Shown: positions 1-41,262 of the stretch, one piece after another
Layout of the letters: each line of letters begins with the position of its first letter
Numbering within the stretch: the first letter of the stretch is position 1
Source: Acidimicrobiia bacterium
GTDB taxonomy: Bacteria; Actinomycetota; Acidimicrobiia; IMCC26256; PALSA-555
Length of the DNA: 41,262 nt
Direction of reading: 5' to 3'
NCBI GenBank assembly: GCA_040881685.1
Contig: JBBECS010000010.1
Span: forward strand, 1-41,262
Notes under the pieces: model-generated
What the model was told of the DNA's origin: nothing
Databases searched by the model: none
The model's input: only the letters and a program-made list of their open reading frames with translations
Program-made: the position numbers and the translations under genes

Positions 1-50
<50 letters not shown>

Positions 51-113
51 TCCCGCGGCCGGTCGCTCCGGTGCCGCGCGGTCTGAGTCGCTCCGCGAGA
101 CTTGACCCGTGGA

Positions 114-180
114 TCGCCAGCGAGCGAACGTCCCGGAGGGTCGCTCCGGGTATCCCGGAGCGAAGTGAGCGAGCCAATGG
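114..180 (+). repeat. Palindromic repeat, copy A
   Basis: The left arm (GCCAGCGAGCGAACG) starts at 115. A perfect 10-bp stem (141-150 with 154-163) is capped by GGGTATCCC. The right arm ends GAGCGAGCCAATGG, and its ATG at 177 is the likely start codon of the next gene. The stem sequence differs from other copies but is fully paired, so structure appears conserved over sequence. Confidence 0.8.
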
Positions 181-1418
181 TCTGGGATGTGCTCGTGGTG
201 GGGGCTGGGCCCTCGGGCGCGGCCGCGGCCTACTGGCTCGCCGAGGCCGGCCACCGAGTCGTCGTCGTGGAGCGCAAGCGCTTCCCGCGGGAGAAGACGT
301 GCGGAGACGGGCTCACACCGAGGGCCGTGCACCAGCTCGAGCAGATGGGTCTCGGCGACCGGCTGGCCGACCACCTGCGCTTCGACGGTCTGCGATCGAT
401 CGCGCACGGGGTCACCCTCGAGCTCGCCTGGCCGACGCATCCTCTCTATCCCTCCTACGGGTATGTGGTTCGGCGCCGCGACCTCGACGAGATGGTCGCC
501 CAGCAGGCGGTGAAGGCGGGTGCCACGCTCCGGCCTGCCACCGAGGCGGTCGAGCCGATCGTGGAGGGCGGTCTGGTCACCGGCGCGGTCCTCCGGAGCA
601 AGGAGAGCGGGGCGACCGAGGAAGCGCACGCCCGGTACGTGATCGTCGCCGACGGGGCCAACTCGAGGTTCGGCCGGGCACTCGGTGCCTCGCGCGACCG
701 GTCGTACCCGATGGGCATGGCCCTGCGGGGCTACTTCCGCAGCCCGCGCCACGACGAGCCCTGGATCGAGAGCCACCTCGACCTGCACGACCGAAACGGT
801 GCGAGCCTGCCCGGCTACGGGTGGCTGTTCCCCGTCGGGGACGGCACGGTCAACGTCGGCGTCGGTCTGCTCGACACCTTCACCGGCTTCAAGGACATCA
901 ACACGTCGCACCTCATGGACGCGTTCTGCGCGACCGCGCCCGCGTCGTGGGAGCTCTCACCGGAGACATCGTGCGGTCCGCCGACGGGCGGCAAGCTGCC
1001 CACCGGGTTCTCGGTGCGACCCAAGGTCGGTCCCACGTGGCTGTGCGTCGGCGACGCGGCCGGTTCGGTGAACCCGTTCAACGGCGAGGGCATCTCGGTC
1101 GCCTACGAGACCGGTCGCTACGCCGCCGACGCGGTCGGCGAGGCGTTGACGACTGGTGACGGACTCGCGCTCCGTGGCTACGAGGCGCGCCTCGACCAGG
1201 AGTACGCCCTCTACTTCAAGGTGGCGCGCGCCTTCGTGCGTGCCATCGGCAACCCGGCGGTCATGCGCGAGCTCACCCGCGTCGGGTTCATGAGCCGCAG
1301 CCTCATGGAGTGGGTGCTGCGCATCATGGCGAACCTCTTGCGTCCCGACGAGCTCGGCCCCGCCGAAGCCGCATACAAGGTGGTTGCCAAGCTCGTTGCC
1401 ATCGCCCCCGAGCCGTAG
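177..1418 (+). CDS. Geranylgeranyl reductase family FAD-dependent oxidoreductase
   Basis: This 413-residue flavoprotein of the geranylgeranyl-reductase family most likely reduces isoprenoid double bonds, for example in a menaquinone tail (MenJ-like) or an archaeol-type or dolichol-type lipid. The N-terminal FAD dinucleotide-binding motif GAGPSG is at residues 9-14, preceded by a beta strand (DVLVV). It is followed by the family-typical KTCGDGLTPRA, and the second FAD motif GDAAGSVNPFNGEGI is near residue 290. The ATG at 177 is preferred because it sits 8 residues before the FAD motif; an in-frame TTG at 102 would translate repeat copy A. The ATG is part of that repeat. Family members sit near nuoA in several actinobacteria, which would fit a quinone-modifying role here. 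The precise substrate cannot be read from sequence. Confidence 0.85.
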   Translation: MVWDVLVVGAGPSGAAAAYWLAEAGHRVVVVERKRFPREKTCGDGLTPRAVHQLEQMGLGDRLADHLRFDGLRSIAHGVTLELAWPTHPLYPSYGYVVRRRDLDEMVAQQAVKAGATLRPATEAVEPIVEGGLVTGAVLRSKESGATEEAHARYVIVADGANSRFGRALGASRDRSYPMGMALRGYFRSPRHDEPWIESHLDLHDRNGASLPGYGWLFPVGDGTVNVGVGLLDTFTGFKDINTSHLMDAFCATAPASWELSPETSCGPPTGGKLPTGFSVRPKVGPTWLCVGDAAGSVNPFNGEGISVAYETGRYAADAVGEALTTGDGLALRGYEARLDQEYALYFKVARAFVRAIGNPAVMRELTRVGFMSRSLMEWVLRIMANLLRPDELGPAEAAYKVVAKLVAIAPEP

Positions 1419-1436
1419 GGCCGGCGCCCTGCTTCG

Positions 1437-2309
1437 GTGACGATCGCCCTCGCGCTCTTCGCCAGCCTGGTGTTCGGGCTCGGCGTCGCGCTCCAGCAGC
1501 GAGCCGCGCTCGAGGTACCTCAGGAGCACGCCCTCCGTCTCGGACTGCTGACGCGACTCGCGCGTCGGCCGCTGTGGCTCGCCGGCCTCGCCTGCGAGAT
1601 CGGCGGGTTCGGGCTCCACGCCGCGGCGCTCTCGCGCGGTTCCCTCGTGCTCGTGCAGCCGCTCCTCACTCTCGATCTGGTGTTCACCTTGGCGATTGGC
1701 GCGGTCTGGACGCACCGCCGACTCATCGCACGGGACTGGCTCGGCGTGTCCTGCACGATCGTCGGCGTATCTGCGTTCCTCGTTGCCGCGTCACCGAGCG
1801 AAGAGAGCACGGCGACGGCCGACACGACCGGGTGGCTGCTGTGTGTGGCGTGGGTCGTGCTCGTGACCGCGGCCACCGCTGTGTGGGCCCTGCGCACGCG
1901 CGGCGTCGCACGGGCCGCGCTGCTTGCGGTCGCGGCGGGGATCGCGAACGGATTCATGGCCGTGCTCACCAAGGCGTTCGCCGACAAGCTCGACGACGGC
2001 CTCGGGGAGACGTTCGCTTCGTGGGAGCCATACGCGGTCGTGGTAGCGGGCATCATGGCGACCTTGCTCATCCAGAGCGCGTATCAAGCCGGTCACCCGA
2101 CGATCGTGCTGCCGACGATCAACGTCGCTGACCCGCTCGTGGGCTCGCTGATCGGCGTGACGCTCTTTGGTGAGACGCTCGCCTCCGGCGGTGGCCGCAC
2201 GGTCGGCATCGTCCTCGCGGTCATGGTCATGCTCGGAGGGCTCGTCGTGCTCGGTCGGAACCCCCTCGTTGCTGGTGAAGAGCCACCGCTGGCGGAGGTT
2301 GCCGCGTGA
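1437..2309 (+). CDS. DMT-superfamily membrane transporter
   Basis: This 290-residue very hydrophobic protein has about nine to ten predicted membrane segments. The first starts at residue 2 (TIALALFASLVFGLG) and is followed by a short LQQRAA loop typical of actinobacterial drug/metabolite-transporter (EamA/NIPA-like) proteins. The GTG start is 18 nt after the preceding stop, and the gene ends in a 4-nt GTGA overlap with the aminotransferase gene, so the two are probably translationally coupled. Its place ahead of aminotransferase, epimerase, deacetylase and glycosyltransferase genes suggests it may flip or export a lipid-linked amino-sugar intermediate, as ArnE/ArnF do. That is inference from context; the substrate is unknown. 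Confidence 0.75.
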   Translation: MTIALALFASLVFGLGVALQQRAALEVPQEHALRLGLLTRLARRPLWLAGLACEIGGFGLHAAALSRGSLVLVQPLLTLDLVFTLAIGAVWTHRRLIARDWLGVSCTIVGVSAFLVAASPSEESTATADTTGWLLCVAWVVLVTAATAVWALRTRGVARAALLAVAAGIANGFMAVLTKAFADKLDDGLGETFASWEPYAVVVAGIMATLLIQSAYQAGHPTIVLPTINVADPLVGSLIGVTLFGETLASGGGRTVGIVLAVMVMLGGLVVLGRNPLVAGEEPPLAEVAA

Positions 2310-3436
2310 GCCGGCCGCCGCTTCGGGTGCCGCCGGCGCGTGCCGTCTTCTCCCCCGAAGACCGCGCCGAGATCCTCGGCTTGATCGACGAGGCGCTCCA
2401 GACCGGTTCGCTCACGCTCGGACCGCGCACGGTCGAGCTCGAGGACGCCTTTGCGGCGCGTCACAAGGCGGCCCACGCCGTCGCGGTGAGCAGCGGGACG
2501 GCGGCGCTCGAGATCGCGCTACGCATCCTCGGAGTCGCGGGCCGTGAGGTCGTCGTGCCGGCCAACACGTTCTTCGCGACCGCAGCGGCGGTCGTGCACG
2601 CCGCGGGCACTCCTCGCTTCGCCGACGTCGCCGAAGACACCTTGGCGATCTCTGCCGAGACCCTCGCCGAGACGATCAACGAGACCACCGCCGGCGTCGT
2701 GCTCGTACACATCGGCGGGTTGATCTCGCCCGAGGTGGAGGCGGTCCGAGCCCTGTGCGACGAGCGCGGCGTGTTCCTGCTCGAGGACGCCGCTCATGCC
2801 CACGGGGCCAGCTACCAGGGACGACCGGCGGGTACCTTCGGGGTGGCAGCCGGCTTTTCCTTCTATCCCACGAAGATCATGACGACGGGCGAGGGCGGGA
2901 TGATCGTCACGGACGACGAGGACCTGCGCGACGAGGCTCGGATCTACCGCGACCAGGGCAAGGCCGGCTTCGTGGGTGGCGCGCATGTGCGCATGGGAGC
3001 TGCGTGGCGGATGAGCGAGCTCCACGCCGCCATCGGGCTCGTGCACCTCCGCCGCCTCGACGAGTTCATCGGCATCCGGCGACGTGTCGCGGCGCGCTAC
3101 GACGCTGCGCTTCTGGGCTCCGAGCTGGTCACGCCGGTCGCGCCGCCGGCCGACTGCGGGCACTCGTACTACAAGTACCCCGCGCTGCTCGCGCCCGGCA
3201 TCGACCGGGACGCCCTCAAGAAGCGCCTCGCCGAGGAGCACGGCATCGGCATGAGTGGAGAGGTGTACGCCCGGCCACTGCACCTCGAGCCGGTGTTCGC
3301 AGACGTGCCGCACGGGCCGCTGCCGGTTGCCGAGGATGTCTGCGCGCGCCAGGTGTGTCTCCCGCTGCACTCCGACATGACCGACGACGAGGCTGATCTC
3401 GTGATCGACGCACTCACCACGGCGGTTTCCGCCTGA
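2306..3436 (+). CDS. DegT/DnrJ/EryC1/StrS family aminotransferase
   Basis: This 376-residue PLP-dependent sugar aminotransferase would convert a keto group of a nucleotide-activated sugar into an amine, normally with glutamate as donor. Visible family features are the PLP-phosphate region SSGTAALEIALRIL (about residues 63-76), the ANTFFATAAAV strand, LLEDAAHAHGA (the Asp contacts the pyridine nitrogen), and the Schiff-base lysine in FYPTK (Lys190) followed by TTGEGGMI. Length and motif order are normal for the family. Its GTG start overlaps the previous stop by 4 nt, and its TGA overlaps the next ATG by 1 nt, which places it in the middle of a coupled operon. The sugar substrate is not determinable. 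Confidence 0.9.
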   Translation: MSRPPLRVPPARAVFSPEDRAEILGLIDEALQTGSLTLGPRTVELEDAFAARHKAAHAVAVSSGTAALEIALRILGVAGREVVVPANTFFATAAAVVHAAGTPRFADVAEDTLAISAETLAETINETTAGVVLVHIGGLISPEVEAVRALCDERGVFLLEDAAHAHGASYQGRPAGTFGVAAGFSFYPTKIMTTGEGGMIVTDDEDLRDEARIYRDQGKAGFVGGAHVRMGAAWRMSELHAAIGLVHLRRLDEFIGIRRRVAARYDAALLGSELVTPVAPPADCGHSYYKYPALLAPGIDRDALKKRLAEEHGIGMSGEVYARPLHLEPVFADVPHGPLPVAEDVCARQVCLPLHSDMTDDEADLVIDALTTAVSA

Positions 3437-4368
3437 TGCGGGTCGCGGTGATCGGTGGTGCCGGCTTCATCGGATCGCACGTCGTGGATCATCTGGTCGA
3501 TGCCGGGCACGAGGTCACGGTGCTGGACGTGCGCAGTGCGCACCGTGATGACGTCGGCAGTCTCCCGGTCGACATCCTCGACCTCAGTTCCCTCGTGAGC
3601 GCGACCAAGGGAACCGACGCCGTGTTCCACCTCGCCGCGGTGTCCAACGTGAACGACGCGTTCGCCGACCCGGTGCGAGCGGTGGAGGTCAACGTCACGG
3701 GAACCGCGAACGTGTGGGAGGCCGCGCGCCGCAACGAGGTCGGACGGGCGATCCTCGCCAGCACCGTGTGGGTGTACGCGGGCGCGGTGGGTGACCAGGT
3801 CGACGAGGAGTCCCCGTTCTTCCTCGCACCCGCCGGGCACGTGTACACGTCGACGAAGATCGCCGGCGAGATGATCGTCCACAACTACTTCGACCTCTAC
3901 GGTCAGCCCTTCACGATCCTCCGCTACGGGATCCCGTTCGGGCCGCGCATGCGTGACGAGCTGGTGATCCCACGCTTCGTGCAGGCAGGGATCGACGGCG
4001 AGACGATTCGCATCGAGGGTGACGGCAACCAATACCGCAACTACGTGTACATCGAGGACCTCGCGCGCGCACACGTACTCGCACTCGAAGAGGCGGCCGA
4101 GAACGAGGTCGTCAACCTCGAGGGCGCGGAGCCGGTGAGCATCCGTCGCATCGCGGAGACCGTGCTCAAGGTGCTCGGGCGCCCGATGGCGATCGAACAC
4201 GTGACCGCGCGCCAGGGCGACTTCGCCGGCCGAACGGTCTCGGCCGAGAAGGCTCGCAGCCTCCTGGGCTGGGAGCCACGGGTGTCGTTCGAGGACGGGC
4301 TGCGGCGCTACATCGAGTGGCGCACTGCCGAGCCCGAGTCGCTCGCGGAGCGCACCGGCGAAGCCTGA
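3436..4368 (+). CDS. NAD-dependent epimerase/dehydratase (extended SDR)
   Basis: This 310-residue Rossmann-fold nucleotide-sugar enzyme carries the N-terminal cofactor motif GGAGFIG (residues 7-13). The acidic residue after beta-2 (VLDVR) favours NAD. A DILD region binds adenine, and the catalytic Tyr-Lys pair lies in YTSTK (Tyr137, Lys141). The C-terminal substrate domain contains RNYVYIEDLARAH, typical of UDP-glucose 4-epimerase and dTDP-glucose dehydratase relatives. ATG overlaps the aminotransferase stop (TGATG). Together with its neighbours it probably makes an amino- or deoxysugar for an envelope glycan or glycolipid. Epimerase and dehydratase cannot be separated by eye. Confidence 0.9.
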   Translation: MRVAVIGGAGFIGSHVVDHLVDAGHEVTVLDVRSAHRDDVGSLPVDILDLSSLVSATKGTDAVFHLAAVSNVNDAFADPVRAVEVNVTGTANVWEAARRNEVGRAILASTVWVYAGAVGDQVDEESPFFLAPAGHVYTSTKIAGEMIVHNYFDLYGQPFTILRYGIPFGPRMRDELVIPRFVQAGIDGETIRIEGDGNQYRNYVYIEDLARAHVLALEEAAENEVVNLEGAEPVSIRRIAETVLKVLGRPMAIEHVTARQGDFAGRTVSAEKARSLLGWEPRVSFEDGLRRYIEWRTAEPESLAERTGEA

Positions 4369-4386
4369 GCCGAGCGAAGTCTGGCG

Positions 4387-5103
4387 ATGAAGCCCACGCG
4401 CCTGTTGATGCTCCCGGTTGGCGTTGCTCTCGTGCACGCGCTGCCGAGCGTCGTCGCGCTCGGGCAGTGGAGTCGTGTGCGCTCGCTGCCGGGCGGGTGG
4501 TGCCGCTGGCGCGGTCCCGATGTGTCGCGCGTGGCCTTGACGTTTGACGACGGTCCCGATCTCGAGTCGACCCCCCGCGTGCTCGACCGCCTCGAAGCGC
4601 TCGGTCTACGCGGCACCTTCTTCTGCTTGGGCAACCGCGTGCAGTACGCACCCGATCTCGTGGTCGAGACCGTGAAACGCGGCCACGAGATCGCGGTGCA
4701 CGGCTTTGACCACGAGCACCATCTGGCCCGAACATCGAGCTGGATCCAGGCCGACCTCGACGCCGCGCTCGACGTCCTGGGCGAGTGCGGCGTGGCTCCG
4801 CGCTGGTACCGCCCGCCGTACGGACAGGCCAGCTTTGGCACGATGCTCGCGGTCCGGCGGCGCGGGCTCGACCTCGCCCATTGGTCGGTGTGGGGGCGCG
4901 AGTGGGAGGCCGATGACGCGCGCACCGTTGCTGATCGCGTGTGCGGATCGCTCGAACGAGGTTCGATCGTGCTGCTCCACGACAGCGACGACTCGTCACC
5001 AGCAGGCACGGTCGACCGCGTCATCGAAGCACTCGGTCCGATCGCCGACGACCTCGCACGGCGAGATCTCACCGCGTGCACACTCAGTGACCTCGTAGCG
5101 TGA
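4387..5103 (+). CDS. Polysaccharide deacetylase (NodB homology domain)
   Basis: This 238-residue carbohydrate esterase family 4 protein begins with a hydrophobic segment (residues 5-25) that could be a membrane anchor or signal. The NodB motifs are in order: TFDDGPD (52-58, catalytic base and metal Asp54/Asp55), HGFDH (105-109, metal-binding histidines in the H-x3-H arrangement), RPPYG (142-146), and a C-terminal LLHDSD with the catalytic histidine. It should remove N-acyl groups from a sugar, either a polymer or, like ArnD, a lipid-linked monosaccharide. It starts 18 nt after the epimerase stop and overlaps the glycosyltransferase by 4 nt, so it belongs to the same operon. Confidence 0.88.
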   Translation: MKPTRLLMLPVGVALVHALPSVVALGQWSRVRSLPGGWCRWRGPDVSRVALTFDDGPDLESTPRVLDRLEALGLRGTFFCLGNRVQYAPDLVVETVKRGHEIAVHGFDHEHHLARTSSWIQADLDAALDVLGECGVAPRWYRPPYGQASFGTMLAVRRRGLDLAHWSVWGREWEADDARTVADRVCGSLERGSIVLLHDSDDSSPAGTVDRVIEALGPIADDLARRDLTACTLSDLVA

Positions 5104-6209
5104 CCGGCGTGGATCGTCGGCGAGCGTTGATGCTGTCTGGCCATCTCGGCGCGGGCCACGACGTGGTCGCGCAGGCGTGCGTCGACGCGCTCGCACCGCA
5201 CGGCGTGAAGAGTCGGATCCTCGACGCGATGGTTCTCCTTGGACGCGCCGGCGGCCGCATCGGCGACGCTGTCTTCAAGTCGTTGTTCGCGTCACCGACC
5301 GTCTACGACGGCTTCCACTTCTCGCACCTTCGCCGCGGGTCACGAGTCGCACGCGGGCTCGACTCGCTCGCGCTCCGAAACATGTGGCCCCATTTCTTGA
5401 AGCACGTGGAGGCGTTCGACCCCGATCTGTTCGTCTCGGTCTTCGCCACGGGTGCTGCGGCCGCGGCGCGACTCCGTCGCGAGCGCGATGACATCCTGAG
5501 CGTGGTCTTCTGCACCGACACCTGGCTTCACCGCATGTGGGTGCACGACGAGACCGACCTGTTCCTCGTCACGTCACGCACCGCGGCGGCATCGGTGCGC
5601 GCGTACCGACCGCGTGCGCCGGTGGAGATCGTGCCCGCGCCCGCGAGGTCAGCGTTTTACGACGCGCCCTCGCGGTCCGAGGCTCGCACCGGTCTCGGCA
5701 TCTCTGACGACGCGCGCTGCGTGCTGCTCATGTCGGGTGCGTGGGGTCTCGGTCCGATCCACGAGGTCGCCGTGAGGTTGGCCCGCGCCGGACTGGAGGT
5801 GCTCGCCGTTGCCGGTCACAACCAGAAGCTCGAACGCAGTCTCACGGGGCTCGCGGAGACGAGTCCGTCGGTCCACGCGTTCGGCTTCACGGAACGCATC
5901 CCCGAGCTCATGGCCGCGTGCGATGTCGTGGTCACCAGCTCGGGTGACACGTGCACCGAGGCACGGGTCGTCGGGCGGGGCTTGGTCCTGCTCGATGTGG
6001 TCCCGGGCCACGGCCGCGAGAACCTCACGCACCAACTCGAGCTCGGGAATGCCGCGGTGTGTATGCCCGACCCGCCAACGATCGCCGACGCTGTCACCAC
6101 CTTCCTCGAGGACGAGGCGCGCACCGAACCCGAGCCGGTGCGGTCACGCGACGCGTGGGAGCTGCCGTTCCTCGCCGCGCTCGAGGGGATCGGCTACTCG
6201 CTCCGATAG
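5100..6209 (+). CDS. MGDG-synthase/MurG-like (GT28) glycosyltransferase
   Basis: This 369-residue two-domain GT-B enzyme has an N-terminal domain opening with LMLSGHLGAGHD, the glycine-rich loop and GH pair typical of monogalactosyldiacylglycerol synthases and processive diacylglycerol glucosyltransferases. The C-terminal domain has the nucleotide-sugar-binding strand VLLMSGAWGLG and the GFTERIPELMAACDVVVTSSGDTCTEA segment typical of GT28. It therefore probably transfers a sugar from a nucleotide donor to a lipid at the inner membrane face. Its GTG start overlaps the deacetylase stop by 4 nt, and it is the last gene of the five-gene operon. The acceptor (diacylglycerol or polyprenyl phosphate) is unknown. 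Confidence 0.82.
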   Translation: MTGVDRRRALMLSGHLGAGHDVVAQACVDALAPHGVKSRILDAMVLLGRAGGRIGDAVFKSLFASPTVYDGFHFSHLRRGSRVARGLDSLALRNMWPHFLKHVEAFDPDLFVSVFATGAAAAARLRRERDDILSVVFCTDTWLHRMWVHDETDLFLVTSRTAAASVRAYRPRAPVEIVPAPARSAFYDAPSRSEARTGLGISDDARCVLLMSGAWGLGPIHEVAVRLARAGLEVLAVAGHNQKLERSLTGLAETSPSVHAFGFTERIPELMAACDVVVTSSGDTCTEARVVGRGLVLLDVVPGHGRENLTHQLELGNAAVCMPDPPTIADAVTTFLEDEARTEPEPVRSRDAWELPFLAALEGIGYSLR

Positions 6210-6297
6210 CCCGTCGTCATTCCCGCCCGTCGAGGCGCCTCGGATAGCCTGCGCGCGCACGACCGACCGACCCGGGGAGTCAGCGGAGCGGAGCGAA

Positions 6298-6344
6298 GCG
6301 AAGCCGTGCTCGGACGAGCGGGACGGCGGAGCGGAGCGAACCCG
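6298..6344 (+). repeat. Interspersed hairpin repeat P, copy 1
   Basis: This 47-nt block nearly matches 26232-26277 with a few substitutions and one indel. At its centre is TGCTCGGACGAGCG, a short hairpin (GCTCG/CGAGC), followed by a GGAGCGGAGCGA stretch. It lies just upstream of nuoA1; the other copy lies just upstream of nuoH2. Upstream, TAGCCT at 6245-6250 could be a -10 box, but no convincing -35 was found. Confidence 0.7.
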
Positions 6345-6359
6345 AGGGGGCGAGGCACA

Positions 6360-6818
6360 GTGGCGCAATACCTGCCGATCCTGGCGATGATCGTGCTGGT
6401 CGTGTTGTTCGTGGCGCTCTCGTTCACCGCGTCGAAGCGGCTCGGGCCGCGGCGTCCCACATCGGCCAAGGAAGCGCCGTACGAGTGCGGCATCGTGCCC
6501 GAGCACGAGCCGGCCGAGCGCTTCCCGGTGAAGTTCTACCTGGTCGCGATGGCGTTCATCGTGCTCGACGTCGAGATCATCTTCTTGTATCCGTTCACGA
6601 CGGTGATGCGGCCGTTGGGAACGTACGGCCTCGTCGCGATGGGCGTGTTTCTCATCGTGCTTCTCGTGCCGTTCGGCTATCTCTTGTCGACGGGCGCCCT
6701 TGACTGGGGACCCGCGCGCCGTGTGAGCGCGCGCATCTACGGACGCGTGTTACGCGCGACCGGCACACCCGGACGCGACGGTCTAGACCCCGCGCCCGCG
6801 GAGGAGAAGGTGGCGTAA
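6360..6818 (+). CDS. nuoA: NADH-quinone oxidoreductase subunit A (operon 1)
   Basis: This 152-residue membrane subunit of complex I helps build the quinone-access region with NuoH and NuoJ. Three transmembrane helices are visible (about residues 4-24, 60-80, 88-110). The conserved TMH1-2 loop reads YECG, and the second helix carries the [11 protein letters not shown] acidic motif. The GTG at 6360 is chosen because it directly precedes the canonical hydrophobic N-terminus and has a purine-rich GAGGGGGCGAGG upstream; an in-frame upstream codon would translate the repeat at 6298-6344. It overlaps nuoB1 by one base (TAATG). The C-terminus carries a roughly 30-residue charged tail beyond the usual end. 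Confidence 0.95.
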
Positions 6819-7369
6819 TGGGGATGGAGCAGATCCCCCACAACTTCCTCACGACGCGCCTCGAGGATCTCGTGAAGTGGGCGCGCCGAAACTCCGTGTG
6901 GCCGGCCACGTTCGGCCTTGCGTGCTGCGCGATGGAGATGATGGCCGCCGGCGCCGCGCACTACGACCTCGCGCGCTACGGCATGGAGGTCTTCCGTGCC
7001 AGCCCGCGCCAGGCCGACCTCATGGTGGTCGCCGGACGCCTCAGCCAGAAGATGGCACCCGTCCTTCGCCAGGTCTACGACCAGATGGTCGAGCCGAAGT
7101 GGGTCATCTCGATGGGCGTGTGCGCGAGCACAGGCGGCATGTTCAACAACTACGCGCTCGTGCAAGGGGTCGACCAGATCGTGCCGGTCGACGTGTACGT
7201 GCCTGGTTGTCCACCCGGACCAGAGACCTTGATGCACGGCATCCTCACGCTGCACGAGCAGATCCGAACCGGCGACCTGCTCGCGCGTCGCGGTGCGGGG
7301 CGCGGCGTCGGCATCCAGGTCGAGCAGCGCGACGGCACTCCGGTCGCCGTCCCGGCGCGGTCGGCGTAA
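6818..7369 (+). CDS. nuoB: NADH-quinone oxidoreductase subunit B (operon 1)
   Basis: This 183-residue subunit holds the terminal 4Fe-4S cluster N2, which passes electrons to quinone at the NuoB-NuoD interface. All four cluster ligands are present: the adjacent pair Cys36-Cys37 in [11 protein letters not shown], Cys102 in MGVCAST, and Cys131 in VPGCPPGPE. The [11 protein letters not shown] segment is also canonical. The ATG overlaps the nuoA1 stop (TAATG). The last 25 or so residues form a non-conserved tail. Confidence 0.97.
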
Positions 7370-7394
7370 GAGGAACACGGAGAGGATCTTCCCG

Positions 7395-8006
7395 GTGCCC
7401 GACGACGCCACCCCTCGTGAAGAAATTCACAAGGACAACGCGCACCCCGCGCCGACCGAGCAAGCGGCTGCGGCCGGGGTATCCCCGGCCGCAGCGAGCG
7501 AGGCAATGGAGGAAGTTGCCGCGATCGTCGAGAAGTTCCCGGGGACCGTGTTCCACAGCTCGCATGGGCAGCCCGTCGTCTACCTCGACCGCGCGGTGTG
7601 GCACGACGTCGCCGTGTTCCTGCGCGACGAGCAGGAGTTCACGCAGTGCCTCGACGTCACCGTCGTGGACCACCTCGCCGACGAGGTTCGCCTCACAGTC
7701 GACGGCGTGACACCGGAGCGGTTCGAGGTGGTCGCCAACTTGCTCTCGCACCCACGGAACCGGCGCATCCGCGCGATCTGCGAGGTGCCGGTCGACGACC
7801 CCACCGTCGCCAGCGTCACCGACCTATACCCCGGCGCCAACTTCGGTGAGCGGGAGGCCTACGACATGTTCGGCGTCACCTTCGAAGGCCACCCCGACCT
7901 CACGCGCATCCTGATGCCCGACGACTGGGTCGGGTACCCGCTCCGCAAGGACGACGCGCCGGGCCGTGTGCCGGTCGCGTTCAAGGGCGATCCAAGTCCC
8001 CGATGA
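7395..8006 (+). CDS. nuoC: NADH-quinone oxidoreductase subunit C (operon 1), repeat-derived N-terminus
   Basis: This peripheral-arm subunit (30-kDa type) contacts NuoD and NuoB. It is 203 residues from GTG 7395, which has GGAGAGG about 9 nt upstream. The family signature is the C-terminal ERxxYDMFGVxFxGHPDLTRILMPDDW block followed by GYPLRKDD. Residues about 16-40 are encoded by palindromic repeat copy B (peptide AGVSPAAASEAME), so the conserved domain effectively begins at the ATG at 7506. Either the repeat is translated as an N-terminal extension, or its ATG is now the real start. The repeat-free downstream part alone has a normal NuoC length. Confidence 0.93.
   Translation: MPDDATPREEIHKDNAHPAPTEQAAAAGVSPAAASEAMEEVAAIVEKFPGTVFHSSHGQPVVYLDRAVWHDVAVFLRDEQEFTQCLDVTVVDHLADEVRLTVDGVTPERFEVVANLLSHPRNRRIRAICEVPVDDPTVASVTDLYPGANFGEREAYDMFGVTFEGHPDLTRILMPDDWVGYPLRKDDAPGRVPVAFKGDPSPR
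7440..7511 (+). repeat. Palindromic repeat, copy B, in the 5' end of nuoC1
   Basis: A perfect 12-bp stem (7468-7479 with 7483-7494) is capped by GGGGTATCCCC. The left flank from 7440 (GCGCACCCCGCGCCGACC) is shared with the copy at 8017. The right flank GCAGCGAGCGAGGCAATGG carries the in-frame ATG at 7506. Read in the nuoC frame it encodes AGVSPAAASEAME. Confidence 0.85.
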
Positions 8007-8016
8007 CGTGTTTGCC

Positions 8017-8160
8017 GCGCACTCCGCGCCGACCGAGCGAGCGTCCGCGGGCCGGGAGTCGAGTGGCTTTGCCGCTCGACTCCCAGGAGACGGAGCTCGC
8101 GAAGTCGACCAGCAAGGTGGTTCCCGGCCCGCAGCGAGCGAGGCAATGGAGATGAACGAG
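8017..8160 (+). repeat. Palindromic repeat, copy M, with a second repeat nested in its loop
   Basis: The outer stem is GCGGGCCGGG (8047-8056) with CCCGGCCCGC (8123-8132), and the flanks match copy B (left GCGCACTCCGCGCCGACC, right GCAGCGAGCGAGGCAATGG). Instead of the usual 3-nt loop there are 66 nt (8057-8122). The nested module starts with a 14-bp hairpin tipped GGC-TTT-GCC (8054-8067 with 8071-8084), which overlaps the last three bases of the outer left stem. A GGAGACGGAGC linker and GTCGACCAG follow. The excess is 63 nt, a multiple of three, so the frame into nuoD1 stays open. Confidence 0.8.
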
Positions 8161-9450
8161 CACACCGTTACCGGGCTCCCCGCGGCCGAAGAGGAGCGTC
8201 TCAGTCGCCAGACCGACGAAGGCGCGCAAGAGATGCAGCGCGCGCAGCGCGAGATGATCCTCACCGGTGGGCTCTGGCCCGAGGACGACCAGACGATGAT
8301 CGTCAACATGGGTCCGCAGCACCCGTCAACCCACGGCGTGCTGCGCGTGATGATGGAGCTCGACGGCGAGAACGTGCTGCGCGTGAAGCCCGTCATCGGT
8401 TACTTGCACACCGGCATGGAGAAGACCGGTGAAGAGCTGACGTATGTGCAGGGCGGCACGAACGTCACCCGCATGGACTATCTCGCGCCGCTCTCGAACG
8501 AGACCGTGTTCGCGCTCGCGGTGGAGCGGCTGCTCGATCTGGAGCTTCCACCTCGGGCGACCTGGATCCGCATGATGCTGTGCGAGATCTCGCGCCTGGA
8601 GTCGCACTTGCTGTTCCAAGCGACGAATGGCATGGACATCGGGGCGCTGTCGATGATGATCTACGGCTGGCGCGAGCGCGAGGAAGTGCTCCGGTACAAG
8701 GAGTACGTCACGGGTTTGCGGATGAACCACAACTTCATCCGGCCCGGCGGTGTCGCGGCTGACATGCCCGACGGTTGGGAGCAGGCGACCCTCGATCTGT
8801 GTGACACGGTCGAGCGGGGGATGCGCGACTACGAAGATCTGCTCAGCGAGAACCCGATCTGGCTGGAGCGTCTCGTCGGCGTCGGCCCGATCACCACCGA
8901 GCAAGCGTTGGCGCTCGGCGTGTCGGGCCCCATCCTGCGGTCCACCGGTTTCCCGTGGGACCTGCGCAAGGCGCAGCCGTACCTTGCGTACGACCAGGTC
9001 GACTTCGACGTGATCTACACGCAGAACGGCGACTGCTACGACCGCTACCTGATTCGCCTCTACGAGATCCGTGAGTCACTGAAGATCATCCGCCAATGCG
9101 TCGAGCGCATGCCCGCGGGTGACTACCGCGTGCAGGACGCCAAGATCACGCCGCCGCCACGCGCGCGCATCGACGAGTCGATGGAAGCGCTGATCCATCA
9201 CTTCAAGCTCTTCACCGAAGGTTTCCGTGTGCCTCCTGGCGAGACGTACGTCGCAATCGAGTCCCCGCGCGGCGAGATCGGCTGCTACCTCGTCTCGGAC
9301 AGCACCGGCAAGCCCGTCCGGCTACACATCCGCGGCCCGTCCTTCTACAACCTCCAGTCGATGGACGCGATGGTGGAAGGTTCGCTCGTCGCCGACGCGG
9401 TCGCGATCATCTCCAGCATCGACCCGGTCATGGGGGAGGTCGACCGATGA
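8146..9450 (+). CDS. nuoD: NADH-quinone oxidoreductase subunit D (operon 1)
   Basis: This 434-residue 49-kDa-type subunit forms the quinone-binding pocket with NuoB. It shows MGPQHPSTHGVLR with the quinone-site histidines (His59, His63) and the C-terminal FDV...NGDCYDRYLIRLYEIRES and GEVDR blocks. The motif after the first domain reads GYLHTGMEK, with Thr89 where many NuoD/NDUFS2 proteins have Arg (HRG). The HTG form is familiar from actinobacterial NuoD. The ATG at 8146 lies in the right end of repeat copy M; a GTG at 8008, just after the nuoC1 stop, is in frame and would translate the whole repeat, but it lacks a convincing ribosome-binding site. It overlaps nuoE1 by 4 nt. Confidence 0.95.
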   Translation: MEMNEHTVTGLPAAEEERLSRQTDEGAQEMQRAQREMILTGGLWPEDDQTMIVNMGPQHPSTHGVLRVMMELDGENVLRVKPVIGYLHTGMEKTGEELTYVQGGTNVTRMDYLAPLSNETVFALAVERLLDLELPPRATWIRMMLCEISRLESHLLFQATNGMDIGALSMMIYGWREREEVLRYKEYVTGLRMNHNFIRPGGVAADMPDGWEQATLDLCDTVERGMRDYEDLLSENPIWLERLVGVGPITTEQALALGVSGPILRSTGFPWDLRKAQPYLAYDQVDFDVIYTQNGDCYDRYLIRLYEIRESLKIIRQCVERMPAGDYRVQDAKITPPPRARIDESMEALIHHFKLFTEGFRVPPGETYVAIESPRGEIGCYLVSDSTGKPVRLHIRGPSFYNLQSMDAMVEGSLVADAVAIISSIDPVMGEVDR

Positions 9451-9992
9451 GCTTCACCGACACGGAACGCCGTCGCGCCGAGGAGCTCATCGCTCGTTAT
9501 CCGCATGGGAAGTCCGCGCTGCTGCCGCTGTTGCACATGGCCCAGGACCGTGACGGCTACGTGACCCAGGACGCGATGCAGGACATCGCGGCGTTGCTCG
9601 GTCTCACGCCCGCGCTCGTGCTCGGGGCGTGCTCCTTCTACACGATGTTCAAGCGTGAGCCGATCGGACGCCTCGTGGTGTCGGTGTGCACCAACGTGTC
9701 GTGCCTCGTCAATGGCGGGCCGGCGCTGGTCGACTCGCTTCGGGCGCGCTACGCCGACGACCTCGACGTGCACGTCGAAGAGGTGGAGTGCATCGCCGCG
9801 TGCGATCTCGCGCCGGTGATGCAGGTGAACTACGAGTTCCACGGACCGGTGACGAGCGGCGCGGCGGTGGAGGTCATCGAGCAGTACAAGTCGGGCGCGC
9901 TCACGGCCCGCACGATCTCTGGAAGTCCCGCCGCGGCGAGTGTCAGCGGGGCGGGTACCACGGTCCGCAGAGAGCTCGCCAAGGGAGGGTGA
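9447..9992 (+). CDS. nuoE: NADH-quinone oxidoreductase subunit E (operon 1)
   Basis: This 181-residue thioredoxin-like 2Fe-2S subunit (24-kDa type) of the NADH-input module binds cluster N1a. The ligands are Cys81 and Cys86 (CTNVSC) and Cys115 and Cys119 (CIAAC). The helical N-terminal domain contains the conserved LLHMAQDRDGYVTQDAM. It overlaps nuoD1 by 4 nt (ATGA) and nuoF1 by 1 nt, consistent with coupled translation. Operon 2 has no counterpart. Confidence 0.97.
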   Translation: MSFTDTERRRAEELIARYPHGKSALLPLLHMAQDRDGYVTQDAMQDIAALLGLTPALVLGACSFYTMFKREPIGRLVVSVCTNVSCLVNGGPALVDSLRARYADDLDVHVEEVECIAACDLAPVMQVNYEFHGPVTSGAAVEVIEQYKSGALTARTISGSPAAASVSGAGTTVRRELAKGG

Positions 9993-11314
9993 TGGCCGCG
10001 CAAGAGACACGCGTCATCACGAAGTTCCTGCGCGATCGCACCGACGACTCGTGGGAGTTCGCCGTCGCCCGCGAGCACAACCAGGCGTACTCCGCGCTCG
10101 AAAAGGCGTTGGGCATGGAGCCCGCGCAGCTCGTCGAAGAGGTCACGAAGTCCGGTCTCCGCGGTCGCGGTGGCGCCGGGTTCGGTACGGGCCAGAAGTG
10201 GTCGTTCCTCCCCAAGGATGTGTTCCCGCGCTACCTCGCGGTGAACGCCGACGAGGGGGAGCCAGCCACGTTCAAGGACCACATGCTCATCGAGCGCGAC
10301 CCGCACCAGATCGTCGAGGGCTCGATCATCACTGCCTATGCCATCGAGGCGCACCACGCGTTCATCTACCTGCGGGGCGAGTTCGCGCTGGGCGCGGAGC
10401 GACTCCAGGCCGCGGTGGACGACGCGTACGCCAACGGCTTCCTCGGCAAGAACATTCTCGGCTCCGGCTTCGACCTCGAGCTGATCGTGCACCGGGGTGC
10501 GGGCTGCTACATCGCCGGCGACGAGACCGGGCTGCTCTCGAGTCTTGAAGGCGAGCGCGCGATGCCGCGCATCAAGCCGCCGTTCCCCGCAGTGCAGGGC
10601 TTGTACGCCGCGCCCACGATCGTGAACAACGTCGAGACGATGTCGGCGGTGCCGCACATCGTGGACCGCGGCGGGGAGTGGTACGCGGGCACGGGCGTCA
10701 ACAAGTCCCTTGGTACACGCATCTTCTCGGTGTCGGGCAACGTCGAGAAGCCCGGGAACTACGAGGTCGAGCTCGGGATGACCTTCCGCGACCTCATCGA
10801 GGGGCTTGCCGGTGGGGTCGCGGGCGGCAAGCAGATGAAGTTCTTCATTCCCGGCGGGGCGTCGTCACCGTGGTTGCTGCCGGAGCATCTCGACGAGCCG
10901 CTCGACATGGACCGCGCCACGGAGCTCGGCACCATGCTCGGGTCGGGGGCGATCATGGTGTTCGACGAGACCGTCGACCCGGTGCTCGTCGCCTGGCGCA
11001 TCGCCAAGTTCTTCGCGCACGAGTCGTGCGGCAAGTGCACGCCGTGTCGCGAGGGCTCGTGGTGGCTCGAGAAGGTGCTCTACCGGATGGCGAACGGGCT
11101 CGGCCGCGCCGACGACCTCGACCTGCTGCTCAGCTTCGGTAACAACATCTCTCCTGGCGTCACGTGGCCCCCAGGCCAGACGACGATCTGCCAGCTCGGG
11201 CCGAGCACGATGAGCCCGACGCTCAGCCTGCACAAGCACTGGGGCGACGAGATCCGGGCGCGTCTCGCGCAAGACGCCGAGCGCCGAACCACCCTCGAGG
11301 TGGCCGCCGGATGA
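9992..11314 (+). CDS. nuoF: NADH-quinone oxidoreductase subunit F (operon 1)
   Basis: This 440-residue 51-kDa-type subunit oxidises NADH. The NADH/FMN-binding glycine-rich segment GRGGAGFGTGQKW is at residues 58-70. NADEGEPATFKDHMLIERDPH and AGCYIAGDETGLLSSLEG are canonical FMN-site motifs. Cluster N3 is ligated by Cys346, Cys349 and Cys352 (ESCGKCTPCREG) and Cys400 (TICQLG). The ATG at 9992 overlaps the nuoE1 stop; the frame is open further upstream but within nuoE1. Confidence 0.97.
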   Translation: MAAQETRVITKFLRDRTDDSWEFAVAREHNQAYSALEKALGMEPAQLVEEVTKSGLRGRGGAGFGTGQKWSFLPKDVFPRYLAVNADEGEPATFKDHMLIERDPHQIVEGSIITAYAIEAHHAFIYLRGEFALGAERLQAAVDDAYANGFLGKNILGSGFDLELIVHRGAGCYIAGDETGLLSSLEGERAMPRIKPPFPAVQGLYAAPTIVNNVETMSAVPHIVDRGGEWYAGTGVNKSLGTRIFSVSGNVEKPGNYEVELGMTFRDLIEGLAGGVAGGKQMKFFIPGGASSPWLLPEHLDEPLDMDRATELGTMLGSGAIMVFDETVDPVLVAWRIAKFFAHESCGKCTPCREGSWWLEKVLYRMANGLGRADDLDLLLSFGNNISPGVTWPPGQTTICQLGPSTMSPTLSLHKHWGDEIRARLAQDAERRTTLEVAAG

Positions 11315-13923
11315 GCGTGAGCTCCGTCCCGATGTCGCAGTGGCCCTCTGACCACCAGTACACGATCCCGGTGGCCGGCGACCAGGACGTCGTCTCGATC
11401 ACGATCGACGACAAGGTCGTGCAGGTGCCGCGCGGCGAGCTGCTCATCAAGGCCGCGCAGGATCACGGCACGTACATCCCGCGGTTCTGTTGGCACGAGC
11501 GCATGAAGCCCGTGGGCATGTGCCGCATGTGCCTGGTCGAGGTCGAGGGCATGCGCGGCCTCCAGATCAGCTGCGCCACGCCGGTCGTCGACGGGATGAT
11601 CGTGCGCACCGTGAGCGACACGGTGAGGTCAGCCCAGGACGGCATGCTCGAGTTCCTCCTCCTCAACCACCCGCTCGACTGCCCCGTGTGCGACCGCGGT
11701 GGCGAATGTCCGCTCCAGGACCAGACGCTCGCGTTCGGTCCTGGCGAGTCGCGCTACGTCGAGGAGAAGCGCCACTTCGAGAAGCCGATCGCGATCAGCG
11801 ACCTCGTCATGCTCGACCGCGAGCGTTGCATCCAGTGTGGTCGCTGCACGCGCTTCGCATCGGAGCTGGCCGGCGATGCGCTCATCGACTTCGGCGGTCG
11901 GGGCGGCATGACCGAGGTCATCACGTTTCCCGACGAGCCGTTCAGCTCGTACTTCTCGGGCAACACCGTCCAGATCTGCCCAGTCGGCGCGCTCACGGCG
12001 CGCCCGTACCGGTTCCGGGCCCGCCCGTGGGACCTCGAATCGGTCGAGACGTCGTGCCAGACCTGCGCGGTCGGTTGCCGCGGCGCGCTCGAGTCCACGT
12101 CGAACCGGTTGGTCCGGCTGCTCGGTGTCGACTCCGAGCCGGTGAACCACGGCTGGCTGTGCGACAAGGGCCGGTACGGCTACGAGTGGGTGCACTCCGA
12201 CGCCCGCGTGCGCGCGCCCGGCGTCCGGCGGGGCCCCGACCTCGAGGTCACCTCGTGGCCGCAAGCGCTCGACGCGGCGGCCGCCGCGCTCCGACGGGTC
12301 CGTGACGAGCACGGCCCGGCGACGATCGGCGTGCTCGGTGGAGCACGCGGCACCAACGAGGATGCCTACGCATGGGCGCGCTTCGCCAAGGGTGTGCTGC
12401 GCACCGACAACGTGGATGCCCAGCTCGCCGACGGGCTGCCCGGGGACGTTGTGCTTGGCATGCCACGCGCCACGATCTCCGACCTCGACCGGGCGCGCGC
12501 CATTGTGCTGCTCGGTCCCGATCTCAAGGAAGAACTGCCCGTCCTCTATCTGCGCGCCCGGCGCGCTGCGGTCGACTTCGGCGTGCCGCTGATCGACATC
12601 GCGGCGCGCGACCACGGGCTCACTCCGTACGCGTCACACGTGCTTCGACACTCGCCGGGCGTCATCGACCAGGCCGTCGACGGCGCGATCGCCGCGCTCG
12701 AAGGCATCGCCGGTGATGGTCCGGTCGTCGTCGTGGTCGGCCGGCCGTCGGTCGCCGAAGCTCCTGACGCCACGGTCTACGCCGCCGGTCGACTCGCGGC
12801 GGTGCCTGGTGCTCGCTTCCTGTCGGCCCTGCCGCGCGCGAACACACGCGGCGCGCTGGATCTCGGGCTCACTCCCGGCTTCCTCCCAGGACGAGTGACG
12901 CTCGACGCGGGGCGTGATCACGTGAGCGCCGTGTGGGGTGGCGTGCCCGAGGCGTCAGGTCTCGACGCCGAGGGAATCCTGCGGGCCGCGGCCGACGGTC
13001 GCATCAAGGCGCTGGTGCTCGTGGGGTGCGACCTGTTCACCGACTTCCCCGATCGTGCGCTCGCCCACGCCGCGCTGGCCGCGGCCGAGCGGGTGGTGTG
13101 TGTCGGCGTGTTCCCCGACGACGCGGCCGAGCGCGCCGACGTGTTCCTTCCGACGACCGTGTGGGGCGAGCACGCGGGCACGACGACCAACCTCGAAGGT
13201 CGTGTGCTGGTCCTCCGCCGCAAGGTCACGCCCGAAGGACTCACGATGGAGGGTTGGCGGATCGCGGCCGAGCTCGCTGCGCGCCTCGGCTCCGAGTGGG
13301 GACTCGAGACGATCGACGAGGTGCAGGACGAGATCGCGTCCGTGGCATCGGCGTTCGCCGGTGTCGACGCGGCCCTCCTGCGCCGGGCGCGTGACGGCGT
13401 CGTGCTCCCGCTGGCCGAGCACATCGGTGAGGTCACGTTCGCGCCCGCGCCGCCCGCCGCGGGCGTCACGTGGGAGCCGTTGCGACCCTCCTCCACTGAG
13501 CCCGCGAACGGCCATGGCGAGCTGACGCCTACCGCGCCACCGGTCGAGCTCCATGTGTGGTCGGGTGACGCTGCGCCGCCCCAAGCGGCTCCCATCGACG
13601 CCTACGCGCTGCGTCTCGTTGCCGCCCGCACGCTGTACGGGAACGACCGGGTCACCTCGGCGTCACCGTCGCTCGCTCCGCTGGCCGAAGCCCGCGCGCG
13701 GTTGCTCGTGAGCCGCCGTGACCAGGAGCGCATCGGCGTGGAAGACGGGACGACCGTGCGCGTGATCTCCCCCCGCGCGTCGCTCGACCTCCCGGTGCAC
13801 ACCGATCCGTCGACACCCGAAGGCGTGGCGTTCCTCGCGGTGAACCGCGACGGACCCGGCGCGCCCGAGCTCATCGACCTCACCGCGCCCGTCACCGACG
13901 TCCGCGTGGAGACCCTTTCGTGA
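11311..13923 (+). CDS. nuoG: NADH-quinone oxidoreductase subunit G (operon 1)
   Basis: This 870-residue iron-sulfur subunit (75-kDa type) wires electrons from NuoF to NuoI. The N-terminal ferredoxin domain holds a 2Fe-2S cluster (Cys60, Cys71, Cys74, Cys88). N5 uses His120, Cys124, Cys127 and Cys133, and N4 uses Cys173, Cys176, Cys179 and Cys223. The extra cluster N7, present only in some bacteria, is supported by Cys249, Cys252, Cys256 and Cys284 (CQTCAVGC and WLCDKGR). The rest is a molybdopterin-oxidoreductase-like fold that is degenerate in this family. It overlaps nuoF1 and nuoH1 by 4 nt each. Confidence 0.96.
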   Translation: MSVSSVPMSQWPSDHQYTIPVAGDQDVVSITIDDKVVQVPRGELLIKAAQDHGTYIPRFCWHERMKPVGMCRMCLVEVEGMRGLQISCATPVVDGMIVRTVSDTVRSAQDGMLEFLLLNHPLDCPVCDRGGECPLQDQTLAFGPGESRYVEEKRHFEKPIAISDLVMLDRERCIQCGRCTRFASELAGDALIDFGGRGGMTEVITFPDEPFSSYFSGNTVQICPVGALTARPYRFRARPWDLESVETSCQTCAVGCRGALESTSNRLVRLLGVDSEPVNHGWLCDKGRYGYEWVHSDARVRAPGVRRGPDLEVTSWPQALDAAAAALRRVRDEHGPATIGVLGGARGTNEDAYAWARFAKGVLRTDNVDAQLADGLPGDVVLGMPRATISDLDRARAIVLLGPDLKEELPVLYLRARRAAVDFGVPLIDIAARDHGLTPYASHVLRHSPGVIDQAVDGAIAALEGIAGDGPVVVVVGRPSVAEAPDATVYAAGRLAAVPGARFLSALPRANTRGALDLGLTPGFLPGRVTLDAGRDHVSAVWGGVPEASGLDAEGILRAAADGRIKALVLVGCDLFTDFPDRALAHAALAAAERVVCVGVFPDDAAERADVFLPTTVWGEHAGTTTNLEGRVLVLRRKVTPEGLTMEGWRIAAELAARLGSEWGLETIDEVQDEIASVASAFAGVDAALLRRARDGVVLPLAEHIGEVTFAPAPPAAGVTWEPLRPSSTEPANGHGELTPTAPPVELHVWSGDAAPPQAAPIDAYALRLVAARTLYGNDRVTSASPSLAPLAEARARLLVSRRDQERIGVEDGTTVRVISPRASLDLPVHTDPSTPEGVAFLAVNRDGPGAPELIDLTAPVTDVRVETLS

Positions 13924-15140
13924 GGGGGATGTTCGGCATCGACCCGCTCCTCGTGGGCGACATCGACTTCACGGTCGTGCTGATCGTGCTCGTGAAGACG
14001 ACCGTGGTGTTCGCGCTGCTGCTCGTTGCGGTCATGTTCTACATCTGGTTCATGCGCAAGGTGATCGCCGACATGCAGAACCGGATCGGGCCGCAGCGCG
14101 CAGGTCCGTTCGGGATCCTCCAGACGCTCGCCGATGGCATCAAGCTCTTCTTCAAGGAGCAGTCGGAGCCCGCGACCGCCGATAAGCGCGTGTTCCGGCT
14201 CGCGCCGTACTTGTCGATCCTGCCGGCCTTCCTCGCGTTCTCGATCGTGCCGATCGGTGGCGTCGTGTCGATCGCCGGTCATCGCACGTTGCTCCAGCTC
14301 GCCGACCCGCCGGTCGGTGTGCTGTTCCTGCTCGCGATGTCGGGCATCGGGCTCTACGGAGTGATGCTCGCCGGTTGGTCGTCGGGCTCGAAGTACCCGC
14401 TGCTCGGTGCCGTGCGCGCGTCGGCGCAGCTGCTCTCCTACGAAGCTGCGATGGGACTGGCCATCGTTGCGGTGCTCATCCAGTCGGGCACGCTCTCGAC
14501 CCGGGAGATCGTGGACGGGCAAGCGTGGGACGGCATCGGGTCGATTGCCAACAGCTGGTACTGGGCGCAAGTGGCGATCGTGCCGTTTGTCATCTTCCTC
14601 ATCGCGGCGATGGCCGAGACCAACCATCCACCGTTCGATCTCGTGGAAGCCGAGCAAGAGCTCGTCGGCGGGTTCCACACCGAGTACACGGGCATCCGCT
14701 TCGCCATCTTCTTCCTCGCCGAGTTCATGAACCTCATCACGATGTGCGCCATCGCAGTCACGCTGTTCCTCGGAGGACCGTCGGGCCCGAGCTTGACGGG
14801 ACTCGGCGTCGCCGGCGACAGCTGGCTCAACACGTGGGTGATGCCCGTCGCGTGGTTCATGGTGAAGCTGCTCGTGTTGCTGTACGCAACGGTGTGGGTG
14901 CGGGCGTCGCTCCCGCGCCTTCGCTACGACCAGCTCATGAACTTCGGCTGGAAGGTACTCATCGAGGTGGGCTTCGTCTGGGCGATGATCCTCGCGGTGC
15001 TCGAGGTCGCCCGTGACCCGGGTGACAACTTCTGGGACATCGCCCCGGTAGCCCTCGGCGCTCTGGTCGGCGCGGCGATCATCCTCGGCGTCCTCTATCT
15101 CTGCATCCCCAAGCGCGAAGAAATAGAGGAGATCAGGTGA
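13920..15140 (+). CDS. nuoH: NADH-quinone oxidoreductase subunit H (operon 1)
   Basis: This 406-residue membrane subunit joins the peripheral arm to the membrane arm and lines the quinone channel. About eight helices are visible. The conserved loop NRIGPQRAGPFG (residues 54-65) precedes ADGIKLFFKEQ, and the acidic loop NHPPFDLVEAEQELVGGFHTEYTGIRF is intact. The GTG at 13920 overlaps the nuoG1 stop; an ATG three codons later is an equally possible start. The C-terminus is longer than in many homologues, ending in a charged tail. Confidence 0.96.
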   Translation: MRGMFGIDPLLVGDIDFTVVLIVLVKTTVVFALLLVAVMFYIWFMRKVIADMQNRIGPQRAGPFGILQTLADGIKLFFKEQSEPATADKRVFRLAPYLSILPAFLAFSIVPIGGVVSIAGHRTLLQLADPPVGVLFLLAMSGIGLYGVMLAGWSSGSKYPLLGAVRASAQLLSYEAAMGLAIVAVLIQSGTLSTREIVDGQAWDGIGSIANSWYWAQVAIVPFVIFLIAAMAETNHPPFDLVEAEQELVGGFHTEYTGIRFAIFFLAEFMNLITMCAIAVTLFLGGPSGPSLTGLGVAGDSWLNTWVMPVAWFMVKLLVLLYATVWVRASLPRLRYDQLMNFGWKVLIEVGFVWAMILAVLEVARDPGDNFWDIAPVALGALVGAAIILGVLYLCIPKREEIEEIR

Positions 15141-15146
15141 GGGGCG

Positions 15147-15220
15147 GCGAGCGAACGCAGAGAGCGAGCTCGCGGGAGTGGCGAGCGGCCGCGGGCCGGG
15201 TATCCCGGCCCGCAGCGAGC
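15147..15220 (+). repeat. Palindromic repeat, copy E, between nuoH1 and nuoI1
   Basis: A perfect 10-bp stem GCGGGCCGGG (15191-15200) pairs with CCCGGCCCGC (15204-15213) around TAT. The left flank holds GCGAGCGAACGCAGAGAGCG and the right flank GCAGCGAGCACGACC. It fills most of the 106-nt gap between the two genes and is non-coding here, unlike copies B, C, D and M. Confidence 0.8.
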
Positions 15221-15246
15221 ACGACCAAGAATGAGGAGATCCGCTG

Positions 15247-15957
15247 ATGGGGCGTTTCGGTGGGTTCCTCGTGACGATCACGCAGGTGTTCAAGCCGAAG
15301 CTCACCGGTGACTACCCGAAGCACAAACGCGCCAAGCCCGAGCGCTTCCACGGCCGTCACGTCCTCAATCGCTACGAAGACGGGATGGAGAAGTGCATCG
15401 GCTGCGAGCTCTGCGCGGGTGTGTGTCCGGCGCGCTGCATTTACGTGCGCGGCGCCGACAACCCGCCCGACGCTCCCGTGTCGCCGGGTGAGCGCTACGG
15501 ATTCGTGTACGAGATCAACTACTTGCGCTGCATCCACTGCGATCTGTGCGTGGAGGCGTGTCCGACGGAGGCGATCACCGAGAGCAAGCTCCTCGAGTTC
15601 TCCTTCACGAACCGTGAAGATGCCATCTACACGCGCAGCGAGCTGCTCGTCGACGACGAGGGTCGGGCGCGCCGCCAGCCGTGGGAGCTGTGGCTCGGTG
15701 GCGAGGACGACCACACCAGCGCCTGGATGCGGGCGACGTCGTCGTCAGGTGCCGCGGACTACGAGGGCCGCGTGAACTGGTCAGGTGAGCTCGGCTTCGG
15801 TGTGCGCGAGCCCGAGAAGGGCCAAGGAGACGCAGCGGAGCCCTGGCCGGATGGCCGGGAGGGCGGAGCGGAGTCGACCAGTGGAGGAGACGCAGCGGAG
15901 CCCTGGCCGGATGGCCGGGAGGGCGGAGCGGAGTCGACCAGTGGAGGGGGCGCGTGA
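15247..15957 (+). CDS. nuoI: NADH-quinone oxidoreductase subunit I (operon 1), repeat-extended C-terminus
   Basis: This 236-residue ferredoxin-like subunit (TYKY/23-kDa type) binds clusters N6a and N6b. Ligands are Cys50, Cys53, Cys56 and Cys60 (CIGCELCAGVC) and Cys95, Cys98, Cys101 and Cys105 (CIHCDLCVEAC). The ATG at 15247 has AGGAG about 8 nt upstream. Residues from about 193 on are two direct copies of a 20-residue unit (GDAAEPWPDGREGGAESTSG) encoded by a 60-bp tandem DNA repeat; NuoI of operon 2 (160 residues) lacks this. It overlaps nuoJ1 by 4 nt. Confidence 0.96.
   Translation: MGRFGGFLVTITQVFKPKLTGDYPKHKRAKPERFHGRHVLNRYEDGMEKCIGCELCAGVCPARCIYVRGADNPPDAPVSPGERYGFVYEINYLRCIHCDLCVEACPTEAITESKLLEFSFTNREDAIYTRSELLVDDEGRARRQPWELWLGGEDDHTSAWMRATSSSGAADYEGRVNWSGELGFGVREPEKGQGDAAEPWPDGREGGAESTSGGDAAEPWPDGREGGAESTSGGGA
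15825..15947 (+). repeat. 60-bp tandem repeat (2 copies) in the 3' end of nuoI1
   Basis: Positions 15825-15887 and 15885-15947 are identical with a 60-nt period. Each unit holds AGGAGACGCAGC, an imperfect hairpin around CTGGCCGGATGGCC, and GGAGTCGACCAG. The first and last parts are shared with the linker of the repeats at 8081-8112 and 35086-35114. The period is a multiple of three, so the nuoI frame is kept. Confidence 0.9.
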
Positions 15958-16613
15958 CCGCCGTCCTCTTCTTCGTGTTCGCCGCGGCCGCGCTGGGCGG
16001 CGCGTTGGGCGTGATCCTGTCGCGCAACCCGGTGCACTCCGCGCTCTGGCTGGTGGTCACGCTCCTGAGCGTTGCCGTGTTCTTCCTGCTCCAGGACGCA
16101 GAGCTCGTCGCGGCGGTGCAGGTGATCGTCTATGCGGGCGCGATCGTCGTGCTCTTCCTCTTCGTGATCATGCTCCTCGGGGTCGACCGCGAAGAGACGT
16201 TGAGCGATCCCGTCCGCCTCCAACGTCCGGCCGCGATCGCGCTCGGAGCACTGGTGCTGGCCGAGGTCGTGTTCCTCGCCGGTCACGAGTGGGCGACCGG
16301 CGCGAGCACCGGGCACGGCGTACCGATCAGTGGTCCTGATCTTCAGGGCAAGGATCTCGGCAACAACATCGAGCGGGTCGCGCGTGTGCTGTTCACCGAC
16401 TTCCTGTGGCCGTTCCAGATCACGGCCGCGCTGCTGGTCGTCGCCGTGGTCGGCGCGATCGTCCTGGCCCGTCGGAGTGGCGAGCGTCCCGATCAGGAGA
16501 CGGCCTCTGAGCCGAGCGACCGCGCCGTAGGTACCCTGCGGCGTCCGCAGCGAGGCGGCCGCCCAGGTGAAGTGGAGCGGCCCGGCCCGCAGGGCCAGGA
16601 GCGGGAAAGGTGA
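15954..16613 (+). CDS. nuoJ: NADH-quinone oxidoreductase subunit J (operon 1)
   Basis: This 219-residue membrane subunit has five helices. The conserved third helix [17 protein letters not shown] contains the glycine/tyrosine region that forms the pi-bulge, and [12 protein letters not shown] is also typical. The conserved part ends near [10 protein letters not shown]; the remaining 45 or so residues (from about 16476) are a charged low-complexity tail absent from NuoJ2. That tail DNA contains GTAGGTACCCTGCGG and GCAGCGAGG, which may be a decayed copy of the palindromic repeat, though pairing is poor. GTG start in a 4-nt overlap with nuoI1. Confidence 0.94.
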
Positions 16614-16927
16614 TCCTCGGTCTGGAGATCACCGGCAGCTACTACCTGATCGTCGCCGCGCTGATGTTCACGATCGGCGCGGTCGGGCTGCTCGTGCGGC
16701 GCAACGTGCTCGTGATGTTCATGTGCGTCGAGCTGATGCTGAACGCGGTGAACCTCACGTTCGTCACCTTCGCCGAGATGCTCGACGACATCGCGGGCCA
16801 GGTGCTCGTGTTCTTCACGCTGGTGGTTGCCGCCGCGGAAGTGGCAGTGGGGCTCGCGATCATTGTTGCGATCTTCCGGCGCCGCCGCGGCGCCACAGCT
16901 GACGACCTCGACGTCCTGCAGGGCTGA
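16610..16927 (+). CDS. nuoK: NADH-quinone oxidoreductase subunit K (operon 1)
   Basis: This 105-residue three-helix antiporter-like membrane subunit carries the conserved acidic residues of the proton path in [18 protein letters not shown] (helix 2) and in [14 protein letters not shown] (helix 3). GTG start at 16610 overlaps the nuoJ1 stop by 4 nt with GGGAAAGG just upstream. It ends in a 1-nt overlap with nuoL1 (TGATG). Confidence 0.96.
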
Positions 16928-19038
16928 TGGCGCGCGATCTGCTCGATCTCGTTTGGCTCGTACCGCTGTTCCCACTGCTCGGAGCGGCGGTGCTCTTGCT
17001 ATTCGGTCGCCGCATCGGCGAGCCCAAGGCCGGCTGGGTGGGCTCCGGGATGATGGGGCTGGCGTTCCTGTGGTCGGTGGTCACTTTCTTCGCGCTGCAC
17101 GACCTGCCCGCGCACGAGCGGGGCCATGTGACCACCATCTTCGAATGGCTTCCGTCGGGGGGCCTGCACGTCGACATGGGCTTCCTGGTGGACCCGCTCT
17201 CCGTCACGTTCATCCTCTTCGTCACCGGCGTGGGCACGCTCATCCACGTGTTCGCGGTGTGCTACATGCATGGCGACGAGCGGTTCTCGCGCTTCTTCGC
17301 GTACATGAACCTGTTCTGCGCCTCGATGCTGATTCTCGTGCTCGGCTCGAGCTTCCTCGTCACCTTCCTCGGTTGGGAAGGCGTGGGCCTGTGCTCGTAC
17401 CTGCTCATCTCCTTCTGGTTCGAGCGGCGCGGCGCGGCACTCGCAGGCAAGAAGGCGTTCATCACCACGCGCATCGGCGACGTCGGCTTCATGATCGCGA
17501 TGCTCCTGATCTTCCTGAAGGTCGGCAGCCTCGACTACTCGGCGCTCGGCGCGGCGGAAGGTCTGGCCAACGGCACCGCCACCGCGGTTGCGCTGCTCCT
17601 CCTGCTCGGAGCAGTGGGCAAGAGCGCGCAGTTCCCGCTGCATTTCTGGCTGCCCGACGCGATGGAGGGCCCCACACCGGTCTCCGCGCTCATCCACGCC
17701 GCGACCATGGTCACCGCGGGCGTGTTCCTTGTGGCGCGCGCTCATCCGTACTTCGAGGCGAGCGGCGACGCGATGACAGTCGTCGCGTGGGTGGGCGCCG
17801 GGACGGCGTTGCTCGCGGCGACGGTCGCGCTCGTGCAACCCGATATCAAGCGGGTGCTCGCGTACTCCACGATCAGCCAGATCGGCTTCATGTTCCTTGC
17901 GCTCGGCGTGGGCGCGTACGCCGCCGCCATCTTCCACGTGGTCACGCACGCCTTCTTCAAAGCCACGCTCTTCCTCGGTGCCGGCTCCGTGATCCACGGC
18001 AACGGCGACAACCAGGACATGCGCGTGATGGGCGGCTTCCGCAAGTACCTGCCGCTCACCTCGCTGGCGATGGTCATCGCGTGGCTCGCCATCGCGGGCG
18101 TGCCGCCGTTCTCCGGCTTCTGGTCGAAGGACGAGATCCTGTCCAAGGCGTTCTTCGCCGACGAGTACGGCGTCTGGATCTTCGGCGTGGCGGCTGCGCT
18201 GCTCACTGGCTTCTACATGACGCGCCTCGTCTTCCTCGTGTTCTTCGGCAACGAAAGATGGCTCCCAACCGTGTCGGGAGGTAGTGACGACAACGCCGAG
18301 CGAACGCCCGCGGGCGGGGTATCCCCGCCCGCAGAGAGCGAGGCCATGGTTTGGGACCCAGCGGAGCCCACCGTTGCCTTCGGTGAGCCACCGCGGGTCG
18401 TGTCGCACGTCCGCCACGATGCGGAGCGAGGGGCCGTGGCCGGGGTATCCCCGGCCGCAGCGAGCGACACCATGGAGGTGAACGAGGCGCCGCCCGCGAT
18501 GGCGATGCCGGTCCTCGCGCTCGCGGGGCTCGCGGTCGTCGGCGGGCTCATCAACATCCCGCTGAAGGGACTCGAGTTCCTGACCGAGTGGCTGCACCCG
18601 TCGTTCGCCGACGTGCACGAGACCCATACACCGTCGTTCGTCGACGGCTTGGCCCTCGCCGGCGTGTCGGTCGTTGTCGGCCTGGTCGGCATCGGGCTCG
18701 CGGTCGCGCTCTACCGCCACGGCCTCGCCGCGACCGATCGCGACCCTGCCGTCGAGCGCCTCGGCCCACTCGGGCGCGTGTTCGGTCACGCGTACTACTT
18801 CGACGCCGGTGTCAGCCGCCTGGTCGATGGTCCGATGCGCCGGGCGGCCACGTGGCTCAGCGCGACGGCCGACGCGCGCGGCGTCGACGGCGTGGTCAAC
18901 GGCGTCGGCACGCTCGTGCAGCGCGCCGCACTCGGGTTACGTCGGGTCCAGAGCGGGCTGGTGCGCAGCTATGCGCTGTGGATCGTGATCGGCGCCGCCG
19001 GCCTGCTCCTCTTCTTCCTCCTCTACGCGGGTCGCTGA
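16927..19038 (+). CDS. nuoL: NADH-quinone oxidoreductase subunit L (operon 1), with two repeats inserted in frame
   Basis: This 703-residue antiporter-like proton-pumping subunit carries the pump residues: the glutamate of GWEGVGLCSYLLI, the lysine of GAVGKSAQFPLHFWLPDAM, and the DIKRVLAYSTISQIGFM helix. The long amphipathic C-terminal helix region is present. After the VFLVFFGNERWLP segment (residue about 448) comes a loop of roughly 70 residues before the next helix (PPAMAMPVLALAGL). NuoL2 has only about 10 residues at the same place. The extra loop is largely made of palindromic repeat copies C and D, encoding AGGVSPPAESEAM and AGVSPAAASDTME. The frame stays open throughout, so this is an insertion tolerated by the protein, not a pseudogene. 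Confidence 0.95.
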   Translation: MARDLLDLVWLVPLFPLLGAAVLLLFGRRIGEPKAGWVGSGMMGLAFLWSVVTFFALHDLPAHERGHVTTIFEWLPSGGLHVDMGFLVDPLSVTFILFVTGVGTLIHVFAVCYMHGDERFSRFFAYMNLFCASMLILVLGSSFLVTFLGWEGVGLCSYLLISFWFERRGAALAGKKAFITTRIGDVGFMIAMLLIFLKVGSLDYSALGAAEGLANGTATAVALLLLLGAVGKSAQFPLHFWLPDAMEGPTPVSALIHAATMVTAGVFLVARAHPYFEASGDAMTVVAWVGAGTALLAATVALVQPDIKRVLAYSTISQIGFMFLALGVGAYAAAIFHVVTHAFFKATLFLGAGSVIHGNGDNQDMRVMGGFRKYLPLTSLAMVIAWLAIAGVPPFSGFWSKDEILSKAFFADEYGVWIFGVAAALLTGFYMTRLVFLVFFGNERWLPTVSGGSDDNAERTPAGGVSPPAESEAMVWDPAEPTVAFGEPPRVVSHVRHDAERGAVAGVSPAAASDTMEVNEAPPAMAMPVLALAGLAVVGGLINIPLKGLEFLTEWLHPSFADVHETHTPSFVDGLALAGVSVVVGLVGIGLAVALYRHGLAATDRDPAVERLGPLGRVFGHAYYFDAGVSRLVDGPMRRAATWLSATADARGVDGVVNGVGTLVQRAALGLRRVQSGLVRSYALWIVIGAAGLLLFFLLYAGR
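18296..18357 (+). repeat. Palindromic repeat, copy C, inside nuoL1
   Basis: A perfect 10-bp stem GCGGGCGGGG (18310-18319) pairs with CCCCGCCCGC (18323-18332) around TAT. The left flank is GCCGAGCGAACGCCC from about 18295, and the right flank is GCAGAGAGCGAGGCCATGG. The following bases (ATGGTTTGGGACC) resemble the first codons of the gene at 177 (ATGGTCTGGGATG). Confidence 0.85.
18421..18488 (+). repeat. Palindromic repeat, copy D, inside nuoL1
   Basis: Stem 18436-18445 with 18449-18458 (one G-T pair), capped by GGGGTATCCCC. The right flank GCAGCGAGCGACACCATGG is followed by AGGTGAACGAG, which matches the sequence after copy M (ATGGAGATGAACGAG). In the nuoL frame it reads AGVSPAAASDTMEVNE. 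Confidence 0.85.
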
Positions 19039-19039
19039 C

Positions 19040-20599
19040 GTGCCAACCGACTTTCCGATCCTCAGTGCGCTGATCGTCACGCCGATCATCGGCGCGCTCG
19101 TCGTCATCGCGATGCCGGTGCGCCGCCCGGAGTACGTCCGGCTGGCCGGGTTCATCTTCTCGTTCGCGACGCTCGCACTCGCCGGATGGCTGCTCTTCCA
19201 CTACGAGGGCGGCGGGGGCTACCAGTTCGTCGAGCGGGAACAATGGCTCGGCGACCTCGGCGTCCAGTACAAGGTCGGCGTCGACGGCATCAGCCTCTTC
19301 ATGATCGTGCTGAACGCGCTGCTGTTCCCGATCGCGCTGTTCGCGTCAGCATCGATCACGGAGCGGGCCAAATCGTTCTTCGTATGGATGCTGGCCCTCG
19401 AGGCCGCGCTCATGGGCGTGTTCCTCGCGCTCGACCTCATCGCGTTCTTCGTGTTCTTCGAGTTCGTGCTCGTGCCGATGTACTTCCTCATCCTCGGCTG
19501 GGGCCACGGACGGCGGAACTACGCCGCGCTGAAGTTCTTCATCTTCACGATGGCCGGATCGGCGTTCCTGCTGGTCGGCCTGCTCGTGCTCGCGTTCTTG
19601 CACCGCGACGACACCGGCATCCTCACATTCGATCTCGGCACACTCACGGCGTGGGCGCCCGACGGGCTCGATCCGGGCGCGGCCAAGGCGTTGTTCTTCG
19701 CCTTCTTCGCCGCGTTCGCGGTCAAGGTGCCGCTGTTCCCGTTGCACACATGGCTGCCCGACGCGCACACCGAGGCGCCGACTGCGGGCTCGGTCATCCT
19801 GGCCGGCCTGTTGCTGAAGATGGGTGTGTACGGTTTCTTGCGCTTCTCGTTGCCGCTCTTCCCCCAGGCTTCGGTGGACCTGGCGCCGGTGCTCCTCGTG
19901 CTGGCGACGATCGGGATCATCTACGGGGCGATCGTCGCGGCGATGCAGCCCAACGTGAAGCGCATCGTGGCGTACTCGTCGGTCGCGCACATGGGCTTCG
20001 CGGTGCTCGGCGTCTTCGCATTGACCACCCAGGGGCTCGACGGTGGCGTGTTCACGATGATCAGTCACGGTCTCACCACGAGCGCGCTGTTCCTCCTGCT
20101 CGGCATGCTGTACGACCGCCGCCACACCTATGAGGTGGACGCCTACCGCGGGTTGTGGAAGGTCATGCCGGTGCTGGGTGGGCTCTTCTGCGCGGCCGCG
20201 TTCGCGTCGATCGGCTTGCCCGGATTCTCCGGGTTCATCGGCGAGTTCCTCACGCTCATCGGCACGTTCGTCCTCGAGAAGCCGTACGCGATCGTGGCCG
20301 CGATCGGAGTGGTGCTGGCCGCGGTGTACCTGCTGTGGGTGTTCCAGCGCACGTTCATGGGCCGCCCGACGGGCGAGAACGCCGGGATGAAGGACGTCAG
20401 CTTCCGCGAGCTGGCGTGCGTCGTGCCGCTGCTCGGTCTGTCGCTGTTCCTCGGCATCTACCCCAAGCCGGTGCTGGACATCATCGAACCCGACGTCAAG
20501 GAAGTCATCCAGCAGGTCGAACGCGGAAGCGACTACAAGGCACCCGAGTCTTCCTTCGAAATCACATCCAGTGATGGCACGAGAGAGACGCACAAGTGA
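19040..20599 (+). CDS. nuoM: NADH-quinone oxidoreductase subunit M (operon 1)
   Basis: This 519-residue antiporter-like subunit has about 14 helices. Diagnostic segments are YKVGVDGISLFMIVLNALLF, the pump glutamate in FFVFFEFVLVPMYFLI, the lysine in AFAVKVPLFPLHTWLPDAH with TEAPTAGSVILAGLLLKMG, and NVKRIVAYSSVAHMGF. A GTG start lies one base after the nuoL1 stop, and there is a 4-nt overlap with nuoN1. Confidence 0.96.
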   Translation: MPTDFPILSALIVTPIIGALVVIAMPVRRPEYVRLAGFIFSFATLALAGWLLFHYEGGGGYQFVEREQWLGDLGVQYKVGVDGISLFMIVLNALLFPIALFASASITERAKSFFVWMLALEAALMGVFLALDLIAFFVFFEFVLVPMYFLILGWGHGRRNYAALKFFIFTMAGSAFLLVGLLVLAFLHRDDTGILTFDLGTLTAWAPDGLDPGAAKALFFAFFAAFAVKVPLFPLHTWLPDAHTEAPTAGSVILAGLLLKMGVYGFLRFSLPLFPQASVDLAPVLLVLATIGIIYGAIVAAMQPNVKRIVAYSSVAHMGFAVLGVFALTTQGLDGGVFTMISHGLTTSALFLLLGMLYDRRHTYEVDAYRGLWKVMPVLGGLFCAAAFASIGLPGFSGFIGEFLTLIGTFVLEKPYAIVAAIGVVLAAVYLLWVFQRTFMGRPTGENAGMKDVSFRELACVVPLLGLSLFLGIYPKPVLDIIEPDVKEVIQQVERGSDYKAPESSFEITSSDGTRETHK

Positions 20600-22104
20600 T
20601 CGCGCTCATCGAGGGGAAGATCCTCGGGCCCGACATCGACTATCTCGCCATCGCGCCGGTGCTGGCGCTCGCGGCCGCCGCGCTCGTCGTGATCCTGGCC
20701 AAGGCGATCCTGCGCAAGCGCGGCCCCGTCAACCAGATCTCGCTCGGCGTGTCGATTGTCGGCGTGGTCGCCGCGGGCGTCATCCTCGGCTTCCAGTGGA
20801 ACGACGTGCGTGACCACGGCGCCATCACCACGATCGCCGGGGCCGTACGCGTCGACACGTTCGGTGTCTTCCTCGGCGTGGTGGTGATCGCGGCCGCGGC
20901 CATGGCGTTGTTCCTCGCCGCGTCGTACCTCGACCGGGAGGGTCTGGAAGCGCCCGAGTACTACGCGCTGATGCTGCTCTCGGCCGCGGGCATGCTCACG
21001 ATGACCACGGCGAACGACCTCATCGTGGTGTTCCTCGCGCTCGAGCTGCTCTCGATCCCGCTCTACGTGCTTGCCGCGTTCGACCGGCGGCGGCTGTCGT
21101 CGCAGGAGTCGGGCATCAAGTACTTCGTGCTCGGGGCGTTCTCGTCCGCAGTGTTCCTCTACGGCGTCGCGCTGACCTACGGCGCCACGGGCACAACGTC
21201 GCTCACCGGCATCGCCGACTTCCTCGCGAAAAACACGCTCTTCGAGCAAGGCACGCTGCTCGCGGGCCTCGCGATGTTGCTCGTGGGCGTGGGATTCAAG
21301 GTGGCGGCTGTGCCGTTCCACATGTGGACGCCCGACGTGTACCAGGGCGCGCCCACACCCGTCACCGCGTTCATGGCGTCGGCCACAAAGGCGGCCGGCT
21401 TCGCCGCGCTCCTGCGGGTGCTCGGCGTCGCGTTCCCGCTGTACCGCACCGACTGGCGCCCCGCGATCTGGGTGCTCGCCGCGCTGTCATTGATCGTGGG
21501 GAGCGTCGCCGCGGTGGTGCAGACCGACGTGAAGCGCATCCTCGCCTACTCGTCGATCGCGCACGCGGGCTACATCCTCATCGGGCTCCAGGCCGACAAC
21601 CCGCGCGGTCGTCAGGCCGCGCTGATCTATCTCTTCGTGTACGCCTTCATGACCGTCGGTGCGTTCGCGGTGATCACGGTGGCCACCCGCAAGGGTGACG
21701 ACCATCACTCGCTCGACGACTACCGCGGCCTCGCGTTGCGCCGTCCTGTCGTCGGCGGACTGCTCGCGTTTTTCGTGCTCGCGCAAGCGGGTGTGCCGCT
21801 CACGGGTGGCTTCGTGGTCAAGCTCCAGGTGTTCGCGTCCGCGGTGGACGCCGGCGAGTACGGCCTCGCGGTCATCGGCGTCCTGGCCGCGGTCATTGCC
21901 GCGTTCTTCTACCTGCGCATTGCCGTGACGCTTTTCAACAAGCCCGACGGCGACGAGCCCGCAGAAGCCGCGTCAGAGGAAGACCGTCCCGTCGACGCCT
22001 GGACCGGCACCGTGCTCGCGGTCACCACCGCAGCAGTCCTGTTCGCCGGCATCCTCCCCGGCGCGTGGCTCACGTTCGCCAAAGACGCGACTTTCCTCCT
22101 CTAA
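20596..22104 (+). CDS. nuoN: NADH-quinone oxidoreductase subunit N (operon 1)
   Basis: This 502-residue antiporter-like subunit is the last gene of operon 1. Conserved segments are FLALELLSIPLYVLAAF with the pump glutamate, SGIKYFVLGAFSSAVFLYG, GVGFKVAAVPFHMWTPDVY with QGAPTPVTAFMASATKAAGF, and DVKRILAYSSIAHAGYILIG. GTG start in a 4-nt overlap with nuoM1. An inverted repeat that could end transcription follows the stop by 8 nt. Confidence 0.96.
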   Translation: MIALIEGKILGPDIDYLAIAPVLALAAAALVVILAKAILRKRGPVNQISLGVSIVGVVAAGVILGFQWNDVRDHGAITTIAGAVRVDTFGVFLGVVVIAAAAMALFLAASYLDREGLEAPEYYALMLLSAAGMLTMTTANDLIVVFLALELLSIPLYVLAAFDRRRLSSQESGIKYFVLGAFSSAVFLYGVALTYGATGTTSLTGIADFLAKNTLFEQGTLLAGLAMLLVGVGFKVAAVPFHMWTPDVYQGAPTPVTAFMASATKAAGFAALLRVLGVAFPLYRTDWRPAIWVLAALSLIVGSVAAVVQTDVKRILAYSSIAHAGYILIGLQADNPRGRQAALIYLFVYAFMTVGAFAVITVATRKGDDHHSLDDYRGLALRRPVVGGLLAFFVLAQAGVPLTGGFVVKLQVFASAVDAGEYGLAVIGVLAAVIAAFFYLRIAVTLFNKPDGDEPAEAASEEDRPVDAWTGTVLAVTTAAVLFAGILPGAWLTFAKDATFLL

Positions 22105-22112
22105 AGCCCTCG

Positions 22113-22158
22113 TTTTGGCGTCGCTCACTGTCGAAGAGCGACAGCTATCGACGCCAAA
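22113..22158. terminator. Long interrupted hairpin between convergent genes
   Basis: TTTTGGCGTCG (22113-22123) pairs with CGACGCCAAA (22149-22158), and inside it CTGTCG (22128-22133) pairs with CGACAG (22139-22144) around AAGAG. It lies between the stop of nuoN1 and the stop of the minus-strand patatin gene, where a bidirectional terminator is expected. There is no clear U tract on either strand. Confidence 0.65.
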
Positions 22159-22179
22159 CCGAACGGTTGGTCAAGGGAC

Positions 22180-23067
22180 TCAGCTCGCGCGTCTGCGCCA
22201 GAACCTTCGGAGTCGTTGCAAACCCGGACGGCGTTCGAGATCGTCGAGGGTGGTCGACGCGGCCTCGTACGCGCTGTCGATGACCTCGCGGCCGCCGGAG
22301 AAGTCGAAGAACTCGCGGTCGTCGACCGGCGGTGGGAGCACGATGAGCTCGACCTCCTTCGGGAACCACTGCAGCTCCAGTTCGAGGCGCAGGTCACGCG
22401 AGATGGCGAACGCGCGCACCAGCACGTCGAGCGGCGAGCGGATCGATCGGTTCCCGACCGGGTCCGACACGTCGAGCAGGAAGATGCGGTCGATCGGTCC
22501 GGCGAGGGCGTGGGAGATCGGGACGAGGTTCACCACCGCGCCGTCGACGAGCGTGTGCCCGTTGAGCTTCACGGGCGGAAAGATCCCTGGGAGCGCGGCG
22601 CTCGCGAGCAGCGCAGGCGGGAGCGACCCGCTGACGATGACGATCTCGTCGCCGGTGTCGAGATCGGTGGTCACCACGCGCATCGGGATCTGGAGGTCGG
22701 AGAAGGTCGGTGCGACCTCCGCGCGCTCGATCACGCCTTCGAGGCCGCGGCTCGGGATCAGGTGATCGTCGCGGCGCAGGATGTTCCAGGCCCTGCGCAG
22801 GGCGCCGCCCGGGAAGACCGTGTCGCCGTCGAGGCTGCACCACACCTTGTCGAGGTGGTCGACCTTCTCCATCGTGGGCGAGGTGGCGAGGGCCGCGCCG
22901 TTCAGTGCGCCGGCCGACGTCCCGACGATCACGTCCGGCAGGATGCCGCGCTCCACGAGGGCGCGCAGCATCCCGACCTGGCCGACACCCTGGTTGGCTC
23001 CGCCCGAGAGCACGAACGCGGTGACCGGCTCGCTGCGCGCCCGTCCCGGGCGGAGGATGCTGGTCAC
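22180..23067 (-). CDS. Patatin-like phospholipase family protein
   Basis: This 295-residue Ser/Asp-dyad lipid acyl hydrolase has an oxyanion-hole loop LSGGANQG (about residues 20-27), the nucleophile elbow GTSAG (49-53, Ser51), and the catalytic Asp in HTLVDGAVVNLVPI, the DG(A/G) motif of the family. It probably hydrolyses membrane phospholipids; no signal peptide is evident. The GTG at 23067 is a choice by domain start; the frame stays open up to 23271 but would then translate repeat copy F backwards. It is convergent with operon 1 and divergent from operon 2, so it separates the two complex I operons. Confidence 0.87.
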   Translation of the reverse strand: MTSILRPGRARSEPVTAFVLSGGANQGVGQVGMLRALVERGILPDVIVGTSAGALNGAALATSPTMEKVDHLDKVWCSLDGDTVFPGGALRRAWNILRRDDHLIPSRGLEGVIERAEVAPTFSDLQIPMRVVTTDLDTGDEIVIVSGSLPPALLASAALPGIFPPVKLNGHTLVDGAVVNLVPISHALAGPIDRIFLLDVSDPVGNRSIRSPLDVLVRAFAISRDLRLELELQWFPKEVELIVLPPPVDDREFFDFSGGREVIDSAYEAASTTLDDLERRPGLQRLRRFWRRRAS

Positions 23068-23105
23068 CCTCCGATGGTCGCGCGTGCCGGGACCAATGCG
23101 GCGCC

Positions 23106-23180
23106 GGAGCACAACGGAGGCGCTCGCCAGCGAGCGATCGCCCGCGGGGCGGGTATCCCGACCCGCAGAGAGCGAGCGCG
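23106..23180 (+). repeat. Palindromic repeat, copy F, upstream of nuoA2
   Basis: A 10-bp stem with one mismatch (23144-23153 with 23157-23166) is capped by GGGTATCCC. The left flank GCTCGCCAGCGAGCGATCG and further upstream bases align with copy G at 27852-27890. The right flank is GCAGAGAGCGAGCG. It lies in the divergent region between the patatin gene and operon 2. Confidence 0.82.
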
Positions 23181-23190
23181 TCGACTGGAG

Positions 23191-23219
23191 TTGAGGAAGC
23201 GCGGAGGGCCACATATAGG
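23191..23219 (+). promoter_or_regulatory. Candidate sigma70-type promoter of the second nuo operon
   Basis: TTGAGG at 23191-23196 and TATAGG at 23214-23219 are separated by 17 nt, the optimal spacing. Transcription would start near 23226, about 38 nt before the nuoA2 start codon. It sits immediately after repeat copy F. Confidence 0.5.
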
Positions 23220-23263
23220 CTGCCGCGGGCAAGGCCCCGGAGCGTTCGCAGAGGGCGGAGACC

Positions 23264-23629
23264 TTGGTCACAGAGTTCTATCGGGACTATCTCGCGGTGG
23301 CCGTGCTGATTGGCGCGGCGCTGCTCATGGTCGGCGCGATGCTCGGCGCCGGTCGTCTGTTGCGTCCGGTGCGTCCGCAGCCGGAGAAGTACGTCACCTA
23401 CGAAGCGGGGTCCGACCCCGTCGCCGGATGGGGGCAGTCGAATGCCCGCTACTACATCTACGCGTTGCTCTTCTTGATCTTCGACGTGGAAGCGGTGTTC
23501 ATCTTCCCGTGGGCGGTCGGCCTCGAAGGGCTCGACTGGTTCGGCCTCGTCGAAATGACGGTGTTCATCGTGCTGCTCGCGCTCGGCCTCGTGTACGCCT
23601 GGCGCAAGGGAGTGCTGCGGTGGGCGTGA
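23264..23629 (+). CDS. nuoA: NADH-quinone oxidoreductase subunit A (operon 2)
   Basis: This 121-residue three-helix subunit begins the 11-gene operon. It reads [18 protein letters not shown] then [19 protein letters not shown], close to the layout of cyanobacterial NdhC (YESG-x-DPVG, then NxRYY). The loop cysteine of YECG in NuoA1 is alanine here (YEAG). The acidic FDVE motif of helix 2 is kept. The likely start is TTG 23264 with GGAG three bases before it; no ATG or GTG lies closer to the conserved N-terminus. The stop at 23627 lies in the first copy of a 15-nt direct repeat. Confidence 0.93.
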
Positions 23630-23696
23630 CCGAACGACGCGCGGCACACAGCGAACCAGCAGCACGACCCGATGGAGGAGAAGTGCTGCGGTGGGC
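23611..23696 (+). repeat. 15-nt direct repeat flanking a 56-nt insert between nuoA2 and nuoB2
   Basis: AGTGCTGCGGTGGGC occurs at 23611-23625 (last codons of nuoA2) and again at 23682-23696 (start region of nuoB2). After the second copy comes TTAATGG, so deleting 71 nt would give nuoA2 ending GGGCT-TAA with TAATG overlapping nuoB, the same junction as nuoA1-nuoB1. The insert contains CAGCACGACC and ATGGAGGAG, vaguely like the right end of copy E. Confidence 0.8.
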
Positions 23697-24266
23697 TTAA
23701 TGGAGAAGGGCAAGCTGCCGAAGCCGCTCACCTGGCTCCTCAACTACAGCCGTAAGTACTCGCTCTGGATGTTCCAGTGGGGTCTCGCGTGCTGCGCGAT
23801 CGAGATGGGGGCCGCGCTCGCCAGCCCGCGCTACGACATGATGCGGCTCGGCGTCATCCCGTTCCCAGCCAGCCCGCGCCAGGCCGACCTCGTCGTGATC
23901 TCCGGAACCGTCACCGACAAGATGGCGCCGGCCATCAAGCGCCTCTACGAGCAGATGCCCGACCCGAAGTACGTCATCTCGATGGGCGCGTGCGCGAACT
24001 GCGGCGGTCCGTACTGGGACTCGTACTCGGTCACGAAGGGTGTCGACCAGATCATCCCGGTCGACGTGTACGTGCCCGGCTGCCCACCGCGCCCCGAGGC
24101 GTTGCTGCAAGGCATTGTGCTGCTCCAGGAGCGGATCCAGAACGAGGGTCTCGGCAACGACGAGCTCGCGATGCGCTGGCGGGGGCAGCCGAACGGCGAA
24201 GCGATCGGCGGCGGTGCCCTGATGGGTGCCGCGCAGTCGGAGTCCACCGGAGCGAGCGTTGGCTGA
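23691..24266 (+). CDS. nuoB: NADH-quinone oxidoreductase subunit B (operon 2)
   Basis: This 191-residue cluster N2 subunit has ligands Cys34-Cys35 ([10 protein letters not shown]), Cys101 (MGACANCGG) and Cys131 (VPGCPPRPE). It is clearly diverged from NuoB1 but intact. The GTG at 23691 has GGAGGAG about 10 nt upstream; the ATG at 23700 is probably the ancestral start, since it would overlap a nuoA stop if the 71-nt duplication were removed. It has a low-complexity C-terminal tail. It overlaps nuoC2 by 8 nt. Confidence 0.95.
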
Positions 24267-25041
24267 CGACACTTCGCCCGACGACGCACCCGAGGACGCG
24301 CCCGCGCCGGAGCCCAACCCCGCGAGCGGCCAGCAAGGCGGTCCCCCGGCCGGAGAGAGCGAGCCAATGGAGCAGCACGATGCGCTGCTGGCGCTTCTGA
24401 AAGGCGCGGGGTTCAACGGGAACGCGATCGTCGAGACCGCCGACGCGCACGGCGGGCTCGTGGTCCGAGTGGCCAACGCTCAGTGGAAGCGCGCGGCCGA
24501 AGTTGCCAAAGAGCACCTCGCGTGCGACTACCTGTCCTTCATCTCGGGCATCGACTGGCAGCCCGCGCCGCGCGAAGGGGACGAGGCCGGCGGTGACTCG
24601 TCGGCGCCGGTGCAACCCACCGAGATGACGTTCGGTGCCGCCGGGTCCGCGGGTCGCTTCCAGGTGTTCGCGCACGTGCAGTCCACCACCAAGCATTGGG
24701 GCGTCACCTTCAAGACCGACGTCGACGACGCCGACCCGCGGGTCGAGTCGTGGGTGCCGGTGTACGCAGGCGCCGACTGGCACGAGCGCGAGTGCTGGGA
24801 GATGTACGGCTTCACCTTCGACGGCCACCCCAGCCTGCGCCACCTCTACCTACCGTTCGAGTTCGAGGGACACCCGCTGCGCAAGGACTACTCGTTGCTG
24901 GCGCGGTTCGTGAAGCCGTGGCCCGGCCTCGTAGATGTCGAGCCGATGCCCGGTGAGCCGGCGGGGAGCGAGAGTCCCGAAGGGTCGGCCGGGGTAACCC
25001 CGGCCGAATCGAGCGAGCCGTTGGAGACGGGTGAAGCGTGA
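24259..25041 (+). CDS. nuoC: NADH-quinone oxidoreductase subunit C (operon 2), repeats at both ends
   Basis: This 260-residue 30-kDa-type subunit has the conserved [23 protein letters not shown] block and [10 protein letters not shown]. The TTG at 24259 with GGAG 6 nt upstream gives an acidic, proline-rich N-terminus followed by [12 protein letters not shown] from the degraded repeat copy I. The conserved domain starts at the ATG 24367 inside that copy. The C-terminus reads [16 protein letters not shown] from repeat copy H. It overlaps nuoD2 by 4 nt. Either start codon is possible. Confidence 0.9.
24321..24372 (+). repeat. Degraded palindromic repeat, copy I, in nuoC2
   Basis: The right end GGAGAGAGCGAGCCAATGGAG is typical, and the left end keeps GCGAGCGGCCAGC. 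The hairpin has decayed to a partial GGCCGG-type stem and the GGTATCC cap is lost. The ATG at 24367 is in frame with nuoC2. Confidence 0.6.
24976..25024 (+). repeat. Palindromic repeat, copy H, at the 3' end of nuoC2
   Basis: A perfect 10-bp stem TCGGCCGGGG (24985-24994) pairs with CCCCGGCCGA (24998-25007) around TAA. The right flank ATCGAGCGAGCCGTTGGAG has TTG in place of the usual ATG. It is coding in nuoC2 and lies 14 nt before the nuoD2 start. Confidence 0.82.
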
Positions 25042-26201
25042 CCGATCTCCAGATCGATCCCGCGGCCATGCGCCACCTCGCCGAAGCGCAAGTGAACGTC
25101 GAGCTGGACACCGGCGACATGATCCTCAACCTCGGCCCGCAGCACCCGGCCACGCACGGCACGCTGCGCCTCGTCGTGCGTCTGGACGGCGAGCGCGTGC
25201 TCGCCGCCGACCCGGTGATCGGATACATGCACCGCGGCTACGAGAAGCTCACCGAGTTCCGCACGTACCCACAGGTCACCACGCTCATCAACCGCATCGA
25301 CTGGCTCTCGAGCTTCGCCAACGAGGTCCCGTTCATGGACGCGGCCGAGAAGCTCATGGGCATCGAGGCGCCGCCGCGTGCGTATTGGATCCGCACCACG
25401 CTCACCGAGCTGTCGCGCATCGCCACCTTCCTGCTGTTCCTCGGCGAGATGGGCCTCCAGGTCGGCGCGCTCACGCCCGCGTTCTACGGCTTCCGCGATC
25501 GCGAGCACGTGCTCAACCTCATCGAGGCGGCGACCGGCGGGCGCTTCCACCCCAACTTCAACCGCATCGGCGGCCTCAAGGACGACCTCCCGTGGGGGTG
25601 GATCGCCGAGACGCGCTCCACGATGAAGATCGTTCTCGACGCGTGCGACCAGTTCGAAGACCTCGTGCTCGGCAACGAGATCTTCGAGGCGCGCACGCGC
25701 GGCATCGGCATCATCCCCGGCGATATCGGCACGAACTACGGCGTGTCGGGGGCCAACCTGCGCGCGTCGGGCGTCGACTGGGACTTGCGGCGCGACGGCC
25801 GTCCGTACCTCGCGTACCCCGAGCTCGACTTCAAGGTCTGGACGCACACCGACGGCGACTCGTACGCGCGCTACTGGGTCCGACTCCAGGAGACGCGCGA
25901 AGCGGCGCGCATCGTGCTCCAGTGCCTCGAGGGCATGCCAGCCGGCCCGATCATGGCGAAGGTCCCGCGCATCATCAAGGTGCCGGAGGGCGAGGTCTGG
26001 GTCGAGACGGAGAACCCGCTCGGGCAGATGGCGTACTACGTGATCTCGAAGGGCGCGACCGGCCCGTTCCGCGTGAAGATCCGCTCCGCGTCGTTCAGCA
26101 ACGTCTCGATCCTGCCGTGGCTGCTCCAGGGCGTGTTCGTGCCCGACGTGATCACGATCCTCGCCAGCCTCTACTTCATCCTCGGGGACATCGACCGATG
26201 A
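25038..26201 (+). CDS. nuoD: NADH-quinone oxidoreductase subunit D (operon 2)
   Basis: This 387-residue quinone-site subunit shows GPQHPATHGTLR with its two histidines (His36, His40), the GYMHRGYEK motif with Arg66 (Thr in NuoD1), and the C-terminal LGDIDR. The HRG arginine is the position I recall as dimethylated by NDUFAF7 in mitochondrial NDUFS2, and a MidA/NDUFAF7-like gene follows this operon. GTG start in a 4-nt overlap with nuoC2. About 118 nt without a gene follow, containing repeat P copy 2. Confidence 0.95.
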   Translation: MTDLQIDPAAMRHLAEAQVNVELDTGDMILNLGPQHPATHGTLRLVVRLDGERVLAADPVIGYMHRGYEKLTEFRTYPQVTTLINRIDWLSSFANEVPFMDAAEKLMGIEAPPRAYWIRTTLTELSRIATFLLFLGEMGLQVGALTPAFYGFRDREHVLNLIEAATGGRFHPNFNRIGGLKDDLPWGWIAETRSTMKIVLDACDQFEDLVLGNEIFEARTRGIGIIPGDIGTNYGVSGANLRASGVDWDLRRDGRPYLAYPELDFKVWTHTDGDSYARYWVRLQETREAARIVLQCLEGMPAGPIMAKVPRIIKVPEGEVWVETENPLGQMAYYVISKGATGPFRVKIRSASFSNVSILPWLLQGVFVPDVITILASLYFILGDIDR

Positions 26202-26231
26202 GCCGCAGCGGAGCCGCGGGCGAGGAGCGCA

Positions 26232-26277
26232 GCGGAGTCGTGCTCGGACGAGCGAGACGACGCAGCGGAGCGACCCG
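26232..26277 (+). repeat. Interspersed hairpin repeat P, copy 2
   Basis: It matches 6298-6344 over about 46 nt, including the central TGCTCGGACGAGCG hairpin. The GAGACGACGCAGCGGAGC part also resembles the tandem repeat in nuoI1 (GAGACGCAGCGGAGC), linking the repeat types. It fills the gap where nuoEFG would be in a 14-gene operon. Confidence 0.7.
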
Positions 26278-26319
26278 TGTTGGCGGCCCGGCACGGCGTA
26301 GCGAAGGCGACCCGAGAAG

Positions 26320-27360
26320 GTGATCTCCTTGTTGTCGCCGATCGCGCTCGACATCGGTTGGGGCACCACGCTCGCGATCAAGACGATCGTGGTGCTGGCC
26401 ATCATTCCGGCCGGCGCGCTCATCCTTGGCTACGTCTTCCTGCTCAAGGTGATGAGCCACATGCAGAGTCGGCTCGGGCCGATGGACCCCGGCGGATTCC
26501 ACGGCTGGTACCAGCTCATCGGTGACGGCCTCAAGTTCCTCCAGAAGGAAGACGTGATGCCTGCGCAGGCCGACCGGCGTGTATTCGCCGCCGCGCCCGC
26601 GGTCATCGTGCTGTCCACTTTCCTCGTGTTCGCGGTGATCCCGATGGGTCCCGACCTCGTGGTGAAGCCGCTCGACGTCGGCGTGTTCTACGCACTGGCA
26701 GTGTCGAGCCTGTCGGTCATCGGTGTACTGATGGCAGGCTGGGCGAGCGCCAACAAGTTCGCGTTGCTCGGTGCGCTGCGCGCCGCCGCGCAGCTCATCG
26801 CGTACGAGCTACCGCTGCTGCTCGCGGTGGTGGGAGTGGTCGTGCAGGCCGGCACGATGAACCTGCAGGAGATCGTCGGTGCGCAGCAGAACGGCGAGAT
26901 GTTCGGGTTCGGAGCCCTGGGCAATCCATACATCTTCACGCAGTTCATCGGCTTCGGCTTATTCCTCGTTGCGTCGCAAGCCGAGCTCACGCAGACACCC
27001 TTCGACATGCCCGTGGCCGAGAGCGAGCTGGTCTCGGGGTACATGGTCGAGTACACGGGCTTCCGCTTCCTCTTCTTCTTCATCGGCGAGTTCGGGACCG
27101 CGTTCGGGTTCGCGGCCCTCGCGGCGACGCTGTTCCTCGGTGGTTGGTCGATCCCGGGTGTGCACGGCGACTGGGCCAACATCCTCGGGCCGGGCGTGCT
27201 CTTCGCCAAGCTCATGATCGTGGCCTTCCTCATGTTCTGGGTTCGCTTCACATATCCGCGCCTTCGCGAGGACCAGCTCCAGGCGCTCGCGTGGAAGTTC
27301 CTCATCCCGATCGGCCTCGCCAACATCCTCCTTACTGGCGCACTCAAGGTGGCCTTCTGA
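26320..27360 (+). CDS. nuoH: NADH-quinone oxidoreductase subunit H (operon 2)
   Basis: This 346-residue membrane subunit has about eight helices. The first matrix-side loop reads [18 protein letters not shown] (residues 49-66). RxGP is kept, but the usual RAGPxG is replaced by DPGGFHG. The acidic quinone-channel loop [20 protein letters not shown], followed by [10 protein letters not shown], is canonical. GTG start with GAGAAGG directly upstream. It overlaps nuoI2 by 1 nt (TGATG). Confidence 0.94.
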
Positions 27361-27842
27361 TGGCGTTTCCCAAGCCTCCTGGCCTGCTCAAGGGATTGGG
27401 CGTCACGCTCAAGACCATGCTCAAGCCCGCGGTCACGGTGCAGTACCCGCACGAGAAGGAAGCACCTGCGCCCCGAGCCCGCGGCGTGATCGCACTCAAG
27501 GAGGAGAACTGCACGGTCTGCATGCTGTGCGGTCGTTCCTGCCCCGACTGGTGCATCTACATCGAGGGCCACAAGGAGCAACGCCCGCCGCGTCGCGAAG
27601 GCGGGCGCCCGCGCTCGGTCAGCGTGCTCGACCGCTTCGACATCGACTACGCGCTCTGCATGTACTGCGGCATCTGCGTCGAGGTGTGCCCATTCGACGC
27701 GCTCTTCTGGAGCCCCGAGTACGAGTACTCCGAGTTCTCGATCTCGAACCTGCTGCACGACAAGGCCAAGCTCGGCGAGTGGATGGAGTCCGTCCCCGAG
27801 CCGGAGCCCCTGGAAGCCGGCGCTGAAAGTGGCAAGAAATGA
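27360..27842 (+). CDS. nuoI: NADH-quinone oxidoreductase subunit I (operon 2)
   Basis: This 160-residue two-cluster ferredoxin subunit has ligands Cys51, Cys54, Cys57 and Cys61 ([11 protein letters not shown]) and Cys100, Cys103, Cys106 and Cys110 ([11 protein letters not shown]). In a complex without NuoEFG it would be the entry point for electrons, from ferredoxin or an unidentified partner. It lacks the tandem-repeat tail of NuoI1. Repeat copy G follows the stop. Confidence 0.95.
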
Positions 27843-27851
27843 TGCGGCGAC

Positions 27852-27930
27852 TGGAGCGAAGCGGAGGGAGCTCGCCAGCGAGCGAACGCCCGCGCCTCGG
27901 GTATTCCGAGGCGCAGAGAGCTAGCGCATA
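27852..27930 (+). repeat. Palindromic repeat, copy G, between nuoI2 and nuoJ2
   Basis: A 10-bp stem (27892-27901 with 27905-27914, one G-T pair) is capped by GGGTATTCC. Its stem GCGCCTCGG is unlike other copies but fully compensated by CCGAGGCGC. Left flank: GCTCGCCAGCGAGCGAACG; right flank: GCAGAGAGCTAGCG. It occupies nearly all of the 91-nt gap. Confidence 0.83.
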
Positions 27931-27933
27931 GAG

Positions 27934-28440
27934 ATGTGGGAGCGGGACATCGCCTTCTGGGTCATCGCGTTGGCGATGGCTGCCGCGTCGCTCGGCGTTG
28001 TGCGGTCGCGAAACGTCGTCCACGCCGCGCTGTTCCTCGTCGTCGTGCTCGCTGGCGCCGCCGCGATGTACATCCTGCTCGTGGCCGAGTTCGTGGCCTG
28101 GGTGCAAGTGCTGATCTACATCGGCGCGGTCGTGATCCTGTTCCTGTTCGGCATCATGCTCACCCGCGCGCCGATGGGAGCCGAGGAGGGCCAGCTCGAC
28201 AACGACCAACGGTGGGCGGCCGGGGTCGTCGCGCTGTTCGTGCTCGGCGTCCTGGTCGCGCTCCTCGTCGACGCGTTCGGCGGCAAGGAGATCGTGTTCA
28301 ACGACGCGCTCGTCCAGCGGGGTCGAACCGCCGCGGTGAGCGATTCCCTCTTCCGAGACTTCCTCGTCCCGTTCGAGGTCGTCTCGATGCTGTTGCTCGC
28401 CGCGCTCGTCGGCGCGGTCGTCCTGGCGCGGCGGGACTGA
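27934..28440 (+). CDS. nuoJ: NADH-quinone oxidoreductase subunit J (operon 2)
   Basis: This 168-residue five-helix membrane subunit has [18 protein letters not shown] and the third-helix [16 protein letters not shown] conserved. It ends shortly after the last helix (VVLARRD), the normal end for the family, in contrast to the extended NuoJ1. The ATG at 27934 has no strong ribosome-binding site; the repeat hairpin ends about 20 nt upstream. Confidence 0.94.
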
Positions 28441-28448
28441 GGGGCACC

Positions 28449-28748
28449 GTGGAGCTCAACTACTTCCTCGTCCTCTCCGCGTTCCTGTTCTGCGTCGGCG
28501 TGTACGGCGTGCTCGCTCGCCGCAACGGCGTCCTCGTGCTCATGAGCGTCGAGCTCATGCTCAACGCAGTGAACATCAACCTGATCGCGTTCTCGGCGTT
28601 CAACGCCGACATCGGGGGTCAGATCTTCGCCTTGTTCGTGATCACCATCGCGGCGGCCGAGGTCGGCGTCGGGTTGGCGATCGTGCTGCTCATCTACCGC
28701 AACCTCCGGAGCCCCGACCTCGACAAGATCGACCAGCTCAAGGGCTGA
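28449..28748 (+). CDS. nuoK: NADH-quinone oxidoreductase subunit K (operon 2)
   Basis: This 99-residue three-helix subunit keeps both conserved glutamates, in [19 protein letters not shown] and in [21 protein letters not shown] start at 28449 with GAGGGG 5 nt upstream. It is followed 3 nt later by nuoL2. Confidence 0.95.
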
Positions 28749-28751
28749 CGG

Positions 28752-30821
28752 ATGCTCGACGCCGCCTGGCTCATCCCCACGCTTCCCGCGGTCGCGTTCG
28801 CCGCGATCCTCTTCTTCGGCAAGCGCGCGCCCAGGCACGGTGCCGAGATCGGCATCGCCGCGGTTGGCGCGTCGTTCCTGCTCTCGTGCGTTGCCCTGGT
28901 GGAGTGGATCCACCGCGTCGAGGAAGCGACCGGCGGCGAGTCCCATGGTCTCGCCGCGCTCGGCAAGAGCGTCTTCGCCGCGGCGAGCGAGCACGGCGCC
29001 GTCGAGCCGGTCGTGAACACGGTCACCTGGTGGACGAGCGGCGGTACCGAGTTCGGCGTCGGAACGACAGTCGACGGCCTCACCGTGATGATGATGTTCG
29101 TCGTCACGCTGATCTCGCTGCTCGTGCAGATCTACTCCACCGCGTACATGCATGAGGACAAGCGCTACACGTGGTTCTTCGCCGCACTGTCCCTCTTCAC
29201 GGCCTCGATGCTCACGCTCGTGGTCTCCGAGAACCTCCTCCAGCTCCTCGTCGGGTGGGAGCTCGTCGGCTTGTGCTCGTTCATGCTCATCGGGCACTGG
29301 TGGGAGGACCGCGCCAACAGCCGCGCCGCCATCAAGGCGTTCCTCACCACCCGGGTCGGGGACATCGGTCTGGTGATCGGCGTCATCGTGGTGTTCTTCG
29401 CCGCCAACACGTTCAGCATTGTCGGGATCAACGAGTACGCGTTGAGCAGCGGCGCGGAGCACGACCTGCTCATGGCCGGCGCGCTGTGCCTGTTCATCGG
29501 GATCATCGGCAAGAGCGGCCAGTTCCCCCTGCACACGTGGCTGCCCGACGCGATGGCGGGTCCCACGCCGGTCTCTGCGCTCATCCACGCGGCCACGATG
29601 GTGGTCGCGGGTGTGTACCTCGGTGCCCGCGTGTACCCGGTGTTTTACGAGGGCTTCTCGATCGCCGACGGGGGACTCAACTTCATGGCGCTGATCGGCG
29701 GCGTCACGATCATCATCGGAGCGGTCCTCGCCTTCGTTCAGCGCGACATCAAACGGGTGCTCGCGTATTCGACGATCAGCCAGCTCGGCTACATGGTCAT
29801 GGCGTTGGGTGTCGGCGCGTGGACCGCGGCCGTCTTCCACCTGTTCACGCACGCCTTCTTCAAGGCGCTGCTGTTCCTCGGCGCGGGATCGGTGAGTCAC
29901 TCCGGGGCCCACCACTCGTTCGACATGAAGGCCGACATGGGCGGTCTGCGCAAGCACATGCCGATCACGTTCGCCACCTTCATGATCGGTTCGCTCGCGC
30001 TCGCCGGGATCTTCCCGCTCGCCGGGTTCTGGTCGAAGGACGAGATCCTCGTGACCGCGGGGGAGAACGGGTTCGACATCTTCCTGGTCGTCGGCCTCAT
30101 CGGCGCCTTCCTGACCGCGGCCTACATGACCCGCTGCGTCTACCTCACGTTCTTCGGTGAGTACCGCGGTCACGGTCACCCGCACGAGTCGAGCCGCGCG
30201 ATCACCGTTCCCCTGATGATCCTCGCCGCTTTCTCGGTGCTCGCCGGCCTCGTCAATGCGGTCCCGCTCGGCATCGAGCGGTTCACCGAGTGGTTCGAGC
30301 CCACCTTCGCGTTCCCGCACCTGGTGCACGCGGAGTTCGACTACGGGTTGGCCGTCGCGTCGGTGTCGATCGCCGCCATCGGCATCGGGATCGCAGCATT
30401 CCTCTGGTTCCGCCGGGAGGAGCTCGGGCCTTTCCGCGGTCTCACGCAGCGCAACGCGCTCGCTCGTGGCGGTTACACGTTCCTCGAGAACAAGTACTAC
30501 CTCGACCACCTCTACGAGAACGTGATCGTCGACGGAATACGCGGTGCCGTGGGTCGCGCGGTCTACTGGTTCGACCAGCACGTGGTCGACGGGATCATCA
30601 ACGGTGTCGGGCGCGGCGCCGCTCGCACGGGTCGATTCACCTACGACCTTCTCGACCAGCGCCTGGTCGACGGCTCGATCAACGCGCTCGCCGCCGGCAC
30701 CGGCGACGCCGGCAGTGCCGTGCAAACCGTGCAGTCCGGCCGGGTGCAGCGCTACGCGCTGCTGTTGTTCGCCTCCGTCGGGGTCATGGCCCTTTTCGTG
30801 TTCCTCGTCAACACACTCTGA
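28752..30821 (+). CDS. nuoL: NADH-quinone oxidoreductase subunit L (operon 2)
   Basis: This 689-residue antiporter-like pump subunit has the glutamate of GWELVGLCSFMLIGHWWED, the lysine of IGKSGQFPLHTWLPDAMAG, and DIKRVLAYSTISQLGYMVMA. The loop after YLTFFGEYRG is short (about 10 residues), which gives a direct control for the roughly 70-residue repeat-built loop in NuoL1. The C-terminal amphipathic helix and last transmembrane segment are present. Confidence 0.96.
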   Translation: MLDAAWLIPTLPAVAFAAILFFGKRAPRHGAEIGIAAVGASFLLSCVALVEWIHRVEEATGGESHGLAALGKSVFAAASEHGAVEPVVNTVTWWTSGGTEFGVGTTVDGLTVMMMFVVTLISLLVQIYSTAYMHEDKRYTWFFAALSLFTASMLTLVVSENLLQLLVGWELVGLCSFMLIGHWWEDRANSRAAIKAFLTTRVGDIGLVIGVIVVFFAANTFSIVGINEYALSSGAEHDLLMAGALCLFIGIIGKSGQFPLHTWLPDAMAGPTPVSALIHAATMVVAGVYLGARVYPVFYEGFSIADGGLNFMALIGGVTIIIGAVLAFVQRDIKRVLAYSTISQLGYMVMALGVGAWTAAVFHLFTHAFFKALLFLGAGSVSHSGAHHSFDMKADMGGLRKHMPITFATFMIGSLALAGIFPLAGFWSKDEILVTAGENGFDIFLVVGLIGAFLTAAYMTRCVYLTFFGEYRGHGHPHESSRAITVPLMILAAFSVLAGLVNAVPLGIERFTEWFEPTFAFPHLVHAEFDYGLAVASVSIAAIGIGIAAFLWFRREELGPFRGLTQRNALARGGYTFLENKYYLDHLYENVIVDGIRGAVGRAVYWFDQHVVDGIINGVGRGAARTGRFTYDLLDQRLVDGSINALAAGTGDAGSAVQTVQSGRVQRYALLLFASVGVMALFVFLVNTL

Positions 30822-30837
30822 GGGGAGAGACCTTCAC

Positions 30838-32385
30838 ATGGAATGGTTCGATGACTGGGCGTTGACCCTGGCGGTCTTCCTCCCCCTCGTCGGCATGGTG
30901 CTCGTGCTGCTGATCCCACGAGCACAAGAGCAGGCGATGAAGGTGACGGCGCTCCTCACGGCGCTCGTCACCGGCGCCGTCGGCATCGGCATCATGGTCG
31001 ACTTCAACTACGAGGCGGGCGGCAAGCTCCAGTTCCAGGCCAACGAGTCGTGGATCGACGTCATCAAGAGCCGGTACCACGTGGGCATCGACGGCATCGC
31101 GCTGCCGCTCCTGATCCTGTCCATGCTGATCGTGATCGCCTGCATCATCTACTCCTGGGACCACTTCCCCGAGCCGCGCAACATCAAGGGCTTCCTCGCG
31201 CTGATCCTGTTGCTCGAGGTGGGCATGAACGGCACGTTCGTTGCCCAGGACCTCATCCTCTTCTTCATCTTCTTCGAGCTCGTCCTGCTCCCGATGTTCT
31301 TCATGATCGGCGTGTGGGGTGGCCCCAACCGCGAGTACGCGTCGATCAAGTTCTTCTTGTTCACGCTGTTCGGCTCGGCCCTGATGCTCGTGGGCTTCCT
31401 GGCGCTGTTCTTCGTGTCGAAGCAGCAGACCTTCGACATGGTGGAGCTCTCCAACTTCGCGGGCGCCGGGATCGATCACACGACGCAGATGCTCATCTTC
31501 GGGGGCTTCTTCCTCGGGTTCGCGATCAAGGTGCCGATGTTCCCGTTCCACACCTGGCTGCCCGACGCACATACCGAAGCGCCAACCGTTGGCTCGGTGC
31601 TGCTGGCGGCGATCCTGCTGAAGCTCGGCACGTACGGATTCATCCGCATCGCGCTGCCGATGCTCCCCGACGCGGCTGCCGACTGGGCGCCGTTCATCGG
31701 CCTGCTCGCGGTCATCGGCATCATCTACGGCGCGCTGTGCTGCCTCGCGCAACGAGACATGAAACGCCTGATCGCGTTCTCGTCGGTGGCGCACATGGGC
31801 TTCGTGATGCTCGGGATCGCCACGCTCACCGACTTCGGCCTCAATGCAGCCGTCTTCGGGATGGTCGCGCATGGCCTCATCACCGGCATGCTCTTCTTCA
31901 TCGCCGGGTCGGTGCAGGAGCGCTACGAGACGCGCGAGATGAGCCGGCTTGGAGGCCTGCTCACGCAAGCGCCCAAGCTCGGGTGGATCCTCGGGTTCTG
32001 CACGATGGCGTCGCTCGGGCTGCCTGGGCTCGCCGGGTTCTGGGGTGAGTTCCCGGCCGTCCTCTCCGCCTACTCGCCCGCCAAGGTGCTCGATGGCCTC
32101 GTCGGCGACGGCAGCGCGTTGTGGACGTATCGCACGTACATGGTGATCGCGGCGATCGGCACGGTGCTCGCGGCCGGCTACCTGCTCGTCATGCTGCAGC
32201 GCGTTGCCTTCGGCGCACCCAAGTCTGAGTTCGAGAGCGCGCACATCCACGATCTGCATGTGCCCGAGTGGCTCGCGTGGACACCGCTCCTGCTCCTGAT
32301 CGTCGCGCTCGGCATTTACCCCAACCTGCTGTTCGACGTCACCGACGGCGCGGTCGGGAGCGTCACGAAGGTCTTCGGGGGCTGA
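30838..32385 (+). CDS. nuoM: NADH-quinone oxidoreductase subunit M (operon 2)
   Basis: This 515-residue antiporter-like subunit shows YHVGIDGIALPLLILSMLI, FFIFFELVLLPMFFMI with the pump glutamate, FAIKVPMFPFHTWLPDAH with TEAPTVGSVLLAAILLKLG, and DMKRLIAFSSVAHMGFVMLG. The ATG at 30838 is preceded by AGGGGAG about 10 nt upstream; the frame is open into nuoL2 but that part is out of frame with the real nuoL2. Confidence 0.96.
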   Translation: MEWFDDWALTLAVFLPLVGMVLVLLIPRAQEQAMKVTALLTALVTGAVGIGIMVDFNYEAGGKLQFQANESWIDVIKSRYHVGIDGIALPLLILSMLIVIACIIYSWDHFPEPRNIKGFLALILLLEVGMNGTFVAQDLILFFIFFELVLLPMFFMIGVWGGPNREYASIKFFLFTLFGSALMLVGFLALFFVSKQQTFDMVELSNFAGAGIDHTTQMLIFGGFFLGFAIKVPMFPFHTWLPDAHTEAPTVGSVLLAAILLKLGTYGFIRIALPMLPDAAADWAPFIGLLAVIGIIYGALCCLAQRDMKRLIAFSSVAHMGFVMLGIATLTDFGLNAAVFGMVAHGLITGMLFFIAGSVQERYETREMSRLGGLLTQAPKLGWILGFCTMASLGLPGLAGFWGEFPAVLSAYSPAKVLDGLVGDGSALWTYRTYMVIAAIGTVLAAGYLLVMLQRVAFGAPKSEFESAHIHDLHVPEWLAWTPLLLLIVALGIYPNLLFDVTDGAVGSVTKVFGG

Positions 32386-32389
32386 CCGC

Positions 32390-33853
32390 ATGAACGCGCC
32401 GCAGATCGACTACCACGCGCTCGCGCCGGAGATCGTCCTCACCGGGACGATCGTCGTCGTGCTGCTGGTCGACCTGTTCGCGCGGCGTTCCGATCTCGTA
32501 CCGCGGCTCGCGAGCATCGGAGTGCTCGGTGCGCTCATCCCCGTGTTCACGCTCGCGGTCGACGGCGCCGACCGGTCCATGTTCGGTGGCGCATACGTCG
32601 TCGACAACTACGCCCTCGTGTTCAAAGGCTTGTTCCTGATCGTCGCGTATCTCACGATCCTGCTTGCGTTCAACTACATCGGCGAGGGCGACTACTACCG
32701 CGGCGAGTTCTACGTGCTGATCCTCACGTCCGTGCTCGGGATGACGGTCATGGCGTCAGCTCGTGACCTCATCACCATCTTCGTGGCCCTCGAGACGATC
32801 ACGATCCCCACGTTCGCGCTCGCGGCTTGGCGCAAGCACGACACGAAGTCCAACGAGGCGGGGCTCAAGTACTTCCTGATCGGGGTGATCTCGACCGCGA
32901 TCATGTTGTACGGGATGTCACTGGTGTACGGCGTCACGGGCGCCAACAAGCTCGTCGACATCGCCGGATACATCAACGCACACTCGGTGCCACCGCTCTT
33001 CGCCGTCGGCGTGTTCCTCACGCTGACCGGCTTCGCGTTCAAGGTGAGCGCGGTGCCGTTCCACTTCTGGGCCCCCGATACCTACGAGGGCGCGCCCACC
33101 CCGGTCACGGCGTTCCTGTCGGTCGCGTCCAAGGCCGGTGGCTTCGTGGCGATGATCTCGATCCTCAAGATCGGCTTCTTCTCGTCCGACGATTCGTGGC
33201 AGCCGATCATCTATGCCCTTGCGGCGGCATCCATGACGCTCGGGAACCTCGCCGCACTACGCCAGACCAACATCGTGCGCATGCTCGCGTACTCATCGAT
33301 CGCGCAGGGCGGCTTCATGCTCGTCCCGCTCGCGGTCGCGGCCGACGTGACCAGTAACTCCGCCTGGGAAGGCGTCGTCATCTATCTCCTGATCTACGCC
33401 GGCATGAACATCGGTGCGTTCGCGGCGGTGATCGCGGTGGCGCGGCGCACCGGATCGGGCGAGATCTCGAGCTACGCCGGGCTCGGCCGCAGCGACCCCG
33501 CGCTCGCTCTGATGATGACGATCTTCCTGTTCTCGCTGGCCGGCATCCCGTTCTTCGCAGGCTGGTTCGCCAAGCTGGTGATGTTCCGTGCCGCGTTCGA
33601 CTCGGGCACCACGGGCGCGGTGATCCTCGGCGTGATCGCCGCGGTGAACGCGGTCGTGGCCTTCTTCTATTACGCCGGTGTCGGCCGTCAGATGTGGTTC
33701 CGCGAGCCCGACCCGGCAACAGAGCGCAGCACGGTGCCCACGCCGCTTGCGCTCAACGCCGCGATGTTCATCGTCACCGTCGGCGTCCTCGCCGTCGGCG
33801 TGTACCCACAGGCCATCGCCCGCCTCGGCGAGCTCGCCTTCACACCGGGGTAG
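32390..33853 (+). CDS. nuoN: NADH-quinone oxidoreductase subunit N (operon 2)
   Basis: This 487-residue antiporter-like subunit is the last nuo gene of operon 2. Motifs: IFVALETITIPTFALAAW with the pump glutamate, GLKYFLIGVISTAIMLYG, GFAFKVSAVPFHFWAPDTY with EGAPTPVTAFLSVASKAGGF, and NIVRMLAYSSIAQGGFMLV. It starts 4 nt after the nuoM2 stop. The methyltransferase gene begins 17 nt downstream, probably in the same transcript. Confidence 0.96.
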   Translation: MNAPQIDYHALAPEIVLTGTIVVVLLVDLFARRSDLVPRLASIGVLGALIPVFTLAVDGADRSMFGGAYVVDNYALVFKGLFLIVAYLTILLAFNYIGEGDYYRGEFYVLILTSVLGMTVMASARDLITIFVALETITIPTFALAAWRKHDTKSNEAGLKYFLIGVISTAIMLYGMSLVYGVTGANKLVDIAGYINAHSVPPLFAVGVFLTLTGFAFKVSAVPFHFWAPDTYEGAPTPVTAFLSVASKAGGFVAMISILKIGFFSSDDSWQPIIYALAAASMTLGNLAALRQTNIVRMLAYSSIAQGGFMLVPLAVAADVTSNSAWEGVVIYLLIYAGMNIGAFAAVIAVARRTGSGEISSYAGLGRSDPALALMMTIFLFSLAGIPFFAGWFAKLVMFRAAFDSGTTGAVILGVIAAVNAVVAFFYYAGVGRQMWFREPDPATERSTVPTPLALNAAMFIVTVGVLAVGVYPQAIARLGELAFTPG

Positions 33854-33870
33854 CGCAACCCACGAGCACC

Positions 33871-35061
33871 GTGACGCTCGAAGCGCGGATTGCGGCGCGG
33901 ATCCGGCGGGAGGGTCCGATCGCGTTCGCCGACTTCCAGGCGATGGCACTCTACGACGAGCCCGACGGGTTCTTCACCGGTGGCGGTGGCGCGGGGCGCG
34001 GCGGGCGCGACTTCATGACCAGCCCCGAGGTCGGGTCACTGTTCGGTGCGCTCGTCGCCCGCCATCTCGACGCGGTCTGGCACCGCCTCGACGCGCCCGA
34101 CCCGTTCGTGGTTGTAGAGGTCGGTGCCGGCCGCGGTCGCCTCGCCGCCGACGTGTTGCGCGCGGGTCCGGGATGTGCGCCAGCGTTGCGCTACGTCTTG
34201 ATCGAGCGCTCGGCGCGGCTGCGCGCCGAGCAGCGCGAGCTCCTCACGCTCGAGCCCGCCGACGAAGCGCTAGGGCCGTTCGCTCGCCGCGCCGACCTCG
34301 ACGAGCCGCTGGAAGCGGTGCCCGGGTCCGGACCGATCGTGAGCTCGCTGGACGACCTCCCGGCCATGTCCCTCGACGGTGTCGTCATCGCCAACGAGCT
34401 CCTCGACAACCTGCCCGTGCACCTCGTGGAACGCGTCGAGGGCGAGTGGAGCGAGGTCCGCGTGCGGCTCGACGACGAAGAGCGATTGGTCGAAGCGCTC
34501 GTTCCCGCGCCACCCGAGCTCGCGATCGAGGCCGATCGCGTCGGGTCCGCCGACGTGCCCGGCGGGAGCCGGCTCCCGATCCCGGTCGCGACCAAGGACT
34601 GGCTCGAGCGCATCGCGATGCTGCTCGACCACGGCGAGGTGCTGTTGATCGACTACATGGACGATGTGCGCGGGCTGCTGCAGCGCGGCCAAGCGAGCTG
34701 GTTGCGCACCTACGCCGGTCACGGTCGCGGTTCTGCCCCGCTCGACGCCCCGGGTCATCAGGACATTACGTGCGACGTGCCGATCGAGTACCTCGGCTTG
34801 GCGGCGGCACGCGCCGGGTTCACGATCGCGGGCGAGACGTCGCAAGCCGAGTGGTTGGCGGGGCTTGGCGTTGACGAGCTCGTCGCGGCAGGCGACGCCA
34901 CATGGCGCGACCGCGCGCATATCGGAGATCTCGAGGCCATCGCGGGGCGCAGCCGCGGCGTCGAAGCCGCGGCACTCACCGACCCCGACGGGCTGGGTGC
35001 ACACCGCGTCGTCACTCTCACAGTCGGAGCGGCGAGCGTTCCAAAGGACGGCGGTAGGTGA
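33871..35061 (+). CDS. MidA/NDUFAF7-like SAM-dependent methyltransferase
   Basis: This 396-residue protein belongs to the family that includes mitochondrial NDUFAF7 (MidA), a complex I assembly factor reported to methylate an arginine of NDUFS2, the NuoD equivalent. Family features are the N-terminal GPIAFADFQAMALYDEPDGFF, DFMTSPEVGSLFGALVARHL, the SAM-binding VEVGAGRGRL (about residues 82-91), and VVIANELLDNLPVHLVE. The GTG start at 33871 is 17 nt after nuoN2, so it is likely cotranscribed with operon 2. That placement supports NuoD2 as substrate, but the activity is inferred. Its stop codon lies in the first hairpin of repeat copy K. Confidence 0.87.
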   Translation: MTLEARIAARIRREGPIAFADFQAMALYDEPDGFFTGGGGAGRGGRDFMTSPEVGSLFGALVARHLDAVWHRLDAPDPFVVVEVGAGRGRLAADVLRAGPGCAPALRYVLIERSARLRAEQRELLTLEPADEALGPFARRADLDEPLEAVPGSGPIVSSLDDLPAMSLDGVVIANELLDNLPVHLVERVEGEWSEVRVRLDDEERLVEALVPAPPELAIEADRVGSADVPGGSRLPIPVATKDWLERIAMLLDHGEVLLIDYMDDVRGLLQRGQASWLRTYAGHGRGSAPLDAPGHQDITCDVPIEYLGLAAARAGFTIAGETSQAEWLAGLGVDELVAAGDATWRDRAHIGDLEAIAGRSRGVEAAALTDPDGLGAHRVVTLTVGAASVPKDGGR

Positions 35062-35150
35062 CGGGTGGCTTTGCCGCCCGTCACCGGAGGAGACGAAGCC
35101 TGCGGAGTCGACCAGGGGTGCAGGTAACCTGCCGCCGAGCGAGCGCGACA
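35057..35150 (+). repeat. Composite repeat, copy K, upstream of acs
   Basis: The first module is a 13-bp hairpin (35057-35069 with 35073-35085) tipped GGC-TTT-GCC. A GGAGGAGACGAAGCCTGCGG and GTCGACCAG linker follows. The second module is a short hairpin GCAGG-TAA-CCTGC (35120-35132) and CGCCGAGCGAGCGCG. TAACCT at 35125-35130 could also serve as a -10 box for acs, though no -35 is evident. Confidence 0.78.
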
Positions 35151-35163
35151 AGGGGAGGTGTCT

Positions 35164-37122
35164 ATGACCGACACGATCGAGTCTCTGCTCGCCGAGGGCC
35201 GGACCTTTCCGCCCCCTGCGCCGTTCAAGAAGCGCGCGCGCGTCACCGACGCCGAGCTCTACGACGAGGCGAACACCGACTTCGAGGGCTTTTGGGCCAA
35301 GCAAGCGGCCGACCTCCTCGACTGGTACGAGGAATGGCACACGGTCCTCGAATGGGACCTGCCCTTCGCCAAGTGGTTCGTCGGCGGCAAGATCAACGCG
35401 TCGTACAACTGCCTCGATCGCCACGTCGCCGCCGGTCACGGCGACAAGGTCGCGTATCACTGGGAAGGTGAGCCCGGTGACACGCGCACGATCACGTACG
35501 CGCAGCTCCTCGACGAGGTGAGTCGCCTCGCCAACGCGTTGAAGGCGCTGGGCGTCGGCAAGGGCGATCGGGTGAACATCTACCTCGGAATGGTGCCCGA
35601 GCTCCCGATGGCGCTTCTCGCGTGCTCGCGCATCGGCGCGCCCCACTCGGTGGTGTTCGGTGGGTTCTCCGCCGACTCACTGCGCGATCGCATCAACGAC
35701 GCCGAGGCCAAGGTCCTCATCACCGGCGACGGCGCGTGGCGACGCGGGACGATCGTGCCCCTCAAGGACACCGCCGACGCTGCAGTCGCCGACTGCCCGT
35801 CAATCGAGAAGGTGTTGGTGCTGCGGCGCACCGAGCAGGACGTTCCCTGGACCGACGGGCGCGACGTGTGGTGGCACGACCTCGTGGCGCAGCAATCAAC
35901 CGAGTGCCCGCCCGAGCCGATGGACACCGAGGACCTCCTCTACCTCCTCTATACGAGCGGGACCACGGCCAAGCCCAAGGGCATCATGCACACCACCGGG
36001 GGCTACCTCACCCAGGTGTGCTGGACGCACCAGAACGTCTTCGACCTCCAGCCCGACGACGACGTCTACTGGTGTGCAGCCGACGTCGGCTGGGTCACCG
36101 GTCACTCGTACATCGTCTACGGGCCGCTCGCGAACTGCACGACGAGCGTGATGTACGAAGGAACGCCCGACTTCCCGGACAAGGACCGGCTCTGGCAGAT
36201 CGTCGAGCGCTACGGCGTCACCATCCTCTATACCGCACCTACCGCCATCCGCACCTTCATGAAATGGGGCGCCGAATGGCCCGAACATCGTGACCTGAAG
36301 AGCCTTCGGCTCCTCGGGACCGTCGGCGAACCGATCAATCCGGAGGCTTGGGTTTGGTACTGGGAGCACATCGGCGGCGGGCGGTGCCCGGTCGTGGACA
36401 CGTGGTGGCAGACCGAGACCGGCGCCATCATGATCAGCCCGCTCCCCGGCGCGACGACGCTCAAGCCAGGGAGCGCGACGTTCCCGATGCCAGGGATCGG
36501 TGCCGACATCGTCGACGACCAGGGCAATGGTGTCCCGATCCCCGGTGGGGGCTACCTCGTGCTGACGCGCCCGTGGCCCTCGATGCTGCGTGGCATCTGG
36601 GGTGATCCGGAGCGGTACCGCAGCACGTATTGGAGCCGCTTCGACGGCAAGTACTTCGCCGGTGACGGCGCGAAGCGCGACGACGACGGGTACTTCTGGC
36701 TGCTCGGGCGCGTCGATGACGTGATGCTCGTGTCGGGGCACAACATCTCGACTGCCGAGGTGGAGCACTCGCTGGTCGGGCACCCGGCGGTGGCTGAGGC
36801 CGCGGTCATCGGACGCACCGACGCCACCACCGGCCAGGCGATCGCCGCGTTCGTGATCCTGCGCAGCGGCCAGGAGCCGAGCGAGGCGCTCGCCGATGAG
36901 CTGCGCGCGCACGTCGGGGACACGATCGGCCCGATCGCGAAGCCGAAGACGATCTTGTTCACCGAAGACCTGCCCAAGACCCGGTCGGGGAAGATCATGC
37001 GCCGGCTGCTCAAGGACGTGAGCGAAGACCACGCGCTCGGCGACACGACCACCCTCGCCGACCCATCCGTCGTCGAAGGCATCAAGGCGCGCTACCTCGC
37101 AGAGACGCCGGACGAGGAGTGA
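35164..37122 (+). CDS. acs: Acetyl-coenzyme A synthetase
   Basis: This 652-residue AMP-forming acyl-CoA ligase activates acetate to acetyl-CoA through acetyl-adenylate. In order: the P-loop [15 protein letters not shown], the acetyl-CoA synthetase signature [20 protein letters not shown], the adenylate-binding [13 protein letters not shown], the hinge region [20 protein letters not shown], and the catalytic lysine in [10 protein letters not shown] (Lys610), the residue regulated by acetylation in this family. Length matches Acs. The ATG at 35164 has GGGGAGG 5 nt upstream. It is a single-gene unit bracketed by inverted repeat modules (copies K and L). Confidence 0.96.
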
Positions 37123-37135
37123 GTCACCTTTCTGG

Positions 37136-37200
37136 TCGCGCTCGCTCGGCGGCAGGGACCAACCTGCCTGGTCGACTCCGCAGGCTCCGTCTCCCGCCGC
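37136..37200 (-). repeat. Composite repeat, copy L, inverted, downstream of acs
   Basis: The reverse complement reads GGGAGACGGAGCCTGCGG, GTCGACCAG, a hairpin GGCAGG/CCTGCC (37151-37156 with 37163-37168), then GCCGCCGAGCGAGCGCG. This is the linker and second module of copy K in opposite orientation, so acs lies between inverted copies. The sequence up to 37267 contains more GC-rich inverted repeats but no gene. Confidence 0.75.
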
Positions 37201-37267
37201 CGCCCTACGGGTGGCTCGCCACTCCGGCGAGCTCACTCGCTTCGCTCGTTCGCCGCGCGCAGCGGGA

Positions 37268-37756
37268 ATGAAGCTCGCTCCTGAACACTGGACGTGGCGC
37301 GATGGTCCGATCGAGGCCGGTCGCGTCGCCGTCATCGACATCGACGGCGTGCTCTCGGACGCGACCACCCGCCAGCACTACTTGGAGGCACCGCGACGCG
37401 ACTGGCGCGCGTTCTTCGACGCGTGCAGTGAGGACCCGGTGATCGAGGAGGTCAAAGTGCTCCTCGACCTCCTCGACCCGATGCTGCGCATCGTCCTGCT
37501 CACTGCTCGCCCCGAGCGGCTGCATCACCTGACGGTGGCGTGGTTGGAGCACTACCGAATCCGTTGGGACGTGCTCGTCATGCGGCCGTGGGGTGACTAC
37601 GACCAGTCGCGTGAGTTCAAGCAAGCGTCGGTTTGGGAGCTGCGTCAGTACGGCTTCGAGCTTCGCCTCGCGATCGAAGACGATCGGCGCAACGTCGAGA
37701 TGTTCCGCAGCGAGGGCGTGCCCTGCATCTACTTCCATAGCGGCTACTACGACTAG
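37268..37756 (+). CDS. HAD-superfamily phosphatase-like protein
   Basis: This 162-residue small HAD-fold protein has motif I VIDIDGVLSD with Asp24 and Asp26, motif II in IVLLTARPE, and the acidic motif IV IEDDRRNVEMFRSEGV. The layout, with no large cap domain, resembles the phosphatase domain of polynucleotide kinase/phosphatases. It probably removes a phosphate from a nucleotide or nucleic-acid end, but the substrate is unknown. The ATG at 37268 is preferred by domain start; a GTG at 37211 would add a repeat-like arginine-rich leader. Confidence 0.72.
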   Translation: MKLAPEHWTWRDGPIEAGRVAVIDIDGVLSDATTRQHYLEAPRRDWRAFFDACSEDPVIEEVKVLLDLLDPMLRIVLLTARPERLHHLTVAWLEHYRIRWDVLVMRPWGDYDQSREFKQASVWELRQYGFELRLAIEDDRRNVEMFRSEGVPCIYFHSGYYD

Positions 37757-37768
37757 CGACTGATCTGG

Positions 37769-38599
37769 ATGCTGGAGGCAACGCTCCTCGCGCTCGGGTC
37801 AGCCGCGCTGCACGCGTTCTGGAACCTGCTCGTCAAGGCGAGCCAGGAGCGTCTCTTCACGGCGTGGGGTCAGTTCCTCGTCGGTGGCGTGATCACGCTG
37901 CCGGTGCTCGTGATCATCGGCTTCCCCGACGCCGATGCCTTGCCGTACCTCGCGATCTCGAGTGCCGTGCACGTCGTGTACGTGTTCGCCCTCGTTCGTG
38001 CGTACCACCACGGCGACTTCTCGCTCGCCTATCCGCTGGCACGCGGCGGCGGAGCGATGCTCGCAGCGATCGGTGGTGTGGCCTTCCTGTCCGACGACCT
38101 CTCGGGTCTTTCGTGGCTCGCGATCGCGATCGTCGTCGGCGGGTTGGCGTCGCTCGTGCGGCGGCACGTCGGGCGAGCAGCGCTGCTGTGGGCGGGGCTG
38201 ACCGCCGCGACGATCGGCATGTACACCGTGCTCGACTCGGCCGGCGCGCGGAAGACCGACAGCGGGATCGCATACGGGATCGCACTGGTCATCGGAGCGG
38301 CGCTCGCGATCAGCATCTACGGAGCCACGCAAGGCATGGTCGGCGACTTCACCCGCTACTTGAGGAGCGACTGGCGCCGCGTGTCCCTGGGCGGGATCGC
38401 CTCCGTGATGGCGTACTCGATGGTGCTGGCGGGTGTGCGACTCGCGCCGGTCGGCTACGTCGCCTCCCTGCGCGAGTCGTCGGTGGTGTTGGGTGCGGCC
38501 GCCGGCTGGCTCCTGCTCCACGAGCGTCTCGGACGGGCGCGCCTCGTGTCGGCCGCCGTGGTGACGGTGGGATTGGTGCTCCTCGTGGCCTCTCGCTGA
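37769..38599 (+). CDS. EamA-family (DMT) transporter
   Basis: This 276-residue membrane protein has about ten helices in two EamA repeats. It starts with LEATLLALGSAALHAFWNLLVKAS, where the HAFWNLLVKAS segment is typical of EamA N-terminal repeats, and the second half contains PVGYVASLRESSVVLGAAAGWLLLHERLGRARLVSAAVV, the family's C-terminal signature. Substrate unknown. It begins 12 nt after the HAD gene, likely in one transcript. The TGA stop lies in the left end of repeat copy J. Confidence 0.85.
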   Translation: MLEATLLALGSAALHAFWNLLVKASQERLFTAWGQFLVGGVITLPVLVIIGFPDADALPYLAISSAVHVVYVFALVRAYHHGDFSLAYPLARGGGAMLAAIGGVAFLSDDLSGLSWLAIAIVVGGLASLVRRHVGRAALLWAGLTAATIGMYTVLDSAGARKTDSGIAYGIALVIGAALAISIYGATQGMVGDFTRYLRSDWRRVSLGGIASVMAYSMVLAGVRLAPVGYVASLRESSVVLGAAAGWLLLHERLGRARLVSAAVVTVGLVLLVASR

Positions 38600-38643
38600 G
38601 CGAATGTCCGCGCCGCAGGCAACCTAGGGCGCAGTGAGCGGGC
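38597..38643 (+). repeat. Degraded palindromic repeat, copy J
   Basis: GAGCGAATGTCCGCG and GCAGTGAGCG match the two conserved flanks. The stem is reduced to GCGCC (38610-38614) with GGCGC (38628-38632) and an inner AGG-CAA-CCT hairpin. The remaining sequence to 38690 shows no gene. Confidence 0.6.
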
Positions 38644-38695
38644 CCAAGCGGCCCGGCTCGCAGCGCCGAGAGCGGAGAAGCTGACCCCGGTTCAC

Positions 38696-38722
38696 GGGAA
38701 CCAATCCGCAGCACGTAGCGTT
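38696..38722 (+). promoter_or_regulatory. Candidate ECF sigma (SigE/SigR-like) promoter of htpX
   Basis: GGGAAC at 38696-38701 and CGTT at 38719-38722 are separated by 17 nt, matching the GGGAAC/T-N16-17-CGTT pattern of actinobacterial stress ECF sigma factors. HtpX is a membrane-stress protease, so such control is plausible. GGTTC-ACGG-GAACC around the -35 is also a small palindrome. Confidence 0.5.
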
Positions 38723-38766
38723 GGAATCAAATGGCCCCGATCAGGTGGGCCCGAGAGGTGACGACG

Positions 38767-39624
38767 ATGTCGGCATTCAAGAACACGTTCAAGACCATGA
38801 TCTTCCTCGCCGCGCTCGGCGGGCTGTTCATCGGAATCGGCGGAGCGCTCGGCGGGAACGGCGGGCTCGCCATCGGGCTCGTCATCGGCCTGCTCTTCGT
38901 GGGTGGGTCCTACTGGTTCAGCGACAAGCTCGCGATCAAGGCCGCTCGGGCGAAGCCCGTGACCCGCGAGGACGAGCCGGTCCTGTACGAGATCGTGGAG
39001 GACCTCGCCCGTCGCGACGGCATCCCCATGCCGCGCCTGTACATGTCCGCAGAGCCGCAACCCAATGCGTTCGCCACCGGACGGAGTCCGAACCACGCCG
39101 CGGTGTGTGCCACCCAGGGGATCATGCAGGTCCTCGATCGCGACGAGCTGCGCGGCGTGCTCGCCCACGAGCTCTCGCACGTCAAGAACCGCGACATCCT
39201 CATCGGCTCTGTTGCCGCCGCGGTGGCGATGGCGATCATGTTCGTGTCCCGCATCGCGATGTGGGGTGCGATGTTCGGCGGTAGCGACGACGACGATGGC
39301 GGCGGCATCATCGGCTTGCTGGCACTCGTGATCCTCGCCCCGATCGCGGCGATGCTGCTCCAGATGGCCCTCTCGCGCTCACGCGAGTTCCAGGCCGACT
39401 CCAGCGGCGCGCACCTGATCGACGACGGTGAGCCGCTCGCCCGTGCCCTGGAGAAGATCGAGGCCTACGTGAAGCAAGTCCCGATGAACATCCAACCCGC
39501 GCAAGCCAGCGCGTTCATCATCAATCCCCTCACGGGCCGCAAAGTCAGCTTCGCCGGCCTCTTCTCCACCCACCCACCGACAGCCGACCGAGTCGCCCGA
39601 CTCCGCGACGGAGCGTGGCGGTAG
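38767..39624 (+). CDS. htpX: HtpX-family membrane zinc metalloprotease
   Basis: This 285-residue M48B membrane protease degrades damaged membrane proteins. Two N-terminal transmembrane segments (about residues 11-29 and 33-51) precede the zinc motif HELSH (134-138; His134, Glu135, His138). Two more hydrophobic segments (about 146-160 and 181-200) follow, and the third zinc ligand is Glu207 in SREFQAD. The C-terminal [13 protein letters not shown] is a family hallmark. The ATG at 38767 has GAGAGG about 8 nt upstream; an in-frame ATG at 38731 would add 12 residues. Confidence 0.93.
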
Positions 39625-39648
39625 CACAACGGCATCGGCTGGTGCGCC

Positions 39649-39673
39649 CGAGCGGGGGCTTTGCCGCCGCTCG
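39649..39673 (+). repeat. GGCTTTGCC-tipped hairpin, copy N, after htpX
   Basis: CGAGCGGGGGC pairs with GCCGCCGCTCG around TTT with one mismatch. This is the same first module as in copies M (8054-8084) and K (35057-35085). It follows the htpX stop by 24 nt and may act as a terminator; no T tract follows. Confidence 0.6.
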
Positions 39674-39711
39674 ACCACCGGGGCGTGGAGCGAGTCGCGT
39701 TGGGAGGGGCC

Positions 39712-39764
<53 letters not shown>

Positions 39765-39766
39765 TT

Positions 39767-40255
39767 TCAGTCGCGGAAGTTGGTGAAGTCGAGGGGGATG
39801 CCGAAGTCCTTCTCTCGCACCGCGGCGATGACGGATTGGAGGTCGTCGCGCTTCTTGCCGCTGACGCGGAGCTGATCACCCTGCACCTGGTGTGACACGC
39901 CCTTGAGTCCGAGCTCCTTGATGAACTTGCCGAGCTCGCGCGCCTTGTCCTGGTTGATGCCGACCATGAGGGTGACGACCTGGCGAACCGTTCCCTTCGT
40001 GGCTTCCTCGATCTTGCCGTACGAGAGCGCCTTCAGCGACACCTTGCGCTTCACGAACTTCTCTTCGAGCACCTGCGTGAGCGCTTTGAGGCGCTGATCG
40101 CTCTCGGTGTGCAGCTCGATCGTCTTCTCTTTGAGTTCGATCGAGCTGTTCGTGCCCTTGAAGTCGAAGCGCGTCGAGATCTCGCGGCTGGCTTGGTCGA
40201 CCGCGTTGCGCACCTCTTGAAAGTCGACCTCGGAGACAACGTCGAAGGTAGGCAT
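39767..40255 (-). CDS. yajQ: YajQ-family nucleotide-binding protein
   Basis: This 162-residue protein of the YajQ/UPF0234 family is a small two-domain protein reported to bind nucleic acid and, in some bacteria, cyclic di-GMP. The N-terminus MPTFDVVSEVDFQEVRNAVD, the FDFKGTNSSIELKEK block, KRKVSLKALSYGKIEEATKG, and the C-terminal VSHQVQGDQLRVSGKKRDDLQ are all characteristic, and the length is normal. The ATG at 40255 is the conserved start; the frame is open upstream across the tRNA-Tyr gene. The stop is 2 nt from the homopolymer block. It is divergent from tRNA-Tyr. Confidence 0.95.
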   Translation of the reverse strand: MPTFDVVSEVDFQEVRNAVDQASREISTRFDFKGTNSSIELKEKTIELHTESDQRLKALTQVLEEKFVKRKVSLKALSYGKIEEATKGTVRQVVTLMVGINQDKARELGKFIKELGLKGVSHQVQGDQLRVSGKKRDDLQSVIAAVREKDFGIPLDFTNFRD

Positions 40256-40275
40256 CGCGGTACTGTACGCAACCG

Positions 40276-40357
40276 GGGTCGGTACCCGAGTGGCCAAAGG
40301 GAGCGGCCTGTAAAGTCGCTGGCACAGCCTACGTTGGTTCGAATCCAACCCGGCCCA
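40276..40357 (+). tRNA. tRNA-Tyr (GTA)
   Basis: Acceptor GGGTCGG (40276-40282) pairs with CCGGCCC (40350-40356) with one G-T pair; discriminator A. The anticodon loop CTGTAAA gives GTA at 40310-40312 on a GCGGC/GTCGC stem. The variable arm is long (class II), as usual for bacterial tRNA-Tyr. T arm GTTGG-TTCGAAT-CCAAC. No encoded CCA. Confidence 0.95.
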
Positions 40358-40410
40358 CGACACGGCTCGCCCGAGGGGCGGGCCGATTCGCGCGGCGACC
40401 GCGCGCACGG

Positions 40411-40932
40411 TCACAACAGCCGCTGCATCTCCACGACGTCGAGCCACTTGTTGAACTTGCGACCGACCTCGCGCTCGATGCCAACGTGCTCGAACCCGCA
40501 CGCTACGTGCAGCGCGATCGACACCTCGTGATCGCCCACGATGCGGGCGATCATCGAGTGGAACCCGTGGTCCCGGCCGAGGCGAACGAGCTCGTCGAGC
40601 AAGAGCCGCCCGAGGCCGCGGGAGCGGTGATCCCGGTGCACGTACACCGAGTCCTCGACGGTGGTCGCGTATGCCGGGCGGTCCTTGTACGGCGACAGCG
40701 ACCCGAAACCCACGATGGTCCCGTCATCGTCGAGGGCGACGATCGCGGGGTGACCGCCCGAGTGCTCGTCGATCCACGCCACTTGCTGGTCCAGCGTGCG
40801 GGGAACCAGGTCGAAGGTCACCGTCGACTCGGCGACCTCCAGGTTGTAGATCTCTCGGATCGCGGCGGCATCGCGTCGCTCGGCGAGTCGAATCGGCAGC
40901 GTGGACACAGCCGCGGAAGGTAGTCGGCCCAC
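40411..40932 (-). CDS. GNAT-family N-acetyltransferase (phosphinothricin acetyltransferase-like)
   Basis: This 173-residue GNAT protein most resembles the phosphinothricin/methionine-sulfoximine acetyltransferase group. It has an N-terminal IRLAERRDAAAIREIYN, a TFDLVPRTLDQQVAWIDEH segment typical of that group, the acetyl-CoA-binding motif A SVYVHRDHRSRGLGRLLLDE, and the motif B region HVACGFEHVGIEREVGRKF. It would acetylate a small amine using acetyl-CoA. GTG 40932 is the upstream start; GTG 40908 is possible and closer to the conserved domain. Confidence 0.88.
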   Translation of the reverse strand: MGRLPSAAVSTLPIRLAERRDAAAIREIYNLEVAESTVTFDLVPRTLDQQVAWIDEHSGGHPAIVALDDDGTIVGFGSLSPYKDRPAYATTVEDSVYVHRDHRSRGLGRLLLDELVRLGRDHGFHSMIARIVGDHEVSIALHVACGFEHVGIEREVGRKFNKWLDVVEMQRLL

Positions 40933-40963
40933 AACGGCTGGTGGTCGGGATTCGCAGTGTTGC

Positions 40964-40969
40964 TAACCT
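40964..40969 (+). promoter_or_regulatory. Candidate -10 box for the tRNA-Thr/tRNA-Met genes
   Basis: TAACCT lies 9 nt before tRNA-Thr, the distance expected for a -10 box with start just before the mature 5' end. No good -35 is seen (GTGGTC or TGGTCG at the right distance). Confidence 0.3.
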
Positions 40970-40978
40970 GACTGGCTC

Positions 40979-41051
40979 GCCCCCTTAGCTCAGTCGGCAG
41001 AGCACTTCCATGGTAAGGAAGGGGTCTACGGTTCGAGTCCGTAAGGGGGCT
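40979..41051 (+). tRNA. tRNA-Thr (GGT)
   Basis: Acceptor GCCCCCT (40979-40985) pairs with AGGGGGC (41044-41050), discriminator T. The anticodon stem CTTCC/GGAAG encloses ATGGTAA, anticodon GGT. T arm TACGG-TTCGAGT-CCGTA. No encoded CCA. Confidence 0.96.
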
Positions 41052-41052
41052 C

Positions 41053-41126
41053 GGCGGTGTAGCTCAGTTGGTCAGAGCACGCGGCTCATAATCGCGGCGT
41101 CGCGGGTTCGAGTCCCGCCACCGCTA
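41053..41126 (+). tRNA. tRNA-Met (CAT)
   Basis: Acceptor GGCGGTG (41053-41059) pairs with CACCGCT (41119-41125), discriminator A. Anticodon loop CTCATAA gives CAT. The paired first position and the absence of the GGG/CCC anticodon stem indicate elongator rather than initiator tRNA (a TilS-modified Ile-CAT cannot be excluded by eye). It starts one base after tRNA-Thr. Confidence 0.93.
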
Positions 41127-41148
41127 CCGAGAGTGAAGGCAAGAGGAT

Positions 41149-41173
41149 GGGAGGGTCAGACCGCGACCCTCCC
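41149..41173 (+). terminator. Hairpin between tRNA-Met and tuf
   Basis: GGGAGGGTC (41149-41157) pairs perfectly with GACCCTCCC (41165-41173) around a 7-nt loop. It lies 22 nt after tRNA-Met and 34 nt before tuf. It could end or attenuate the tRNA transcript or be part of the tuf leader; no U tract follows. Confidence 0.5.
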
Positions 41174-41207
41174 GCCTCTGCGCGGTAGATGTGGGAGCAG
41201 AGCAGGG

Positions 41208-41262
41208 ATGAGCAAGCCGAAGTTCGAGCGGAACAAGCCGCATCTCAACATCGGGACGATTG
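41208..41262 (+). CDS. tuf: Elongation factor Tu, N-terminal fragment cut by the window edge
   Basis: The 18 complete codons read MSKPKFERNKPHLNIGTI, matching the invariant EF-Tu N-terminus (AKxKFERxKPHVNIGTIGHVDHGKT), just before the GTP-binding P-loop. GGAGCAGAGCAGGG lies upstream as a possible ribosome-binding region. EF-Tu delivers aminoacyl-tRNA to the ribosome. Its placement after tRNA genes resembles the tRNA-tufB loci of other bacteria. Confidence 0.85.
   Translation, partial: MSKPKFERNKPHLNIGTI

Follow-up and report, generated by a model that had tools for sequence, protein, structure and literature searches.

A MidA-family methyltransferase gene linked to the arginine-type NuoD of a second complex I in an Acidimicrobiia genome

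The methyltransferase gene and the two complex I clusters

Does a methyltransferase encoded at the end of a complex I operon act on one of the two NuoD proteins of its host and leave the other alone? The window (the whole stretch of DNA analyzed, 41,262 nucleotides) contains two complex I gene clusters (Table 1). Among the genes of cluster 1 are nuoF and nuoG. In cluster 2, nuoE, nuoF, and nuoG are absent between nuoA2 (23264) and nuoN2 (33853). The original prediction, made from the sequence of this locus, placed a methyltransferase gene 17 nt after nuoN2 and proposed that its product modifies NuoD2 but not NuoD1. The spacing is correct (nuoN2 stop, 33853; midA start, 33871), and the gene, here termed midA, belongs to the NDUFAF7/MidA family.

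The midA protein matches Pfam family Methyltransf_28 (PF02636) with an E value of 8.4e-42 and a score of 143.8 bits (curated cutoff, 23.3), and a genome-wide search found this family in single copy in the host. Its AlphaFold2 model (mean pLDDT, 88.4) has the overall fold of solved MidA/COG1565 proteins. In the PDB, the model most closely resembles Dictyostelium MidA (5ztz; E = 6.6e-27, TM 0.78), followed by the bacterial COG1565 structures 4f3n, 4g67, and 1zkd, with all other methyltransferases far weaker. Sequence identity to these solved relatives is only 20 to 28%. Nonetheless, the SAM-fold motifs VE-GAG-G, NE-LD, DY, and PG--DIT are kept across 15 aligned family members, and G87, N175-E176, D179, D261-Y262, G295, D298, and T300 are invariant in that alignment.

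The conserved motifs bear on whether MidA might instead be a NuoD2-binding assembly chaperone, with a methyltransferase activity that is secondary or lost in the host. Human and Dictyostelium NDUFAF7 directly bind NDUFS2, as a chaperone would, but a methyltransferase-dead Dictyostelium mutant gives no rescue (PMC9006661). Given this result and the retention of the SAM-fold motifs, we regard a chaperone-only role as highly improbable.

Table 1. Features of the two complex I clusters and midA (window positions)
Feature	Coordinates	Strand	Basis or remark
nuoB1	6818..7369	+	PDB matches 8e9g_B and Thermus 2fug_6
NuoB1 Arg74 codon, Arg half of switch	7037..7039	+	Gapless alignment to Thermus Nqo6 Arg83
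nuoD1, proposed non-substrate	7966..9450	+	ORF; closest PDB chain 8e9g NuoD
NuoD1 Thr149 codon, position of NuoD2 Arg66	8410..8412	+	Motif alignment
nuoA2	23264..23629	+	ORF; sequence resembles nuoA2 of locus L306
nuoB2	23691..24266	+	PF01058
NuoB2 Thr73 codon, Thr half of switch	23907..23909	+	Sequence comparison; Thr as in mitochondria
nuoC2 (true start uncertain)	24226..25041	+	PF00329
nuoD2, proposed substrate	25038..26201	+	PF00346
NuoD2 Arg66 codon CGC, equivalent to bovine/human NDUFS2 Arg85, proposed dimethylation site	25233..25235	+	Motif alignment
nuoH2	26320..27360	+	PF00146
nuoI2, two 4Fe-4S motifs	27360..27842	+	Fer4 families
nuoJ2	27934..28440	+	PF00499
nuoK2	28434..28748	+	PF00420
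nuoL2	28752..30821	+	ORF
nuoM2	30838..32385	+	ORF; start at MEWFDDW
nuoN2	32390..33853	+	ORF; stop 17 nt before midA
midA (NDUFAF7/MidA-family, PF02636 methyltransferase)	33871..35061	+	396 aa, GTG start, uninterrupted ORF

The proposed target arginine and its counterpart in NuoB

The site modified by NDUFAF7 is Arg85 of human NDUFS2, the last residue of the peptide KCDPHIGLLHR (PMC3829151). At the equivalent position, Pichia and the bacterium Paracoccus denitrificans carry a symmetrically dimethylated arginine, whereas E. coli has the unmodified residue and Thermus has Thr (PMC3750175). The published peptide and these homologues identify the methylated residue as the arginine of the LHRG motif, as first proposed, and not a residue elsewhere in the protein (PMC3829151, PMC3750175). 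The aligned motifs likewise agree with the proposed contrast between an HRG and an HTG protein: NuoD2 reads DPVIGYMHR(66)GYEK and NuoD1 reads KPVIGYLHT(149)GMEK, with residue numbers that follow the ORF starts used. Annotated NuoD starts are uncertain, and that of nuoD1 is probably too far upstream. NuoD2 thus supplies, in the same cell as MidA, the arginine-bearing NuoD that a substrate has to be, while NuoD1 has Thr. The glycine after the target arginine is dispensable, as NuoD proteins with HRA and HRS motifs occur alongside MidA.

In a published intersubunit arginine switch, the Thr of Thermus NuoD is paired with Arg83 of NuoB (Nqo6), and the arginines from either subunit occupy the same space by cluster N2 (PMC8042128). 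The host genome has both states, NuoD1-Thr/NuoB1-Arg (Thermus-like) and NuoD2-Arg/NuoB2-Thr (mitochondria-like). Across the loci examined, adjacent pairs were NuoD-Arg/NuoB-Thr (n = 39), NuoD-Arg/NuoB-Trp (n = 2), or NuoD-Thr/NuoB-Arg (n = 8). No mixed cases were found among these pairs; the arginine is in one subunit, never in both. Judging from the sequences, the arginine of complex 1 is on NuoB, beyond the reach of a NuoD methyltransferase. NuoD1 would therefore escape MidA because it has Thr at the target position, with its complex using the NuoB1 arginine. This reciprocal switch formed no part of the original prediction and supports its NuoD2-specific reading.

NuoD2 differs from NuoD1 at a second position. 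Trp89 of NuoD2 (window 25302-25304) stands at the position of the complex I quinone-headgroup Tyr (bovine Y108, Thermus Y87). The Arg+Trp pair was found in 96 NuoD2 loci, versus Thr+Tyr in NuoD1, which suggests that the quinone or acceptor site of the second complex is altered. In addition, NuoD2-type proteins align to PF00346 with an interruption between profile positions of about 171 and 197, indicating a probable deletion relative to canonical NuoD.

Co-occurrence of MidA and arginine-type NuoD

The census comprised 296 genomes, all from the phylum of the host. NuoD was typed with two DNA patterns, and copies missed by these were located with PF00346 and read individually. With the first HRG pattern, 44 MidA-positive genomes apparently had no Arg-type NuoD. 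In 36 of these genomes, the second NuoD copy proved on reading to have the arginine, and these false counterexamples arose because other residues precede the motif or because it reads HRA or HRS.

PF02636 was matched in 89/296 genomes. These carried Arg-type NuoD (n = 81), Thr-only NuoD (n = 3), or NuoD of undetermined type owing to incomplete assemblies (n = 5). The MidA-negative genomes carried Arg-type NuoD (n = 47), Thr-only NuoD (n = 33), or no NuoD detected by pattern (n = 127). Arg-type NuoD was thus present in 81/84 MidA-positive genomes with a readable NuoD, and Thr-only NuoD in 3/84 of these genomes versus 33/80 MidA-negative genomes with NuoD. The association by genome was strong (Fisher P = 1.9e-9), with the 127 genomes without pattern NuoD, which were only partly profile-checked, outside the test. 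A test on family majorities, which partly controls for relatedness, gave 29 families with Arg-type NuoD and MidA, 13 with Arg-type NuoD without MidA, 1 with Thr-type NuoD and MidA, and 8 with Thr-type NuoD without MidA (P = 0.002). Widespread presence of MidA with only HTG-type NuoD had been named as the observation that would count against the original prediction; such genomes number 3 of the 84.

In one of these three (G279; loci L169/L199), midA and an isolated nuoB of the nuo2 type are divergently oriented, no further nuo2 gene was found nearby, and the assembly may lack nuoD2. The other two (G208 and G092) are the remaining apparent exceptions. G189, G124, G167, and G092 each encode at least two MidA paralogues, and the family may therefore have further substrates.

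The expectation that midA tracks HRG-type NuoD held in one direction only. MidA predicts Arg-type NuoD, but the converse, that Arg-type NuoD implies MidA, was dropped in view of the 47 Arg-type genomes without MidA. This number includes two genomes reversed by a MidA profile based on 15 proteins, which detected MidA in 2/14 rechecked negatives (G022 and G267); the G267 gene lies at a contig end beside nuoD2. A nuo2 subclade with Arg-type NuoD is MidA-less (families f23, f27, f38, f45, f52, and f71), and PF02636 is absent from the E. coli control genome. As Arg-type NuoD is common without MidA and the E. coli arginine is unmodified, the mark appears to be dispensable in some lineages. MidA also accompanies Arg-type NuoD proteins of other clades, which have Tyr, not Trp, at the quinone position.

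Linkage of midA to nuoD2

Of the MidA-positive genomes, 60 have both NuoD types. In 40/60, midA is no more than 20 kb from the Arg-type nuoD, and in 0/60 is it that close to the Thr-type nuoD. The arrangements vary and include midA at the operon end, in tandem, and convergent. At Acidimicrobiia-type loci, nuoN2 is directly upstream of midA in 76/80 cases, typically no more than about 140 bp away, and the gene downstream encodes an acetyl-CoA synthetase in 70/80. Four loci titled Bifidobacterium breve (L205, L234, L236, and L270) have this Acidimicrobiia-type midA context, and the L205 MidA shares 74% identity with the window protein; these titles are probably wrong.

Because midA adjoins nuoN2, not nuoD2, in the Acidimicrobiia-type operon, its nuo2 neighborhood could also reflect a MidA-fold enzyme that modifies another target in or near the second complex, such as another Nuo subunit or quinone. 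The occurrence of MidA paralogues in some genomes is compatible with this explanation, and NuoD2 is a substrate that we infer. Genomes in which nuoD2 has left the operon help to separate the two explanations. In families f20, f21, f32, f41, f44, f55, f58, and f61, nuoD2 is apart from the other nuo2 genes. The operons of G023, G049, G204, and G085 (L305-L308) pass from nuoC2 directly to nuoH2, and whole-genome searches found nuoB2 and nuoH2 together, with the sole second NuoD gene distant and adjoining midA. The displaced nuoD2-midA pair is about 200 kb from nuo2 in G023, 316 kb in G049, and 288 kb in G204. A displaced nuoD2 adjoining midA was also observed at loci L170-L188. Within family f20, the MidA-less genome G036 retains nuoD2 in the operon, while two MidA-positive relatives have nuoD2 beside midA. 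Taken together, the displaced genes and the f20 contrast tie midA to nuoD2 itself and not to the operon. As midA is beside the relocated nuoD2 and not beside other nuo2 genes, and as known homologues modify exactly the NuoD Arg85 equivalent (PMC3829151, PMC3750175), a different target is improbable.

The same genomes speak to shared ancestry alone, under which midA would travel with the nuo2 cluster with no substrate relation to NuoD2. The genomes are related, the family-level association is the weaker of the two, and some families, f15 among them, show no linkage of MidA. However, mere cotransmission accounts poorly for the several arrangements and for a detachment of nuoD2 that requires at least two changes on the NuoD tree, with the displaced gene adjoining midA; we find this explanation scarcely credible.

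Proposed function of MidA

Our main reading, to which we assign a probability of about 85%, is that MidA symmetrically dimethylates Arg66 of NuoD2 early in the assembly of the NuoEFG-less second complex I and does not modify NuoD1. The original prediction is thus supported by co-occurrence and by linkage to the Arg-type nuoD only. From these data we infer that the MidA protein performs the arginine dimethylation on NuoD2 in the host; the reaction, the site, and a stabilizing role at the NuoD-NuoB junction (cluster N2) are taken from published homologues. MidA would bind newly made NuoD2 and, with SAM, would symmetrically dimethylate Arg66. While the complex is being assembled, the dimethyl mark would then support the junction of NuoD2 with NuoB2 at cluster N2. 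In human cells, an early complex I assembly intermediate is blocked when NDUFAF7 is lost (PMC3829151).

The mark might further serve as an identity tag that licenses NuoD2 to join the Thr-type NuoB2 and prevents cross-assembly of the two NuoD/NuoB pairs. Such a tag would account for the proximity of midA to nuoD2 even after nuoD2 leaves the operon, although we consider this extension rather unlikely.

Comparison with known systems

Mitochondria have one complex I, and mutation of the arginine destroys the N2 cluster; thus, effects of the mark are difficult to tell from those of the residue there. A bacterium with one markable and one unmarkable complex I offers an internal control for the role of dimethyl-arginine by N2. 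In addition, the pairing of midA with displaced nuoD2 genes suggests a direct relation of enzyme and substrate in bacteria other than Proteobacteria. Only close relatives of the Acidimicrobiia type were recovered when contigs were scanned for MidA, and the comparison across phyla therefore draws on the literature and the control genomes.

Human NDUFAF7 and Dictyostelium MidA, which act on NDUFS2 (PMC3829151; 5ztz), are like the host protein in family, fold, and a target arginine by cluster N2. Those organisms have one complex I and one substrate, whereas the host has two complexes with the target arginine in only one. Unlike its human and Dictyostelium counterparts, the host midA is clustered with the gene for its proposed substrate.

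Symmetric dimethylation of Paracoccus denitrificans Nqo4 Arg65 (PMC3750175) concerns the same HRG arginine in a bacterial complex I. In contrast to Paracoccus, the second complex of the host is NuoEFG-less, the quinone Tyr of its NuoD is replaced by Trp, and a Thr-type complex I is encoded alongside. E. coli NuoCD, with Arg249 (PMC3750175), is Arg-type like NuoD2, but its arginine is unmodified and MidA is absent; in this respect, E. coli resembles the MidA-less nuo2 genomes of the census.

Finally, Thermus thermophilus pairs Thr in Nqo4 with Arg83 in Nqo6 (PMC8042128), the same state as host NuoD1/NuoB1. The host differs in having the Thermus-type and mitochondrial-type states together, with MidA linked only to the mitochondrial-type complex.
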